From: an uncultured Akkermansia sp.
GTDB lineage: Bacteria > Verrucomicrobiota > Verrucomicrobiia > Verrucomicrobiales > Akkermansiaceae
Assembly: GCA_949296365.1 (NCBI GenBank)
Contig: CASFPZ010000001.1
Location: forward strand, 1-64,000
DNA length: 64,000 bases
Direction of reading: 5' to 3'
Made by a program: the position numbers and the translations under genes. A model generated the notes under the pieces. It did no database searches, was not told the DNA's origin, and saw nothing but the letters and a program-made list of their open reading frames with translations. Of this stretch, positions 1-64,000 are shown one piece after another (positions within the stretch are counted from its first letter, which is position 1; each line of letters opens with the position of its first letter).

Positions 1-109
1 CGAGCGTGGCAATGTTGGCAACACTCGCGGCGGTGTCCTCGGCCTCCGGGCGTTTGATCACAAACTCCACGAGCCGCGGCTGGCCGGGGTGCCATTGGTT
101 CCCCAACAT
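1..109 (-). CDS. Partial hypothetical protein, C-terminus outside window
   Basis: An open minus-strand frame of 36 codons runs from an ATG at 109 off the window edge. The peptide starts MLGNQWHPGQPRLVEF and contains no motif I can name. The stretch is strikingly GC-rich compared with the AT-rich 500 bases beside it, which suggests a different origin, for example a phage or transferred segment. No convincing ribosome site is visible. It may equally be the end of a larger decayed gene. Confidence 0.3.
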   Translation of the reverse strand, partial: MLGNQWHPGQPRLVEFVIKRPEAEDTAASVANIATL

Positions 110-609
110 ACACGTTAGAACCTTTTGTAAATGAATTGCCTATGGGATATTCCTTGGGAAGTACAGGATTGTCCGGACATTAGGTCAAGGTAGTTTTGAG
201 ATTACCTATCTGCAGGCAATTGAGAAACGTCGTAACAGATGGTTATTAAGGGAAACTAACCACCTGACTATTCGTTTAGGCAAGTAGGTTGACAATAAGA
301 CACCCCAAAATTGGAGGGTTGGGGTGTGGAAACATTTTCCTAGCAGCACAACCACAAGGGGCAACTTGCTTAAAGAGTTTTACCGGACACTGATGGAACG
401 TTTTATTTCTCAATATCTTATTTGAGAAATAGTCCTTAGAAAGTTGAGATAGGAACACGGGAGAGTTCCCGAGGGCGGGTTGGCTAAGATCAGCGCTAAG
501 ATGTTGGGAATGTTAAGTTGCATGCATCGCTAAATTGTCATAAAAATATATTAAAAAATATAGATAAAGCTTGACATGATGGGAATGATAGAAGAGGTTG
601 AAAGACGTC
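110..609. other. Gene-poor AT-rich stretch
   Basis: I see no supportable gene here; stop codons are dense in every frame. The palindrome TGTCCGGACA lies at 170-179. The 12-mer TTTTACCGGACA lies at 378-389 and recurs at 3269-3280, so the two may be ends of decayed mobile elements. The rest looks like degraded intergenic DNA. Confidence 0.4.
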
Positions 610-849
610 ATGTTATTGCTATATACATTCAACTTGATCATTCTTATTTTGCACCTTATTAGGTGCAATCATATCGTAATAGATCAGTGGTCTTTTACCA
701 GTCCGGCAACTGTTAGGCAAGAGGTTGCTTGTTATCGTTTGAACATTACTGCTAAACAGATCTCTAAAGAATTAGATGATCATATAGTGAACTATTTATC
801 AATTATTACTAATAAAGCATTTATTAATGCTGATAAAGAGATAGGTTAG
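610..849 (+). CDS. Small hypothetical protein with N-terminal hydrophobic segment
   Basis: This is a 79-codon frame from an ATG at 610. A purine-rich GAAGAGG sits about 12 bases upstream, which favours this start over the TTG at 598. The first 17 residues are hydrophobic (LLLYTFNLIILILHLI) and could be a membrane anchor or signal; the rest is polar and lysine-rich. No family is recognised. AT-rich sequence readily yields chance frames of this size, so it may not be expressed. Confidence 0.3.
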   Translation: MLLLYTFNLIILILHLIRCNHIVIDQWSFTSPATVRQEVACYRLNITAKQISKELDDHIVNYLSIITNKAFINADKEIG

Positions 850-943
850 GATAGATTTCTAGTTTCAATCATCAACCACTTTTAATTTTATTGTTATGAC
901 AGATTCGATATATTCTATTAGATTAAAAACAATAGCTCAAACT

Positions 944-2818
944 ATGAATTTGAAATGGATTTGTGCTATAGGTACCATGTTAATTGTTCTTCTTGCAAGT
1001 CTTGTTGGTTGTACGAATAATGATAAACGATGGAGAACGGAAGAAGTTTCAGTTCGAACCCCAGAGGAGCAACAGTTATTTGAAATACTCAAGAATTATA
1101 ATCCTAGTCAATCCTTCCAAAAACTGGAGGAAATTCTTACTCAACTGGATAACGTCAATTTGAAGGATTCAGAGCAGATGACTCCTTTAGGAATTGCTGT
1201 TGATACAAATAATGTTCAAGGAGCAAAGATATTGCTGCAATGTAAGGCTAATGCTAATTGTCGGGTTACATCTAATGGTATTCCAGTTATTCATTTGGCC
1301 ATACGAAGAAGTAATAATGAAATGATCAAACTTTTAATTAATAACAATGCCAAACTTAGCCCTAAATGCATACAAGAAGCTATTACAATTCAAGACAGAG
1401 AGCTAGTTAGGTTTTTGGTCAGTACTCTTAAAGAAGAAAATATCGTTTTCTCTCAGGAAGATAAGCAAGAATTATTGAAAGCATGTATAGAAAAAACTTA
1501 CATAGATGGGTTTGATGAATTAAGAATAAATGATTTATTGCCAGATTTATCTAACGACCGGAATTCATTATTTTTATTACAAAAAAAAGATTCGCCTCAG
1601 TTTCTCGAATTTGCTCGTCTTTTATTTAAGGCAGGGTGTCCAGGGAATGTGACACATAATGATAAAAAGGCAGGGAAAACCTACGATCTTTTAACATTTG
1701 CTCTGGAGTCCGGAACAAACAAAGGCTTTATGGAACAGTTTTTTCAGTTAGCTTTCTATCGTCATGCAAATCCTAATTATGTTATTCCGGAAACGGGGGA
1801 AACAGCGTTGTATCTTGCAGTTAAAAATGAAGCTGATCCTGTTGTTCAACTTCTTCTAAACAAGGGAGCTGATTACAATTTAGCATTAAAAGATTCTTTG
1901 GAAACACCGTTTACATTGGCACTTGTCAACAAAAACGTCAAGGCCGTGCAAGATATGTTGGAGCATAATGCTAATCCAAACGCTCTCTTAGCGATGAAAC
2001 AAGCTAACAAACTATTGACGCCGCTAGGCATTGTCATCATTACTCAGACAACTTCTTCCGGTAGTGATCGCGCTGTGGAAATTATTCAGCTTCTTTTAGA
2101 GAAAGGTGCTGATCCAACAAGCAAAGTCGATGGTAAGAACACGGTGCTTAGGCTTCTCTTGGACAATACCAATTGGGATAGCCGCAGTCGACAACAAGCC
2201 ATTTCGTTGATCATTAAGAAAGGTGGTATTAAAAACCTTCCTGATGAAGATTTTGTATTGTTACTTGATAACCTGATTTCTAATGGGAAAGAAGAAATGG
2301 CTCTTTCTATTTTGAAATCCATTCCTGCGAGGCCAATAGAAGTGAAGATGACCGAACTTCTTTGTAAGGCATGTGCGTTGTTCAAACCTGAGGCTGTCAA
2401 ATTCTTGCTTAAAAATGGAGCGAAAGCGGCTGAACCTGATTACAATGGCAATACGCCTCTATGGTATGCAATTCCAACCCGATTCAGGTTTGATAAAGAT
2501 AAAGACAATGCATTGGCTTGTATTCTTCATTTGAAAGAAGCTGGTGTCACCCAAGCAGATTCCAAAGCACTCAATAAAATCAAAGAGTGCCCTGATAGTA
2601 ATATTCGTGCTTTGTTCGTTCGTGGGACACGAATATCCAAACCATCCCGACCTGTATTAAAAGTATCTAAACCTGCTGTCATTGAGGCTCTGATATCAGC
2701 CAAGCCTTCTGATGCCAGAAAAGCTATTGAGGATATAGACGCCTATATTCAACAATCTAATGACGTCAAGGATAAAATGGCTCTCGAGCAGTTAAAAAAA
2801 CATTACGGAATTATATAA
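944..2818 (+). CDS. Ankyrin-repeat lipoprotein, C-terminus apparently frameshifted
   Basis: This is a predicted outer-membrane or periplasmic lipoprotein. I chose the ATG at 944 over the one at 896 because it places a clean lipoprotein signal, MNLKWICAIGTMLIVLLASLVGC, at the N-terminus with lipobox LVGC. Most of the mature protein is ankyrin-like repeats, seen as TPLGIAVDTNNVQGAKILLQ, ALYLAVKNEADPVVQLLLNK and NTPLWYAIP followed by helical pairs. Ankyrin repeats mediate protein binding, so the partner cannot be deduced. The frame closes at 2818, shortly after an A7 run at 2794-2800. A second open frame with coding character continues to 3152, so the native protein was probably about 110 residues longer. 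The gene is AT-rich compared with the rest of the window and sits alone, which is consistent with transfer. Confidence 0.8.
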   Translation: MNLKWICAIGTMLIVLLASLVGCTNNDKRWRTEEVSVRTPEEQQLFEILKNYNPSQSFQKLEEILTQLDNVNLKDSEQMTPLGIAVDTNNVQGAKILLQCKANANCRVTSNGIPVIHLAIRRSNNEMIKLLINNNAKLSPKCIQEAITIQDRELVRFLVSTLKEENIVFSQEDKQELLKACIEKTYIDGFDELRINDLLPDLSNDRNSLFLLQKKDSPQFLEFARLLFKAGCPGNVTHNDKKAGKTYDLLTFALESGTNKGFMEQFFQLAFYRHANPNYVIPETGETALYLAVKNEADPVVQLLLNKGADYNLALKDSLETPFTLALVNKNVKAVQDMLEHNANPNALLAMKQANKLLTPLGIVIITQTTSSGSDRAVEIIQLLLEKGADPTSKVDGKNTVLRLLLDNTNWDSRSRQQAISLIIKKGGIKNLPDEDFVLLLDNLISNGKEEMALSILKSIPARPIEVKMTELLCKACALFKPEAVKFLLKNGAKAAEPDYNGNTPLWYAIPTRFRFDKDKDNALACILHLKEAGVTQADSKALNKIKECPDSNIRALFVRGTRISKPSRPVLKVSKPAVIEALISAKPSDARKAIEDIDAYIQQSNDVKDKMALEQLKKHYGII

Positions 2819-3152
2819 ATTTTATGGAAATGCTCAAAATATCATTAAAAGTAACGCTCCCTATATAGCCGAAGTTAAAAAATTACATGAAAAGTCCAGG
2901 AATAAGGCTATTAATACCGAAACTGCGCGTAGATTATCTGTAAAACAAAATTATGAAGCCTATAGAATAGAAAAAATGATCCAACAGAATAATTCCGAGA
3001 TTTCTCGTCAAATGTACGACGTGTCAAGACAACTGAGTGATACATATGTGGCTCTTTCGCAAGCTGGGCGTAGCGAAGATAAAGCCATTCTTGTACAAAC
3101 AGCCAAAACAATCTTCGATAAAATCAGAAATTACTCAAGAACGCCTTATTAA
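2796..3152 (+). pseudogene. Out-of-frame C-terminal tail of the ankyrin lipoprotein
   Basis: In the +1 frame relative to the upstream gene, an open stretch of about 118 codons begins immediately after a stop at 2793 and ends with TAA at 3150-3152. It has no start codon near its beginning, yet reads as a charged helical protein (segments such as AEVKKLHEKSRNKA and IEKMIQQNNSEISRQM). Removing one A from the A7 tract at 2794-2800 fuses it with the ankyrin protein as LKNITELYKFYGNAQ. I infer a frameshift or a sequence error rather than a separate gene. Confidence 0.5.
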
Positions 3153-3198
3153 AATAGAGTAAAAATAGAGTACTTAAAAAAGGTCAACGCCATGACTT

Positions 3199-3252
3199 GA
3201 GGTGTCCGTAATGCTTTTTGGTATTAGTATTATTTAGTAAAACGGGCACCTC
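3199..3252. other. Stem-loop before the adenosyltransferase gene
   Basis: GAGGTGTCCG at 3199-3208 pairs with CGGGCACCTC at 3243-3252 (one G-U pair) around a 34-base AT-rich loop. There is no U tract after it. It could end the upstream transcript, be an attenuator, or be the inverted end of a lost mobile element. I see no cobalamin-riboswitch core. Confidence 0.3.
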
Positions 3253-3355
3253 AATCTGCTTTATCCGCTTTTACCGGACAGTAATGGTAATTAGTAGAGG
3301 AAGAATTAGCATTGCGAGAGGCAAAGTATTCAGACATGATGAGGGAGGAAAACGT

Positions 3356-3892
3356 ATGGATAAAAATCGGATATTGATTATGACAGGCTCAGGCAAAGGG
3401 AAAACGACTTCTGCCTTTGGCATGGCGTTGCGTGTTTGGGGACATGGTGGACGAGTCAGCGTGATTCAATCGATCAAACATGAGAGTGGGTCCGGAGAAG
3501 TGGAGGCCTTGCGTTCATTGCCTGGGTGTGAAGTCGTTTGCACGGGGTTAGGGTTTACGCCACGGCGGAACGATGAAACGGCCTGGCGTGAACATGAGTC
3601 AGCAGCACAACAAGGCTGGGAATTGGCGTGTGATAAACTACGGGACATGTCTGTACGCCTCGTGGTATTGGACGAGGTGTTTTATCCCATTCGTTATGGC
3701 TGGTTAACAGAAGAAAGAGTGGAACCAATATTGAGGAGATTTGCCAACGAGGAGGCTGGGCGGATTTTGATTATGACGGGGCGAAATGCTCCGGAATGGT
3801 GTATCAATTTGGCCGATACAGTGAGTTCGATTCAAGAAATCAAACATGCATTGCGCCAAGGAATTGTCGCGCAGGAAGGAGTTGAATATTAA
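3356..3892 (+). CDS. btuR: Cob(I)yrinic acid a,c-diamide adenosyltransferase
   Basis: This is a 178-residue CobA/CobO/BtuR-family enzyme that transfers the adenosyl group of ATP to cob(I)alamin or corrinoid precursors, making adenosylcobalamin in the cytoplasm. The P-loop GSGKGKTTSAFGMAL near residues 12-26 is diagnostic, as is the LVVLDEVFYPIRYGWL segment (Walker B-like) in the middle. I chose the start at 3356 because GAGGGAGGAA at 3341-3350 is a strong ribosome site just upstream; the longer frame from 3218 has no family similarity. Length matches the family. The gene stands alone with no other corrinoid genes nearby, suggesting corrinoid salvage, although pathway genes could lie elsewhere. 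Confidence 0.9.
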   Translation: MDKNRILIMTGSGKGKTTSAFGMALRVWGHGGRVSVIQSIKHESGSGEVEALRSLPGCEVVCTGLGFTPRRNDETAWREHESAAQQGWELACDKLRDMSVRLVVLDEVFYPIRYGWLTEERVEPILRRFANEEAGRILIMTGRNAPEWCINLADTVSSIQEIKHALRQGIVAQEGVEY

Positions 3893-4012
3893 CGAGATCT
3901 GTATGTAGGAACGACCAGAGGGCAACGCGTCTTTTTAATTTCATGAATTACTGTGCAATTCCGTGATTTTGGGGCATACCGGGTTAGATGATAGACGATG
4001 CCCGACGTTGTT

Positions 4013-6523
4013 TCATTGGGCGGGGAGGCGATTGAAGGCTTCCTTTTGGACGTGCTTCTTGCCCTGGTATGAGCTCAGAACGCTTTTGGCGGTAGGATTA
4101 GTAGAATCATTGGTATGCTTTTGGGGATTGATCACCAGGGAGGCTTGGGCACCTTGAATGTCGAGGAAAGCAGGTTTCCTTGGATCTAATTCAGCCAGAA
4201 TCTGGTATCCATCAACAGAGAATTTGCATTTTCCATTGTGGCGAAGGCTGGGGGAAGAAAGGGGCGGATTACCCAGACAGATGATAGATAAGAACCGCAT
4301 GGCTCGGGACGGCTTCAGTGTCGTATAGCTAGCGTGATACTGTTGGGGAAGATCTTTGTACTTCTTTTTGAAGTCGACAGGGGGAATGTAGAATTGGTCA
4401 GTTGTCTCAAGTTTGAGGGGATTTGATCCGAACACATGTACTTGAGCAGCATTGAGCTGTGTGGCAACATTCAGAACGTTGTCGGAAATGGTTTTGAATG
4501 GAGAAGGGGAGTGAAGGAGCCAGGTCCACTGATGGGGAAGTTCAGATTCCAGCACATCGTAGACGACCACGGTGTCAGGACGCAATAAAGCTAGGTGGCG
4601 TTCGAATTTTTGGAGACGAGCGTCAGTAAATCCCCATTTAGGCGTATTAGCAATACCGTTGCGATGATTGAGTTCGAGGAACTGCGAATCAGTTGAAAGA
4701 CGATAGGCCATAGCTGCTTCTCCGCAAACATAAGCAATTTCTTTATTGTTAAGGAAACGTTTGATCCATCCGTACCCTTCGTGGCCGAAAGCTTGTCCGC
4801 AGCCGTCGACTAAAATCCCATTGTGCGCACGCGTATGGCGGTAAGAAGTCAGAGAATGCGGGTCGGCAAACGAGGTGTAATATCCGGTGGAATAAAAGAG
4901 ACGTTCTCCACGGCGTGAGATGTTAAAACAATTTTGGTTGGCATGCATGTGTCCTTTGGCGCCGAAGGGAGATGAACGGAAATATACCGCTGTATCTCGG
5001 TCGGCATGCAGGACGTTGCTGTGGAGAGCCGCCTGACCAGTGCCGTAAAAGACGCGGGCTTGTGGGAGATGTGGTTCCGGTACAGGACGCCATTGAACAT
5101 GGCGAACAATCTGGTACCAAGGTTCGATTTCATTTAATTGGAGCGAGACTGGTTTGTTATTTTGATCGCCGATCGATTGATAGAATCGGAACATGGCAAG
5201 GGAGTCCTTGTTTTCATACCCAACGACCAGAGCCTCTGACCGCCCGACGTCATTGCCCTGACGTATGCGGTCGTGCATGTCTCCAAAGCCGGAAATAGCT
5301 CCTCCTGACGGTGCAAAATAGACAAGGTAATCAGCAAGCGAGCGGTACCAAGGCATTTGGAAAACATCTGCGTTGCCATGGATTTTCATTGTCAATGCCA
5401 TATCAATGATTGCGCTTTTGTTGACGCCGAAATAACCAGGACCTTCCGCCCAACCACCTTCTTGCGTAGCTAGGTTGGGAAAACGCACCAAAAAGAGGTC
5501 GTAAATGTAGCGTAGCATCTTGCGGCTGATGGGCAATTCATGGACAGTCGCCAATGCGGCATGGAAGTTGCCAGAGATTCCCGTTTGCCAAAAGTGGTTT
5601 TCGACTTGGCGGCTTTCGATTTTGCCGCTCCAAGCGTTCAGGTTGAGTTGTAATTGCCGGTCGATAACTCTCAAAATTTTCTCGCGTTCTTGAGAGGACA
5701 ATTCTTTAAACATCAAATCGTAACCTAGGGCAATCATATGGAGGACTTGTGCGCCGATGAGATCGTGTGTCGGCCAAGACAACAGGACTTGCAGACGCTC
5801 GCGAAGCGTAGACAGTATCTGGGGATCGCCAGAGAGCGCCCAGGCTTCCATCAGCGCCCGGAACTTTTTAAGTTCTCGGTTGATTGTGCGAGAGATGACT
5901 TTCCCCTTGGCTGGATTCTCGTCTGAGACTGCTCCTTGGTATGGAGTGTCGCGCAGGATCCGTTTCCCTTTGGCAATGATCGTGTTGAACAACGGATGGC
6001 AACGCGTTTTTTCTTTGAATGAGGCCAATGGTTGTCCCGCGGTCATAAGGAAGGGGTGATGTTGAGGGAGTTTAGCCAGGAACTCGTTCCAAGTGGGGGT
6101 TTCAAAGACAGGAGTTTGTTCAGAGATCAAGAAAGAATAAGGCCCCATAGTGGTTGTTTTCCCCTGGTCGACAATTTCGTATTTCCAATACCATGTTCCC
6201 GGCTTTAACTTTTTGTGTGGATGGTAAAAGCAGAACCGTTGTCCGCTCGATACAAGGGCGGACGATGAGGCAAATGAAGCATCTTGACTTAAATAGACGT
6301 TATAGACCGGATTCCGTTTATTCCAATAACGCTCTGACCGCCATTGCAACGGCGCCGGATTGACGGGGACAGAGACCCCATGGGTTGGCCAAGGGCGACT
6401 GCGCCACGCCTCATATAAGGATGGTGAAGTGTCGTTATGGAATTCTGTGCCTATTGCTTGCATCAGGAAGGTGAAAGCGATAACGAAAAAGAAAATGAAA
6501 GATGGGAGGCAGAGAATTGTCAT
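4013..6523 (-). CDS. Secreted heparinase II-like polysaccharide lyase (PL21-type)
   Basis: This 836-residue secreted protein has a hydrophobic N-terminal signal (SFIFFFVIAFTFLMQAIG). The order is an N-terminal Fn3-like region (about 30-140, with PGTWYWKYEIVDQG), an alpha-toroid lyase domain (about 150-480, with WAEGPGYFG), and a C-terminal beta-sandwich typical of heparinase II/III enzymes. Conserved segments include GKLESRQVENHFW-like sequence near 300, GHMHANQNCFNIS near 530 and SYRHTRAHNGILVDG after it. These carry the His and Tyr residues used for beta-elimination in heparinase II. The family cleaves uronic-acid polysaccharides such as heparan sulfate; the exact substrate cannot be read from sequence. 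The other lyase and GH105 genes lie downstream on the same strand, separated by the HAD gene, suggesting a shared degradation role. Confidence 0.83.
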   Translation of the reverse strand: MTILCLPSFIFFFVIAFTFLMQAIGTEFHNDTSPSLYEAWRSRPWPTHGVSVPVNPAPLQWRSERYWNKRNPVYNVYLSQDASFASSSALVSSGQRFCFYHPHKKLKPGTWYWKYEIVDQGKTTTMGPYSFLISEQTPVFETPTWNEFLAKLPQHHPFLMTAGQPLASFKEKTRCHPLFNTIIAKGKRILRDTPYQGAVSDENPAKGKVISRTINRELKKFRALMEAWALSGDPQILSTLRERLQVLLSWPTHDLIGAQVLHMIALGYDLMFKELSSQEREKILRVIDRQLQLNLNAWSGKIESRQVENHFWQTGISGNFHAALATVHELPISRKMLRYIYDLFLVRFPNLATQEGGWAEGPGYFGVNKSAIIDMALTMKIHGNADVFQMPWYRSLADYLVYFAPSGGAISGFGDMHDRIRQGNDVGRSEALVVGYENKDSLAMFRFYQSIGDQNNKPVSLQLNEIEPWYQIVRHVQWRPVPEPHLPQARVFYGTGQAALHSNVLHADRDTAVYFRSSPFGAKGHMHANQNCFNISRRGERLFYSTGYYTSFADPHSLTSYRHTRAHNGILVDGCGQAFGHEGYGWIKRFLNNKEIAYVCGEAAMAYRLSTDSQFLELNHRNGIANTPKWGFTDARLQKFERHLALLRPDTVVVYDVLESELPHQWTWLLHSPSPFKTISDNVLNVATQLNAAQVHVFGSNPLKLETTDQFYIPPVDFKKKYKDLPQQYHASYTTLKPSRAMRFLSIICLGNPPLSSPSLRHNGKCKFSVDGYQILAELDPRKPAFLDIQGAQASLVINPQKHTNDSTNPTAKSVLSSYQGKKHVQKEAFNRLPAQ

Positions 6524-6649
6524 AAGCAGAGAAGATTAGCTAGATTTTATAGGCCCTGGTGGGAGTTTTGACCCAAAAGCCATCTTGCCTCTAGCCCCCG
6601 GAGCCAGACTCTTGATGAGAACAGGTTTCATCTTCTGAGCTTTTAGAGG

Positions 6650-7279
6650 TCAATCGAGTAAGAATTTCCTGACATCAGCCGGGGATTGTAACACAACAGT
6701 GGAGGGAACAACTGGAATTTCCGCGTGTGCCCAGGCAGCTAAGCCAAAATCTACGCCAGCTGATTGAGCGCAGAGACCATCGCATTCCATATCTCCAATG
6801 TAAAACAGATCGCGAGGAGATAATTTTGTTTGGGAACAGTAAGCAAGAAGAGGCTCCGGCGAAGGTTTGGGACAGGAAACATCGTCGACACAAATGATGG
6901 TTTGGAAGTAAGGCATCATGCCAAATGGGGCAAAATCGTTTTCAATTTCGCTACGAGTTTTTGAAGTGATGATGCCGAGACCGTTCCCACGAACTGCCAA
7001 ATCGCGCAGCAATTCTGGGATGCCATCAAATAAATACATCCAACTCTTATAATGAGTCAGGTTGTGGTTCCACAGCTTTAATACAGGTTCTGGGTCGACG
7101 AATCCCACGCGTTTCAACGCGTCTCGACCAGGAAGACTGAGAACAAAATGCAATTCTTCATCTGTGAATGTGCGATGGAGCAACGTTGCCAAAGTGTCTT
7201 GCAGGCTTTTCAACATGGCCTGGGCGGAATTGAGCATCGTGCCGTCGATGTCAAAGACGATGTGCTTGTACGTGTTCAT
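6650..7279 (-). CDS. HAD-superfamily phosphatase, phosphoglycolate phosphatase-like
   Basis: This 209-residue cytoplasmic hydrolase has the four HAD motifs: FDIDGTMLNS (nucleophile Asp) at the N-terminus, IITSKTRSE (motif II), KPSPEPLL (motif III Lys) and YIGDMECDG (motif IV acidic pair). The cap is helical (C1 type), as in phosphoglycolate and pyrophosphatase-like members. The start at 7279 gives MNTYKHIVFDIDGT, the normal position for motif I; the frame is open to 7468 but that extension resembles no family member. Its substrate is unknown. It lies within a block of lyase genes on the same strand and may act on a phosphorylated sugar or generic metabolite. Confidence 0.85.
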   Translation of the reverse strand: MNTYKHIVFDIDGTMLNSAQAMLKSLQDTLATLLHRTFTDEELHFVLSLPGRDALKRVGFVDPEPVLKLWNHNLTHYKSWMYLFDGIPELLRDLAVRGNGLGIITSKTRSEIENDFAPFGMMPYFQTIICVDDVSCPKPSPEPLLAYCSQTKLSPRDLFYIGDMECDGLCAQSAGVDFGLAAWAHAEIPVVPSTVVLQSPADVRKFLLD

Positions 7280-7497
7280 AAGAATGCGAATGAACAGAAG
7301 CTGGGAACAGAAAACTTCCTGAAACCTTTCCCTATGAAAAGGGGAATCTACCATATTAACAACCGACGAACAAGACTTGCACGAAAAAATACCAGGAATA
7401 ACCTTTCTCCCCTCCAAGAAGAGGAGAGTGAATCTCCCTCTATATGGAGACTTTCCCCTTAGTGTCAATTTTCCTGAAGTGACAATGGAGTGATAGG

Positions 7498-7528
7498 CTC
7501 TCCGGCAGGCAACAAACCCGCCGGAGAG
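7498..7528 (-). terminator. Stem-loop after the BNR-GH105 gene
   Basis: CTCTCCGGC (7498-7506) pairs perfectly with GCCGGAGAG (7520-7528), 9 bases after the gene ending at 7537. There is no U tract, so termination strength is uncertain. Confidence 0.4.
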
Positions 7529-7536
7529 ACGGTAAA

Positions 7537-9915
7537 TTATTGGGAGAGTTTCCAGATTTCGGCCGCAGTCATGAGGAATGCTCCGACGCCGTAGACTTCC
7601 GTATTCTTTTTCTGGACATTTTTGGGGGAGGCCCCTACGGGCTGAACCCAGCAGAGTTTACCTTCCGTATCGACAGATTTTACCAAAGCTTCCCAACCTT
7701 TGCGGACGATAGGCAAATATTCGTCTTTGGGCAAGAGACCAGCGTTGATTCCATAGGCGAGAGCGTAGGTGATGAATCCTGTGGCGCTAGTTTCTGGGGC
7801 AGGGTAACTAGCTGGATCCAGCAGACTGGCATGCCAGCAACCGTCTGATTGTTGCAAGGAGGCAAGGCGTTTGCTCATGCTTAAGAACAATTGCTCGTAG
7901 AATGGGCGATAACGTTGGTCGTCTTTCGGCAATACCTTCAGTATTTCGGCTAATCCGCCCATGACCCAACCGTTACCACGGCCCCAGAATACTTTCTGGC
8001 CGTTAGCTTCTTTTTTCCCTATGTAAGACGCATCTCGGTAGAACAGGCATTCTTCAGGATCGTAGAGTTTGGCGTAGGTGGCCTTGTATTCGCTATCGGC
8101 AAATTCCATGTACTTTTTATCGCCTGTCAGCATATAGAGTTTGGCATATACAGGGGGAGCCATGAACAAAGCATCGCACCATGACCAACGCTCATAGTAC
8201 CTTGAAGAACCATGAACCATTTTAGCAGGGTCCAAATCCCGGTTAGCAATTACCCAGTCGGCACGAGCTTGAGTCGGCATTTTCATGATAGGATCACGGT
8301 GTTTGGCATACATGTCCAGGTAGGCTTGGCCCACGCAAATATCGTCTGCATGGTACATGTAGGGGCCGACCTGCCAGATCATCCTGCTGAATGTTTTGCG
8401 CAGCCATTTATCGTACTGAGGGTCTCCGCTCAATTCTGCCCAGTCGAACATACCAACATAAAGCGCACCGTTTAACCAACTGTAGGGAGCTCGACTTGAA
8501 TGCTGTTGTGGGAAATTCCTGATTTGCCAATCGGCAACTTTGCGAGCGACAGCCAGTATATCTTGTTTTTTGAAATTAGCCGAGGCAGGCGAGGCTAGCG
8601 TATTTGTACGAATAGCCGAATGGAAAGCAGTGAATCCTGGGTATTTGTAATTGTACATCCAGAGCACTCGCGATTCTGGCGATTGGTCGGAGACGACGAA
8701 TGGCCGAACATTGTCGCGCGACGATTCAGCTGTGACAGGGGTTGACTTCCAAGTTTTACCCATGTCGGCTGTTTCCCAACGTTCTATTTCGAACACATTT
8801 CGGATGGGGCGCGAGGTGTAGACGACGTTGGGATTATCGTGGTCAAGGTAGACTCCCCCCGAATAGTTACACTCGTATTCCGATCGATCTTTGAGGTAAT
8901 CGTTGCGCTGGAACCAACGTCCTGCGTTGACGATTTTGTGATTGTGCCATTTGTCTCCATCCCAACGAGCGTACCAGTACGAGTGTTCGGTCATTACGTG
9001 GCTGAACTGAGCATAGACGATTACCGGATTTTCATTGTTGTCAAAGGCCACATCCCAGATCCAGGCTTTGTTCATCGTTTTACTGGCATCATAGACAATA
9101 TCGCAGCGGGAAGGAGGTACTGGTCCTTGGCTTAGATCCTGGATCTTGCTGCCATTGGCTTTCCACAGGGCGCCGTTCTTATAGAAGGCGAAATAGATTG
9201 AGTTGGTAGGTTCATTGCGAGGATGGCCGTCTGTGAAAGCCAGAAAGATTTTATCTCTGCCGTTGTTGGCTGCTTTCAGATATGGCCGTACAGAACCTGT
9301 GGTATGTTCGTCCTGGATGAGGGTAATGGGTTTGCTCCAAGATTCCAAGTCGTCGGTATAAACCATGTTGGGTTTGTAGTTAGCGCCTCGGAATAAGAGA
9401 AAAATGCGCCCATTTTCTGCTGAAAGCTGGGCCGGATTAGTGTAGCAACTACCTAAACGGCCTTCGACATTGGGTCTAATAGTTTGTTCTGGCCCCCAGG
9501 CGGAAATATCCGACGGATTTTCTGTGATGCGGTACAGGATGTCCTGAGTTTTACCATGGGTCGAGTAAAAGGCTGCAATACGTTTGTTGGGGAGAACTAG
9601 GAACGACGGGTTGGCGTGGTCGTCATAGTTCAATTTGTGATGCAGCTTGAACGCGTTGTGTTTCCCCGTGTCGGGATTGTAGGAAAACGCAACGATGCTG
9701 CCCTGGTTGTCGACGGCTCCTCCAATGATGGAACCGTCGATCCAAATGGCTCGCGGATCCGAAAACCAACACCAGGCTCCATTGTCGCCAACGATTTCAT
9801 AGTCTTCCGCATAGGGGGGCATGGCAGGCGCTGCATGCGAATAGAGAGAAGAACTCGCCCAGAGACAAACGCTGCATGCGGCGAGAGGAAATAAGGATAT
9901 TAATGGCGAATCCAT
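7537..9915 (-). CDS. Secreted BNR-repeat and GH88/GH105 two-domain protein
   Basis: This is a 792-residue exported protein with two catalytic-type domains. The N-terminal half (about 40-430) resembles BNR_4 propeller proteins, with segments LNYDDHANPSFLVLPNKRIA and WIWDVAFDNNENPVIVYAQF. The C-terminal half (about 450-790) is an alpha/alpha-barrel of the GH88/GH105 unsaturated glucuronyl or rhamnogalacturonyl hydrolase type, with WSWCDALFMAPPVYAKL, GRGNGWVMGGL and PETSATGFITYALAYG. GH88/105 enzymes remove the 4,5-unsaturated uronic acid left by polysaccharide lyases, which fits the two lyase genes around it. I chose the start at 9915, which gives a signal peptide ending near ASSSLYSHAAPA; the longer frame from 10029 overlaps the upstream gene. 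The fusion order is unusual enough to note. Confidence 0.83.
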   Translation of the reverse strand: MDSPLISLFPLAACSVCLWASSSLYSHAAPAMPPYAEDYEIVGDNGAWCWFSDPRAIWIDGSIIGGAVDNQGSIVAFSYNPDTGKHNAFKLHHKLNYDDHANPSFLVLPNKRIAAFYSTHGKTQDILYRITENPSDISAWGPEQTIRPNVEGRLGSCYTNPAQLSAENGRIFLLFRGANYKPNMVYTDDLESWSKPITLIQDEHTTGSVRPYLKAANNGRDKIFLAFTDGHPRNEPTNSIYFAFYKNGALWKANGSKIQDLSQGPVPPSRCDIVYDASKTMNKAWIWDVAFDNNENPVIVYAQFSHVMTEHSYWYARWDGDKWHNHKIVNAGRWFQRNDYLKDRSEYECNYSGGVYLDHDNPNVVYTSRPIRNVFEIERWETADMGKTWKSTPVTAESSRDNVRPFVVSDQSPESRVLWMYNYKYPGFTAFHSAIRTNTLASPASANFKKQDILAVARKVADWQIRNFPQQHSSRAPYSWLNGALYVGMFDWAELSGDPQYDKWLRKTFSRMIWQVGPYMYHADDICVGQAYLDMYAKHRDPIMKMPTQARADWVIANRDLDPAKMVHGSSRYYERWSWCDALFMAPPVYAKLYMLTGDKKYMEFADSEYKATYAKLYDPEECLFYRDASYIGKKEANGQKVFWGRGNGWVMGGLAEILKVLPKDDQRYRPFYEQLFLSMSKRLASLQQSDGCWHASLLDPASYPAPETSATGFITYALAYGINAGLLPKDEYLPIVRKGWEALVKSVDTEGKLCWVQPVGASPKNVQKKNTEVYGVGAFLMTAAEIWKLSQ

Positions 9916-9947
9916 AAAGGAAAGATCATGGTTAAGAGTTGCGGTAG

Positions 9948-11885
9948 TTATTGAAGTGTAATCGTACAAGACCCTTGTTGGTCTAGTTCCTTGGATATCA
10001 ATGAAATACGGTAGACTTTGTCTCCCCACGTGCGTTTCAAAACAGGGTCGGTTAGCTCGATTGTTTCACTGTCAGCCTTTAATTGTTTAGGATTGTAGGA
10101 GAGTGTTAACGTACGCTTGTCGTGCGTCAACCGGATGTATCCCTCTTGGCTGAGATCTGGGGCAACCCAGCTCATATAGTGGTAGACATTGGGCTCTTTC
10201 GGCTTGGCGCCGAATGTAAACGTATCGGTCAACTTTAATCCTTTGTCAGACAATGTAAGAGCGCGTTTCCAAGATATGAGGTCGGCCTCTTTGGGGTAGG
10301 CGCGAGAGAGATCGAGAGAAAAAGTTCTTGTTTGGGTGTCGAAATTGACATGTTGGGCATGGAACTTTCCGCCTGGTTGTTGCGAAAATCCATTGATTAC
10401 AGGCACATTGTGGTAATCACTCTGCATTGTCCAAATCGAGTAACGCTCGCTGCTGAAAGTTTGGCGAGTGTAGGTGCCTACCCCTATGTCAATGAGGAAT
10501 GGTACTGTGTCGATGTACACCGAGAAGGTACCGACATCGTTGTGATTATGACTTTCATTGTTGTGTCCTCCTTTAGCAGCTACAAAGAACCCATTGTTGG
10601 GATTAGAGAAATAGCAAAACTGCGTCTCAGGGTACCAGGAAACAAGGCGCTTCTCGGTGTGGTGAATAGGAGCCTCTGCCTTGAGCTGAGACCGCGTTTC
10701 CAGCCATTCCAGCGTGCGGAACATATCTCTCCCCGATGGAGTTTTGAGTTTGTCCCCTGTCAGATGTAATTGATTGACAGCAAATGAAGTCATGGCTTTG
10801 CTGCCGCAAGCTTTGCCATAACTGTAAATCAAAGGGATATCACCCCAATTGCGAGCAGAGGCATCGGCAAAGTTGACGACCCATCCATTGCCGACAGACG
10901 AGTAGACGATGTATTCGCCCATGTCTCGCACTAGCGGATGTCGCAACAGATTGATCTTGCCGCCGGTTCCCATCGAGAGAATGTTTAAGTAATCGTACAA
11001 TTTCCCAGCTGCATGAGTCCAGTACGAGGGGCCTTCTTCACAGGCGCCATCGCCTTTTACGTAGTCGATGAATCGATCAACTGAGAGCATTGTACGGTAG
11101 ACACCTCGAACCATTTCCTCCTTGTCGTCGCACATTAACAAAATTATTTGCAGCATATTGGCATTGCACCAGGGATTCCAATTGTTGGCAAATGATCCCT
11201 TAGGCTTGTTGAGACCGCTCCAGTGAAAATTCTGGTTCATGTAGGGGTCGATCGCGCGGCGTCGAACTTCGCGACGAATCCGGTCTGAAAATAACGGATG
11301 AATTTTATCTAATTCATTGTGTAAAAAATAGTGAGTCCAGGCCATGAGGGCTGCAACATCTGCTGAAGTTAGATCGATGATCTGATCGCGGTCGTCTGGC
11401 AGGGAACGCCGACTCTTTTGTGATTTCAAATGGGCCGACAAAACCCACGAAGTCATTTCGCAGAAAAAATAGGTCCCATTGGCAATCTGTGGCAGGAATC
11501 GCCCTTTCCCCTCGGCTAGTTCAGCTACGACGAGCGCTCTCAGTGCCTGGCAATTTTCTCCGAACGGTTTTTCCATAATCGAACGGCTGCCGCTACGCTC
11601 AAATTCCAAATAATCGCTGGCTTTGACGACTTTCCATGGGAAATTGAGGTATTTTTCTCCTTGCCGGATGAGTTCTCTTTTGGAGTCTCCTGTAAATTGG
11701 TCCCAAGCTTCTCGATCTGTATAGGCTGGGTAAGGTACCCACGATTGGTCGGTAATGACTGAGGAACGAAGGTTGTCTTCGCTTTTGACTGTTTGTTCTA
11801 GCAATGCTCGTGGCTCAAATCCATTCGCAAAATCGCTGGCCACAACACTTGATAACAAACATAATCCAATTAATAAAGATTTCAT
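9948..11885 (-). CDS. Secreted heparinase II/III-family polysaccharide lyase
   Basis: This is a 645-residue exported lyase. The start at 11885 gives the signal peptide MKSLLIGLCLLSSVVASDF; the longer frame from 11963 would bury it. An alpha-barrel domain (about 60-370) includes FANNWNPWCNANMLQ, CEEGPSYWTHAAGKLYDYL and NFADASARN. It is followed by the heparinase II/III beta-sandwich with GGHNNESHNHNDVGTF near 440 and YHNVPVINGFSQ. The Asn, His and Tyr in these motifs match the beta-elimination active site of PL12/15/33-type lyases. The substrate is a uronate-containing polysaccharide; alginate, heparan and hyaluronan-type substrates cannot be separated by eye. It lies 32 bases upstream of the BNR-GH105 gene, probably in one transcript. 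Confidence 0.83.
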   Translation of the reverse strand: MKSLLIGLCLLSSVVASDFANGFEPRALLEQTVKSEDNLRSSVITDQSWVPYPAYTDREAWDQFTGDSKRELIRQGEKYLNFPWKVVKASDYLEFERSGSRSIMEKPFGENCQALRALVVAELAEGKGRFLPQIANGTYFFCEMTSWVLSAHLKSQKSRRSLPDDRDQIIDLTSADVAALMAWTHYFLHNELDKIHPLFSDRIRREVRRRAIDPYMNQNFHWSGLNKPKGSFANNWNPWCNANMLQIILLMCDDKEEMVRGVYRTMLSVDRFIDYVKGDGACEEGPSYWTHAAGKLYDYLNILSMGTGGKINLLRHPLVRDMGEYIVYSSVGNGWVVNFADASARNWGDIPLIYSYGKACGSKAMTSFAVNQLHLTGDKLKTPSGRDMFRTLEWLETRSQLKAEAPIHHTEKRLVSWYPETQFCYFSNPNNGFFVAAKGGHNNESHNHNDVGTFSVYIDTVPFLIDIGVGTYTRQTFSSERYSIWTMQSDYHNVPVINGFSQQPGGKFHAQHVNFDTQTRTFSLDLSRAYPKEADLISWKRALTLSDKGLKLTDTFTFGAKPKEPNVYHYMSWVAPDLSQEGYIRLTHDKRTLTLSYNPKQLKADSETIELTDPVLKRTWGDKVYRISLISKELDQQGSCTITLQ

Positions 11886-12108
11886 CAAACTAGAATACGC
11901 CCATATCAAGAGAAAAATTTCGTTGATTGAAAAATAGGAACCTATTGAACCGAGATGATTCAATTATTATTTTGTCTAAATCGAAAAAGGTTGGGCTTCA
12001 AGTACACATGTTAAGATGAACGAGAAAATAACTACAGGGACTACAATGCTGAAGGGTCCTTGATCCTTGCATGGCCTGTAGCCTCGTCCTGGTGTGATCA
12101 AGAAGATA

Positions 12109-13506
12109 CTACTTATCCCCGATAGGGGCACTCAGCCCGAATAGGGAGAGGATGCAATCCCGAACATTAGTAGCTGCGGAGATAGTCGGTGTCCCAGGAG
12201 GTGCGATGCACATAGGCTGGTCCATTTCATCGACGAGATCAGATCCGTGTGAACCACGAACTAAATCGCCGTTCAGTGGGACAATTTCCATGAGTGCCCG
12301 GAAACCTAGCTTTTTTTTCAGCAAAAATTGCGCGATGCGAAATTGAGGTAACTTGAGTGTTGGATCAATGAAGAGTTCTGCCGGGTCGTAACCGGGTTTC
12401 CTGTGAATGTCAATGCAACGCGCAAAGTCGGGCGCATTTTTGTCGTCGTCCCAAAAGTAATAAGAAAACCAGGCGTCCGGTTGGGCAACAGCGATGATAT
12501 CCGCGCAGCGTTCGGCAGTAGTCGGGGGCAATGAGTCCAGATTGGCTACGCGCAACTCCGCAATCATGGGCTCATTGTCCAACAGGCGCAGAACCTCGTT
12601 TTTCAGCGTCAAATCATTGAGGTAAATGTGTGCCGTTTGATGGTCAGCTACTGCAAAAACGCGAGAAGCGCCGCAATCCAGCATATCATGGCCGAGTTCT
12701 CGGCGGATACTGATCCAACCTTTGGAGCGAAAGATACGATTGAGAGCGAGGTTGCGTTTGGCTGGGGTGATGCCGTACTCACTAACAACCAGAGGTATTA
12801 CTCCTCGCTGCTGATAGAAATACACCAGTTCCATGGCCAAGTTGTCGGCTTCTTCTAAGGCAGGCTTCGAACGAGGGTCTTCAGGGCCAAACCGTTGTAG
12901 GTCGTAATCCAAATGAGGGAGATAGACGAGCGAGAGACTCGGCTTGTATTTTTCTTCTGTCCAACGTGCAGCCTGAACGATCCAGCGAGACGATGGGGCT
13001 CCAGCAGCAGGTCCCCAAAAATAGGGGAAAGGGAAATTGCCTAGATCGTGTTGGACGACATTAGCGAGGTCCATAGGCTGGGTATAGATGTTGAAGATTT
13101 TGCGACCGTCTGCTGGGTACATGGGGCGTGGAGTCATGCTCCAATTGACTTGAGAATACATATTGTACCACCAGAACAATTTGGCGCAGGTAAAACGATT
13201 CCCCAGTTGTTTTTTCAGAGTTTCCCAGATTTTTTCTCCGTGGACGAGTTTATCTGACTGTTTCCAGAATTGGACTTCGGCCATGGTTCGGTTGTACCAG
13301 CCGTTGCCAAGGATACCGTGGAATTCAGGAAGAAGCCCTGTGACATAGGTGGCTTGTGCGGTGCAGGTGACTGCGGGGAAGGCTGGTTTAAAACTGGAAC
13401 ACTGCTGGGATTGCGCCCATTTGTTCAATTGAGGCATTTGCGCCAACGTACGTTGTGACAAAGCAACGACGTTGATGACGGCAACTCGGGGAAACTCATC
13501 ATTCAT
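12109..13506 (-). CDS. Alkaline phosphatase / nucleotide pyrophosphatase-fold protein
   Basis: This 465-residue protein lacks a signal peptide and belongs to the type I phosphodiesterase/nucleotide pyrophosphatase fold. The candidate nucleophile Thr sits in FPAVTCTAQATYVTG near residues 43-57. Later metal-site segments are LPHLDYDLQRFG, VVSEYGITP and VRGSHGSD, which match the usual Asp/His, Asp-His and His-Gly motifs with substitutions. The first metal-site Asp of classic members is replaced: the N-terminus reads AVINVVALSQRTL with Asn. Related proteins with INVVGL occur in several phyla, so this is a subfamily trait rather than decay. The gene is divergent from RNase PH, with about 80 bases between them. 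Its substrate is unknown. Confidence 0.78.
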   Translation of the reverse strand: MNDEFPRVAVINVVALSQRTLAQMPQLNKWAQSQQCSSFKPAFPAVTCTAQATYVTGLLPEFHGILGNGWYNRTMAEVQFWKQSDKLVHGEKIWETLKKQLGNRFTCAKLFWWYNMYSQVNWSMTPRPMYPADGRKIFNIYTQPMDLANVVQHDLGNFPFPYFWGPAAGAPSSRWIVQAARWTEEKYKPSLSLVYLPHLDYDLQRFGPEDPRSKPALEEADNLAMELVYFYQQRGVIPLVVSEYGITPAKRNLALNRIFRSKGWISIRRELGHDMLDCGASRVFAVADHQTAHIYLNDLTLKNEVLRLLDNEPMIAELRVANLDSLPPTTAERCADIIAVAQPDAWFSYYFWDDDKNAPDFARCIDIHRKPGYDPAELFIDPTLKLPQFRIAQFLLKKKLGFRALMEIVPLNGDLVRGSHGSDLVDEMDQPMCIAPPGTPTISAATNVRDCILSLFGLSAPIGDK

Positions 13507-13585
13507 ACCGAAACTATGAACTTAAATTTCATAGAAAGTCGACCTTTCAATTTGTAATATTTTGCGAAATGCTCATCATACACCC

Positions 13586-14386
13586 ATGCAACGCCAGGAT
13601 CACCGTAGCGCGGATCAACTCCGCTCCGTATCGTTTACTCCTAATATCGCCCCTAATGCCGCAGCTTCTGTCCTTGCTTCATTTGGCAATACCAAGGTCA
13701 TCTGTGCCGTTACTATTGAAGAGGATGTGCCGCGATGGATGAAAGTGCAGAAAGTCGAAGGCGGATGGTTGACTGCTGAATATTCCATGCTTCCCTATTC
13801 GACGCTCGACCGCAAAAAACGCGATATTTCTACGGGCAAACTCGATGGACGCTCTAGCGAAATCCAACGTTTGATCGGTCGATCATTGCGTGCTGCTGTC
13901 GATCTTTCAAAGATCGGCCAACGTACTATCTGGATCGATTGCGATGTGCTGCAGGCAGACGGAGGTACTCGCACCGCGTCTATTACCGGTTCTGCCGTTG
14001 CGCTTGCTATGGCGCTCAATAAACTGGTAGCATCGGGCAAATTAGCCGCGAATCCGATGAAACGTATGGTGGCTGCTATCTCTGTGGGTATGCTTAAGGG
14101 AGAGCCTCTCCTTGATCTCTGCTATGTAGAAGACCGCGATGCTGATGTTGATATGAACCTGGTGATGACCGATCATGGCGAGTACGTTGAGATCCAGGGC
14201 TCAGGTGAAGAAGCTGTCTTTACAGAAACAGAACGCGAGGCTCTGATGAAACTTGCCAAGAAGGGGATCAATGAATTAATCCAACTCCAAAAGCAAGCTA
14301 TTGCCGAGGCAGACCGGCCAGATCCTGCTGCTTTAGCGGAACTTAGCTCAGTTTTTCGCTCATCTCAACATTTCGGTAAGAATTAA
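13586..14386 (+). CDS. rph: Ribonuclease PH
   Basis: This phosphate-dependent 3'-to-5' exoribonuclease trims tRNA 3' ends. The 266-residue protein carries the whole family signature: RSADQLRSVSFTPN at the start, LASFGNTKVICAVTIEE, GWLTAEYSMLPYST, the Arg-rich phosphate site GRSSEIQRLIGRSLRAAVDL, and IDCDVLQADGGTRTASITG. DLCYVEDRDADVDMNLVMT supplies the metal-binding aspartates. I chose the ATG at 13586 (MQRQDHRSAD) because family members begin immediately before this block; an upstream TTG at 13562 adds nothing recognisable. The C-terminus is about 20 residues longer than in Escherichia coli. The gene probably shares its promoter region with the divergent phosphodiesterase-like gene. Confidence 0.95.
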   Translation: MQRQDHRSADQLRSVSFTPNIAPNAAASVLASFGNTKVICAVTIEEDVPRWMKVQKVEGGWLTAEYSMLPYSTLDRKKRDISTGKLDGRSSEIQRLIGRSLRAAVDLSKIGQRTIWIDCDVLQADGGTRTASITGSAVALAMALNKLVASGKLAANPMKRMVAAISVGMLKGEPLLDLCYVEDRDADVDMNLVMTDHGEYVEIQGSGEEAVFTETEREALMKLAKKGINELIQLQKQAIAEADRPDPAALAELSSVFRSSQHFGKN

Positions 14387-14479
14387 CTTGCAGTGCCAGT
14401 GAATTTTTGTAATTTGAAAGAAATGATCGACGGATGCTCTCCGGATTGTCCATCGATAATGTTTAACCCTGCTAGACCC

Positions 14480-15202
14480 ATGAAAAACACATTCCATAAA
14501 AGAAACGCGCGACGGGGCTTTACCCTGATCGAATTGCTCGTTGTGATCGCAATTATTGCTGCGTTGGCTTCAGTCGCTTATGGCCCTATTCTCAACCAGC
14601 TCAATAAGGGCGACCAAAACATTGCCATGCAGAATATGAAGCAGTTAGGCCTCCTTCTGACTGACTTCTCAAACGAGTATGGCGCGTATCCCGATGATAG
14701 TACTGCCGCTCGAATCCAGGAAAAGTCTCCTGATACGAATTATGGAGCATTTACAGGTGAAACCTCTAATTGTTATCTCCGCCAGCTCTTGACCATCACC
14801 GACTCTGAAAAGAACTTCTATTGCAAATTGAACGGTGAAATGGGCCGTACTCACGAAGTTGATGAAAAGATCGCAAACGGGAAAGGATTGGAACGCGGTG
14901 AATGTGGGTTCGCCTATGTCATGAAAGAAAATAAGAGCGGGCTTCCTGTGCCGGACCTGAGAACTCCTGTTTTGATGACTCCTGTTTTAGATCCTGGCAT
15001 GACTGGCGCGGATGTGCAGTTTGATTACGATAGTTTCCGTGGCAGTGTCTTTGTCTTGAACCTTGACCAGTCTGTCAATACCAAGAAAATTGAAGATAAT
15101 GGCCCCGTTGAGGGAGGCGTCTTCCCGGAAAATAAGAGAACAGGTAACAGCACCGGTGAAAAATTCATCGTTTTGCCTCCAGACCTTGACGGCATTCAAT
15201 AA
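14480..15202 (+). CDS. Type IV pilin-like / pseudopilin protein
   Basis: This is a 240-residue prepilin-type protein. The ATG at 14480 gives a short basic leader ending RRGFTLIELLVVIAIIAALA, the canonical prepilin peptidase site (Gly before Phe, Glu at +5) and hydrophobic helix. Verrucomicrobia encode many such proteins, often as loose G-type pseudopilins of secretion systems. The globular part (about 50-240) contains YPDDSTA and CYLRQLL and no further domain I can name. Two PilT-type ATPases lie 31 kb downstream, but no pilin assembly gene is adjacent. A strong terminator follows at 15256-15288. Confidence 0.85.
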   Translation: MKNTFHKRNARRGFTLIELLVVIAIIAALASVAYGPILNQLNKGDQNIAMQNMKQLGLLLTDFSNEYGAYPDDSTAARIQEKSPDTNYGAFTGETSNCYLRQLLTITDSEKNFYCKLNGEMGRTHEVDEKIANGKGLERGECGFAYVMKENKSGLPVPDLRTPVLMTPVLDPGMTGADVQFDYDSFRGSVFVLNLDQSVNTKKIEDNGPVEGGVFPENKRTGNSTGEKFIVLPPDLDGIQ

Positions 15203-15255
15203 GTCCGGCTTTTGTTAAGGTTTTTTCTTAAAAACATTTTTTGTTTAATGACTAT

Positions 15256-15288
15256 GGGGCGTTCCTGAGATGGTTCGCCCCTTTTTTT
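15256..15288 (+). terminator. Rho-independent terminator
   Basis: GGGGCG (15256-15261) pairs with CGCCCC (15276-15281) and is followed by seven T. It ends the pilin-like transcript. Confidence 0.8.
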
Positions 15289-15392
15289 ATCTCGCTCATC
15301 AAACCGGTAAAACTTAGAATGGAACAGAAAACTTTCTAGTGAATGCGAGATATCAACAATTGCGAAGACAATACGATTAACGGAATAAAAAG

Positions 15393-16778
15393 ATGAATTC
15401 GCCCAACTCTGAACCACAGGGACTCCAATATTATGCCGTTCGAGGCGGCAAACGATGTGGCCCGTTTACTTATGCCGAATTACAGGATCAACATCGGCAT
15501 GGAGAAGGTAGCCCAGATGAATTTGTTTGGTGCCATGGGATGAAAGAGTGGAAACGATTCTCTCAACTTGTTCCACCGATACCATCAGGTGCTCCTTCTG
15601 ATTCAAGTCCTCCTACAGGTATGCCTTCGTTGGATGCTCCAAAACCACCTTCGTTTGCCTATTATGTAAATACATCGCAAGGTCTTTGCGGCCCCTTATC
15701 GCTTGACGAGCTGGAACGCATGCTCGATCAGGGTGTCATTAGCCGTGAAACTCTGGCATGGCGTCAGGGAACCTCCAATTGGGTGCCAATACGGCAGATC
15801 ATCTATTCTGGGCCAGATTGGGTTCATACTGCAGCCAATGCTGCTGCTGAATGGTTAAAGACGGATCGCCTCCGGAACTTTGACCTGAAAGTTTTTTTGA
15901 GTGACATATTCAAGCGCCATACAGAAGAAGAAATTAGCCAATTTTTTTGCATGGGAGGCCCAGAAACGACTCCGCCGTTACAATCAGTGAGGCCAGTGTG
16001 GCCATCTCCGTGGGTTTTTACACGAGTTTTAGGGTGGTCTTTGTTGCTATACATAGGATTTGAAGTGATGCTACACGAATTTGGGAGTCTTAATTTGATC
16101 CCTGGTTATATTTTTGCTGGGAATTTTGCTATACCATTTTCCTTTTTAGTCTTATTTGCCGAATTGAATATTCAACGGAATGTATCGTGGTTTTCAATTA
16201 TGAAGATGATGCTGGGGGGCGGAATGATTGCGATCTTTTTTTCGTTTATTCTTTACAATTACCTCCAGACAGAAACGCCAGTTTGGGCGGGGCCTATTGA
16301 AGAAATTGCCAAATTGGCAGCCGTTTTTTTTATGGCGAGGCGTCGGTATTGGGACGGGCGTATTTTGACGGGGTTGGCGTGTGGGGCTGCTGTTGGCGCA
16401 GGGTTTGCGGTGTTTGAAAGTGCGGGGTATGTCCTTGCCGCATTGTTAAATGACGAGGCGCCGACTTTAGTAATGGTCTTTCGCGCCATTTTAGCTCCAT
16501 TTGCCCATATTGTGTGGACAGCAATTACTGCTGGAGCTCTCTGGCGAGTTGCAGCCAACTTCAATCGTTTTGATCCTCAATGCCTGATCAAACAGGAATT
16601 TTTGCGTTTAGCCATTGTGCCTGTCGTCTTGCATATGCTTTGGAATTGTTCCCTTTTCAATTTTCTATTTGTTTTGAAGTATATTGTGTTGGGGGCAGTG
16701 GCTTGGCTTCTTGTCTTGCTCCTTGCTAATGAGGGGATTTCGCAGATTGCAAATGCTCAGAATTCTGCCAAGCGTTAA
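15393..16778 (+). CDS. Two GYF_2 domains fused to a PrsW-type intramembrane protease
   Basis: This is a 461-residue membrane protein. Two GYF_2-like modules lead: residues about 12-60 (LQYYAVRGGKRCGPFTYAEL) and about 85-140 (YYVNTSQGLCGPLSLDEL). A multi-spanning PrsW domain follows (about 205-455) with the glutamates and histidines expected for catalysis: IEEIAKLAAVFF, GAGFAVFESAGYV, APFAHIVWTAITA and VVLHMLWNC. PrsW in Bacillus subtilis cleaves an anti-sigma factor; here the target is unknown. GYF_2 modules are thought to bind proline-rich peptides or act as sensors, so the fusion suggests regulated proteolysis. The gene is monocistronic, preceded by a terminator. Confidence 0.82.
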   Translation: MNSPNSEPQGLQYYAVRGGKRCGPFTYAELQDQHRHGEGSPDEFVWCHGMKEWKRFSQLVPPIPSGAPSDSSPPTGMPSLDAPKPPSFAYYVNTSQGLCGPLSLDELERMLDQGVISRETLAWRQGTSNWVPIRQIIYSGPDWVHTAANAAAEWLKTDRLRNFDLKVFLSDIFKRHTEEEISQFFCMGGPETTPPLQSVRPVWPSPWVFTRVLGWSLLLYIGFEVMLHEFGSLNLIPGYIFAGNFAIPFSFLVLFAELNIQRNVSWFSIMKMMLGGGMIAIFFSFILYNYLQTETPVWAGPIEEIAKLAAVFFMARRRYWDGRILTGLACGAAVGAGFAVFESAGYVLAALLNDEAPTLVMVFRAILAPFAHIVWTAITAGALWRVAANFNRFDPQCLIKQEFLRLAIVPVVLHMLWNCSLFNFLFVLKYIVLGAVAWLLVLLLANEGISQIANAQNSAKR

Positions 16779-16893
16779 TCAAGAAATTCTGAGGTAGAGC
16801 TTGGGGCGATTGTTCTCTTCCGCGGCATGGAGACAGAATAGAGGGAGAGGACGGTTGTCATCGGGGATGGGTTGTTATACAACGTGAACCCGT

Positions 16894-17853
16894 ATGAATT
16901 TGTTCGATTCGGCAGGGGTGACGTTTCAGGCGATTATTCCTGTGTATTTAATTATAGGGTTAGGGTGGCTGTCGCGTCGGCTGCATTGGATATTACCGAG
17001 CCACGAGGCTCCGATTGCCCGGTTAGCATTGGAGGTGTGTTATCCCTGTTTGGTGTTATCGAGCATGTTGGGAAACGAAATGTTGCGCGATCCGCTTTTT
17101 TCCTTGATGGCGGCCAGTGCAGGGTTTGGCGGTTGCATGATGGGGATTGCTGCTGCGTGGCTCACAGCATGGATCTTCAGGTATAAAGTAGGTACAGGAC
17201 TTCGGACCTTCACATTGGCGGCAGGAATCCAGAATTATAGTTTCTTTGCTATCCCGATTATTGCCGTGATGTACACGAAGCCGGACAACCCAATGATGGG
17301 AATCTTGATGACTCACAATGTCGGTTGTGAAATTGCTGTGTGGACTGTTGGCTTGATCATTTTATCTGGTGGATTTGGACAAATTTCGCCGAAGATTTTT
17401 TTGCGAGGCCCCTTGATTGGGGTGGCCTTGGGGTTAGTTTTAGCATGGACTGGGTGGGATCGATATTTGGTGCCAGCCCCGGTGAAACAAACCTTGCAAA
17501 TGTTGGGAAATTGCGCGATCCCACTGTGCGTACTGATTTTTGGCACGACGATGTACGATTCCTGGAAGCGCATTGAATGGTCTCCTAGGATCATTTCCAG
17601 CGGAATTATTGGGCGTTTAATGGTTGCTCCGGCTTTAATGCTATTATTGGCCTGGTTATTGCCTGTCCCACAGGAGATCCGCGAAATCATGATCATTCAG
17701 GCTGCTATACCTTCGGCGATGGTACCGGCGCTGATTGCCAAACAATTCGGTGGCCAACCCGGTCTCGCTTTGCAAATCTGTCTGGTGACAACGTTTGTGT
17801 CTTTTGCTACGCTCCCTTTGTGGCTTGCCGCTGGATTCTATCTAATTAGCTAG
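16894..17853 (+). CDS. AEC (auxin efflux carrier) family transporter
   Basis: This 319-residue integral inner-membrane protein has about ten predicted helices in the 5+5 arrangement of the AEC family. Typical features are the N-terminal AIIPVYLIIGLGWLSRR, the unwound helix segment LEVCYPCLVLSSM, and AAGIQNYSFFAIPII, which in the family contributes to the substrate site. The C-terminal half has MIIQAAIPSAMVPALIAKQFGG. Family members export or exchange small organic anions such as malate; the substrate here cannot be specified. The start at 16894 gives a short cytoplasmic leader before helix 1. Confidence 0.85.
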   Translation: MNLFDSAGVTFQAIIPVYLIIGLGWLSRRLHWILPSHEAPIARLALEVCYPCLVLSSMLGNEMLRDPLFSLMAASAGFGGCMMGIAAAWLTAWIFRYKVGTGLRTFTLAAGIQNYSFFAIPIIAVMYTKPDNPMMGILMTHNVGCEIAVWTVGLIILSGGFGQISPKIFLRGPLIGVALGLVLAWTGWDRYLVPAPVKQTLQMLGNCAIPLCVLIFGTTMYDSWKRIEWSPRIISSGIIGRLMVAPALMLLLAWLLPVPQEIREIMIIQAAIPSAMVPALIAKQFGGQPGLALQICLVTTFVSFATLPLWLAAGFYLIS

Positions 17854-17924
17854 TGAGTGGAATTGGACAATGCATGGAACATCCAATCTTGACAGATTCG
17901 AGACCCTGCGCTTGAATAAATGTC

Positions 17925-18620
17925 ATGAGGCTGTTGTCCCTGTTCTGCGTCGGTGCGTTCTGTTTGTTAGTTTCGTGTACGACCGAAACGCGGTTGGAAT
18001 CGGTGCGCGAGGTGCCGATCAAATCGGCTGCATTGACGGGATTTGAGACCGGATTGATGCGGGCTCAAATCACGTATATTATGTATGGAGCAAGGACGTC
18101 AGCAGAACGACGGGAACGGATGGGGCAGTATTATTACGTGACGTGGTCGGATGCCAACCCAGACCTCCCTGCTAAACTCGTTTTTGACTATCAACAGAGT
18201 AATACTGGTTCGAAGGTTTATACCAAGACGATTGAACTGCCTGCTGGGCGTAGCGGTGGCGAAGAAAAAAACGTATTTACGATAATTGGCGACGAATACT
18301 TTGACAAAGGCCCTGTGTTGACTTGGAAAACGCGCCTTTTTATCGACGATCGATTGGTGTCAACGCGCAAATCCTATTTGTGGGGGGACGACGACACGAC
18401 ATCTGGTAAATTTTCGGTACCTGAGGCCTTTGCCAAGGTTCCTCCGTTGAAGGGTGAAGTCGCTGGATCGACAGAATCGCCGGTATCCGATGAACGAGGA
18501 GCGCGGCAAGCGCCTGATCGCCAGAAATCGAATCCTTCTCTCTGGCGAAAAGACCGTCAAAAATCGAGGAATTTCCCAGGAACGATGTCTGGGGCTGCCG
18601 TGTTCCCAAACAGCCCGTAA
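17925..18620 (+). CDS. Hypothetical lipoprotein
   Basis: A 231-residue protein starts MRLLSLFCVGAFCLLVSC, a lipoprotein signal with lipobox LVSC, so it is probably anchored in an outer or inner membrane facing the periplasm. The core (about 30-150) reads as beta-rich, with GQYYYVTWSDA, KLVFDYQQSN and LTWKTRLFIDDRLVSTRKSYLW. This pattern recurs in uncharacterised Verrucomicrobia lipoproteins but I cannot name a domain. The last 60 residues are polar and low in structure. It precedes recQ by 39 bases on the same strand, probably by chance. Confidence 0.6.
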   Translation: MRLLSLFCVGAFCLLVSCTTETRLESVREVPIKSAALTGFETGLMRAQITYIMYGARTSAERRERMGQYYYVTWSDANPDLPAKLVFDYQQSNTGSKVYTKTIELPAGRSGGEEKNVFTIIGDEYFDKGPVLTWKTRLFIDDRLVSTRKSYLWGDDDTTSGKFSVPEAFAKVPPLKGEVAGSTESPVSDERGARQAPDRQKSNPSLWRKDRQKSRNFPGTMSGAAVFPNSP

Positions 18621-18659
18621 TCTTTCAGTTCTTCGAAATAAAACATAGAATGACCCAGC

Positions 18660-20564
18660 ATGGCTGGCACTTCGGGTGAATGGAATCAATATTTGGCGCT
18701 TTTTGGCAAGACTAAGTTCCGCGAACAACAGGAGGAGATTATTCGCGATGTCTTAGCAGGTCATTCTGTGTTAGCAGTTTTGCCAACGGGGGCGGGGAAG
18801 AGCCTGTGTTACCAGATGCCAGCGGCTATGCTTGGCAAATTGAGTTTAGTCGTTTCTCCTTTGATCGCCCTGATGAAGGACCAAGTGGACTATTTGGTTA
18901 GTCTAGGCATTGCGGCGAGACGCTATGATTCGTCTTTGGCTGAAGAAGAGCGTTTCTCGGTTTTGAAAGAAATTGCTAGTGGTCATGTGTGCTTGTTATT
19001 TGCGGCTCCCGAATCGCTAACTCGACCAGAATTACTAGAAGCCATGGCAGAGATCCCGTTGGGCCTTTTTGTCGCTGACGAAGCCCATTGTTTGTCTGAG
19101 TGGGGGCACAGTTTTCGGCCAGACTATTTGGCGTTGCCGGATTATGCGATGAGTCGACCCTTTCACGCAGTGATGGCCGTGACAGCTACGGCCACGCCCC
19201 AAGTTCGGGACGATTTGGCCGGTCAGTTCGGAATCAAGGCGGAACATATTTATTGTTTACCTCCGGACCGACCACATATTCGTCGTGTAGTTGTTGCTGT
19301 TCCAACGAATGAACGACGGGAAAAATTGACGGAAATTTTGCAGGAGCCAGAGCACTTGCCTGGCATTGTCTATGTTCGGACTCGTCGAGAGACAGAAGAT
19401 TGGGCTGCTTGGCTAACTCAGCAGGGATGGACGGCTAAAGCATATCACGCTGGCATGCCGGTGGATATTCGAGCAAAGGTCCAAGAAGCCTTTCTGTCTG
19501 GTCAAGTCCCCCTCATGGTGGCGACGATCGCATTTGGCATGGGAATTGACAAACCAAATGTTCGTACCGTCGTTCATGTATCACTGCCGGATAGCATTGA
19601 AGCATACGTCCAGGAATCGGGGCGTGCGGGACGTGATGGATTGCCGTCGTTAAGTTACGTTCTGTTTTCGGAACGCGATTTTGTCGTGGCTGCGAATAGA
19701 ATTCATGCGTCTCTGCCAGCTCGGTCGGCTCTTATGGCTGGTTTGAAGCGTCTTTTGTCGCCTAGTCGCCACGTAATTTCTCACTACGGGGTTGTAACTG
19801 AGTGTGATTTGGCGGAAAATGTATTCGATCGTCTGTTCTTTGAGTTGAAGCGCAGTGGTGTCCTCCGGGAAATAGGGCATGGAAACAAGTTTTACAAAGT
19901 CAAACCACGATTCCCGCTAGATGAGATTGTGTATGGCCGCGAAGACGATGAGATTGCTCGCCTTCAATGGATGGATCAACACCGTGAGGGAGAAACCATG
20001 GAATTGGCTTCAACTTGGGGGTATTCGCTGGACGAAGCGATGGCGTGGCTGCGCGAATTGGAACTCTCGGGCGAGTGGGTGTTGTCGCTGCGGCAAAATG
20101 CGGTTGAGGTGGAGATCGATAAAAACCCGAGAACTATTCATGAATGGACTGATTATTATTTTGCCATGTTTCATGAACGAATGAAGAACGATTTGCAACG
20201 GTTGAGTGAGTTGAAAAAACTGCTGACTCAAGCGGATTGTTTGAACAGTGGCATCCGACAATATTTCGGTTTTCCTAGAGCTCTGTGTGGTTCGTGTTCT
20301 TCTTGCCAAGGTAATCGCGCCGTGGAAATTGTAGAACTCCCTCGCGTTGAATTGACTCAACGAGAACGCCAAGAACTTGCCCAACTGTCTGCCCAACGGC
20401 TACCTTGTCTGTCTGAGGCAAGCCAGATGACTCGTTTCCTCATTGGGTACCCTGGTCCCGCAGCTATGCAGGCTCGCATGTGGGCTCATCCTCTCTATGG
20501 TGCTTTGTCCGACATGCTTTGGGACGATGTTTATACAGAAGCTTTTGCGATGCTCGGCCAATAA
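18660..20564 (+). CDS. recQ: ATP-dependent DNA helicase RecQ
   Basis: This 634-residue 3'-to-5' DNA helicase is used in recombination repair and fork restart. Motif I LPTGAGKSLCYQMP is near residue 41, the DEAH box VADEAHCLSEWGHSFRPDY near 138, motif III MAVTATATP near 170 and motif VI QESGRAGRDG near 318. The RecQ C-terminal zinc site is represented by LCGSCSSCQGN near 540. An HRDC domain is not evident, so it is a shorter member. The start is an ATG directly before the family-typical leader ending FREQQEEII. Confidence 0.93.
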   Translation: MAGTSGEWNQYLALFGKTKFREQQEEIIRDVLAGHSVLAVLPTGAGKSLCYQMPAAMLGKLSLVVSPLIALMKDQVDYLVSLGIAARRYDSSLAEEERFSVLKEIASGHVCLLFAAPESLTRPELLEAMAEIPLGLFVADEAHCLSEWGHSFRPDYLALPDYAMSRPFHAVMAVTATATPQVRDDLAGQFGIKAEHIYCLPPDRPHIRRVVVAVPTNERREKLTEILQEPEHLPGIVYVRTRRETEDWAAWLTQQGWTAKAYHAGMPVDIRAKVQEAFLSGQVPLMVATIAFGMGIDKPNVRTVVHVSLPDSIEAYVQESGRAGRDGLPSLSYVLFSERDFVVAANRIHASLPARSALMAGLKRLLSPSRHVISHYGVVTECDLAENVFDRLFFELKRSGVLREIGHGNKFYKVKPRFPLDEIVYGREDDEIARLQWMDQHREGETMELASTWGYSLDEAMAWLRELELSGEWVLSLRQNAVEVEIDKNPRTIHEWTDYYFAMFHERMKNDLQRLSELKKLLTQADCLNSGIRQYFGFPRALCGSCSSCQGNRAVEIVELPRVELTQRERQELAQLSAQRLPCLSEASQMTRFLIGYPGPAAMQARMWAHPLYGALSDMLWDDVYTEAFAMLGQ

Positions 20565-20595
20565 GTAGAACAGGCCCGACAAACAATGAAAGCGC

Positions 20596-21525
20596 CTACC
20601 CTTGAAGTTGTCGACGCAGCTTGTTAAGATCCGTATTTTCAATATTTCTCTGGATTTGATCGCGTTGCTTGCGGAGTCGTTCAATTCGCTGGCGTCTGGG
20701 GTCAAGATGAGGATTTTTGAATGGGTTGTTGTTGCCGTATTGAGCCCAGGGGCCAGGACGAATACGGCTGAAATCCACAAAACGCCAATTGACGACGGCT
20801 TGGCCTCCTTTTATCCCAAGGTAATCGCGGACGGCGGGCGAAATATCGATGCCTGCTCCGTTGTTGGCTTTGTTTTTTGGCGGAGAATCGCCAAATACGT
20901 ATTCCCAGTCGTCGGTCGTGAATGGTCCACAGTCTTCCCATTGCGCAAAGCAATAACGGCCATTGTACCAGATCTGTACCCATTTGCCTTTGCACACGCT
21001 TTTGCCAGGACGTTCAAAATCCCGGCGGAACCAGGGAATGACTCGAGAGGCTTCTGGCTTATGCTTGCCATGAGTTACGTCGTTATAGGGCAGAGCAACA
21101 TAAAAGGGATTTTGCCGTGGAATAAACCCGGCTGGGCGATGTAACGCTCGCTTTTGTGGATCCGGATCATCAAACCCTCCGAAGTTTTCGGACCACTCGG
21201 AATCCCAAGAACTTTTATCGTTGGCAACTGGGTTTCGGTGAGTGGCTTTTTCTCCGACCCAAAAGACAGTGGCTGTGATGTTTTTTCGCCAGGGGTAGAC
21301 CCCGTTGACGACGGGAGATTGGCTCCTGGGAACGACGGTCGGTATCCGCGTTTGCGTGGCAGATGGAGATGAAACATTTGGGGTGGCTGGGGGAGTTCCT
21401 CTCCTCGTGGGCACAGCTACCACCGGCAATTTGGATTTGCCAGTGGTAGATTGGGCCGCGCCCGGCTGAGCCAGGCAAACCCCGGCTATTCCTGTGGTCA
21501 GTAGAATGAAGAGGAAAAGTCGCAT
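20596..21525 (-). CDS. Secreted protein with a double-psi beta-barrel-like domain
   Basis: The start at 21525 gives a signal peptide (MRLFLFILLTTGIAGVCLAQ). A proline/threonine-rich linker follows (about 25-80), then a domain of about 200 residues. In it, WYNGRYCFAQWEDCGPFTTDDW and GAGIDISPAVRDYLGI resemble the RlpA/expansin double-psi beta-barrel (the pattern of an Asp-Cys-Gly-Pro turn and a DxSxA-LG helix). Those proteins bind or cut peptidoglycan or polysaccharide, so a cell-wall role is possible but not shown. The C-terminal 35 residues are an Arg/Gln-rich coiled segment (RRQRIERLRKQRDQIQRNIE). It lies 4 bases downstream of nadB and converges on recQ. Confidence 0.62.
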   Translation of the reverse strand: MRLFLFILLTTGIAGVCLAQPGAAQSTTGKSKLPVVAVPTRRGTPPATPNVSSPSATQTRIPTVVPRSQSPVVNGVYPWRKNITATVFWVGEKATHRNPVANDKSSWDSEWSENFGGFDDPDPQKRALHRPAGFIPRQNPFYVALPYNDVTHGKHKPEASRVIPWFRRDFERPGKSVCKGKWVQIWYNGRYCFAQWEDCGPFTTDDWEYVFGDSPPKNKANNGAGIDISPAVRDYLGIKGGQAVVNWRFVDFSRIRPGPWAQYGNNNPFKNPHLDPRRQRIERLRKQRDQIQRNIENTDLNKLRRQLQG

Positions 21526-21529
21526 GTGA

Positions 21530-23131
21530 TTACCAACGGCGAATGGTCGATGGCTTGCTGTCTGGAGCCAAAGCCGGATAGTCTGTCGTGTAATGCAATC
21601 CTCGGCTTTCTTTTCGCATAATGGCACAGTCAACAATCAAAGAGGCTACTGCGACAAGGTTGCGAAGTTCAAGAATTTCTGGGGTTATACGGTATCCCCA
21701 GTAGAACTCTTTGACTTCGCGATGCAACATGCGCAGGCGAGCCGCAGCTCGTTTGAGCCGTTTGTCTGTGCGAACGATTGAGACATGCACTTGCATTAAC
21801 GTACGGATCTCATCCCAATTGTGGTAGATGATGGCCAATTCGTCGGGCAACGCCGTGTCTCCATGGTGCCATTCCGGAATCGGGTAGGAAACGGGTTCCC
21901 CTCGTCCTAACGGAAGCTTCGTCAACATAGCTTCCAACGCACGCTTCGAAATGACGACGCATTCGAGCAGAGAGTTAGAGGCCAAACGATTGGCGCCGTG
22001 CAAACCTGTGCAACCTGTTTCTCCAGAAACAAACAGACCGCGAATAGTCGACTGGCCATTGATATCGGTCATGACGCCACCGCATTGGTAGTGCGCCGCT
22101 GGAACAACGGGAATGGGTTCTCTGGAAGCGTCGATCCCGTACTTCAAACAAGTCTCGTAAATCAAGGGAAAACGCTCGGCGACAAAACCTGCCGGTTTGT
22201 GGGAAATGTCGACAAAAACGCAGGGACTGCCAGTGCGCTTCATTTCAGAATCGATGGCTCGAGCTACGATGTCGCGCGGCGCTAACGATTGCCGTTTGTC
22301 GTAACGAGACATGAACTCCTTGCCGTCTGCTCCGACTAAGATGCCGCCTTCGCCACGGACGGCCTCAGAAATGAGGAACGAGCGAGATTCTGCCCCTTCA
22401 GCTCGCCTGTTGTAGAAACAAGTCGGGTGGAATTGTACGAACTCCATGTTAGAAATCGTAGCCCCGGCTCGCCAGGCCATTGCTATGCCGTCTCCTGTCG
22501 CCGAATTAGGGTTGGTCGTGTATTTGTAAACTCGCCCAGTTCCGCCCGTAGCCAACAACACTCGGTCTGACCGAAAAATCTCAACTTCTCCCGTCTTGCG
22601 ATCAAGCACGTAGGCCCCCAAAACCCGATCTTCTGTGACAAGCCCTAGCTTGCCTGTCGTGATCAGGTCAATAGCAAAATGGTAATCCAGAAGGGTAATG
22701 TTGGGGGTGTTGCGGGCGGCTTCTAATAACTTGGTACTGATTTCGAGCCCTGTCGTGTCCTTTGCATGCAAAATACGTCTGTGAGAATGCCCGCCCTCGC
22801 GCCCTAATTCATACGAATGATTGGGCTCTTGGTCGAATGACACCCCCCAGTCTAGTAGTTCGTGAATGGCTTCCGGCGCTTCTTCAACAATGACTCGGAC
22901 GGCCTCTTCGTTACAAAGCCCAGCTCCTGCAATCAGGGTATCTTGGATGTGTTCTTCAAATGAGTCGTCTTTGTCCATGACTGCTGCGATGCCTCCTTGG
23001 GCCTTGGCTGAACTGGACTCCAGTGCATCGCTTTTGGTGATGACAATGACGCTACCATATTGGGCAGCCCGCAAAGCAAAACTCAATCCGGCAACGCCGG
23101 CTCCTATGACAAGGAAATCACTCGTTCTCAT
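21530..23131 (-). CDS. nadB: L-aspartate oxidase
   Basis: This FAD enzyme converts L-aspartate to iminoaspartate, the first step of de novo NAD synthesis in the cytoplasm. FAD binding is at the N-terminus (FLVIGAGVAGLSFALRA), followed by SSAKAQGGIAAVM, the substrate-side region EGGHSHRRILHAKDTTG, and MEFVQFHPTCFY. GGVMTDINGQSTIRGLFVSGE and HGANRLASNSLLECVV complete the succinate dehydrogenase/fumarate reductase fold. The start at 23131 (MRTSDFLVIGAG) gives 533 residues, the usual length, so I prefer it to the start at 23179. The partner genes nadA and nadC are not adjacent. Confidence 0.93.
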   Translation of the reverse strand: MRTSDFLVIGAGVAGLSFALRAAQYGSVIVITKSDALESSSAKAQGGIAAVMDKDDSFEEHIQDTLIAGAGLCNEEAVRVIVEEAPEAIHELLDWGVSFDQEPNHSYELGREGGHSHRRILHAKDTTGLEISTKLLEAARNTPNITLLDYHFAIDLITTGKLGLVTEDRVLGAYVLDRKTGEVEIFRSDRVLLATGGTGRVYKYTTNPNSATGDGIAMAWRAGATISNMEFVQFHPTCFYNRRAEGAESRSFLISEAVRGEGGILVGADGKEFMSRYDKRQSLAPRDIVARAIDSEMKRTGSPCVFVDISHKPAGFVAERFPLIYETCLKYGIDASREPIPVVPAAHYQCGGVMTDINGQSTIRGLFVSGETGCTGLHGANRLASNSLLECVVISKRALEAMLTKLPLGRGEPVSYPIPEWHHGDTALPDELAIIYHNWDEIRTLMQVHVSIVRTDKRLKRAAARLRMLHREVKEFYWGYRITPEILELRNLVAVASLIVDCAIMRKESRGLHYTTDYPALAPDSKPSTIRRW

Positions 23132-23336
23132 GTGGTCAATTCCTGACTCTATTTTATACGCCATTTTCTCGCAAGTCACGCCAGAATCTGTGTCAAGTTG
23201 TTTTCTGTAACAATGCTGCTATTCGATTGAAAAGGTAATGTGGCAAGCCGTTGGGACAAATGCGACTGATAACGGAATCCTCGTAGGATCTCGAACGGTC
23301 AAAAAGGTAGGACTTCCGATCGAGAGATCACTAAAT

Positions 23337-23669
23337 CTACCAAAAGAGCAGTTGCTCAGGCATGGAAATTTCTCTCGGTGGTTGCGATTTCCCGTGAAAA
23401 ATATACATTTTGTCCCATTGGATGTTCGTAACAAACATGCAACGGACGGAGCCATCTGGCGGAACAATTTGTTTAATCCTACGCATATGCGTTAAAATCC
23501 GACTGTGAGTGACGCAGGGACGGGCATATACGCTGAATTGGATCATGAGGTATCCGTCGTCGAGCAATTGACGGCGAAAGGTTACATAGTTCTTTTTATC
23601 TTCCGGCGTAGTTGTCGGCAAGTCGAAGAAGACTAAGAGCCAACCCATTTTATAGTTGAGATTTTCCAT
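23337..23669 (-). CDS. cas2: CRISPR-associated endonuclease Cas2
   Basis: This 110-residue Cas2, starting MENLNYKMGWLLVFFDLP, has the first beta-strand with the Asp used for metal binding (FFDLPTTTPEDKK) and the family-typical RLLDDGYLMIQFSVY-like second helix-strand. It forms a dimer that joins two Cas1 dimers to integrate new spacers. The start at 23669 fits the family; the frame is open to 23723 but that part overlaps cas1. The overlap with cas1 (23633-23669) implies translational coupling. It is the last gene of the cas9-cas1-cas2 order typical of subtype II-C. Confidence 0.9.
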   Translation of the reverse strand: MENLNYKMGWLLVFFDLPTTTPEDKKNYVTFRRQLLDDGYLMIQFSVYARPCVTHSRILTHMRRIKQIVPPDGSVRCMFVTNIQWDKMYIFHGKSQPPREISMPEQLLFW

Positions 23670-24571
23670 GGTTGATAAGGGCCGGACTTTTGCTGGAGAA
23701 CGGCTTGACGGAATGTGCGGCAAACGGCTTCGATTGCTTGTCGTAAGGTCATTTGCTTGTCATGATAAGTGACTTCTGCAAGCAAGGTCTTAGCAATGTG
23801 TTGGCGATAGTTTTTGGTGATGACGCCAATTGGCGAGTCGTCTGTTGGCTGAAGCTTTTCTTGTTCAACCCATCGTGCGACGTTTGCCTCGAAGGCGGAT
23901 CGAAATGGTTCCATGAGATCGTAAGCTAACGGGGCTGCGTGTTCACGAGGTCGGTGAAAGAGGCCTAAACTGGGATCAATACCTAACGCAAATAAGTATT
24001 GAAGAATACAAGATAGCAAGATGGCATAAGCGTAATTGAACAGGGGATTCACCCCTTCGCCTTTGCGGTCGCGGCGAAACGAAGAAGTTGTCCAAGTATC
24101 GGCAAAGATGCCCCAAAAGAGGCGTGCACATTCTGCTTCTCGAGAGCTTTTAGCTGATTGTGCTAAACGTTTTAGCTCCGGGAGATTTTCATGGCGAGGA
24201 TTCCAAGATTCTGCCAGGATGGCTTGATTTGAGCATTTGGCGTCTAGCGTTTTTTCCCAGAGGCGTTTGCGAAGCGTTGTTGGCATATCTGCCAAATGCC
24301 TAAGCAGGGGTGTATCCGTTGCCCGGTCAGCCGGTAGAAGTAGAGCTGCTGGTTTATAATGTTCACATAATACAAAACCAATCCTATGTTTAGCCATTTC
24401 AATGAGCAAGTTACTCGATAAAGTGGCCTCAAAGGCGCACAAAACGACTGCGCCTATATCTTCCAACGGCAGACACTTGGGTGGAGACAACCCGTCTGTA
24501 TACTCAAGTTGGCCGTGATGGCAAGTCAATCGGCAACTATTGGTATCAATGTTGATGATGTGGTACGACAT
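23633..24571 (-). CDS. cas1: CRISPR-associated integrase Cas1
   Basis: This is a 312-residue Cas1 of the type II group, the catalytic subunit for spacer integration. The metal-binding triad is visible as Glu in GEGVNPLFNYAYAIL, His in GLFHRPREHAAPLAYDL and Asp/Glu in DLMEPFRSAFE. The N-terminal beta domain (MSYHIINIDTN to about 90) includes LPLEDIGAVVLC. It lies 12 bases after the cas9 stop and overlaps cas2. There is no csn2 or cas4 nearby, so the subtype is II-C. All expected residues are present, so spacer adaptation could still function even if cas9 is broken. Confidence 0.93.
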   Translation of the reverse strand: MSYHIINIDTNSCRLTCHHGQLEYTDGLSPPKCLPLEDIGAVVLCAFEATLSSNLLIEMAKHRIGFVLCEHYKPAALLLPADRATDTPLLRHLADMPTTLRKRLWEKTLDAKCSNQAILAESWNPRHENLPELKRLAQSAKSSREAECARLFWGIFADTWTTSSFRRDRKGEGVNPLFNYAYAILLSCILQYLFALGIDPSLGLFHRPREHAAPLAYDLMEPFRSAFEANVARWVEQEKLQPTDDSPIGVITKNYRQHIAKTLLAEVTYHDKQMTLRQAIEAVCRTFRQAVLQQKSGPYQPWKISTIKWVGS

Positions 24572-24583
24572 TGTTCTTAGCCT

Positions 24584-26377
24584 TTAGAGGATTTTCCCTG
24601 TGTATGAAGTATGGAGAATTTCTAGGTTATAGTCTTTAAGAAGAGTTTTTAATCTGACATCTTCCCAATAACCTGGATATGATTTATTATCCTTATTACA
24701 TATAAAATGAGGATATTGTAATTCCAATAAAATTCCCTTTTTTAGATTATCTTTAATCGAAACAACTTTCCATATGCCGTTTCGGCTGGGATTTTTGTCT
24801 GATTTCAGTTGGATTAATATCCCGTTTCTAATTATGCGAATAGGTTGTTTGTTGTTTTGTTTCTTAAGGGCAAGAATTTGGGCGAGTACGTTAACGTGTC
24901 GAATGATAGTCGGTTGAGGGTCGAGAGCGACTCCGTAATTACCAGAAATTACTTTAACAGCTTTTAACGGTTTTAATTTAGAATGTTTCCGGGTGAGAAT
25001 TCCTACTAATTTGTTGGCTTTACATTGATCATTTTTTGTTATTCTGGTTCTTTTGTCTTGTTGCACGGTTGAAGAACTAGAACGGATAGATACAACAGCA
25101 TTGGTTCCTTGGCCTTGGACATTGAGAACTCTCCAAAGAGTTTCTTCGAGCCTAGCTCCACTCATATCGGCTGGGATATGCCTGATTACGCGTTGTTCTT
25201 GCAAGACGCTTCGGATATTCTCTTTGAGTGGTTTGGGCAGATCCAGCAATTGAAGTCCCTGATCGGCTTTTAACGCGTAATGGCGTTTCAAAGGAAAGTC
25301 CCGAAATTGTTGCGCCATTTCCTGTCCCAAATGGCGGAGCTTAAGAGCCTGGCGAATCTGGAAATTCTGAGCACTGGGGATAAGATGCGGAATGAGGCCC
25401 AAAACACAGGCGTCGAGGGCGTGATGCATATGCGTATTTTCCCGAAGTACCGTTTTGTTGATATTTTTCGGATCGATACCAGGGCAAAAATCGCTTAAAC
25501 ACCCCAATACATTCCAGCATTTGCGAACCTGGCCTGTCAGTTCACCAGGAATCGTTTCGATGTGTACGTCGGGCAATAATTGACGCGCGACGCGAGAGGC
25601 TAGTTTCATCAGATGAGAACTCTGAGTCATCATTCCCTCGGTCATGTCTAACTGCTCTTGTGTTTGTTTTTTGTTTCGGATCCCTTGAATAAGTAATAAA
25701 TGTTGACGTTTTTCCTTTCTCTTTTTGTCGTCAGCATGTCCATTTCGCACATCAAGCTTCTTGTTAACGAATGTCAAATAAACATCTTTTGAGCAAATAG
25801 AAAGGTTTTCTTTTCCTGGAACGGTTTTGTTTTCGTCTTGCGTGATGAAGTCAAGCGCAGTTCGTTGACCCTTCATTTTGTTGACTTCTGGCCAGGTTAA
25901 CACAAGAGAGGCTAGGAAATTTGTTGGTCGATGTGAATAGGGGACGATGTGTTCTAATTCCATACGTTCCAGCTCGTGGGCATGGTATTGTTGCTGCGTG
26001 TAGGGACACGTCCAATCCATATCCATGGCAATACGGCATTTGCGGATCAAATTGGGATTAACTTGGATCTTATTATCTTCTAAATACGAGACTGCTTTCT
26101 TATGGCTTTCTAACCGCTTTTCAAGCTTCTTTTTTATTTCTTTAGCAGTCATTCCGGAAAACTCTGTTAGTTCCCGTCCTACTTCGATACAGAGTTGAGC
26201 AACATTCTCTGGAACGTTGTCGGCATATTCCTGGATCAAATCTTTCAGGAGTCGCGTGAAAATCAACATGCGGTGCCTGACTAAATGGTTGTTAGTCAGA
26301 GAATCGATGGGGCGTTTGCTCTGATAAAGATTGACTGTCGAATCGGGATCTAGCAAACAATACAAACAACCGTCTTG
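24584..26377 (-). CDS. cas9: Cas9 C-terminal portion: RuvC-II, HNH, RuvC-III, PAM-interacting domain
   Basis: This frame continues Cas9 in the -1 frame relative to the N-terminal part. It is open from the A6 tract to 24584, about 597 codons counted from 26377. In order: SLTNNHLVRHRMLIFTRLL, the RuvC-II glutamate in CIEVGRELTEF, the HNH nuclease (CPYTQQQY, then LEHIVPYSHRPTNF with the catalytic His, and EVNKMKG with the Asn), and RuvC-III HHALDACVLG. After these comes a basic wedge and PAM-interacting region to the end. All nuclease residues are intact. There is no ribosome site or conventional ATG before the first conserved residues; a TTG at 26365 is the only candidate. I therefore infer it is made only through a frameshift or that the split is a mutation or sequence error. 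Confidence 0.9.
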   Translation of the reverse strand, partial: QDGCLYCLLDPDSTVNLYQSKRPIDSLTNNHLVRHRMLIFTRLLKDLIQEYADNVPENVAQLCIEVGRELTEFSGMTAKEIKKKLEKRLESHKKAVSYLEDNKIQVNPNLIRKCRIAMDMDWTCPYTQQQYHAHELERMELEHIVPYSHRPTNFLASLVLTWPEVNKMKGQRTALDFITQDENKTVPGKENLSICSKDVYLTFVNKKLDVRNGHADDKKRKEKRQHLLLIQGIRNKKQTQEQLDMTEGMMTQSSHLMKLASRVARQLLPDVHIETIPGELTGQVRKCWNVLGCLSDFCPGIDPKNINKTVLRENTHMHHALDACVLGLIPHLIPSAQNFQIRQALKLRHLGQEMAQQFRDFPLKRHYALKADQGLQLLDLPKPLKENIRSVLQEQRVIRHIPADMSGARLEETLWRVLNVQGQGTNAVVSIRSSSSTVQQDKRTRITKNDQCKANKLVGILTRKHSKLKPLKAVKVISGNYGVALDPQPTIIRHVNVLAQILALKKQNNKQPIRIIRNGILIQLKSDKNPSRNGIWKVVSIKDNLKKGILLELQYPHFICNKDNKSYPGYWEDVRLKTLLKDYNLEILHTSYTGKIL

Positions 26378-27897
26378 TTTTTTGTTTTCCCCGTCGGGGT
26401 GTTGATCGCTTTGGGCGGGGCGAGTAGGGTCATACCTGCAAGGACTTCCCTAACGACTTGTTTGAGGACGGGTCGAGCATAGGGGGCTCTTCCTGTTGCG
26501 TTTTTGGGTATTAGTGGCGTTGTACCCCACGGTGTAGTCTGTTTCTTTTTATTCTTTTTCGATTCCTTTTCAATCAATCGTTCAAGTTGCTCTGTCGATC
26601 CTCCATGAGAACGCATTTGGTCGAGAAGATATTGCGGAGTACATGGTTTGCCGCGTCTTAGTCGGTTTAACGCGATGCGCTGTGCGCCTTGGGATAAGGT
26701 TTCCCATAAACCAGTGCGTTGTAGGACTTCGACCGCGGGATCGAGAACCAGGGCTTTCTCACTGTCAGGATGCAAAGTAAAATAATTTCCAATATTGGTT
26801 TCCTGATCTGGTGCCCAAGAGGAGACAATTTTTGAAAGAGACGAGGCTGTTAATTTCCCTTCTGTACGCGCTACCTCCATTAACTGTTGTCTTAACTTGG
26901 CGGGAAGAGGTTGAGAGCCAATGCGCAAATTGTTCAAAACACGCGCCATGCGATATTCATAATATTCTGGGGAATGGGCAGAAGGAACTTTTGCTAATTT
27001 ATCTGCCTGATGTTTGGCTTGTTCTTCTGTCAAGCCGTGTTGAAGGGAGTCCTCGTAGACATGAGCCCAGGTGATTGGGCATGAATTGATAATGCGGTTG
27101 TCGAATCTCGGGATGAGTTGGCCAAACAATAATCCTCCGTAGAACCGCTTGGGTAAACGAATCCCCCAAGCGGCAAGTTGTTCCCGTTGCCCTGCCTGCA
27201 AAGATTCGTCCTGGATGATGAAATTGATGACGTCCGAAGTCAATTGAGGGATTCCCGTCGCAGATTGCCTGAGAATTTGATGAACTTCGTCGTGGACGAT
27301 TGAACGCGGGAAGGCTGTGTTGAGCGTTTTATATGCTGGGGTATCTACTGGCCTCGGGACTTGGGTCCGGTCTGAGGCCAATCCTAATTCGCAGCAGATG
27401 GTTGCCGCCATGGTCTGTGTGCCGTGTTTTTCCATGAGGTCTTCAGCATGTTTGACCTTGTCATCTTCTTTCGTTTCGCCGGGATTTGTGTCGTTGCTCG
27501 ACCACAGAGCATTATTGTCGTATCCTCGATTGTGCGCATACCACCGTAAGACATGCCACAGTTCGACTGGGGATAGAACCCGATGCCCCTGCAAAGCTTC
27601 TGATGCCAAATAAAAAGGAGCTGGGTGTCCGGGAAGTTGAGACTCGTCTTCAGATATGATGCCAACGCCAATTAGTAATTTCGCCAGCCGTTCAATTCTG
27701 ACGCGACGCGAGCGAATGTTACGGCGCAATCGTCGATACTCCCTTCGTTTTGAAGCCAAACAGTCATCGCTAGGGAATAACACAACCCCACATCCTAAAA
27801 TTTTGGGATCCAACTCGGACGATAAAGCTGCTTGAACGACAGCCCAGCCGATAGAAGCATAACCTATGTCAAATGAAAATGTTAAGGGCGAATTCAT
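26350..27897 (-). CDS. cas9: Cas9 N-terminal portion: RuvC-I, bridge helix, REC lobe
   Basis: This is the first 515 residues of a type II-C Cas9, the RNA-guided double-strand DNA nuclease. RuvC-I is FDIGYASIGWAVV at residues 8-20 with the catalytic Asp. The arginine-rich bridge helix is RREYRRLRRNIRSRRVRIE near 50-70. The REC lobe follows (about 80-500). The frame runs out at TAG 26350-26352, 8 codons after an A AAA AAC heptamer. In the -1 frame the reading continues with QDGCLYCLLDPDSTV, which joins naturally to the RuvC-II half. The full product would be about 1104 residues, normal for II-C. On its own this half lacks HNH and two of three RuvC segments and could not cut DNA. Confidence 0.92.
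   Translation of the reverse strand: MNSPLTFSFDIGYASIGWAVVQAALSSELDPKILGCGVVLFPSDDCLASKRREYRRLRRNIRSRRVRIERLAKLLIGVGIISEDESQLPGHPAPFYLASEALQGHRVLSPVELWHVLRWYAHNRGYDNNALWSSNDTNPGETKEDDKVKHAEDLMEKHGTQTMAATICCELGLASDRTQVPRPVDTPAYKTLNTAFPRSIVHDEVHQILRQSATGIPQLTSDVINFIIQDESLQAGQREQLAAWGIRLPKRFYGGLLFGQLIPRFDNRIINSCPITWAHVYEDSLQHGLTEEQAKHQADKLAKVPSAHSPEYYEYRMARVLNNLRIGSQPLPAKLRQQLMEVARTEGKLTASSLSKIVSSWAPDQETNIGNYFTLHPDSEKALVLDPAVEVLQRTGLWETLSQGAQRIALNRLRRGKPCTPQYLLDQMRSHGGSTEQLERLIEKESKKNKKKQTTPWGTTPLIPKNATGRAPYARPVLKQVVREVLAGMTLLAPPKAINTPTGKTKNKTVVCIVC
26377..26383 (-). other. A AAA AAC heptamer at the cas9 frame junction
   Basis: In the zero frame of the N-terminal half the codons read ACA AAA AAC, so the string A AAA AAC is in the exact X XXY YYZ phase of -1 frameshift sites. 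A -1 slip here continues into the C-terminal half. No strong downstream stem or upstream ribosome-like stimulator is evident. The same six A would give a simple one-base indel in a homopolymer. Confidence 0.5.
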
Positions 27898-27970
27898 ATA
27901 TTAAGTCACTCTAAAGAAAAGCAGGAGAGAACGCAAGAAAACAAAAAAATAATTTTTCCAGGAAATTCTG

Positions 27971-27998
27971 TTGACATTAAAAGGAAAACAATGATAGT
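27971..27998 (+). promoter_or_regulatory. Promoter for tracrRNA
   Basis: A perfect -35 TTGACA (27971-27976) is followed 16 bases later by GATAGT (27993-27998). It places a start near 28005, just before the anti-repeat. It lies upstream of and divergent to cas9. Confidence 0.65.
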
Positions 27999-28004
27999 AA
28001 TACC

Positions 28005-28112
28005 TACGGATTCAAGATACAAAATTAGAAGCGCAAACCGTATCCCTGACTGCTAGTCAGTCACACCGGTAACAAGAGCGTTTAAGACCCGGGCTTCGGC
28101 TCGGGTTTTTCA
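28005..28112 (+). ncRNA. tracrRNA
   Basis: The anti-repeat is at 28008-28025. GGATTCAAG (28008-28016) is identical to the repeat interior, and AAAAT (28021-28025) matches the repeat end, with a 4-base internal bulge between. It therefore pairs with a crRNA read from the minus strand: 9 base pairs, bulge, then 5 base pairs. Next comes a small hairpin CTGACT-GCT-AGTCAG (28046-28060). A terminator closes it: CCCGGGC (28088-28094), UUCG loop, GCTCGGG (28099-28105), then five T. This is the geometry of type II tracrRNAs, which are needed for crRNA maturation by RNase III and for Cas9 loading. Confidence 0.85.
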
Positions 28113-28334
28113 TTGAATAGATTGGGAAGAAGGAGGCTAAAATCTTGGAAGGAAATTTTGTACACCATTATCCTGTAGCCGATGATTAACCAATAATATT
28201 CTATGGATTGATGGCTGCTTGATTCCATAGAAATATCTTATGACCCATTGAACTCAGTGATTGAGACTCCCGGTTTGTTAGGATTTTTCATGAGAGATGA
28301 ATTCGTGAAAAATCATTGGAATTAATTAATAATA

Positions 28335-28373
28335 AAAGCTTAGCATGATAATGGTTTTACCATGCTAAGCTTT
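28335..28373 (-). other. Inverted half-repeat and hairpin at the cas-proximal array end
   Basis: AAAGCTTAGCATG (28335-28347) is the exact reverse complement of CATGCTAAGCTTT (28361-28373) inside the first repeat, with a 13-base loop. Read on the minus strand it is the last element of the array transcript and is followed by TTTTATTATTAATT, so it could terminate the array transcript. It could also be the array-end signal used for integration. Confidence 0.6.
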
Positions 28374-29904
28374 GGATTCAAGGCAAAACCCAAAGCAGCC
28401 TATGCCATTGCCGCATGGGGTTTTACCATGCTAAGCTTTGGATTCAAGGCAAAACAATCACTTTGTGCAAGAAAAAGCTTGCACAGTTTTACCATGCTAA
28501 GCTTTGGATTCAAGGCAAAACCAGGGTGAGCCAGCGGCGGGGCATTACTTTGTTTTACCATGCTAAGCTTTGGATTCAAGGCAAAACTTTCGCGCATGAG
28601 TTCCTCCGCGCGGTTTTGTTTTACCATGCTAAGCTTTGGATTCAAGGCAAAACCTAGCCAACGATCGACCGTCTTCTTGCTAAGTTTTACCATGCTAAGC
28701 TTTGGATTCAAGGCAAAACAAGGGGGCGTCTTCCAAGACGGGGATGCCGGTTTTACCATGCTAAGCTTTGGATTCAAGGCAAAACTCACCTCGCTCGACC
28801 CAACGCTGGCCGACGGTTTTACCATGCTAAGCTTTGGATTCAAGGCAAAACTCCAACAGCTCAACGCACTGCAGCAGCGCTGTTTTACCATGCTAAGCTT
28901 TGGATTCAAGGCAAAACGCCAGCTTGATGACTGAGTATGTGTCAGCCGTTTTACCATGCTAAGCTTTGGATTCAAGGCAAAACCTAGAAGACTTCGTGAT
29001 CTACTACTCCGAAGTTTTACCATGCTAAGCTTTGGATTCAAGGCAAAACGCAGACAGTGGCACAACCGCACCTCCGTCAGTTTTACCATGCTAAGCTTTG
29101 GATTCAAGGCAAAACGTGGTACATGAGTAGGATGAAAAATAAACCGTTTTACCATGCTAAGCTTTGGATTCAAGGCAAAACGATTACCGTAACCAGCAAT
29201 GCAGACTGGGTTTTACCATGCTAAGCTTTGGATTCAAGGCAAAACTCATTGTTTAAGGATCTGAACATCTTATACGTTTTACCATGCTAAGCTTTGGATT
29301 CAAGGCAAAACGTCTCGGATCGGTATCCCGCGGACATCGAGGTTTTACCATGCTAAGCTTTGGATTCAAGGCAAAACAACCAGGCTGACTACTCGACGCT
29401 CACCCTGGTTTTACCATGCTAAGCTTTGGATTCAAGGCAAAACCGAAAGGCACCAAAACCAAAAAACCACAAAGTTTTACCATGCTAAGCTTTGGATTCA
29501 AGGCAAAACTCGCAGCTGAATTGGCCGTCAAAGTCTCCGGTTTTACCATGCTAAGCTTTGGATTCAAGGCAAAACTCAGTGAGATTCATAATGTATCAGC
29601 CTTGGGTTTTACCATGCTAAGCTTTGGATTCAAGGCAAAACCGGCGGGATCTTTATCGAGTCAGAAAAAGGTTTTACCATGCTAAGCTTTGGATTCAAGG
29701 CAAAACTGAGTCTTTGTCTCAGGCTGTAGCGGAGTTGTTTTACCATGCTAAGCTTTGGATTCAAGGCAAAACGATCCCCCATGTGATCCTTTCGCTCCTT
29801 GTGTTTTACCATGCTAAGCTTTGGATTCAAGGCAAAACCTTTCAAGGCTTCCTTCGGGCTCCGGCTTTGTTTTACCACGCTAAGCTTTGGATTCAAGACA
29901 AAAC
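28354..29904 (-). CRISPR. Type II-C CRISPR array, 24 repeats and 23 spacers
   Basis: Repeats are 36 bp, beginning GTTTTACCATGC and ending AAGGCAAAAC on the plus strand. I count 24 starts from 28354 to 29869. The period is 66 bp except one 28-base spacer (29182-29209) and one 29-base spacer (29642-29670); all others are 30. Repeats look identical except the last (29869-29904), which has two substitutions. The tracrRNA anti-repeat shows that crRNA is the minus strand. In that orientation each repeat ends ATGGTAAAAC, which resembles the extended -10 element embedded in Campylobacter II-C repeats, so each spacer may have its own promoter. No spacer source could be tested. Confidence 0.97.
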
Positions 29905-30014
29905 TGTTCGAGCGCTACATTCCGGGGTCTGTTTCGAATCCGCTGGTAAAAACATTGCCGAAGTTTGAGGAAGAGATAGGGTACGTTGAAGAGTCCACAG
30001 GTCTTGGATTGGAT

Positions 30015-30185
30015 CCGAGATAGAGTAGCATGGCTGACTCGATCTTGCCATTGTTGACTCCATAGCGAAACGAGTTAACTACCTCCTTGAGGTTCCTGAG
30101 AAGCCCTTGGGCAAATCGTTTTAAGGGCCCTATTTCACTTGCTTGGGCCATTCCCAGATCTCGCGAAACTTTTCTTTAAGCACAT
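30015..30185 (-). pseudogene. ISL3-type transposase remnant
   Basis: Two short frames on the minus strand together resemble the C-terminal part of an ISL3-family transposase. LKEKFREIWEWPKQVK ends at a stop near 30132. In a shifted frame, SEIGPLKRFAQGLLRNLKEV and NNGKIES follow. Stops and a frameshift break it and no ends or transposase core remain. It sits immediately beyond the array, between it and an orphan repeat. Confidence 0.5.
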
Positions 30186-30222
30186 AATCTGATCCTTTCC
30201 CTCGGCGGTGGTCGTCAGTACC

Positions 30223-30705
30223 TTAGGGATGACCGGGGCAGTCGTACTCAGTCCATGAGATCAAACCATCGATGTGCGCCTCGGTAGTTATTTCGTGGGT
30301 TGCATCACCTGATTCGATGGCTTTGAGGTCCTCTTTTAGCCATTTGTCGAGCTTGATAAGATCATAGTCGCTAATATGCCCGATGATACCATCATACCGT
30401 ACGCCGTCGACCACGACATGAGCCATGAGGTTGCCTGCCTGGATCTCTGCGCCGGCGAGGACAAATTTGATGCATTTTCGCATTGAGGCTGGGTATTTTT
30501 GCGTATTGTCAAGCATTATGGCGTAGTCGATGACTAGCTCCCATTCAACCGGGTTTTCTTGTGTCAAAGGGTGGATCGGCCATTGATCTTTAGGGATCAG
30601 CTCGAGGGCATAGCAACCTGCAGCGGCATCGACGATGCTGTCGTCGATTTCAGGCAGCCAAATTTGCTGCGTGTCGTCTTGAGGCGAAAATAGGATATTT
30701 TTCAT
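30223..30705 (-). CDS. Hypothetical protein beside the CRISPR array
   Basis: This is a 160-residue acidic protein, MKNILFSPQDD to YDCPGHP, with no signal peptide or membrane helix. The middle (WELVIDYAIMLDNTQK, IKFVLAGAEIQAGNLMAH) suggests an alpha/beta fold, but I recognise no family. The reading frame is clean and codon use looks coding. Its start lies about 40 bases downstream (minus strand) of a solitary CRISPR repeat whose end resembles an extended -10, so that repeat may be its promoter. It could be cargo of a lost mobile element, a CRISPR accessory gene, or an unrelated gene; only position links it to the CRISPR locus. Confidence 0.55.
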   Translation of the reverse strand: MKNILFSPQDDTQQIWLPEIDDSIVDAAAGCYALELIPKDQWPIHPLTQENPVEWELVIDYAIMLDNTQKYPASMRKCIKFVLAGAEIQAGNLMAHVVVDGVRYDGIIGHISDYDLIKLDKWLKEDLKAIESGDATHEITTEAHIDGLISWTEYDCPGHP

Positions 30706-30744
30706 TGCCTGTGTCTGAGGGGGGGAGTTGTTATGCTTTATTTT

Positions 30745-30780
30745 GTTTTACCATGCTAAGTTTTGGATTAACGGATAAAG
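30745..30780 (-). repeat. Solitary degenerate CRISPR repeat
   Basis: A 36-base stretch begins GTTTTACCATGCTAAG and matches the array repeat at about 30 of 36 positions, with differences at positions 17, 26, 28, 31, 32 and 36. It lies 840 bases past the end of the array and no second repeat is at the array period. It is the relic of an array end or of an integration at a repeat-like site. Confidence 0.85.
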
Positions 30781-31029
30781 CGTTTTCTCTTGGAAATATT
30801 TGATTTACAAATTGTTAAGCGATATTTTTTTCTTACCCTCAAAGATGCGCGGGAGTGAATTTCCTGAGAGAAAAATCTGGCCTGGAGTTTGAATTGGTAA
30901 AAAAATTTGCTGACGCCTGATGATTCTTCGATGGATTTTGGAGGAAGGGTGACGGAGCCAGGAAAAATAGGAGGGATAGGCGTGTGTGGGTTTAAGTGAG
31001 TTACAGAAATGGTTCCCTTCTTTGTTTTT
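30781..31029. other. Intergenic, nothing recognised
   Basis: No supportable frame or RNA is visible. The only pattern noted is a T-rich run near 30824-30834. The stem-loop after it is listed separately. Confidence 0.4.
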
Positions 31030-31061
31030 CCCCGCCCTCCTGCTTGACTGGAGGGCAGGGG
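31030..31061 (-). terminator. Long GC stem-loop after the autotransporter gene
   Basis: CCCCGCCCTCC (31030-31040) pairs with GGAGGGCAGGGG (31050-31061) with one bulged A. It lies about 35 bases downstream of the gene ending at 31097. The U tract is lacking on the minus strand, so it may only protect the 3' end. Confidence 0.45.
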
Positions 31062-31096
31062 AAGGTTGATTTAGGAAGAAATTCCCTAAGTTTTAT

Positions 31097-33856
31097 TTAG
31101 AATGAGTACCCTACACCAATGCTGCAGGATTGTTGCAGGGTATCGCTCCGGGCTTCAAGTTGATACGAACAGGAAACGTCCCAGGCTGTCGATAAAGCTA
31201 AACGACTGAAGACACCGACGCGAACTGCATTGCGAGCAGAATCGCTACCGTGGACATCCCAGGCGAATCCGTTGAAATTGGCGCTGGTTTCTGCACGATG
31301 CCGATAGATGTCTGGTAGGTAATGAATAGACACGGAATTGTGCCAGGGATTGCCGTTAGGCAAGGTGAAGACCTTGGACAGAGAAACACCAATAGGCAGA
31401 GCCAAGTTACGGAAATGGCCGCGATCAAAGCGTCTGGTAATATCCTGAGTTTCTCGGAAGGCTTCTTGGCGGACATCCGTGTATTCTAAACCAATTGACG
31501 GAGAGAGGACATAATTGTCTTTTAAGGCAATATGCCATGTTGCCTGGAAGATTCCCGAATAAGACAGGTTGTTCCAATCTCCGTTGGCATGTTGACCATC
31601 TGGGAACGTTGTGTCCAAATCATTGTAAGTGGATCCATAGGCGATAGCGCCGCTGATGGCAATGCTGTGTTGGTTGTTCAATTTTCGAAACCAAACAGTG
31701 TCGATTAAGCCCATAATCGAGTCTTGAGTATTGGTTGAGGCGTAGTCTCGCCCAATATTTTTCCCAAACATTTGCCCCAATGCTGCGCCGACCGTCCATT
31801 CTGAAGCTACTCGATAGTTGACACCTAAGGCATATCCGCCACCCTGATAATCGAAACCTTCGGTGCTACCTTGGCTCCGTTGCATGGTGAATCCCCCTAA
31901 CCCGCTGAGCCAGACAGCAGCTTTGCCGCGTTCTAGGAATCGGTAGAAATCTAATTGGTTTAGAGCAATATCGGAGAGAGATTTCATGTTGGCAGCAGAG
32001 GACAACATCGAATTAGCCGTGCTTGTGCCAACCATGTAGTCAGCTACCCCGATCGGCTGGATGTCTTGGGGATTGAGTATGAGTTCCCAAATATCCTCGT
32101 CTTGAAGGTAATTCCATGACGTTGACAACGCATAGATGACACCATCGTCAGAAAAGGAACTTGTTTCGGGAGAAATGCCTTCTTCTTTGGATCTGATTTG
32201 AAGTAAATCTGTATCAGTCGAAACAGACTTCCAATCGCCCGAAAGTTGGAGATCTCCCGAAAGCGAAAATTGTCCGCCACTTTCGAGGTAGACAGGTTTC
32301 ATACCGGGATCTAGTTGGATTTGCAGGTTGTTCAAGGAAATATCCCCGTTTGCTACTAATGAGGCCCCATTCCCCATGGTTAAAACTCCTCCCTGCTGAG
32401 AGTAGGAGTCTGTCTGAATAGCAGCCAAGTGGTCGATTCGGACCGTCCCTCCGTATTGAAGAGTTTCCCCGGTCAAATAGGAGGTTAGATTTTCAGGGTT
32501 GCTTGTATCAACATATTCCCCTGAAAAGAGAATTGTCCCTTCTCTCCCATCAGCATTCAGATGAATTGTGGATTCCGGGATTCCTTCTGGTGTATCTCCC
32601 ACAACTACTGGATCGTACAGAGCTAAGGTCCGTCCGGTTGAAGCTTGAAAATGAATATCCATATTCGGACCGATATACATGGCGTTGGCTTGGGACAAAG
32701 TTCCGTCGCTTACCATGTTCCCGCGAAAGATGATATCGCCGTAATCGGCTGAGAGACGGACAAAGCTTCGTTCGGTCTGGTCATCTTTAGGATCTGGAGC
32801 TACATAGAGGGCACCTGCACTGCCGCCTGTATTATCAGTAAAAAGCACATCACCATGAACGTTCGAGATCTCAAGGTTACAAACGTCGCCAATTAATAAC
32901 AGACCACCGCAACCGGAGGCCTTGTTGCCGGTAATGTTCACTGATCCATCGACATTCGTGATCGAAATGTTGGCGTTGCCGGTAAACAGGCCGTACCCAC
33001 CCTGGGTACTTCCAGCCATGGCTACCACAATCCCATAGGCATCTATATCATTGTTTGCAAGGGTAATGCCCTGGCCAATATTGTTCATCGTGATCGTCGC
33101 TTCTCCGCGCCCGCCATTGTACGTAAACAAAAGCCCAGACACTCCCATGTATGACTTGTGTTGGACATTGTTGGAGAGTTCAATTCCGCCCGCAATATCC
33201 CTTAAAATGATACGCGCATTGCTGGAGTTTTCCCTTTGCGGATAAGTTGAGGCATTCAACCCAAGGGTATAAAACATGTTGCGTACGTTCTCTGCCGAGT
33301 TGTCGGTAATGGATAAGCGACCTCCAACCCGTTCAATGAGAATCGTCGCATCATAATCTCGAGACCCGCTGACTAATACGGTAGAATCTTCAAGGTTGGC
33401 CCCGCGAAATCCCGATATACTTACATCGCCGGATATGTCGGATATTGTCAGCATGGCGTTGCTCTGTTGCCCTTCTATATGTATGGCACTTACCCATGAC
33501 GATGAATAATCAGCTCCTTCGGCGCTAAAGGATAATTCAGATAATTGCTTTAAGGTTACATAAGTTTCACTAATACCCCCCCCCGTATCGGAGTCACGGC
33601 AAACAAGGTCGATCATCGCCTCATTCTGATCAGGTTTGCCAGTTGCTTGAAAATGGAGGGCATATTGGCCTTGCCCATCTATGGTGAAATCGATTCGCTG
33701 GACATCAGAGATGTTGCCCTGATACCAGGAATTGATGTTTGTGGTATCCTCTTGGAGGGTAATGTTGGTTGACTCAGAGATAAGAGTTGTTTCTGCCTGA
33801 GCGGACATTGCCGCCAAAAGGCAGGAAAACAAGATTCGTGGTAATCTAGCTTTCAT
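31097..33856 (-). CDS. Autotransporter (type V secretion) protein
   Basis: This 919-residue outer-membrane protein has a signal peptide (MKARLPRILFSCLLAAMSAQA). The passenger (about 40-600) is built of beta-helix-like repeats with motifs such as ISDISGDVSISG, VGGRLSITDNSAEN, GGIELSNNVQ, NITGNKASGCGG and VHGDVLFTDNTGGSAGALY. An autotransporter beta-barrel of about 270 residues forms the C-terminus, starting near FLERGKAAVWLSGLGGFTM and ending with the aromatic SIGVGYSF, the usual barrel signature. Such PMP/Akkermansia-type proteins are surface displayed and often mediate adhesion. No protease or lipase motif is seen. The gene is monocistronic with a stem-loop downstream. Confidence 0.86.
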   Translation of the reverse strand: MKARLPRILFSCLLAAMSAQAETTLISESTNITLQEDTTNINSWYQGNISDVQRIDFTIDGQGQYALHFQATGKPDQNEAMIDLVCRDSDTGGGISETYVTLKQLSELSFSAEGADYSSSWVSAIHIEGQQSNAMLTISDISGDVSISGFRGANLEDSTVLVSGSRDYDATILIERVGGRLSITDNSAENVRNMFYTLGLNASTYPQRENSSNARIILRDIAGGIELSNNVQHKSYMGVSGLLFTYNGGRGEATITMNNIGQGITLANNDIDAYGIVVAMAGSTQGGYGLFTGNANISITNVDGSVNITGNKASGCGGLLLIGDVCNLEISNVHGDVLFTDNTGGSAGALYVAPDPKDDQTERSFVRLSADYGDIIFRGNMVSDGTLSQANAMYIGPNMDIHFQASTGRTLALYDPVVVGDTPEGIPESTIHLNADGREGTILFSGEYVDTSNPENLTSYLTGETLQYGGTVRIDHLAAIQTDSYSQQGGVLTMGNGASLVANGDISLNNLQIQLDPGMKPVYLESGGQFSLSGDLQLSGDWKSVSTDTDLLQIRSKEEGISPETSSFSDDGVIYALSTSWNYLQDEDIWELILNPQDIQPIGVADYMVGTSTANSMLSSAANMKSLSDIALNQLDFYRFLERGKAAVWLSGLGGFTMQRSQGSTEGFDYQGGGYALGVNYRVASEWTVGAALGQMFGKNIGRDYASTNTQDSIMGLIDTVWFRKLNNQHSIAISGAIAYGSTYNDLDTTFPDGQHANGDWNNLSYSGIFQATWHIALKDNYVLSPSIGLEYTDVRQEAFRETQDITRRFDRGHFRNLALPIGVSLSKVFTLPNGNPWHNSVSIHYLPDIYRHRAETSANFNGFAWDVHGSDSARNAVRVGVFSRLALSTAWDVSCSYQLEARSDTLQQSCSIGVGYSF

Positions 33857-34028
33857 ACAATAGATATTTTAGATTCAAACACATTGATGACAAGAACAAT
33901 GTGAATAAAAAAGAATCACATGAGTGATTTGCTTTACCTTTTCATGATTTTCTCACGCTTTGTTCAAACGGAGTTTTTTCGTTCAACAATGAAAAAATCA
34001 ATCAGAATACAATCCCTTTGTAATAATT

Positions 34029-34193
34029 TCAGGCGTGAGGATATTTCATATCAAGCTTGTCGAATTTCCTGTTGGCGCGATCCATACGCAAGGCCAGTTC
34101 GCGTTGAGGAGGGGAAGCAAGAAGATCATCCGGGAAAACGAGACCGAGATCAAACGCATCATAGGCAGGTGCAGGCTTGCCGTTTTTTGCCGT
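34029..34193 (-). pseudogene. In-frame tail after the EF-hand protein stop
   Basis: Immediately after the TAG at 34194-34196 the same frame stays open for 54 codons to TGA at 34029-34031. It reads TAKNGKPAPAYDAFDLGLVF, then PDDLLASPPQRELALRMDR, and looks like coding sequence rather than noise. No start codon or ribosome site begins it. It is either the lost C-terminus of the EF-hand gene (nonsense mutation) or a stop-readthrough extension. Confidence 0.45.
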
Positions 34194-35105
34194 CTACTTG
34201 ATTGTGTGAGGTTTCTCTTGTGGGAGGTGGTGCGGCGGGGGCGGGAGTTTATCGATATCGGCCTGGAGGATGGCTTTTTCTTCCTGCGAAAGTTTGCCAT
34301 CTTTGTTCGTGTCGTATTTTTCCATCATGAGGTCATGCCCCAGGATCATGACGGCTCGATCGGGCGGTTGGGGCCCTTTACGACTATGAGGCGGCATGGG
34401 GCGGTTAGGACGAAACAAGGCATTTTGGGGATCTGAATGAGCGTTGTTATGGGGGACTGGAGGATGGGGGGGTAGATCTTCCTTCCGGAAAGCGTCTTTA
34501 GGGCGCTTACCCTGTTCCTTAATCATTGCCTGATACTCTGCGGGAGATAGTTTCCCGTCTTGGTTGGCGTCGTATCGTTCTCGCATGGCACGGCGGCGTT
34601 CTTCTATTTTTTTTGCGAGTTCAGGATGCCGTTTAGCCCAATCTGCGTACATTTTTCTGCGTTCGCCGCGCGACAGGATGCCGTCTTTATCGACATCGTA
34701 TTGTTGCAGCATGTTGGCGTGGTGTTGTTGCATGCGTAGAGACATTTCAGGACGTCGTCTCCGCCATTCTTGCCTCATGTGACGTCTTTCTTCTTTCGAC
34801 AGATTCCCGTCTTTATCTTTGTCGAACTTTTGAATCATGTCCTTGCGCCTAGCATTCATACGGCGAGCGACTTCCTCTCGAATAGCATCGAGTTCTTGGT
34901 TAGAGAGTTTATGGTCACCATCGGCATCATATCGATCCAGGACGAGATCGCGACAAATGATGAATAATCCTCGCGCTCTCATGCGATCATGAGCCCATGG
35001 TTGTATGGCGCCGTCGCGTGGGGGAGGCGGAGCTTCGGGGTGATTGTGGGCATATGCGCCCACGGTAAGGATGAACGAGAGCACACAGAACGCTAAAGTT
35101 TTCAT
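34194..35105 (-). CDS. Secreted protein with five EF-hand calcium-binding loops
   Basis: This 303-residue exported protein has a signal peptide (MKTLAFCVLSFILTVGAYA). At least five 12-residue EF-hand loops are readable: DADGDHKLSNQE near 60, DKDKDGNLSKEE near 95, DVDKDGILSRGE near 135, DANQDGKLSPAE near 180 and DTNKDGKLSQEE near 270. The linkers are Arg/Lys- and His/Pro-rich helices (RRHMRQEWRRRRPEMSLRM). It probably binds Ca2+ outside the cytoplasm; its partner is unknown. It ends at TAG followed by 54 open in-frame codons, so the native protein may be longer. Confidence 0.86.
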   Translation of the reverse strand: MKTLAFCVLSFILTVGAYAHNHPEAPPPPRDGAIQPWAHDRMRARGLFIICRDLVLDRYDADGDHKLSNQELDAIREEVARRMNARRKDMIQKFDKDKDGNLSKEERRHMRQEWRRRRPEMSLRMQQHHANMLQQYDVDKDGILSRGERRKMYADWAKRHPELAKKIEERRRAMRERYDANQDGKLSPAEYQAMIKEQGKRPKDAFRKEDLPPHPPVPHNNAHSDPQNALFRPNRPMPPHSRKGPQPPDRAVMILGHDLMMEKYDTNKDGKLSQEEKAILQADIDKLPPPPHHLPQEKPHTIK

Positions 35106-35287
35106 AATAATTTGCGTGTTGACGGAAAGGTTTACCGATCAAGCGGTTTGAAGCAGAGACGATTGAGCGGCAGTGATAGATGGTTCTTCCATTAGAAACA
35201 CGACAAAAAGGGAAAAGTTTCTCAATCGAGGGGGAAAAGAACAATCTACACAGCGTCGACAAACCAGGATTTCGAGTCCGAGCTAAA

Positions 35288-35776
35288 TCAGGAAATCAGG
35301 ATCGGCGTCCCTTCCTCGACCAGATCGAAAAGCTCGACGATGTGCTCTGGCGCCATGCGAATGCAACCGTGAGAACATGGAGTGCCCAGTTGGTTAATGT
35401 GGTTCGTCCCGTGGATGTAGATATAGCGATCCCACGTGTTGGCATTTTCAGGATCAAGTCCTTGAAGGCGCAAAATGCGAGACATGATGACATCGGTTTC
35501 ATCTGGGAGAGCATCCTGCGGCCAAAAACCGCAAGGAATTCGACCGCGGAAAATGACAGAGTCCGGAAGTCCATCGCCTATTTTTTGCGCAATACAAAAT
35601 CGGCCCGTTGGCGTTTGGTAGGAACCTTCTTGGAAACCGGTTCCTAAACGTGCTGTAGAAACAGGGTAGATATTGACGATCGAGCCATCGTTGCGTTCCA
35701 GCTGGAGAGTTTGCTGGGCAATAGAGACAATGCAGGACAACATAAGCGGTACCGAACCGGCTTTAGGATCTAACAC
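35288..35776 (-). CDS. L,D-transpeptidase (YkuD domain)
   Basis: This 162-residue YkuD-family enzyme makes 3-3 peptidoglycan cross-links or attaches proteins to peptidoglycan. The catalytic motif HGTNHINQLGTPCSHGCIR near residues 122-140 supplies the two His and the nucleophilic Cys in the SHGCIRM block. The N-terminus has a moderately hydrophobic stretch (VPLMLSCIVSIA) but no clean signal, so the enzyme could be exported through it or the true start could be elsewhere. The gene begins 7 bases inside the end of the upstream minus-strand gene, so they are probably co-transcribed. Confidence 0.86.
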   Translation of the reverse strand: MLDPKAGSVPLMLSCIVSIAQQTLQLERNDGSIVNIYPVSTARLGTGFQEGSYQTPTGRFCIAQKIGDGLPDSVIFRGRIPCGFWPQDALPDETDVIMSRILRLQGLDPENANTWDRYIYIHGTNHINQLGTPCSHGCIRMAPEHIVELFDLVEEGTPILIS

Positions 35777-36597
35777 CAGGCTGCACGAATGTTTTCAATC
35801 TGCTGTGGCGACAAATTGCGGGAAAATTGGTTTAACATTCTCGCAAAATATTCGGGGCGACTCCACCCATGAAGAGGTTGGATAGAGCTGTTTTTGAATT
35901 TCCAGGATGGAATTGGCACGACGACATCGAGGATTTGTTCGGCTCTGGCGGGCATTGAGATGAAGCAGCGAACCAAAGTGTCTGTCAAACTAGGTTGGGA
36001 ATCTAGAAGTTTGAGCATCCAGCCACAGCTAAGAGCATTGGGAATAGCGGAACTTTTTTCAAGGAAGGCTTGTAATTGAGCAGGACGAACTGCTGCTGCA
36101 AACTTGTCGAGATAGGGCATGAATCTCAGATCTCCTAACCCAAGGATAGCATCTAACAGAGCCTGGGGATTCTTGCAAGACGGCGCAACTATCAGCTTCA
36201 ACAATTCGACAGCGCCGACAAAGGACTCGTCCGAAGACGGTTCAGCAAGCGTAATCGTTAAAAAAGCAGCTTGTCGGCACACTGTTTCGTCTGAATCGGC
36301 AATGGCAAAGGGGAGAAGAGCTCGCCACCCGTTCCCTTGACGTTGACGGACGAATTGCGCTAATTGCAAAAGACAACGGCAACGAATTTCCTGACTGGGA
36401 CATTTTGACTCAAATGTCTGATAAATTTCCAAACTTTCCTGGTATTTGAAGTTATTGCAGGTAGCGAGTCCATAGGCAATGATGGCCAAAGGCCATTGAT
36501 CGTCTCCGATATCGAGACGTCGTATAGGGTCGAGAACAAGGGCAGCAAGACGTTTGATTTCGGAAAGGGCGTTGGTTTGATCTTGATACAATCCCAT
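35770..36597 (-). CDS. Hypothetical HEAT-like helical protein
   Basis: This 275-residue protein has no signal and a predominantly alpha-helical composition, with repeated helical pairs (NFKYQESLEIYQTFE, RCLLQLAQFVRQRQG, EIVCRQAAFL-like). This is consistent with a HEAT/TPR-like fold, but no family can be named. The gene starts MGLYQDQTNA and overlaps the L,D-transpeptidase gene. Its start is the first in frame and no ribosome site was obvious. Confidence 0.6.
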   Translation of the reverse strand: MGLYQDQTNALSEIKRLAALVLDPIRRLDIGDDQWPLAIIAYGLATCNNFKYQESLEIYQTFESKCPSQEIRCRCLLQLAQFVRQRQGNGWRALLPFAIADSDETVCRQAAFLTITLAEPSSDESFVGAVELLKLIVAPSCKNPQALLDAILGLGDLRFMPYLDKFAAAVRPAQLQAFLEKSSAIPNALSCGWMLKLLDSQPSLTDTLVRCFISMPARAEQILDVVVPIPSWKFKNSSIQPLHGWSRPEYFARMLNQFSRNLSPQQIENIRAAWC

Positions 36598-36701
36598 AAA
36601 TGTAAATAGATTTGAATGTGTTAATGGGGCAAGCGCTGTTTCAAGAAGAATAAGACAAATACAAAGACGGCGGCCAAGCTTGTAAAACGGACTGAAACTG
36701 G

Positions 36702-36787
36702 TGGTACTCCTGACGGGACTCGAACCCGTACGATGTTGCCATCAACAGATTTTAAGTCTGCAGCGTCTACCATTCCGCCACAGGAGC
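36702..36787 (-). tRNA. tRNA-Leu (anticodon UAA)
   Basis: This is an 86-base class II tRNA with encoded CCA. The acceptor is GCTCCTG against CAGGAGT, the anticodon loop CTTAAAA gives UAA, and the variable arm is long. The T-loop TTCGAGT is normal. It is on the minus strand, downstream of the ridA terminator. Confidence 0.97.
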
Positions 36788-36845
36788 ATCCAGTTACGAT
36801 TATGAGGCGAGCAATTCTACATTGAGATGCTCTTGAATTCAAGAC

Positions 36846-36892
36846 AAATAAAAAATTCCGTGAGGATGTTGACACGTAATCCTCACGGAATT
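36846..36892 (-). terminator. Rho-independent terminator of ridA
   Basis: A 14-bp perfect stem runs AATTCCGTGAGGAT (36854-36867) against ATCCTCACGGAATT (36879-36892). It is followed on the minus strand by a run of T. It ends the gene at 36930. Confidence 0.85.
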
Positions 36893-36929
36893 AACCCGAA
36901 AAGGGGGAGGTGTAAGTTGAAATTGGGGA

Positions 36930-37391
36930 TTAATCTTCGACTTCGACGATGAGGCTAATTTCTACAGCTACGTTGAGGGGCAGTGCAGAAACGCCAACAG
37001 CAGTGCGGCTATGGCGGCCTTTTTCGCCGAAAACTTCCAGGAGAAGATCGGAAGCGCCATTGATGACTTTGGGGTGATCGTAAAAATCTGGGCCAGCATT
37101 GACATAGCCATTGAGGGCGACGATTCGGGAAACTTTATCCAAAGAACCGACTGCTTGTTCGACGACAGCGAGGCGGTTTAAAATAGCCGCGCGAGCAGCA
37201 GCCTGACCTTGTTCGAGAGAGAGATCGCTACCTACTTTCCCATAATAGGCATCGTCACCATTGATGGAAATGCCGCCAGAAAGATGAAGCAGGTTGCCAG
37301 TACGGACACATTGGACGTATGAACCAACTGGGGCGGGTGCAGGATAAAGTTTGTAACCTTTTGATTCGATTTGTTGACGAATGGTATCCAT
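36930..37391 (-). CDS. ridA: RidA-family enamine/imine deaminase
   Basis: This 153-residue protein of the RidA/YER057c/UK114 superfamily hydrolyses reactive enamines and imines formed by PLP enzymes. Visible features are the N-terminal ESKGYKLYPAPAPVGSY, LLHLSGGISINGDD and a subunit-interface region with NVAVEISLIVEVED at the end. The trimer active-site Arg region is RTAVGVSALPLNVAVE. The start at 37391 (MDTIRQQIESKGY) fits the family; the frame is open to 37463. The perfect terminator is just downstream. It belongs to the less classical RidA subgroup, so the specific substrate is uncertain. Confidence 0.88.
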   Translation of the reverse strand: MDTIRQQIESKGYKLYPAPAPVGSYVQCVRTGNLLHLSGGISINGDDAYYGKVGSDLSLEQGQAAARAAILNRLAVVEQAVGSLDKVSRIVALNGYVNAGPDFYDHPKVINGASDLLLEVFGEKGRHSRTAVGVSALPLNVAVEISLIVEVED

Positions 37392-37554
37392 GTCTGTATA
37401 TTGTGAAAAAAGAGTATAACAGAGGGGCAAAATCATGTTGCGAGCAGGATTTAACTGCTCCATACAGATAAAAATGCCTCTCTAGGAACGAATCTGCATG
37501 AATTCGTATCCTGTAGCACGCAAAATGATTGCCATATGTTCAAATTAGTTGTTA

Positions 37555-39186
37555 ATGGAACACGAACACAACATGAGCGAAGAAACATCCAATCAGGATA
37601 TGCCCAAAAACGGCCTTGACCTGGAAGGTTTGGCCAGTTTTCAGTTTGGACCCGCATGGGCCAGAAAACAAGAGGGAACAGAATACCGAGTCGAGGGCGC
37701 TGCTCTCCGTGAGCGTGAAGAGCGCGGGGAACGCGGGGAAAACCGTAACCGTCGCGATGGAGGCGAACGCAATTTTGGCAAACCTACCGGGAGACGAAGT
37801 CGGGAGGGAAGACCAAAGGATGGCGAGGTTCGCAATAGTCGAGAAGATGGACACAGAGGCGAACGGGGGTCTAGACGAAATAGTCGTGGTAACGATCACT
37901 CTCGCCTTCCCAAAGAAGCGCCGGTGGAGCCAACTCCCGGATTGCGGGTAGAGTTAAGACCGGCTGACATTTTGTTATCTGTGTGGGCGACAGAGGTTAA
38001 TAATCGCAAACGTGTGTTTTCACTGTTCGATTTAGCTAAACTGGTGATGAGCCGTAAGGATCGTTATGATCTGGTGTATATGAGGCAGGACGATGGCCCG
38101 CATTTGATTCAATCGAAGAGGGACGATCGCTCGTGCTGGTTGACGCGAGAAGAAGCTGCTCGGTTTATTTGGCGAGCTCCCTGGTTTGGCGAATTTTACC
38201 AAGCAGAGGAAGAGTCGGTTGAGCCTCCCAAGGGAGATTTCAAGGGTATTGCCAAATGTCGTCTTTCCGGTGATTTGATTGGCCCTGTCAATTGGCATGG
38301 TTATCAATCCGCTTTGTTGGCGTTGCACCGGATGCGTTACGCTAGTATGCCGATCGAAGACTTTCGGCGCACGATTGAAATCGAAAAAGACGAGGAAGTT
38401 ATCCAACAGTGGCTCGAAAGCGCCTCCAAACGTACGGTGTGGAAACCTGTCCGCGAAGGAGCAGAAGAGGTTGTCCTGACGGATCAGGCTGCGGTGGAAA
38501 AGGATTTTCTTGAACACCATTTTGACGATGTTTTCGCTGTCTGCGATAAGGTCTTTGTCAATGGTTCTATTGGGAAGAAGTATCTTTCTCCCGGATTGTG
38601 GGCTCATTTGACCAAACTTGCCGATACGACGCGCAAACACCCTAGCATGTTGATCCCGAATCTTTGTCATGGTTTTGCCCGGCACCACATGCCTATCTTT
38701 AAATGGAAGGGCGGTCATCATACGGGCCCGAGTCGACCGCGCTCGATTCCGGAAGGTACGGTGTTAGCTGACAATATGGCTGCTATCCTCAATTGGGTTA
38801 AAGAACATTCCGGGAAACGCGTCGATGTGATGCTGAATGAGTTGGGCGGGGTCTTGCCCCAACAAAATAAAACGCCCGAGGTTCCTGCCAAAGATTCAGA
38901 GTTGCCGGTGGAATCTTCTACTGAACTGCAAACTCCTGCGGATGAGTCTGCCAAGGAGCCAGAAGCGCCAGTATCTGTTGAAAAGCCAGTTGAAGAAGAA
39001 ACAACTCAGTCTCCATTGCCAGCGGAGGAACCAGCAGATGCTACTCCGTCTGAACAACAGCCAATTTCCGAAGAAGAACGCATTCGCAATAAGCATCAAG
39101 AATTAGTTCGCGATACGTTATGGTTGTGTGAACAAGGGTATGTTCTTATCTTTGCGGGAGACGGAACGATTTGCGTCCCCAAATAA
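37555..39186 (+). CDS. Arg/Gly-rich protein of unknown function
   Basis: This is a protein of about 543 residues. The N-terminal region (about 50-125) is extremely rich in Arg, Gly, Glu and Asn (EERGERGENRNRRDGGERN, GRRSREGRPKDGE), resembling RGG-type RNA-binding linkers. A folded domain follows (about 135-400) with RPADILLSVWATEVNN, FSLFDLAKLVM, WLESASKRTVW and HGFARHHMPIFKWKGGHH. A Pro/Glu/Ala-rich linker leads to a final helix (RNKHQELVRDTLWLCEQG). I do not recognise the folded domain. The start at 37555 or 37573 cannot be resolved because neither has a clear ribosome site. Confidence 0.75.
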   Translation: MEHEHNMSEETSNQDMPKNGLDLEGLASFQFGPAWARKQEGTEYRVEGAALREREERGERGENRNRRDGGERNFGKPTGRRSREGRPKDGEVRNSREDGHRGERGSRRNSRGNDHSRLPKEAPVEPTPGLRVELRPADILLSVWATEVNNRKRVFSLFDLAKLVMSRKDRYDLVYMRQDDGPHLIQSKRDDRSCWLTREEAARFIWRAPWFGEFYQAEEESVEPPKGDFKGIAKCRLSGDLIGPVNWHGYQSALLALHRMRYASMPIEDFRRTIEIEKDEEVIQQWLESASKRTVWKPVREGAEEVVLTDQAAVEKDFLEHHFDDVFAVCDKVFVNGSIGKKYLSPGLWAHLTKLADTTRKHPSMLIPNLCHGFARHHMPIFKWKGGHHTGPSRPRSIPEGTVLADNMAAILNWVKEHSGKRVDVMLNELGGVLPQQNKTPEVPAKDSELPVESSTELQTPADESAKEPEAPVSVEKPVEEETTQSPLPAEEPADATPSEQQPISEEERIRNKHQELVRDTLWLCEQGYVLIFAGDGTICVPK

Positions 39187-39220
39187 GGATTTCGGTGTTT
39201 TTGTGTTGTTTGTTGGCATT

Positions 39221-39262
39221 CGGAGGAGGGACTCGCAAGAGAGTTTCTCCTCCGTCGTTTTT
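39221..39262 (+). terminator. Terminator between convergent genes
   Basis: CGGAGGAG (39221-39228) pairs with CTCCTCCG (39247-39254), followed by a short T run. It ends the plus-strand gene; the opposing gene begins its stop at 39348. Confidence 0.75.
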
Positions 39263-39347
39263 GGGGATGAAACTCTAGAAGAGAGCTAGAACGCCTAGCC
39301 TCATGCTTCAGAAGGAGATCCTTCTGAATGTTGACAGACGCCAGTAA

Positions 39348-40811
39348 TTAGGAACGTGTGACAGAAGAAGCCGCACCAGGGACTCCATAGGGAGAAATGG
39401 CACGGATGGCTAAAGAATCTGCATCGCCGACGAATGCGATGGGCAAGGTGACTTTGGTTTGCCCGCCTGGTAAGATGCAAAGGCTACGCCAGGAAGAACC
39501 ATAGCGAGCTTGAACGACCCATTTTCTAGGGAGATTTCCCGGGTAACTCCAGGTGAGAATGAGATTATTACCGATTTGTTGGACGTGAAGCGCTGGAGTA
39601 TCTGGAAGGCTAGATCCTGCCCTAGGCAGGGGGGGCGGGATGGCAGCGTCAGGATACAGTTCTCTCAAGTAACTCTGGAGGCCGTCCTTGTTTTTCATAA
39701 TGGAGTTGATGCTCCAAAAACACTGTCCAGGGTAATTTCGAGCCAGAGAACGTGAATAACGGATTTGCAACGCGATTTCTGAAGCCGGTCGACCCGGGTC
39801 TTCAGAACTCTTGATGCGAGCCGTAGCAATGCCAGGCCATATGGGGCGGCTGGTATTTTGCGCTGCCCACCATTGCATGAGAACAGGAAAACTCTGCTCA
39901 GCTGGTTTGCATCTCCAATAAAGCTGAGGCGCGAGATAATCGACCCAACCTTTTTGGATCCATTTGCGGGCGTCGCAGGCGAGATCTTCGTAAGCATCGA
40001 CCTTGGCATCGATGGATTTTGGAACTCCTGGTCTCCAGATGCCAAACGGACTGATGCCAACTCGAACCCAGGGTTTGATAGATTTTACTTTGCTGTACAT
40101 TTCTGAGACGAAGGAATCGATAAAGGCCCTTCGCCGGGCATTGCTGTTGTTGTCATGAAGGACGGCAGGCGGATACGGGTAAAAATAGTCATCTAGATGA
40201 ATTCCATCGATATTGTAACGTTTGACAATATCGCCAATGACCTCGAGCACGTGATCGCGCGAATGCGATGAAGCCGGATTTAGCATCAGCGTATTGCCAG
40301 CAGTCTTCATAAGTTCAGGATGTGTCCGGGAAATGTGCGTTTTTGCAACTTGATGGGATCGCGAGGCTTTAGCTCGGAACGGATTGATCCATGCATGAAG
40401 TTCAATCCCTCTCATGTGCGCATGCATGATGGCAAAGGCTAATGGGTCGTATCCTGGGTGAACTCCTGACCCGGAAAGCCATTGGCTCCAGGGTTCGAGG
40501 GATGAACGATAGAAAGCATCCGAGGTTGGGCGAACCTGTAGAAATACCGCATTGAGGCGCAATTGAGCGCACGTATTCAAGATGCGAATTAATTCACGCT
40601 GTTGTGCTTGAGCAGACAATCCTGCCTTAGAGGGCCAATCAATGTTGTAGACAGTTGCAATCCATGCCGCTCGAAATTCTTGTCGGGGCAATGGAACCCG
40701 CTCTCGGGAGGGTTGCCACCCAAAGAGAGGTGGAATAAAAGTGAACAGAAACACCAAAATCCCAATTGCCCAAGACAAAGGGCTGTTGTGGCTTCTACAA
40801 AACGTTTTCAC
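39348..40811 (-). CDS. GHL10/DUF187-type glycoside hydrolase-like protein
   Basis: This 487-residue exported protein has an N-terminal hydrophobic segment (WAIGILVFLFTFIPPLFG). The domain at about 45-390 matches the GHL10 (family 10 glycosyl hydrolase-like, YngK) fold: REFRAAWIATVYNIDWPSK near 45, LRLNAVFLQVRPTSDAF near 90, ELHAWINPFRAK near 135 and IDGIHLDDYFYPYP near 200. The last carries the acidic residues of the active site. It ends with a beta-sandwich, Fn3-like domain (LILTWSYPGNLPRKWVV). Relatives act on peptidoglycan or polysaccharide; the specific bond is not known. Confidence 0.86.
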   Translation of the reverse strand: MKTFCRSHNSPLSWAIGILVFLFTFIPPLFGWQPSRERVPLPRQEFRAAWIATVYNIDWPSKAGLSAQAQQRELIRILNTCAQLRLNAVFLQVRPTSDAFYRSSLEPWSQWLSGSGVHPGYDPLAFAIMHAHMRGIELHAWINPFRAKASRSHQVAKTHISRTHPELMKTAGNTLMLNPASSHSRDHVLEVIGDIVKRYNIDGIHLDDYFYPYPPAVLHDNNSNARRRAFIDSFVSEMYSKVKSIKPWVRVGISPFGIWRPGVPKSIDAKVDAYEDLACDARKWIQKGWVDYLAPQLYWRCKPAEQSFPVLMQWWAAQNTSRPIWPGIATARIKSSEDPGRPASEIALQIRYSRSLARNYPGQCFWSINSIMKNKDGLQSYLRELYPDAAIPPPLPRAGSSLPDTPALHVQQIGNNLILTWSYPGNLPRKWVVQARYGSSWRSLCILPGGQTKVTLPIAFVGDADSLAIRAISPYGVPGAASSVTRS

Positions 40812-40956
40812 AAACAGAATCCTATAAAAATGCAGATCATTTGTCGATTCGCCATTGACGCATGTTCTTTTTTCTGAATTTGAATTGCTAAGACAGGATT
40901 TTTTTTGTACATGTGTTCAACAGATCTATGTAGTTAAGACTCTAACTCGTGTAACT

Positions 40957-41253
40957 ATGATGAAAAAAGTACACCTCAGATACATTTGGGCTCTTCCCTT
41001 GATAGCTTGCGCCATACCGCTGAGCTCCTGCACAACTGATTATCGCGGTAATTCGGCGGTCACGCCTGCCGGTGCGGTTGCATTGGGCGTAGGGGCAGCA
41101 GTTGCCGGCGCGGCGATTCAGCGTGAACGAGACGATGACGATAGAGATCGCGACTATTATCGGAATCATCGGAATCCTCCGCCTCCTCCGCGCTATAATA
41201 ACAACTACCGCAACCGCCGTCCCGATCATCGTTATGAACGGTGGTGGCGTTAA
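40957..41253 (+). CDS. Small lipoprotein with Arg/Asp/Tyr-rich tail
   Basis: This 98-residue protein starts MMKKVHLRYIWALPLIAC and has lipobox LSSC. A Gly/Ala-rich segment (AVALGVGAAVAGAAIQ), as in short glycine-zipper lipoproteins, is followed by a polar tail (RERDDDDRDRDYYRNHRNP). It is probably an envelope structural or stress protein; no specific function. The ATG at 40957 or 40960 is used; no clear ribosome site was seen. A strong stem-loop follows. Confidence 0.7.
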   Translation: MMKKVHLRYIWALPLIACAIPLSSCTTDYRGNSAVTPAGAVALGVGAAVAGAAIQRERDDDDRDRDYYRNHRNPPPPPRYNNNYRNRRPDHRYERWWR

Positions 41254-41274
41254 CTCACTCCTGATTTGTCTTGA

Positions 41275-41320
41275 AAGTCGCGGCATTCTATGAACAGTAG
41301 AGTGCCACGGCTTGATGTTT
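41275..41320 (+). terminator. Stem-loop terminator
   Basis: A 15-bp stem with one mismatch forms between 41275-41290 and 41298-41313, around a 7-base loop. A weak T run follows. It separates the lipoprotein gene from the mla operon. Confidence 0.65.
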
Positions 41321-41403
41321 ATTCAACAAACTCGAATGCTATTGCGTGTGAGCTGAGAGCCGAGAGGACGATGGGAGCAATGGAGGAATAGAACGACAAG
41401 GAT

Positions 41404-42213
41404 ATGCGTTTTCAATTACCGGCCGTCTTAGGACATGCAGCGTTTCAGGTTTTAGATTTTTTTGGGAGCCTGGGATTTTTGTTTATTGATTTCCTGCGTT
41501 GTTGTTTCAAGGGGAAGTTCCGCTATTATGTATTGGTGGAACAAATAATGAAGATTGGGGTAGGTTCACAGCCTGTCGTTTTGGTGACAGGGATTTTTAC
41601 TGGGGCGGTTTTGGAGGCTCAGGCGTTGTTTCAGCTCCAAACAGTGAAGATGGATACGATGGGGGGGGCAGTCGTGGCGGTTGGCATGTTTCGCGAACTT
41701 GGTCCTGCCATTACCGGACTCATGCTAGCCGGGCGCGTAGGGTCGGCTATGGCTGCGGAAATCGGCACGATGAAGGTGACGGAGCAGGTTGATGCATTGA
41801 AAACCATGAATGTAGATCCTGTGGATTATTTGGTGAAACCGCGTATTCAAGCTATGTTGATTTCTACTCCCATTCTGATGCTTGAGTCAGTGTTGATGGG
41901 AATTTTGGCTGCCTATGCAATTGGAATTGTCTCTTTTGGGGTCAATGAGGCATATTGGTTACATTTCATGCAGAAGTTTGTGGCGATAGGCGATTTAGTG
42001 TGCTCGATGGTAAAAGCGCTTGTGTTTGCTTTATTGATTGGTGTTATTTCGTGTCGCGAGGGGTTAGCGACGGTGGATGGCGCTGTGGGGGTGGGGCAGT
42101 CGACAATGCGCGCTATGGTGTATTCTGCCATTGCGTTGTTGGTGGCCAATTTTTTGCTGACGATGATTTTGAATCAGATCTTCCCCATGGGTTTCATGCG
42201 CGAACTTAATTGA
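41404..42213 (+). CDS. mlaE: MlaE-type ABC transporter permease
   Basis: This 269-residue inner-membrane permease belongs to the MCE lipid transport system. The family region is clear: YYVLVEQIMKIGVGSQPVVL, FTGAVLEAQALFQLQTV, ELGPAITGLMLAGRVGSAMA, EIGTMKVTEQVDALKTMN and a C-terminal REGLATVDGAVGVGQSTM. In Gram-negative bacteria it carries phospholipids between inner and outer membrane. It is followed by mlaF and mlaD with gaps of 9 and 7 bases, so the operon is tight. The substrate-binding MlaC and lipoprotein MlaA are not adjacent. Confidence 0.92.
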   Translation: MRFQLPAVLGHAAFQVLDFFGSLGFLFIDFLRCCFKGKFRYYVLVEQIMKIGVGSQPVVLVTGIFTGAVLEAQALFQLQTVKMDTMGGAVVAVGMFRELGPAITGLMLAGRVGSAMAAEIGTMKVTEQVDALKTMNVDPVDYLVKPRIQAMLISTPILMLESVLMGILAAYAIGIVSFGVNEAYWLHFMQKFVAIGDLVCSMVKALVFALLIGVISCREGLATVDGAVGVGQSTMRAMVYSAIALLVANFLLTMILNQIFPMGFMRELN

Positions 42214-42222
42214 GAATGAGTT

Positions 42223-43059
42223 ATGGAGAATCAGCCTTACATTGTAGTCGACAATATTACCCAACAATTTGGCCAACAGGTGGTCTTAGACGGTGTTAGT
42301 TTTGAAGTGAAAAAGGGGGAATTGTTGGCATTGATTGGTGGCTCTGGGGCTGGTAAAAGTGTCATCCTGAAACATTTGGTGGGGTTATTAGACCCTTTGT
42401 CGGGAAAGGTTTTGATCAATGGTCTGCAAATGAGCAATGTTCCCGAACGGGAAAAAGCAAAGTTACGAGCTCGCATCGGATTCATGTTTCAGAATGGGGC
42501 GCTATTCGATTCGATGAATGTTTTCGATAATGTGGCTTTCCCTCTGCGGGAACAAGGTGTGAAAGATAAAAAGGAGCTTGAATCGCGGGTAGAATCTGCC
42601 TTGGCGGCCGTGGAATTGACAGGCCACGAAGACAAGATGCCTGCTAATTTGTCAGGGGGGATGATCAAGCGCGTGGCTGTTGCCAGGGCGATGGTTTCTT
42701 CCCCAGAATGTCTGCTGTATGACGAACCGACAGCCGGACTCGATCCCGTGGTTTCAGACAGCGTTAGCTACATGATTCGCCGCATCTGTGTTGCACAGCA
42801 GATTACAACATTGATCGTGACACACGATATGAGCAGTGTCGTTCACATGGCAGATCGCGTTATTTTCTTGGAACGAGGACGAGTCCAGTGGACTGGTACG
42901 CCTCTTCAATTGATTGAAACAGAAAGCCTGCCTCTGAAAAATTTTATCATGGGATCTTCCGGGGAAAATTGGGAAAGCCTCCACAGGGAACCAAGACCGG
43001 ATTTCCAGAAAGAGTTAATTCACGAAGCTCTCAAGGAACGCTACCAAACAGAACGTTGA
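42223..43059 (+). CDS. mlaF: MlaF-type ABC transporter ATPase
   Basis: This 278-residue ATPase drives the Mla lipid transporter. Walker A is GGSGAGKSVILKH near 38, the Q-loop GFMFQNGALFDSMNVFDN near 88, the signature LSGGMIKRVAVARAM near 143 and Walker B CLLYDEPTAGLDP near 165. The H-loop VTHDMSSV is near 200. It also carries the short basic/acidic C-terminal extension common in this group. The start ATG at 42223 is 9 bases after the mlaE stop. Confidence 0.95.
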   Translation: MENQPYIVVDNITQQFGQQVVLDGVSFEVKKGELLALIGGSGAGKSVILKHLVGLLDPLSGKVLINGLQMSNVPEREKAKLRARIGFMFQNGALFDSMNVFDNVAFPLREQGVKDKKELESRVESALAAVELTGHEDKMPANLSGGMIKRVAVARAMVSSPECLLYDEPTAGLDPVVSDSVSYMIRRICVAQQITTLIVTHDMSSVVHMADRVIFLERGRVQWTGTPLQLIETESLPLKNFIMGSSGENWESLHREPRPDFQKELIHEALKERYQTER

Positions 43060-43066
43060 ACGATAA

Positions 43067-44071
43067 ATGAACAAAAAGAATAAAACAGAAACCTGGGTCG
43101 GTTTGTTTTTATTGATTGGTCTCATCCTCCTGACTGTTGCTGTCTTGTTGATTGGCAACTTTAAGAATTCGGACGATACGACCTATCCGATCAGGATTAT
43201 GTACAAGGATTCTGCTGGATTGATCAAAGGTTCTCAACTGCGTCTTGGCGGCGCTTACGTCGGTGAGGTTGTTGCTCCGCCAGAATTGACGGAAACGGGG
43301 AACCGCGTGATCATTCACGCCAGGATTAATAAAAATGTCAGGATCCAGGCCGATTCTAAATTTCGAATCGATATGCAAAATTTATTGGGCGATAAATACA
43401 TTGATATCGTCCCTCCAGAAGAACCTACTAATCAATACCTCCCCCCTAATTCCCTCATTATGGGCGAAAGCGAAAGCGATCTGAATAAAATTAAAAACAA
43501 TGCCGTTGCCGCAAGTGAAGAAATTGTCATTTTACTCCGGAAACTCGATGAAAATTTTGTACATATCGAGCGTGCGCTCATCGATATTTCCAATGCGGCT
43601 AAGGGCATGGAAGAGACAACCCAAAAATTGAACGAAGGCATTTTGTCTGACCAAAATATTGCTCATGTCAGCGGAATCCTGAAACATGCAGATGAGGCGA
43701 CAGCGAAGATGCCGCCAGTGATTGACGAAGCTAAGGCGTCGCTTGTTGAATTCAATTCGACGATGACCGAAGTTCGCGCTCTCGTGAAAAAGACGGATGA
43801 AAAGATCGATAAGCTTGACCCAGCTTTGCGGGAAGTAGCGCCCACGATGGTAGCTATTCGCCAAACAGCTGACAATGTCTCTGACATAACCCGAGATATA
43901 AAAAAGGGGAAGGGGACTATCGGCATGATGATGTACGACGAACAATTCAAACGGGAATTCGAACAATTTATTCAAAATCTCAAAGATTATGGGATTTTAC
44001 GCTACCGGGATCCCGAGGAACCCACGACCCCAGTGGACCCAAGAAGCGGCTATACGGGCAAAAGACGATAA
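43067..44071 (+). CDS. mlaD: MlaD-type MCE-domain protein
   Basis: This 334-residue single-pass membrane protein carries an MCE domain. The TM helix at residues about 10-30 (WVGLFLLIGLILLTVAVLLI) is followed by the MCE core (about 38-125: YPIRIMYKDSAGLIKGSQLR, RLGGAYVGEVV). A long alpha-helical region follows (about 130-310, heptad-like, KNNAVAASEEIVILLRKLDE). MCE proteins form hexameric lipid-binding tunnels; the long helical tail is typical of members that bridge the periplasm. It lies 7 bases after mlaF and completes the permease-ATPase-MCE set. Confidence 0.93.
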   Translation: MNKKNKTETWVGLFLLIGLILLTVAVLLIGNFKNSDDTTYPIRIMYKDSAGLIKGSQLRLGGAYVGEVVAPPELTETGNRVIIHARINKNVRIQADSKFRIDMQNLLGDKYIDIVPPEEPTNQYLPPNSLIMGESESDLNKIKNNAVAASEEIVILLRKLDENFVHIERALIDISNAAKGMEETTQKLNEGILSDQNIAHVSGILKHADEATAKMPPVIDEAKASLVEFNSTMTEVRALVKKTDEKIDKLDPALREVAPTMVAIRQTADNVSDITRDIKKGKGTIGMMMYDEQFKREFEQFIQNLKDYGILRYRDPEEPTTPVDPRSGYTGKRR

Positions 44072-44229
44072 GTCTTGCCGGAGAAGCGGAACGGATTGTG
44101 CGTCATCCCTCAGGAATTCATCGGGCTTTTAATATTCTGTCGTTGACAACGCCCCAAGAGTTGCGAAATTCACTTGGTACGACAAGAGGAAATTGTTCAA
44201 CGATTTTGAACCCTTCAGTATCTAATAGT

Positions 44230-44649
44230 ATGATGAACACGCAAGAACATGATTCGGCTTCTTCCAAGGAATATGCCGGTGAAGAGCAAAAAGTCCCCAG
44301 TATAACTGGTGGCACTGTAGGCGGAGCCGCTGAAACTGTTGCTAATCAAACGGTTCAAGCTAAAGAAGCAGCTGAAGGCCGTTTCCGTCAAGCTCGCCAA
44401 TTCGCAGCTGAAAAAGTCAGACAGATCCGCGAAGCTGCAAGCGAACGCGCTACCGAAATTCGCGACTATGCCGTCAATAAGGCTGCTGAAGTGCGCCGCA
44501 AAGCGGGAGAAGGGTGGGATAACACCTGCGATCAAGCTCGCGAATTCCATGAAATGAGTGAAGAATACGTTAAAGCTCATCCAACCAAATCTGTCCTTGT
44601 GGCATTTGTGGTTGGGTTGTTAGTCGGATTCCTCATTCGTCGCCGATAA
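44230..44649 (+). CDS. DUF883/ElaB/YqjD-like membrane protein
   Basis: This 139-residue protein has a Lys/Glu/Ala-rich helical middle (EGRFRQARQFAAEKVRQIRE, ATEIRDYAVNKAAEVRR) and a C-terminal membrane anchor with GLLVGFLIRRR. This is the pattern of ElaB/YqjD, stationary-phase membrane proteins that bind ribosomes in Escherichia coli. I take the ATG at 44230 because the longer frame from 44098 is poorly coding. A 10-bp stem-loop follows, and two related membrane-protein genes come next. Confidence 0.75.
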   Translation: MMNTQEHDSASSKEYAGEEQKVPSITGGTVGGAAETVANQTVQAKEAAEGRFRQARQFAAEKVRQIREAASERATEIRDYAVNKAAEVRRKAGEGWDNTCDQAREFHEMSEEYVKAHPTKSVLVAFVVGLLVGFLIRRR

Positions 44650-44694
44650 TAGAAGCAATTGCCAGGAACATTGCGGGTGTTTCTAAAGTGTCTG

Positions 44695-44721
44695 GGAAGG
44701 AAGATAGTGATTCTTCCTTCC
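44695..44721 (+). terminator. Perfect stem-loop between membrane stress genes
   Basis: GGAAGGAAGA (44695-44704) pairs with TCTTCCTTCC (44712-44721) across a 7-base loop. There is no strong T run, so it could be a partial terminator or an mRNA stabiliser. Confidence 0.5.
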
Positions 44722-44765
44722 GATAGGTTTGTGTCAGGTACGATCATTTCCCTAGGAGGCAGATT

Positions 44766-45233
44766 GTGAATTTATTTTCCAAAGTATGGGATTTTATGAT
44801 TTCCCGTCCTGAAGTTGCAGCGGATCCTGAAGGGCCCCGCCGTGGTGGGATTGAGGGGATGAAGCAAGCGGTTTGCGAGATGATCGAGGCCGGGTTGGAA
44901 CATGCTCAGGGCTTGGCGGCCTTGTGCTCTCTTGAGCTTGGCGAGTCGCTTCAGCGCGTGATTCAGAGATTATTGCTGTTGCTGGTGGTTGTTGTCTTGG
45001 CCCTTTTTGCTTATATTTTTTTATGTGCAGCGGTATTGTTGTTGTTGGCGTTGTGGGTTGGTTGGATTGGGGCATGTACGATTATGTTTGTGCTGCACCT
45101 TACCGGTTGCCTCGTCGCATGGAAGTTTTTCTCCAGGATTTCGGTGAGCCCGCTTCTCCCAAAAACTGTTCAAGAACTTAAGTCTGATTACGAATGTCTG
45201 CGGATTCTTATCAAAAGAAACAAGAACTCTTGA
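44766..45233 (+). CDS. YqjE-like phage-holin superfamily III membrane protein
   Basis: This 155-residue protein has two adjacent hydrophobic helices (LLLLLVVVVLALFAYIFLC and AVLLLLALWVGWIGA). The pattern matches the DUF1469/YqjE family often encoded beside YqjD. The GTG start at 44766 is set by the strong ribosome site AGGAGG at 44754-44759. It overlaps the next gene by 40 bases. Function is unknown beyond membrane stress association. Confidence 0.75.
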   Translation: MNLFSKVWDFMISRPEVAADPEGPRRGGIEGMKQAVCEMIEAGLEHAQGLAALCSLELGESLQRVIQRLLLLLVVVVLALFAYIFLCAAVLLLLALWVGWIGACTIMFVLHLTGCLVAWKFFSRISVSPLLPKTVQELKSDYECLRILIKRNKNS

Positions 45234-45577
45234 TATTGCTCGCTGAATCTCGCCTTCGGATCATTGAAGGGGGGGAGAAGCTTGCCCAGCAAGCGTCTGA
45301 GTCTACTCGGCTGTTAGGTAGTTTCCGGACTCAAATTACTAGTCACCCCTTGTTTTTGCCAGGGTGTTCGCTGGTCGGTGGGTTTTTAGGAATTAAAATA
45401 TTGAGGATGATGTTTTCGAGACGTTCTCGCCGTGGTGAAGTGGTTTCTCGCCGCGGCATAGGCATGCGGCTTTTCGTGGGGGTGGGTAAGTTGTTGCTTT
45501 TGGTGCTTGCACCCGTTGCCAAAAGTTTGTTGCAGGATGTTGTGACCGACGCGTTGGCGCCGCGAAATCGCCAATGA
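45194..45577 (+). CDS. Small membrane protein, YqjK-position
   Basis: This 127-residue protein overlaps the YqjE-like gene by 40 bases, so translation is coupled. The N-terminus is polar helical (YQKKQELLILLAESRLR); later there are two hydrophobic segments (LVGGFLGIKI and VGVGKLLLLVLAPV). Its position after YqjD/YqjE-like genes recalls YqjK but sequence similarity by eye is weak. Confidence 0.6.
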   Translation: MSADSYQKKQELLILLAESRLRIIEGGEKLAQQASESTRLLGSFRTQITSHPLFLPGCSLVGGFLGIKILRMMFSRRSRRGEVVSRRGIGMRLFVGVGKLLLLVLAPVAKSLLQDVVTDALAPRNRQ

Positions 45578-45691
45578 CTGCCCTTGCAAGGAAAATTGTT
45601 ACCTGTATTTGCGATTAGGCAATTTTTTACTCGCCAAAAAAGGGGTTGATAGAGTAGTGTAACGTATCATCTTCTTTCTTGTAGCCAGCAT

Positions 45692-46780
45692 ATGAGCGAA
45701 TACATTTTACCACATGTGGACGGATATTTGAAAATCGGACAAGACTACGATTGTTCCGATATTCATTTAGCCGTAAATACCCAGCCGACATGGCGACGAT
45801 ATGGGACATTGATGCCTATTTGGGCCGAAGCCCCAAGGTTGACGCCAGCAGATACAGAAACCTTGGTCAGAAGTTTCCTGCAACCCCGGGAAATGAATCG
45901 GCTACAGGAACGCGGTGACGTTGACTTTGCTTATTCAAACGATTTCGGGCGATATCGTGCTTCTGTCGTCAAACAGCGCCTCGGGTATGATTTGTGCTTC
46001 CGTATTATTAATACCAAGGTCCGGTCGATGGAAGAAATTGGCCTACCTACTGAATACATTATCCCATTGACGCGGTACAATAACGGCTTGATCCTAGTGA
46101 CAGGATCCGTGGGTAGCGGTAAGTCCACCACACTGGCCTCAATTGTTGACTTTATCAATCAGGACCGGCAGGATCACATTATTACCTTGGAAGACCCCAT
46201 CGAGTACATCATCCCCTGCAAAGGTTGTCAGGTCAACCAACGTGAAGTACACAAACATACCGAATCGTTTGCTCGCGCTTTGAGAGGCGCCCTCCGTGAA
46301 GACCCGGATGTCATCATGGTTGGTGAAATGCGAGACCTGGAGACGATTTCTTTGGCGTTGACGGCAGCAGAAACAGGACACTTGGTGTTGGGAACCTTGC
46401 ACACGGGGTCAGCCGCTCGAACCGTCGACCGCGTGTTGGACGTCTTCCCCGTCGAGCAGCGAGACCAGATTCGCATCATGGTTAGTGAATCCCTTCGCGG
46501 CATTATTTCCCAACAGCTGGTTCCACGTGCCGATGGCGCTGGCCGAGCTCTTGCTATTGAAATGTTGGTAAATACTCCGGCAATCGGCAACTGTATTCGC
46601 GAAGGCAAGACGTTCATGATTCCGGGTTGCATTCAAACCGGTAAAGCCCAAGGCATGATTTTGATGGACGATTCGCTCAGGAATCTCCATAAGGCAGGCC
46701 TGATTACTGACGAAGAGTGCTTGTTCCGCAGCGACGACAAGACCATTATGAAGAATTACCTCGGCATCAAGGATAAATAA
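45692..46780 (+). CDS. PilT-type twitching motility ATPase, first paralogue
   Basis: This 362-residue GspE/PilT-superfamily retraction ATPase starts MSEYILPHVDGYLKIG, with the PAS-like N-terminal domain to about 110. Walker A reads GSVGSGKSTTLAS near 144 (Ser-Val instead of the usual Pro-Thr). An Asp-box region ITLEDPIEYI, Walker B-like VIMVGEMRDLETISLALTA and HTGSAARTVDRVLDVFP follow. It powers pilus depolymerisation in the pili of other bacteria. It is followed 52 bases later by a second PilT, and the pilus proteins themselves are elsewhere; the linker between the paralogues is short, so they are likely one operon. The Walker A change is conservative and should still bind ATP. Confidence 0.88.
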   Translation: MSEYILPHVDGYLKIGQDYDCSDIHLAVNTQPTWRRYGTLMPIWAEAPRLTPADTETLVRSFLQPREMNRLQERGDVDFAYSNDFGRYRASVVKQRLGYDLCFRIINTKVRSMEEIGLPTEYIIPLTRYNNGLILVTGSVGSGKSTTLASIVDFINQDRQDHIITLEDPIEYIIPCKGCQVNQREVHKHTESFARALRGALREDPDVIMVGEMRDLETISLALTAAETGHLVLGTLHTGSAARTVDRVLDVFPVEQRDQIRIMVSESLRGIISQQLVPRADGAGRALAIEMLVNTPAIGNCIREGKTFMIPGCIQTGKAQGMILMDDSLRNLHKAGLITDEECLFRSDDKTIMKNYLGIKDK

Positions 46781-46832
46781 TCGAGGCTGAATCGTACGTA
46801 TAGTGTTAACTCTTAATTAGAAAGATTTTATC

Positions 46833-47924
46833 ATGGCCGTTATTGATCAATATTTTCGCGTTCTTGTTCAGGAAGGTGGATCTGACCTCCACGTTAGCGA
46901 AGGACAACCCCCCAAAGTTCGTATTAATGGCTCGATTACCCCGATTGGGGATACTCCCCTAGGTGGTGAATCGTTTAAAAACATGCTAGCCGAGATTTGT
47001 GAACCTAAAGCTTTTCACAAGTATTTGGAAGAAGGCGATTTGGACTTCGCTTACGAAATGGACGAAAATTCCCGTTTCCGTTGCAATTTCTTCAAACAGC
47101 AGAATGGCCTTGCCGCAGTTTTCCGACTTATCCCAACGAAAATTGCCACCCTGGAACAATTGGGCGTCCCAGAAGCCGTGAAGCAGTTCGCCCACATGAG
47201 ATCGGGGCTTGTGCTGGTGACTGGTCCTACTGGTTCCGGTAAGTCGACGACTCTGGCGGCAATTATTGACTACATCAATACGAATCAATCTCGTCACATC
47301 ATCACGATTGAAGAGCCTATTGAATTCGTTCACAATAATAAGATGTCCATCATTACCCAACGAGAAGTGCCGATGCAGACACCTTCGTTCGCAGACGGTT
47401 TGCGAGCTTCGTTGCGTGAAGACTCCGACATCGTCCTCGTGGGCGAAATGCGCGACTTGGAAACAATTTCTCTGGCCTTGACGGCGGCTGAAACCGGTCT
47501 TCTTGTCTTTGGCACCTTGCACACGAACAACGCCCGCAAGACGGTTGACCGTATTATTGACGTATTCCCGGCAGAGCAGCAATCGCAAGTGCGAACCATG
47601 TTAGCTGCCTCTATCCGCGGCGTCGTGGCTCAGCTCCTGATGAAACGCTGCGATAAGCCAGGCCGTGTCGCTGTGAACGAGATCATGTTTGCAACTCCTG
47701 CTGTAAGCGCTATTATCCGTGAAGGCGCTACCCAAAAATTGTCGGATGTTATTGTTGGCGGCAAGAGCATGGGTATGCAGTTCATGGACGATGCCATCTG
47801 GCAGAAACTCCAGCAAGGCATTGTTTCGCCGGAAGAAGCTTACATGAAGAGTATCGACAAAGCTCGTTTCCGTAATTTCCTTCCTGCCTCCTCCAAACGC
47901 CTAGGCGATGCAGGCGGCGTATAA
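46833..47924 (+). CDS. pilT: PilT-type twitching motility ATPase
   Basis: This 363-residue PilT starts with the conserved SDLHVSEGQPPKVRINGSI. It has canonical Walker A GPTGSGKSTTLAAIIDYI near 128, the Asp-box IITIEEPIEFVHNN, SLREDSDIVLVGEMRDLETI near 210 and HTNNARKTVDRIIDVFP. The C-terminal part (FATPAVSAIIREG) is family typical. It retracts type IV pili and is more canonical than its upstream paralogue. A strong terminator follows at 47958-48000. Confidence 0.93.
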   Translation: MAVIDQYFRVLVQEGGSDLHVSEGQPPKVRINGSITPIGDTPLGGESFKNMLAEICEPKAFHKYLEEGDLDFAYEMDENSRFRCNFFKQQNGLAAVFRLIPTKIATLEQLGVPEAVKQFAHMRSGLVLVTGPTGSGKSTTLAAIIDYINTNQSRHIITIEEPIEFVHNNKMSIITQREVPMQTPSFADGLRASLREDSDIVLVGEMRDLETISLALTAAETGLLVFGTLHTNNARKTVDRIIDVFPAEQQSQVRTMLAASIRGVVAQLLMKRCDKPGRVAVNEIMFATPAVSAIIREGATQKLSDVIVGGKSMGMQFMDDAIWQKLQQGIVSPEEAYMKSIDKARFRNFLPASSKRLGDAGGV

Positions 47925-47957
47925 TTCTTCTGAGGGTTAGTGTTTGTTGTTCTACGG

Positions 47958-48000
47958 CGAGGGAGCTCAGTCAATGTTGCGGGGGCTCCCTCGTTTTTTT
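47958..48000 (+). terminator. Rho-independent terminator after pilT
   Basis: CGAGGGAGC (47958-47966) pairs with GCTCCCTCG (47985-47993), followed by seven T. Confidence 0.92.
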
Positions 48001-48119
48001 CCATGAGACCCAGGTACGTAAGAATTCGTTGTGTGTCAAATTCCAGCCATTTTATTGAATTTCTATTGACTTGTGAGTAAAAGCGACTACAGTTCTGTGT
48101 GTTAAGAGGTTTGCATAAC

Positions 48120-48195
48120 GCTCCCATCTTCTAGCGGTTAGGAAGGCCGTCTCTCCAACGGCAAAGGCTCGGTTCAACTCCGGCTGGGAGTGCCA
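48120..48195 (+). tRNA. tRNA-Glu (anticodon CUC)
   Basis: This is a 76-base tRNA with encoded CCA. The acceptor is GCTCCCA/TGGGAGT and the anticodon loop CTCTCCA gives CUC. Two features are off: position 37 is C rather than a purine, and the T stem has a C-C mismatch at 49-65. Fold and length are otherwise normal. Confidence 0.9.
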
Positions 48196-48250
48196 CTTCT
48201 CTGGTTTTATGCAGGGATAATGGCTGGAATTGTGTGAGGTAATGATTACG

Positions 48251-49597
48251 ATGCCTTTCATGCAAGAGGTCAATCAGGGGCTTGGGCATCGAATTGATTG
48301 GTTTGCGTTTTGGAGGCTCGTTTTAATACAAGCCCAGAATTCATTTAGTGAAAAAGGGGCGCAGTTTCTATTGATTCCGTTAGGGGTATGGCTATACCAG
48401 CAAGAGGGTAATCTGGAATACATTTTAGGGGCGATTATTGTGTTGCCCTTTATTGTGATTTCCCCGTTGTCGGGGTGGTTGTCTGATCGTTTTTGCAAGG
48501 CTTACATCATTCGGGCCATGGCGATTTTACAATTATTTGTATTGCTGGGGATGTTCCTTAGCCTGCGAGGTCAGAATTTGGAAGCAGCGGTGGGGTGGTT
48601 TTGCGTGTTTGCGATCCAAGCAACTGTGTTTAGCCCGTCAAAAAAAGGGATTGTGAAGGATATGGTAGGAACGGAGAGGATAGGTTTTGCCAGTGGCATT
48701 GTAGAAATGGCTTCAGTTTTAGCCTTGTTGATTGGGCAATTAGGGGTGTTTGTGTGGTTTTCTTATTTGCTGGAGCCTGGCAAGAGTTCGATTTGGCGCG
48801 AATGGCTGGGGAATGGATTTTTTGAATGGTTCGACTGGATGTTCATGCCTAATGGAATCAACGATGGGTGGTATGCTGCGGCATTCCCCTGTTTCATGTT
48901 TTTGCTTCTAGCTTGTGGAACGACGTTGCTTACCTTCACGCTGCCTGCGTACAAACCTTACAAGACGCAGCCTTTTTCTTGGAGGTTACTTTATGAGCAT
49001 TTCACTCAGCTAGGGTATTTGTGGAAACATGAAATTTTGAGGAAATGCGAAATGGGGATCGGTTATTTTTGGTTTTTTGGTGGCACAATTATGTTGATGA
49101 CGATTCAGATGGCACGGGAGGTGACGGGGAATGGCAATGATTTTGGGATGCAAGGCGCGATTTTGATGGTTTGGATGAGTGGCGGAATGGTTTTAGGGGG
49201 AGTCATTGCCTCGATGCTCTGCCGCAAGGGGATAAACATGCGTGTTGCCGTCTGGGGTGGCATTGGCATGGCGCTGGGTTGCCTGGGGTTGGGAGTGATC
49301 CCCATTTTTAGTTGGGTTTTCCATGTGCTTTTGGTCTTTGCTGGAGCTTGCGCGGCTGCTTATCTCGTTCCCTTAAATGCCTGCCTCCAGGATAGTGCCG
49401 AGAACGGGAAGCGAGGCGATGCCATTGCTGCTGGGAATTTGGTCGATTGCTTTTTAGGGCTCGTTGCGGTGGGGTTTCAGTATGCCATGATGTTGTTTAT
49501 TTCGCCAGCGATGCAGTTTATTGTTATGGCTCTATTAAGTTGCCTGATGACATGGGTTGTTGCAAGGATGAAGGTTCGCAAGCTTCCACTTGGCTGA
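48251..49597 (+). CDS. LplT-like MFS transporter
   Basis: This protein of about 448 residues has a dozen predicted transmembrane helices. Similarity to LplT lysophospholipid transporters is strongest at IQAQNSFSEKGAQFLLIPLG near 20-45, FIVISPLSGWLSDRF near 70 and FAIQATVFSPSKKGIVKDMV near 115-140. LplT relatives in this group flip lysophospholipids so they can be reacylated at the inner membrane. The start at 48251 is set by GAGGT at 48236-48240. No acyltransferase gene is adjacent. An alternative substrate cannot be excluded. Confidence 0.8.
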   Translation: MPFMQEVNQGLGHRIDWFAFWRLVLIQAQNSFSEKGAQFLLIPLGVWLYQQEGNLEYILGAIIVLPFIVISPLSGWLSDRFCKAYIIRAMAILQLFVLLGMFLSLRGQNLEAAVGWFCVFAIQATVFSPSKKGIVKDMVGTERIGFASGIVEMASVLALLIGQLGVFVWFSYLLEPGKSSIWREWLGNGFFEWFDWMFMPNGINDGWYAAAFPCFMFLLLACGTTLLTFTLPAYKPYKTQPFSWRLLYEHFTQLGYLWKHEILRKCEMGIGYFWFFGGTIMLMTIQMAREVTGNGNDFGMQGAILMVWMSGGMVLGGVIASMLCRKGINMRVAVWGGIGMALGCLGLGVIPIFSWVFHVLLVFAGACAAAYLVPLNACLQDSAENGKRGDAIAAGNLVDCFLGLVAVGFQYAMMLFISPAMQFIVMALLSCLMTWVVARMKVRKLPLG

Positions 49598-49636
49598 AGA
49601 TCTGTTAACCTTCTGCCAATCAGATTACGATTAAAC

Positions 49637-50146
49637 ATGCAAGAGATAGATCCTTATAAACTTCAAGCGAATGCAAGTCAGTTGATTGGTCGCCAATGGA
49701 TGTTGATTACAGCCGGTACCCCAGATCAATTCAATTTAATGACGGCTTCGTGGGGCGGACTAGGTGTTATGTGGGGCAAGCCTGTGGCCTTTATTGTTGT
49801 CAGACCCAACCGCTACACCCATCAATTTATTGAAGCCAACGATGAGTTGACTCTTTCGTTTATGGGCGACTCCTATCGCAAAGCTCTCAAAATTTGTGGT
49901 ACGACTTCAGGCAGAGATACCAACAAGATGGAAGCTGCTGGCTTGACCCCGCATGTGACAGCTTCAGGCAATGTTGGCGTCCAGGGGGCTGACTTCATCT
50001 TAGAGTGCCGCAAGCTGTATACGGACATGATCAAAGCAGACGGGTTTATTGATTCTTCTTGTCGAGATCGCTGGTATGGCGAATCAGATCCCTTCCATCA
50101 AATGTACATTGTGGAAATTTTGCATGTCTGGGCCCAGGAGGCTTAA
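49637..50146 (+). CDS. Flavin reductase-like protein
   Basis: This 169-residue protein of the FMN-binding split-barrel family contains FNLMTASWGGLGVMW, KPVAFIVVRPNRYTHQFI and LTLSFMGDSYRKAL, the usual elements around the flavin. Related proteins reduce free flavin for partner oxygenases or act on unknown substrates. The start ATG is near the first conserved residue. No partner is next to it; a weak hairpin follows. Confidence 0.85.
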   Translation: MQEIDPYKLQANASQLIGRQWMLITAGTPDQFNLMTASWGGLGVMWGKPVAFIVVRPNRYTHQFIEANDELTLSFMGDSYRKALKICGTTSGRDTNKMEAAGLTPHVTASGNVGVQGADFILECRKLYTDMIKADGFIDSSCRDRWYGESDPFHQMYIVEILHVWAQEA

Positions 50147-50293
50147 GTTCTGTAGATTCTCTCCTTATGGCAAGTCCTAGAGAAAGGAGATTTGGTGAAT
50201 AAAGGCGGCGCGATCGTTGTTTTGTGAAAGAATGCAGGGGATGAGCAAGTATTAATAAATGCCTAACTTAACAAGATTGATCGAGACCAGCCT

Positions 50294-52522
50294 ATGAAAG
50301 AAAATTTCCTCGTTAGAGTTGCCTTACTGGGATTAGCCATATCGTGTTGTCCGGCGAATGGCCTGCAATATGCAGAGGGAGGCAACGCCGTAAGTCCGGC
50401 CAAGCTGATGCTGCCGTCGGATGTTTCAATGGCCGGTGCTCCTTACAGGAATGAGAACCTGCCCATTGAGCAACGTGTGGAGGATCTTTATAAAAGATTG
50501 ACTGAAGAGGAAAAGGCTTCTCTGCTGCACGGATGCAGCGGCTATGAATATGGAGACAACGTTCGCATTGGGTTGAACAAATTCGTGATGGCTGATGCTC
50601 ATTTGGGTGTTAGGCTTGGCGGTGACCTTCGCTCAACGTATTTCCCGTGCGGCATGGCCATGGCTTCGACGTGGAACCAGGAACTTATCAGTCAGGTCGG
50701 CGAAGTGATTGCCAGCGAATGTAAAGCTACTAATGCGCGTATGATTTTAGGGCCGGCCGTCAATATCGTGCGTACGCCGTTGGGCAGCAGAAGTTTCGAG
50801 TATTTTGGCGAAGACCCCTATTTGACAGGCAAGATTGGGGCAGCTTTTATCAAAGGCTGCCAATCTAATGGCGTAGCAACGTCGTTGAAACATTGGTTGT
50901 TCAACGATCAGGAATGGGCTCGCACGGTCATTGACGTCGATGCTCCAGAACGTGCCCTTCGGGAGATCTACGCCAAGCCATTCGAAATTGCTGTGCGAGA
51001 CGCCAACCCCTGGACGATTATGTGCGCGTACAACAAAGTCAGGGGCAAATGGGCTGGCCACCAGCGCGAAAAACTTAATCGGATTTTGTACGACGAGTGG
51101 AAGTGGGACGGGACGATGGTGTCTGACTGGGGGGCATGGCATGGCGACGAAGGCGCCGTCAATGGCGGTTGCTATCTGGAAATGCCAAGTTCCAAAAACG
51201 CCGACAAAGATAAAACAATCGTCCAAAAGGTGCGAGCTGGCAAAATCAACCGGGCCTATTTCGAAGAGGCAGTAAAACGAAATATCCGCCTCGCCATGCG
51301 TGTGGGGGCTTTTACGAAACCCATTGAAGGGCGGCTGAATGCTCCAGAACACCAGGCTATTGCTCGTCAGGTTGCCAGAGAGGGTATCGTCTTGCTGAAA
51401 AATGACTCAAATATCCTTCCGCTCGATCCCGCAAAAATCAAAAAAATCGCTGTGATCGGGCCCAATGCCGACCAGATCCACACGATGATCGATGGAGCGG
51501 ATGTCCATCAACGGGGTGGTGCTGCCGCCGGAAGACCCCCTTATGAAAAAACGCCGCTCGCCGGTGTCGTCGAAATCTTTGGCAAAGACAAAGTCCTTTA
51601 TGCCCCGGGGTTCTCGTTTGGTACGTCAAAGTTCAAGAGTTTCCCGGACATGCCAGAGATGGACCCCGTCGAAGCAGCAAAGGCAGCCGATGTGGTCTTG
51701 TTTGTCGGGGGGACTGACCATACGTACGACCGCGAACGAGCTGGTTGGGGGGTGCTCAATGACAGCGATAAGCCAGACTTGAATCTGAAGGGCGATCAAG
51801 TAGGCTTGTTAAACAAGGTGTTGCAGGCCAATCCGCGGACCGTAGTCGCTCTCGTGAATGGCTCGCAAGTCCAGGTCGAAGAATGGATCGACCGCGTTCC
51901 TGCTTTGCTCGAGCTTTGGTACGGCGGCATGGATGCCGGTACGGCGATGGCAGAAGTGCTCAGCGGCAAAGTAAACCCCTCTGGCAAGCTCCCATGTACT
52001 TTTGGTAAACGCTTGCTCGATTGGAAATCGCATTCGGAGGGATTCTTGTCTTATCCCGGTGAATTCCGCAAAGATAAAGACAACCCATACCAGTATTATT
52101 CAGATGGCATTTGGGTGGGATATCGCCACTTCGATAAAGCGGGCATCGAACCTCGTTTCCCGTTCGGCTTCGGGCTCTCTTATACGTCGTTTTCGATAGA
52201 AGCTGCTCCCTGCGACCCTGCGGCTGGCAAATTCTCTGTAAAATTGACGAATACGGGTCAACGAGAAGGCGCGGAAACTGTACAATGTTACCTGTCGAAA
52301 CCAGAGGGCGACGGCGTGGCTATGCCCGTGCGCGAATTGATCCGCTTCCAGAAAGTCAATTTGAAACCCGGGCAATCGACTGTCGTTTCTTTCGAGTTGT
52401 CTAACGACGACAAACGTTATTGGGACGAAAAGAAAAACTCGTGGCAAATCATGCCAGGTGAATACAAGGTCTGGGTCGGCCATTCTTCCCGCAACCTCCC
52501 CGTCCAGTTCTCCTGGAAGTAG
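50294..52522 (+). CDS. Secreted glycoside hydrolase family 3 beta-glucosidase
   Basis: This 742-residue exported GH3 enzyme has a signal peptide (MKENFLVRVALLGLAISCCPANG). The GH3 N-terminal TIM barrel (about 60-330) contains VMADAHLGVRLGGD near 98, ATSLKHWLFNDQEW near 200 and the catalytic Asp in GTMVSDWGAWHGDEGAV near 275. The C-terminal alpha/beta sandwich (about 350-560) includes GIVLLKNDSNILPLD. A fibronectin-like tail (about 600-742) ends it. It likely hydrolyses beta-linked glucose or related units from oligosaccharides in the periplasm or outside. A perfect terminator follows. Confidence 0.92.
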   Translation: MKENFLVRVALLGLAISCCPANGLQYAEGGNAVSPAKLMLPSDVSMAGAPYRNENLPIEQRVEDLYKRLTEEEKASLLHGCSGYEYGDNVRIGLNKFVMADAHLGVRLGGDLRSTYFPCGMAMASTWNQELISQVGEVIASECKATNARMILGPAVNIVRTPLGSRSFEYFGEDPYLTGKIGAAFIKGCQSNGVATSLKHWLFNDQEWARTVIDVDAPERALREIYAKPFEIAVRDANPWTIMCAYNKVRGKWAGHQREKLNRILYDEWKWDGTMVSDWGAWHGDEGAVNGGCYLEMPSSKNADKDKTIVQKVRAGKINRAYFEEAVKRNIRLAMRVGAFTKPIEGRLNAPEHQAIARQVAREGIVLLKNDSNILPLDPAKIKKIAVIGPNADQIHTMIDGADVHQRGGAAAGRPPYEKTPLAGVVEIFGKDKVLYAPGFSFGTSKFKSFPDMPEMDPVEAAKAADVVLFVGGTDHTYDRERAGWGVLNDSDKPDLNLKGDQVGLLNKVLQANPRTVVALVNGSQVQVEEWIDRVPALLELWYGGMDAGTAMAEVLSGKVNPSGKLPCTFGKRLLDWKSHSEGFLSYPGEFRKDKDNPYQYYSDGIWVGYRHFDKAGIEPRFPFGFGLSYTSFSIEAAPCDPAAGKFSVKLTNTGQREGAETVQCYLSKPEGDGVAMPVRELIRFQKVNLKPGQSTVVSFELSNDDKRYWDEKKNSWQIMPGEYKVWVGHSSRNLPVQFSWK

Positions 52523-52577
52523 GATATCAATCTGCCAGAATGGACGGTGTCCATAGTGTCCCCATCCCATCTCATTG

Positions 52578-52610
52578 TGTGCAAAACGTGACTTTATTGC
52601 GTTTTGCACA
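52578..52610 (+). terminator. Terminator after the GH3 gene
   Basis: TGTGCAAAACG (52578-52588) pairs perfectly with CGTTTTGCACA (52600-52610) and is followed by TTGATTTT. Confidence 0.7.
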
Positions 52611-52655
52611 TTGATTTTGCGGCTGAGCGGGGGTATTGTACACGTGAGGTGACCC

Positions 52656-53966
52656 ATGCTGATCGATTTTACATTTTCCAACTATCGTTGCTATCGCGAC
52701 GAGGTCGGCTTTTCGATGCTGGCCGGCAAAGTACGGTCGTTTAAGAAGAGTTTGATTCCGATCCCGGGTGAACGTTATGCCAAATTGTTGCCGTTGACTG
52801 CTATTTACGGGCCGAACGCCTCGGGTAAAAGTACCTTTGTCCATGCTTTGCAGTGTTTGCAGCGCATGGTAGAGAAAGGGGTGATTCTAGCAGATCCTTT
52901 TCGCTTGGATAAGAGTAGCCGAGAGCAACCGACTCGTTTTCGCATCATCTTTGTGGCAGAAGGCAAAGTTTGGGAATATATTTTAGCTGTTCGCGGGAAG
53001 TTAGTTGAAGAAGAGTTACTTAAACAGCGCCATGGGGCGAAGAATTGCCTCATTTTTGAACGAACTTCTGAAGGCGTTCAAATCGGAGAAAGGCTGAACA
53101 GGTCAGTAAAAGAAAAGTCCTCTCAAGCCAGTAACGATGATTTGTTTTTTAACGAATATCTCAGACGTCTGGATAAAAACGTCTTGTTTTTGCATCATGC
53201 GCAGAGTTTGCAGTTACCGCAATTGTCAGACATCCTGGCAACTGTGCGAAGATGGTTTTTGCAGACTTTGTGCTTGATCAAGGCAAACAGTCGTTATGTA
53301 CCGTTGGCATGGGACATGTTCCAGCGTACCGAGGCTTACGAACAAGCTTTGGTTCGTGTCGATACAGGCATTTCCCAAATTGGTAAACGAGAGGTTAAAC
53401 TGGAACAATTAAATATATCCCAGAGTACGTTAGACGAATTCCGGGAAAAACAAGATAAAGTCATGGTTTGCCCAGATCATTCGTTTCTCGTTGTCAAAGA
53501 TGCATCGAGCGGAGACTTGAAAGCTTTTCGTTGTTTTCCTATTCACGAAGGCAACGACGGTGAACCTGTTCCCTTTACGTTCCAAGATGAATCCGATGGC
53601 ACGCGTCGCTTGATTCACTTGTTACCGATGATTCTTGCTTACGACGATATTCCACGCGTGTTCGTTGTTGATGAGCTAGATCGTAGTCTGCATACCCAAC
53701 TTTCCAAATTGTTGATCGAATCACACCGCCTCTTAACGGCAGAAGCCAAACCCAGACAACTGATATTCACAACTCACGATGTCATGTTGATGGAACAGGA
53801 CTTATTGCGTCGCGATGAAATGTGGGCTACAGAGAAAGATCGCGAACAAGTCTCTCACCTCATTTCATTCGAAGAGTTTATCGACATCCGCAAAGACAAG
53901 GATATCCGTAAGAGCTACTTGATGGGTCGCATGGGTGGTATCCCAAACATTACTTCGTTAACATGA
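52656..53966 (+). CDS. AAA_15 ATPase, AbiLi/RloA-like
   Basis: This 436-residue SMC/ABC-type AAA_15 ATPase starts MLIDFTFSNYRCYRDEVGF. Walker A is YGPNASGKSTFVHAL near 50-64. The Walker B, VFVVDELDRSLHTQL, is near 340. The H-loop is LIFTTHDVMLMEQD near 370. An inserted helical domain lies between. Paired with a downstream RloB-family gene it forms the AbiL/RloAB-type two-gene defence systems, in which the ATPase senses infection and the partner acts as effector. It overlaps the partner's start by 4 bases (ATGA). The ATPase itself shows no damage. The assignment rests on gene pairing and motifs only. Confidence 0.82.
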   Translation: MLIDFTFSNYRCYRDEVGFSMLAGKVRSFKKSLIPIPGERYAKLLPLTAIYGPNASGKSTFVHALQCLQRMVEKGVILADPFRLDKSSREQPTRFRIIFVAEGKVWEYILAVRGKLVEEELLKQRHGAKNCLIFERTSEGVQIGERLNRSVKEKSSQASNDDLFFNEYLRRLDKNVLFLHHAQSLQLPQLSDILATVRRWFLQTLCLIKANSRYVPLAWDMFQRTEAYEQALVRVDTGISQIGKREVKLEQLNISQSTLDEFREKQDKVMVCPDHSFLVVKDASSGDLKAFRCFPIHEGNDGEPVPFTFQDESDGTRRLIHLLPMILAYDDIPRVFVVDELDRSLHTQLSKLLIESHRLLTAEAKPRQLIFTTHDVMLMEQDLLRRDEMWATEKDREQVSHLISFEEFIDIRKDKDIRKSYLMGRMGGIPNITSLT

Positions 53967-54585
53967 GCAAAAAAGGCGAAAAAACTCAAGATTTCAACGA
54001 AAATCGGGGATCCAGAATTATCGGAAAGTTTTTATTATTGTGCCAGAAGGCGTTTTGACGGAGAAGTCGTACATGGAAATCGTTAAGTCTTTTGTATCAA
54101 AAGATTATTCCATCCATGTGGTCTCGCGTAAATCAACTCGTTCTGCAATCAAACATTTGCTTCAACAGGCGAATGAAAATCTTGAAAATCTGAGACCCAA
54201 CGACGAAATCTGGATTTTGGTGGACCGAGATCGAGAAGCTCATACGGAAGAACAATTCCGGCTATTATACAAGTGGGTAAAAGAAGATGAGTAACAACGA
54301 CATGTTGCGATTAGCAATCCCAGGTTTGAATATTGGTTGTTGTGGCATTTTGTAGAGATGCCTTCTTTGGAGGAGGCCTCCAGTGATACAAAATTAGATC
54401 AATATTTGCCAGGTTATTCAAAAAGTAAAAACTTGGCAAAATTCAAAGAAAAATTGACAAAGCAACGGATTCAAACGGCTATTGATCGCGCTTATCGACA
54501 GCAAGGACTCCCCGATTGCGAACATTTGGAATGTAGAGGAAGCGGGGTTGCTGTGTTGATCAATAAAATTCTAAATTTTCATTGA
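53963..54585 (+). pseudogene. RloB/AbiLii-like effector, broken by a frameshift and an internal stop
   Basis: The start ATG at 53963 overlaps the ATPase stop. In its frame the protein runs out near 54060, but with one added A in the A6 run at 53969-53974 the sequence reads MSKKRRKNSRFQRK, then NYRKVFIIVPEGVLTEKSY, a typical RloB N-terminus. The same frame then has EIWILVDRDREAH (the DxD segment of the Toprim-like core) and meets an in-frame TAA at 54292-54294. Beyond it the frame continues with RHVAISNPRFEYWLLWHF, the RloB signature, to 54585. Two independent defects mean the effector is probably not made. One defect could be an indel artefact; the stop is less likely to be. Confidence 0.82.
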
Positions 54586-54738
54586 ATTTTACTTTATTCT
54601 TTACTCATTTTAGTTATTTTTTGGTTTCACAATTAGCTTGAAATACAGGCGGATTTGTGTTTTGATAAAATCCAATTGTGGGCAGGGCGAATCTTTGGTC
54701 CGGGCCTGTTTGGGAATTGAATTGAAAGACGATATAGC

Positions 54739-56781
54739 ATGACAGCTCAAGAGATAGCCGCGCTTATTTGGGATATCAAGGAAAGCATCCGGGGATTGTA
54801 TGACGATAGCGAGGTGGAAGATGTGATCTTGCCGTTTACCTTGTTGCGGCGTATGGATTGCGTGTTGGATCCCTGCCGTGAGGCGATTATGAAAACCTTG
54901 GAGGGGATCGACAACGATAGAATCCGTGAAGTTAAGTTGAAGTCGCAGATGCGGCGACACCATCTTTCGTTTTTCAATAAGTCTGGTTTGTCACTGGTGC
55001 GCTTGTTGGCCCAACCAGACAGTATTGCAGATAATTTCAAGCTCTACCTCGAGGGCTTTACGGACAATGTGCGCGACATCTTTTCTAACTTCGTTCACCA
55101 GGACACGAATTCAGCGTATGTCGATTTGTCGCCGATCTACGATCGTTTGGCGCGGAACAATAAATTGTTCGCCGTGACGCAGAAATTTGCTCAAGTGCCT
55201 TTGCACCCGGACGAGGTAGACAACGCGATGATGGGGACGGTCTTTGAAATTGTCGTCCGCTATTCCAAAGAAGCAGCCAACACAAAAGCCGGGCAATTCT
55301 ACACTCCGCGCGATGTCGTGCGTTTGCTGGTGGCTTTGGCCTGTTGCGGGGCAGAAGAATCGCTGGCCGAGTCTGGTCGTATCGTCTCGCTGTACGATCC
55401 TTGTTGCGGCACGGGCGGTATGCTCACCGACGGCAAGGAGTATTTGCGGCAGGCGACTGGACGCCAAGCGTCGGTAATCAATCTGTTTGGCCAAGAACTC
55501 AACGAAAAGACCTATGCCATTTGCAAAGCAGACATGTTGCTGAAGGGAGAATTGCGAGACGGTGTGGAAGACCAGATTGCGCTGGGTAACACATTGACGG
55601 ACGACCGCATGTTCGGCCGGACGTTTGACTTGATGCTGGCTAACCCTCCCTTTGGCATGGACTGGGCGGACGAATACGAGAGGGTCGCCCGCGAGAATTG
55701 TGTGGGTGGTCGCTTCGAGGCCGGTTTGCCAGACAAAAGCGACGGCTCGTTGCTGTTTTTGCAGCACATGGTCAGCAAGATGGATCCTTCGCGCGGCTCG
55801 CGCATCGGCATTGTGCTCAATGGTTCGCCGCTCTTTAACGGCGGGGCTGGCAGCGGCTGGAGCGGTATCCGCAAAATGCTCCTCGACCGCAACTTGCTCG
55901 ATGCCATTGTTGCCTTGCCCAAAAACCTCTTCTACGGCACTGATATTGCTACCTACCTTTGGATCCTAGACAACCAACGCCCGGAAACCCGCCGCCGCAA
56001 AGTTCTGTTCATCAATGCCAGTTACCCGGAATTCATCGAACCCCTCAAGCGCTCCCTCGGTAAAAAACGCTTTGCCATGACGCCCGCTGCCTCAGAAGAT
56101 CTCGTGGCCATCTACCGCGCTTACCAGCCTTGCCGCCGCAACGTGGCAGACCCAGACACGGGAGAACTCCGCTCGGTCGAGATCGCCAAACTCATTGACT
56201 ATGCCGATTTCCTCTACACGCGCGTTACCGTCAACCGCCCACTCCGCCTGGTCTTCCAAAACCTTGCAGAACGCTATGCCCAACTCTGCCACTCAGACAA
56301 ATTCAAAGCCGACGACCCCAAAAATGCCATCCTGAAGACGATTGGCGACCTCGATGGCGCCGACACCCGACGCACTGATGCCGAATTCTTCTCGTGGTTG
56401 AAGAAATGTGGCGTCAAGGCCTCGACGGCCGCGGTGGTCAAGAAAGTTCGCCTGCTGGCTACGGTGGATGAACAGGCGCCCCCAGTGCATGAAAAACCGC
56501 TCGACCCACAATCCCCGGTCGTGATGGATCCCGATCTGGCCGATGCAGAAAACATCCCCTTCGCCATCCCGGTCGAAACCTATCTGCAACAAGAGGTCTT
56601 GCCCTTTGCCCCGGATGCCGTGGCAGACCGCTCTAAAGACAAAGTCGGCTGCGACTTCCCCTTCACTCGCCTCTTTTACGAATACAAACCCTTGCGCCCG
56701 GTCGAAGACATCGTCGCTGACCTTATGGCCCTCGAACAGGATACGGAACAAGACCTCCATGCCTGGATCAAATCCCTCTAA
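54739..56781 (+). CDS. hsdM: Type I restriction-modification methyltransferase subunit
   Basis: This 680-residue N6-adenine methyltransferase subunit of a type I system starts MTAQEIAALIWDIKESIRGL. The N-terminal helical domain (to about 150) leads to FYTPRDVVRLLVAL near 190, SAM motif I LYDPCCGTGGML near 218 and the catalytic NPPFGMDWADEYE near 302 (NPPF type). A C-terminal region of about 200 residues binds HsdS. It is the first gene of a three-gene operon with hsdS and hsdR. It is close in organisation to the larger HsdM subgroup often found with a separate defence gene. Confidence 0.95.
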   Translation: MTAQEIAALIWDIKESIRGLYDDSEVEDVILPFTLLRRMDCVLDPCREAIMKTLEGIDNDRIREVKLKSQMRRHHLSFFNKSGLSLVRLLAQPDSIADNFKLYLEGFTDNVRDIFSNFVHQDTNSAYVDLSPIYDRLARNNKLFAVTQKFAQVPLHPDEVDNAMMGTVFEIVVRYSKEAANTKAGQFYTPRDVVRLLVALACCGAEESLAESGRIVSLYDPCCGTGGMLTDGKEYLRQATGRQASVINLFGQELNEKTYAICKADMLLKGELRDGVEDQIALGNTLTDDRMFGRTFDLMLANPPFGMDWADEYERVARENCVGGRFEAGLPDKSDGSLLFLQHMVSKMDPSRGSRIGIVLNGSPLFNGGAGSGWSGIRKMLLDRNLLDAIVALPKNLFYGTDIATYLWILDNQRPETRRRKVLFINASYPEFIEPLKRSLGKKRFAMTPAASEDLVAIYRAYQPCRRNVADPDTGELRSVEIAKLIDYADFLYTRVTVNRPLRLVFQNLAERYAQLCHSDKFKADDPKNAILKTIGDLDGADTRRTDAEFFSWLKKCGVKASTAAVVKKVRLLATVDEQAPPVHEKPLDPQSPVVMDPDLADAENIPFAIPVETYLQQEVLPFAPDAVADRSKDKVGCDFPFTRLFYEYKPLRPVEDIVADLMALEQDTEQDLHAWIKSL

Positions 56782-56801
56782 TCCCTCCACCAAGGCCGTG
56801 C

Positions 56802-58106
56802 ATGAAACCATACCAACACTATAAATCCTCCGGCATCGATTGGATCGGAAAAATCCCTGAAGGATGGAAAATCAATAAGTTAAAATATCTTGTTTCCTGT
56901 AATAATGAAGTATTAGATGAAGGAACAGATCCAAATAAAGTTATTCAATATGTTGAAATATCTGATGTTGATTCAATAAATGGGATTCAAAATAAAACTG
57001 AATATCTATTTAAACATGCTCCTTCTCGTGCAAGACGTGTTACACAAAAAGGTGATATTATTGTTTCGACAGTTAGGACATATTTAAATGGGATAGCATA
57101 TATTGATGATGATGGAATTATAGTTTCAACGGGATTTGCTGTATTAAGAACGAAATATATAAATAGATCTTTTCTTTATTATTATGTAAAATCAAATATA
57201 TTTTTTGCTTCTGTTGTGTCTTTATCAACTGGAGTTGGCTATCCAACTATAACTGCTTCTCAACTTATTAACATAAGTATTCCCGTTCCTCCCTTATCCG
57301 AGCAGGAGGCGATTGCGGAGTATTTGGATCGGAAATGCGGGGAGATCGATCGGATGACGGGGAAATACGAGCGGCAAATCGTCTTGTTGAAAGAGTTGAA
57401 ACAATCCGTCATCAGCAAAGCCGTCACACAAGGCTTAAATCCCCAAGCCCCACTCCGCCCCTCCGGCATCGATTGGATCGGAAAAATCCCTGAACATTGG
57501 GGAATTAAGAAACTCAAATTTGTATGTACACTTTCTCCTAAAGTTAATATAAAAGAAAAGAAATGTGATATTGAAGTGACGTTTCTACCGATGGAAAATA
57601 TAAGGAATGGTTTTTTTATTCCCAATCAAACGTCTCTAAAAAATTATGTTTCTTCATACAATTTATTTGAGGAAGGAGATATACTTGTGGCCAAAGTTAC
57701 GCCATGTTTTGAAAATGGCAATATAGTCATTGCAAATAATTTAACAAATGGCATGGGGTTTGCTTCATCAGAAATATTTGTGTTTCGGGTAAATACTAAT
57801 GATACTAAATTTGTATTTTATTATTTTCAAAATGGAAATTTTAAGGATCGAGCTGTATCCAGTATGACTGGTTCAGCTGGGTTGAGAAGGATTCCTGCTC
57901 CTTTCTTAATGAATGAATTTATTCCCGTACCTCCTCTATCCGAGCAGGCGGTGATTGTGGAGTATTTGGATCGGAAATGCGGGGAGATTGACGGGATGAT
58001 AGGGCGAATTGAGCGGAAGATTGAGTTGTTGCGCGAATTGCGGAAAACCTTGATCAGCGAGGCTGTGACGGGGAAAATCGATGTTAGGGAGGAGGTCGCT
58101 CGATGA
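56802..58106 (+). CDS. hsdS: Type I restriction-modification specificity subunit
   Basis: This 434-residue HsdS has two target-recognition domains, each followed by a conserved helical segment. The two halves start with nearly identical phrases, GIDWIGKIPEGWKINKLK near 8 and GIDWIGKIPEHWGIKKLK near 223. They end with matching LSEQ-EYLDRKCGEID helices near 165-185 and 380-400. The recognition domains (about 28-160 and 245-375) are AT-rich, unlike the helical segments and neighbouring genes, consistent with exchange of specificity modules. The gene lies 20 bases after hsdM and overlaps hsdR by 4 bases (ATGA). The DNA target cannot be read from sequence. Confidence 0.94.
   Translation: MKPYQHYKSSGIDWIGKIPEGWKINKLKYLVSCNNEVLDEGTDPNKVIQYVEISDVDSINGIQNKTEYLFKHAPSRARRVTQKGDIIVSTVRTYLNGIAYIDDDGIIVSTGFAVLRTKYINRSFLYYYVKSNIFFASVVSLSTGVGYPTITASQLINISIPVPPLSEQEAIAEYLDRKCGEIDRMTGKYERQIVLLKELKQSVISKAVTQGLNPQAPLRPSGIDWIGKIPEHWGIKKLKFVCTLSPKVNIKEKKCDIEVTFLPMENIRNGFFIPNQTSLKNYVSSYNLFEEGDILVAKVTPCFENGNIVIANNLTNGMGFASSEIFVFRVNTNDTKFVFYYFQNGNFKDRAVSSMTGSAGLRRIPAPFLMNEFIPVPPLSEQAVIVEYLDRKCGEIDGMIGRIERKIELLRELRKTLISEAVTGKIDVREEVAR
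56827..56861 (+). repeat. 35-bp direct repeat in hsdS, copy 1
   Basis: This 35-base string is identical to 57460-57494 and codes the start of each half. A second identical pair (30 bases) lies at 57317-57346 and 57959-57988. Such pairs allow recombinational exchange of recognition domains. Confidence 0.85.
57460..57494 (+). repeat. 35-bp direct repeat in hsdS, copy 2
   Basis: Second copy, offset 633 bases from copy 1, at the start of the second recognition domain. Recombination between copies would delete or swap one domain. Confidence 0.85.
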
Positions 58107-61100
58107 ACAATACACTCAACGAATGCCATTTTGAAGAACACATTGCCACTGCATTGGCAGCTAGCCCAATGTACGTCCGGCGGCAATCGCAAGATGTCGA
58201 CCTGGCGAGTGGGTGCGACCGGGGAATGCTGGAGGCATTTTTGCGAGAACAGACCGATGCTTGGTGGCGCCTGGCGAAACAGTACGGCGAGGGACGTGTC
58301 GTCGACATGGTGATCCGGGAATACAATCGCTTGCTCGACACAGGGGATGGCATGCTGAAGCTGCTGCAAAAAGGGATCACTCTGGCTGGCATCAAGATCA
58401 AGTTCGTGCAGTTTCCCCCCGGGGAAGCTACTGCAGAGAGCTCGTTAGGGCAACTGTACCGGGCGAACCGATTTGCCGTGGTGCGGCAGCTGTATTATTC
58501 GGCGGATGCGGTGGATCGGCATAAGTCCCTGGATTTGTGCATCATGATCAACGGGTTGCCGATCATCACCTGCGAGTTGAAGAACCAGGGCACAGGGCAA
58601 TGTTATGTCAACGGTATCGAGCAGTACCGCAAGAACCGCCGCGCAGACAACCGCTTGTTGCGCAACTGCCTCGTTCATTTCGTGCTAGATAACAACTACG
58701 CCTTCATGACCACGCGGTTGGCCAACGAACAAACGCGCTTCCTGCCCTTCAACAAAGACAGTAATAACCCGCCCGTCGCGGGCGATTACCCGACCTCGTA
58801 CATGTGGCGAGAGATCTGGCAGGCAGAGAGATTGTTGGACCTGATCCAGAACTTCATCAAACAATACCGGGGTGAGCAGGGGGACTTGGTCACCGTGTTT
58901 CCGCGGTACCACCAATTGCGAGCTGTCCGCAAATTGCGCTGGCTCGCGCATCGAGACGGCCCGGGGCACAATTACCTCATCCAGCACTCGGCTGGCAGCG
59001 GCAAAACCAAATCTATGGCCTGGCTCGCCCATCAACTGGCCAATATGGTTGGCCCAGGCAACAAGCCCTTGTTCGACTCGATTGTCATGGTGACAGATCG
59101 CATCGTGCTGAATCGCAACATGGCCGACGACGTCATCAATTTCGAGACGACAGCTGGGACAGTGAAGGACATCCGCCGCGGGTCGAAGAATCTGGCGACC
59201 TCCCTGGACGAAGGCAACCGCATCATCATCAGCACGGTGCAGAAATTTGCCTATGCCCTCAAAGACATGAAACGCGCCACCAGCCGCACCTACGCCGTGA
59301 TCATCGACGAGGCCCATACGGCCATCGGACAAGAAAGCGCTAAAGACATCGCGATGGCGTTGACGACAGACGACGACTTGAGGACGTTGCCGGGGTACTG
59401 CCCTGAGGAATACGAGTCGCCAGTGGACGCATTGATGGCCTACATGCAGACGATGCGGGGCGCGATGCGCCACATTAGTTATTTTGCATTTACGGCGACG
59501 CCCAAAGACAAAACCTTCTTGCTGTACGGGGAGGACGGCAAGCGGGCGCACGATGTGTATTCGATGAAGCAGGCGATCGATGAACATTTTATCCTCGACG
59601 TGTTGCAGAATTACGTCACTTACAAGACGATGATCGAGTTGGCGCCGAAAGACCCTGAACAGCTGGACGACGGCAAGGTCTTCAAAGAAAATAAGGCGCT
59701 GAAGGTGATTTACGGCAAGTTGGAGCAGGATCCGGATATTATGAAGAGGAAAGCCGAAATTGTCGTCGACCATCTCTTGAAGCGCACCTGCCGCAAGATC
59801 GACAACCGCGGCAAGGCGATGCTGGTTTGTAGTTCTCGGCGAGCTGCGGCAGAATATATGTTGGTTGTCAGCGAAATGCTGCGGCAACTCACAGGGGGAG
59901 ACGTGCGGGCACTGGTGGCTTTCTCTGGCGAGGTCGAGGGCAGGAACGGGAGAAAGTATTCAGAATCCACGCTGAATGACGACGGGGTGGCGGACGACGA
60001 GATTCGCCGCAAGTTCGAGGGCGACATGTACAGGCTCTTAATCGTGGCAGAGAAGTTCCAGACAGGGTTCGACCAGCCGTTGTTGCACACGATGTTTGTG
60101 GACCGCAAACTGGGCGGCATCCAGTGTGTACAGACGCTGAGTCGGCTGAACCGCTGTTGCCCCGGCAAAGACGATACCTTGGTGATTGACTTCCGCAATG
60201 ATCGCGAGACGGTACGCAATGCTTTCCAAGCGTATTATGCGGTGACGATGCTGGAGGGGGAGGCCGATGTCCAGCATCTGTATTCCTTCAAGTCCGACAT
60301 CGAGGCTTGCAAGGTGTTCACCCCGGCAGAAGTGGAAGAGGTGGTCTCACTCTTGGCATTGGATGGAGAAGCGGCGTCGGTGCCTTCGTTATTTGCCCGC
60401 ATCGTTGAGGAACGTTTCAAACCCCAATCGGAGAACGATCAGGATCGGTTCCGAAAATTGGTGAACCGCTACGTGAGGCAATATGGCTTCATGGCCCAGT
60501 TGATGGATTTCCTCGACCCGGACCTGGAGAAATTCTACGTCTTTTGCAAGGCGTTTTACAAGTACTTGCCCTATACGCGAGAGGCGTTGCCCATGGAATT
60601 GGTGGAATTGGTGAACCTTGATAAATTGCGCGTCCAGCTGTGTAACGAAGGTGCGCTGGAACTGAAAGACGAGGATCACAGACTGCAAGCCTCGCGGCTG
60701 GCCGAGCCGCCTGCTCGTCGACCGGAAGACGAACTGACGTTGAAAGAGCTCTTGGATCTCGTCAACGAACCCTATGTTGGGATCTTAGACGAGAACGATG
60801 CCATCATCAGGCCGATTGCTGATGAAGTCTACCTAGAGACGACGGTGAGGGAGGCCTTCTACGCCAACAACAGCAATAGAGATTTGGTCGATCTGGTGTA
60901 TAAACACGTTGATGAAAAAATAGCCGACCAAATTGTAGAATTATACAAATTTGACGAATGGAGGCAAAAGAATCCGGACGCATTCATGAAAGTCATTCGT
61001 GCGCTTGTCGACTTGTACATTAAAAGAGTCGATGAAATCCGCGACTTGCCCTACGATGAACAGGCGTTGAAACAAAAGCTTGTCGACGTGTTTCAGCCAG

Positions 61101-61633
61101 AATTTGCCGAGGTGCTACAAGACATGCATTCTCCACTGGAGAAGATAGTAGACATGATGTTTGTCGTGATCAATACGGAGACAGACAAGAAGTTTGCCGG
61201 GCTCCGGGATGTTGTCAAACGGGCATTGAACGAGGTTTACATGGCCCCCAATTTGTCGGCGGTCGATAGGCAGGCCAACTTCATCTATCTAGTCGCCAAA
61301 TATGAGGCGTTTCTCAAGAAGTTGTATGGAATGTGCTATGGTAAATTGTTACAAGCGCCTCATGGAGCGCCAGCCATGATGAGGGAAACCATTCAGTCGA
61401 TCAGATGCCTGGCTGTATTGAGAAATCATTCATCGCCCAAGTTCCGGAAATTTGCCGAATACCTGGAGCAAGTTTGTGCCTGGCGGAACAGCGAAGCCCA
61501 TATGGCACCCCAAATTTCAAAAGACGAGGCGATCAGGGGGACTAACATCGTGGTGGCGATGTACATTTATGCCGTTGGCGGCTCGCTCGACCAACTTTAT
61601 GCTAGGGCTCAATTGTTGATGGGCAAAAACTAG
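58103..61633 (+). CDS. hsdR: Type I restriction endonuclease subunit R
   Basis: This 1176-residue restriction and translocation subunit starts at the ATG overlapping hsdS. The N-terminal nuclease domain shows the PD-(D/E)xK element GLPIITCELKNQGTG near 150-165. The helicase follows: Walker A HSAGSGKTKSMAWL near 292 and DEAH-type IIDEAHTAIGQES near 400. A translocation motif FTATPKD is near 460 and QTGFDQPLLHTMFVD near 655. The C-terminal helical region binds HsdM/HsdS. Together with hsdM and hsdS it makes a complete type I system. No frameshift or truncation was noticed. Confidence 0.95.
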   Translation: MNNTLNECHFEEHIATALAASPMYVRRQSQDVDLASGCDRGMLEAFLREQTDAWWRLAKQYGEGRVVDMVIREYNRLLDTGDGMLKLLQKGITLAGIKIKFVQFPPGEATAESSLGQLYRANRFAVVRQLYYSADAVDRHKSLDLCIMINGLPIITCELKNQGTGQCYVNGIEQYRKNRRADNRLLRNCLVHFVLDNNYAFMTTRLANEQTRFLPFNKDSNNPPVAGDYPTSYMWREIWQAERLLDLIQNFIKQYRGEQGDLVTVFPRYHQLRAVRKLRWLAHRDGPGHNYLIQHSAGSGKTKSMAWLAHQLANMVGPGNKPLFDSIVMVTDRIVLNRNMADDVINFETTAGTVKDIRRGSKNLATSLDEGNRIIISTVQKFAYALKDMKRATSRTYAVIIDEAHTAIGQESAKDIAMALTTDDDLRTLPGYCPEEYESPVDALMAYMQTMRGAMRHISYFAFTATPKDKTFLLYGEDGKRAHDVYSMKQAIDEHFILDVLQNYVTYKTMIELAPKDPEQLDDGKVFKENKALKVIYGKLEQDPDIMKRKAEIVVDHLLKRTCRKIDNRGKAMLVCSSRRAAAEYMLVVSEMLRQLTGGDVRALVAFSGEVEGRNGRKYSESTLNDDGVADDEIRRKFEGDMYRLLIVAEKFQTGFDQPLLHTMFVDRKLGGIQCVQTLSRLNRCCPGKDDTLVIDFRNDRETVRNAFQAYYAVTMLEGEADVQHLYSFKSDIEACKVFTPAEVEEVVSLLALDGEAASVPSLFARIVEERFKPQSENDQDRFRKLVNRYVRQYGFMAQLMDFLDPDLEKFYVFCKAFYKYLPYTREALPMELVELVNLDKLRVQLCNEGALELKDEDHRLQASRLAEPPARRPEDELTLKELLDLVNEPYVGILDENDAIIRPIADEVYLETTVREAFYANNSNRDLVDLVYKHVDEKIADQIVELYKFDEWRQKNPDAFMKVIRALVDLYIKRVDEIRDLPYDEQALKQKLVDVFQPEFAEVLQDMHSPLEKIVDMMFVVINTETDKKFAGLRDVVKRALNEVYMAPNLSAVDRQANFIYLVAKYEAFLKKLYGMCYGKLLQAPHGAPAMMRETIQSIRCLAVLRNHSSPKFRKFAEYLEQVCAWRNSEAHMAPQISKDEAIRGTNIVVAMYIYAVGGSLDQLYARAQLLMGKN

Positions 61634-61679
61634 AATCAAACGATGAATGGTCACGACTCAATCTTGAACGTATCATGCC

Positions 61680-62009
61680 ATGAATGAAGAAGGAATCCCG
61701 GATGGGAACGACTTGCGAAAGTTGGTTCATGAAATCGCTGCGGTGACGATGCCTTTCGGGAAGTACGGTCCTGCCCATTATCCGCCTAAAGGTTGTCCAC
61801 TGATGGATCTGCCGATGGAATATTTGGCGTGGTTCAGCGAACGGGGCTTCCCCAAGGGGAAACTTGGGTACCTGATGAGCCAGTGTTGGCTCCTCCGCAA
61901 CAGTGGGTTCGACAATCTCTTCGACCCGTGGCGCCAAAAACGAGGCGGCCGTACTCTCCAAATCCACCGACGCAAACCTAAATCCTGGGACTTCGGAGAC
62001 CAGGCTTAA
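61680..62009 (+). CDS. DUF3820 family protein
   Basis: This 109-residue protein carries the DUF3820 core: VTMPFGKYGP, then LPMEYLAWFSERGFPKGKLG and a helix (YLMSQCWLLRNSGFDNLF). Family members are small and cytoplasmic, with proposed links to quorum-regulated virulence, but the molecular role is unknown. It lies 46 bases after hsdR on the same strand and could be co-transcribed. I cannot tell whether it belongs to the restriction locus. Confidence 0.75.
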   Translation: MNEEGIPDGNDLRKLVHEIAAVTMPFGKYGPAHYPPKGCPLMDLPMEYLAWFSERGFPKGKLGYLMSQCWLLRNSGFDNLFDPWRQKRGGRTLQIHRRKPKSWDFGDQA

Positions 62010-62029
62010 TCCTGTCTCAAGCTAGGAAG

Positions 62030-62118
62030 GAATTCCCCTACATTTTGGGAATTCGTTCGAAAAATGTGTGTGATTGTACAAAATTCGTACGATTTTTGTG
62101 CAAATAATCACAAAAATC
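62030..62118 (+). promoter_or_regulatory. Two stem-loops before the DUF4143 ATPase
   Basis: GAATTCCC (62030-62037) pairs with GGGAATTC (62047-62054). GATTTTTGTG (62091-62100) pairs with CACAAAAATC (62109-62118) across an 8-base loop. The first may end the DUF3820 transcript; the second, about 97 bases before the next start, could be an operator or leader structure. Confidence 0.4.
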
Positions 62119-62214
62119 ATTGGGAAAATGAGTGTGAGGATGGGGAATTACTTGGAATTTGGGGGGATCGGGTTAGGATTGGGATTGTCCACCGACATTG
62201 GATCAATTCGGATT

Positions 62215-63528
62215 ATGTATCGATATGCTATCGAAGAGCTTCGGCAGTGGAGGAAGAAGCCTAACAGGAAACCGCTCATCATACGTGGGGCACGTCAAGT
62301 AGGGAAAACCTGGTTGATGAAGACCTTTGGTGAGGAGGAATTCAAGCAGACAGCCTACATCAATTTTGATCACAATAAGTCATTGCAGTTATTGTTTTCT
62401 GGTGATTTTAATTTGAAGCGCATTATTTCTGGGTTAGAGATTGAGGTTGGGCATCCTATTACTCCGGAAACGTTATTGATTTTCGACGAAGTCCAAGAAG
62501 TGCCCCAAGCGTTGACGAGCCTGAAATATTTTTACGAAAATGCCCCTGAGTATACAATTTTGTGTGCGGGCAGTTTGTTGGGGGTAGCTATGCATGCGGG
62601 AAGTTCTTTTCCGGTGGGAAAAGTCGAGTTTCTCGATCTTTATCCCTTATCGTATCCGGAATTCCTCCTGGCTATAGGGATGAGTCGGTATGTTGACATT
62701 TTACGGGAAGGACAATGGGAGACGGCGGGAGCATTTAAGTTACATTACACGGATGCGCTCAAGAGATACTACTATATTGGCGGAATGCCGGAAGTTGTGC
62801 AATCGTATGTCGAAAACCAGAATTTCTTAGAAGTTCGGGCGATTCAGCGGAATATTCTCGAGGCATACGAACAGGATTTTTCTAAACATGCGCCTTCTGG
62901 CATTGTACCACGTCTCCGCATGTTGTGGACTAGTATTCCAACGCAGTTGGCCCGAGAACAAAAGAAATTCATGTATGGCCTTGTGAAGAATGGCGCTAGG
63001 GCTCGAGATTATGAATTGGCGTTATCTTGGCTGATTGATAGTGGGTTGGTTTACCAAATCCATCGTGCTTCCGTTCCGCGTCTTCCGTTGAAAGCCTATG
63101 AAGATACAAAGGCCTTCAAGTTATTCCATGTGGATGTGGGGCTTTTGTCGTGTATGGTTGGGGCGCCTCCTAACATTTTATTGAATGGCAACGATTTGTT
63201 CCAAGAATTTAAGGGGGCCTTAACTGAACAATATGTTTGCCAACAACTGAAAACGATTAAAAATCTTCAGACTTATTATTGGACTGCCTCCCAAGGTACG
63301 GCGGAGATCGATTTTGTGGTCGACAATGGTCTACAGGTTATACCGATTGAGGTTAAGGCAGAAGTGAACCTTCGGGCCAAAAGCCTCAAGGTGTATCGAG
63401 AACAATTCAATCCTCTCTTATCGATACGAACTTCCTTAGCTGATTACCGTTTCGATCCGGGCTTGCTGAACCTTCCTCTATGGGCCTTCCCTTTTTGGGA
63501 TTTTTTCGCCAATTCAAGCAATTATTGA
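62215..63528 (+). CDS. AAA_14/DUF4143 family ATPase
   Basis: This 437-residue cytoplasmic protein has an N-terminal AAA_14 P-loop domain with IIRGARQVGKTWLMKTF near 22 and LLIFDEVQEVPQALTSLKYF near 85. It has the sensor-like FLDLYPLSYPEFLLAIG near 140 and a C-terminal DUF4143 domain with a restriction-endonuclease-like fold segment (YYWTASQGTAEIDFVVD, QVIPIEVKAE). Members are widespread in prokaryotes, often near mobile and defence genes, with unknown function. The start at 62215 fits the family N-terminus (MYRYAIEELRQW). It overlaps a convergent gene by 7 bases. Confidence 0.86.
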   Translation: MYRYAIEELRQWRKKPNRKPLIIRGARQVGKTWLMKTFGEEEFKQTAYINFDHNKSLQLLFSGDFNLKRIISGLEIEVGHPITPETLLIFDEVQEVPQALTSLKYFYENAPEYTILCAGSLLGVAMHAGSSFPVGKVEFLDLYPLSYPEFLLAIGMSRYVDILREGQWETAGAFKLHYTDALKRYYYIGGMPEVVQSYVENQNFLEVRAIQRNILEAYEQDFSKHAPSGIVPRLRMLWTSIPTQLAREQKKFMYGLVKNGARARDYELALSWLIDSGLVYQIHRASVPRLPLKAYEDTKAFKLFHVDVGLLSCMVGAPPNILLNGNDLFQEFKGALTEQYVCQQLKTIKNLQTYYWTASQGTAEIDFVVDNGLQVIPIEVKAEVNLRAKSLKVYREQFNPLLSIRTSLADYRFDPGLLNLPLWAFPFWDFFANSSNY

Positions 63529-64000
63529 GGGGACGAGAGGTCGATGCCGAACAGGGACGAAAGTTTGTCTGTTGGCAGGGAAGGGGTAGAAGATGGCAAA
63601 GGGAGGGAATCTGCTTTAGGCAATAGGGAATCTGGCGTGATGCCGCGCAGAGTAAATAAGAGTTCGGGTGATTGATCTAACAAGACACCGACACCGTAGA
63701 GGAGAGCGGCAGAATGGCGGCAGAGGTCTGCCCAATCGTCGCAGTTACACTGCATCTTCCAGTCCTGAGGTGACGGCAAGATGCCTGATTCTGGTTGGCA
63801 GAGGGCCAATAACAATTCTGGGTTGAGGTGGCCGCTGAGCAAGTCGATCCACGATGAGACGTGGCCAAGGCAGAGAATGCGAAGACGATCTAACTGATCG
63901 GAGTCAACAGGGAGGATGGAGATGGAAACCTCATAGGAACGTTCGTCACAAACGATCCCCGAGATCTTTCCGGTGGCGATTTGCAAATCGAGAACACACC
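63522..64000 (-). CDS. SWIM zinc-finger protein, C-terminal part, start outside window
   Basis: The minus-strand frame is open to the window edge. It contains the SWIM-like signature QCNCDDWADLCRHSAALLYG (Cys-X-Cys then Cys-X-His), preceded by a domain that reads DLQIATGKISGIVCDERSYE. SWIM proteins bind DNA or proteins, and relatives often sit next to SNF2 helicases; the neighbour would be outside this window. It ends 7 bases inside the convergent DUF4143 gene. Confidence 0.75.
   Translation of the reverse strand, partial: CVLDLQIATGKISGIVCDERSYEVSISILPVDSDQLDRLRILCLGHVSSWIDLLSGHLNPELLLALCQPESGILPSPQDWKMQCNCDDWADLCRHSAALLYGVGVLLDQSPELLFTLRGITPDSLLPKADSLPLPSSTPSLPTDKLSSLFGIDLSSPQ

Follow-up and report, generated by a model that had tools for sequence, protein, structure and literature searches.

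The locus considered here raises the question of how a single CRISPR repeat came to lie 840 bases beyond the last repeat of a type II-C array, and whether that repeat now serves as the promoter of a protein-coding gene. The array is found in a window, the whole stretch of DNA analysed, of 64,000 nucleotides from an uncultured Akkermansia species. In the best explanation of this arrangement, which is given roughly even odds (a probability of about 0.5), the former first repeat of the array has been stranded and its promoter now probably transcribes a gene of 160 codons. The features on which the argument draws are collected in Table 1.

Table 1. Features of the CRISPR locus and of the DNA beyond its oldest end (positions are those of the window).
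Feature	Position	Strand	Remarks
cas2 (type II)	23337-23723	-	TIGR01573; PADLOC Cas2_II
cas1 (type II)	23633-24571	-	TIGR03639
cas9, second part	24584-26365	-	HNH domain
cas9, first part	26350-27897	-	Frameshift near 26355
tracrRNA	28008-28111	+	Contains anti-repeat GGATTCAAGATACAAAAT, stem-loops and a terminator; relatives conserve it upstream of cas9
Leader-end hairpin	28335-28373	-	Inverted copy of the repeat's 3' half in the leader
Type II-C CRISPR array	28354-29904	-	24 repeats, 23 spacers; minus-strand crRNAs
Present first (oldest) array repeat	29869-29904	-	34/36
Gap between IS terminus and present first repeat	29905-29924	-	20 nt
Truncated ISL3-family remnant	29925-30188	-	One IS terminus (29925) and the end of a transposase gene; no second terminus
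ORF overlapping ISL3 remnant	29915-30151	-	C-terminal residues of transposase
160-codon gene	30223-30705	-	Host-like codon usage; no relatives found
Extended -10-like element TGG TAAAAC	30745-30753	-	3' end of orphan repeat; predicted promoter
Orphan repeat	30745-30780	-	30/36 against array consensus; crRNA strand CTTTATCCGTTAATCCAAAACTTAGCATGGTAAAAC

Organization of the CRISPR locus

The array consists of 36-nt repeats, 23 of the 24 being identical, separated by spacers of 28-30 nt. Cas9 was identified by a match to the profile TIGR01865. The locus belongs to type II-C: its cas genes are cas9, cas1 and cas2 only, with Cas1 and Cas2 of type II, and its tracrRNA carries an anti-repeat to the local repeat; the absence of csn2 and cas4 is judged from the lack of any further long open reading frame between cas2 and nadB. 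The nearest named matches of Cas1 are from A. muciniphila (65%) and A. glycaniphila (60%). The cas9 gene occupies two frames that overlap at 26350-26365, while in relatives a single frame runs across the same point. A run of six A residues (AAACAAAAAAC) lies just ahead of the break, so that either a recent mutation or an error in sequencing may account for the split.

Because the repeat ends resemble a -10 element, the array is read on the minus strand towards cas9, with its oldest end at 29904. The end at which new spacers are added is marked by perfect last repeats and by the leader hairpin. Both the array and the tracrRNA lie upstream of cas9 in the window (24584-29904); in close relatives only the tracrRNA is found there and the array lies downstream of cas2, so the locus in the window has been rearranged. 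One spacer, TGTGCAAGCTTTTTCTTGCACAAAGTGATT (28456-28485), opens with a perfect 8-bp hairpin that could impair the guide made from it. No array spacer matches the window or the interval 29905-30744 within eight mismatches, and a spacer match near 30.2-30.7 kb, which the preliminary description had proposed to look for, is thus not found. The array gave no match in a phage collection, and its oldest and newest spacers have no exact match in IMG/VR.

The leader hairpin has a predicted energy of -22.2 kcal/mol (z -5.5), and its sequence changes along with that of the local repeat across loci. At least ten consecutive paired bases between a leader and its own repeat are present at 20 of 59 distinct loci, compared with 13 of 3422 cross-pairings. 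An inverted copy in the leader is also seen in L064, L066, L104, L105, L108, L110, L111, L113 and L115, and further in L116, L117, L121, L123, L131, L132, L154 and L165. Candidate roles for the hairpin are a terminator, an acquisition signal or control of the outward promoter of the last repeat; one literature search turned up nothing published on a hairpin of this kind at the acquisition end of II-C arrays.

The separated repeat

On the crRNA strand the orphan repeat, CTTTATCCGTTAATCCAAAACTTAGCATGGTAAAAC, agrees with the array consensus, GTTTTGCCTTGAATCCAAAGCTTAGCATGGTAAAAC, at 30 of 36 positions and has the orientation of the array, 840 bases beyond the repeat at 29869-29904. The isolated repeat of about 30/36 identity in the preliminary description is genuine: in 60 random 64-kb sequences with the composition of the window, the best match was 27/36 and most were 21-23. 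An intact 15-mer of the orphan, TTTTACCATGCTAAG, occurs 24 times in the 2.67-Mb genome, 23 times in the array and once in the orphan itself. The minus-strand reading of the crRNAs places the orphan at the oldest-spacer (5') side of the array.

The six changes in the orphan, at positions 1, 5, 6, 9, 11 and 20, are unevenly placed. Five fall within the first 15 nt (hypergeometric P = 0.035), whereas the last 16, positions 21-36, are perfect (P = 0.020). The predicted pairing with the tracrRNA anti-repeat is -8.6 kcal/mol, compared with -16.4 kcal/mol for the consensus. These features support the view that the orphan is a worn but genuine CRISPR repeat displaced from the array end.

Related II-C loci, counted together with the present first repeat of the window, show a similar distribution in their first repeats: 26 of 33 changes lie in the first 15 nt (binomial P = 1.6 × 10-5 if changes are independent; the first repeats of L113 and L168 were omitted owing to an indel or unclear alignment). 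Only one change falls in the -10 hexamer, and the last repeats are almost all perfect. The same bias has been reported for 364 II-C arrays, with the suggestion that the first repeat must keep the promoter for the first spacer (Feussner et al., 2025; PMC12080349).

The far array repeat had been called degenerate; it is indeed changed, but only mildly, at repeat positions 7 and 27 of the crRNA strand. The C-to-T change at position 7 is common to this repeat and the first repeat of L064 (4758-4793), and in the window it strengthens, rather than weakens, the predicted pairing with the local tracrRNA. As the present first repeat is predicted to pair at -18.8 kcal/mol and the orphan at -8.6 kcal/mol, it is the orphan that bears the mark of a long-standing first repeat, as if the present one had become first only recently. 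The orphan is most likely the former first repeat of the neighbouring array, cut off from an array that has since been shortened.

Comparison with known repeat arrangements

The orphan resembles the extra repeat of II-C arrays (PMC12080349) in lying on the oldest-spacer side in array orientation, in having its changes concentrated in the first 15 nt with correspondingly weaker pairing to the tracrRNA, and in keeping its promoter end. An extra repeat is normally still attached, adjoining and driving the oldest spacer, whereas the orphan faces a protein gene. Because 840 bases and that gene separate it from the array, it can be at most a former extra repeat. In the repeat-internal promoters of Campylobacter jejuni (PMC3656092) the -10 element likewise lies in the 3' part of the repeat and transcription proceeds into the next unit; those promoters make crRNA, while the next unit after the orphan is a protein-coding gene and its promoter is a predicted one.

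No separated repeat was found in the other related II-C loci in which the 5' end of the array lies inside the contig, among the 42 loci counted with the window, the length of flank seen varying from locus to locus. A split array in L109 is only apparent and is caused by runs of N. A genus-wide pattern search for solitary repeat 3' ends returned matches at about the level of a reversed control, with a pattern that excluded the base before GGCA in several repeats. The expectation that the same gene and orphan would recur beside the II-C arrays of relatives was not borne out.

The interval between the array and the orphan

The DNA adjoining the array contains, as first described, a fragment of an ISL3-type transposase (NF033550, E = 4 × 10-5, a score that falls short of the cut-off for whole proteins since the match is to a fragment; Pfam PF01610, E = 0.002), and its DNA copies elsewhere in the genome pass PF01610. 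The fragment shares 85-97% DNA identity with many other genomic fragments. Most of about 20 of these start at the same base of the terminus GGGTCTGTTTC as the window copy at 29925, which is a true IS end. The element is not intact: one terminus and a C-terminal part of a transposase with homology to the ISL3 family are all that is present. The terminus sits 20 nt outside the present first repeat, and these 20 nt are possibly the rest of a 30-nt spacer; they have no exact match in the viral contigs of IMG/VR.

The preliminary interpretation is borne out in part, by the displaced array-end repeat, by the position of the IS terminus and by the intact promoter end of the orphan that faces the gene; a simple IS insertion that split the array is not supported. 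Searches for a second IS end or a target duplication by the orphan or the gene found none, and there is no repeat remnant between the array and the orphan (the best score is 17/36). A single clean insertion that split the array is rejected, as both ends and matching flanks are missing.

ISL3-like fragments number about 20 in the whole genome (G000; also L002-L008), most of them with the exact terminus. Short, internally deleted elements that by their appearance have both ends are seen in L007 (about 655 bp) and L005 (about 470 bp) and are perhaps MITE-like.

The 160-codon gene

The 160-residue gene previously noted between the array and the orphan has gene-like codon usage, scoring 0.167 per codon, where the other genes of the window score 0.153 ± 0.048; only 0.3% of wrong-frame pieces score as high. 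On account of this codon usage it is probably a real gene. No relative was found in 76 genomes of the genus or 387 of the phylum, nor in GTDB contigs, phages, plasmids or IMG/VR, the contig searches reaching close relatives only, and gene-family searches gave no significant match. A wide distribution of the gene away from CRISPR loci, which would have counted against the earlier proposal, is accordingly not seen. For the flanking DNA (30200-31400) the genus offers no match from which an empty site could be reconstructed. Single-sequence structure prediction for the protein was too poor to use (pLDDT 44.6). The gene is not preceded by a Shine-Dalgarno sequence, a point against the best explanation, but only five of the 29 genes in the window have one.

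The orphan repeat as a putative promoter

The repeats of the window end in the extended -10 sequence TGGTAAAAC, which is identical in all array repeats and intact in the orphan. As the preliminary description had it, this end of the orphan faces the gene, 40 nt before the start codon. The extended -10-like end is conserved across close relatives: on the crRNA strand their repeats start GTTTTGCCTTGAATCC and end TGGTACAAT, TGCTACAAT or GTACAGT, and in most close relatives the last six bases are TACAAT, TACAGT or TACAAC, with TGG, TGC or CAG ahead of them. In C. jejuni a -10 box occupies the same 3' part of the repeat (Dugar et al., 2013; PMC3656092). A start 7-8 nt after TAAAAC, predicted near 30737, would give a leader of about 30 nt.

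A simple sigma-70 scan called no other promoter just upstream of the gene start. It does not call the orphan site, since it demands a T at the last -10 position, where the array repeats here have none either. In the orphan the -35-like part is weaker, reading GTTAAT in place of TTGAAT, and this counts against the promoter reading, as does the fact that the promoter half was already under constraint while the repeat formed the array end. Judged from sequence, it is plausible that the orphan now acts as the promoter of the 160-codon gene. Because an intact promoter half is equally expected after a recent separation, however, such a takeover is rated at just under an even chance.

As no terminator was found between 29850 and 31100, a transcript could cross the IS remnant and enter the array, and an extraneous crRNA might then arise from the repeat at 29869. 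A hairpin formed by the IS terminus with the present first repeat, considered as a block to such a crRNA, is no better than in shuffled sequences (z -0.24) and is rejected; a suggestive hairpin of this kind had appeared in one fold.

Alternative explanations

The orphan could instead be a plain fossil, an array-end repeat left behind by rearrangement and without a present role, with the gene silent or served by another promoter. Repeat decay and array loss are common at the old end, and the weakened -35-like part, an arrangement that is not conserved and a single nearby transposase remnant that is itself broken all fit this explanation. It accounts less well for a promoter half that is intact at 16 of 16 positions against six changes in the other 20, for an orientation and distance that suit a promoter and for the absence of any other called promoter-like site just upstream of the gene. 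A plain fossil is a serious contender, although on the whole somewhat doubtful.

Phages carry solitary repeats that act as RNA anti-CRISPRs (PMC10651486), and the orphan, likewise a single repeat outside an array, could be of this Racr-like type, carried by a mobile element with the gene as a candidate inhibitor. A 160-codon gene without known relatives beside an IS remnant would be in keeping with this. The orphan differs from the known cases in that no viral context was found and in its position, at the end of an array that belongs to the host. The damage also lies in the half that pairs with tracrRNA, which would make it a poor mimic (-8.6 against -16.4 kcal/mol), and the gene has no phage or plasmid relatives. 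This explanation is very improbable.

Slightly less credible still is that the orphan represents a tracrRNA anti-repeat or a second tracrRNA. Repeat-like sequences that stand alone beside an array are often anti-repeats, and the plus strand of the orphan is predicted to pair with the crRNA repeat at -24.9 kcal/mol. That strand has no comparable stems and no terminator (-11.8 kcal/mol for 111 nt), while a clear tracrRNA with both, conserved upstream of cas9, is present elsewhere in the locus; a second tracrRNA is largely refuted by these observations. Chance resemblance to a repeat is refuted by the random-sequence scores, and the orphan moreover shares the orientation of the array and adjoins its end.

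A possible history of the locus

The stranded first repeat with a promoter that probably serves the gene may be accounted for as follows. The orphan would be the old first, or 'extra', repeat of the II-C array in the window. In arrays of this type the promoter in the 3' part of each repeat transcribes the next spacer, and the 5' half of a first repeat, since it never contributes to a useful crRNA, decays, in contrast to the promoter half, which is retained. At a later stage the oldest array units may have been lost or moved, and an ISL3 element would have entered the old array end, to be cut short and linked to the DNA that holds the 160-codon gene. The repeat left behind would then have come to face the gene and would probably supply its transcription, on a transcript that may continue through the IS remnant into the array. 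The missing target duplication and second IS end count against this history, and the finding of gene and orphan together in no relative counts against the best explanation as a whole.

Significance

The history put forward in the preliminary description is broadly right. The fossil-repeat part of it is ordinary II-C array biology, and only the promoter takeover would be new; no comparable case was found in the literature searched. That the promoter of a CRISPR repeat has been exapted for a protein-coding gene, with a transcript running into the host's array, and that decay of II-C array ends can thereby create gene promoters, is offered tentatively, at somewhat less than even odds. If the promoter role is true, II-C arrays, with repeats that are portable promoters, can seed the regulation of neighbouring genes when old array ends break up. 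If it is false, the locus still illustrates the first-repeat rule, by which the half that pairs with tracrRNA decays and the promoter half is kept.
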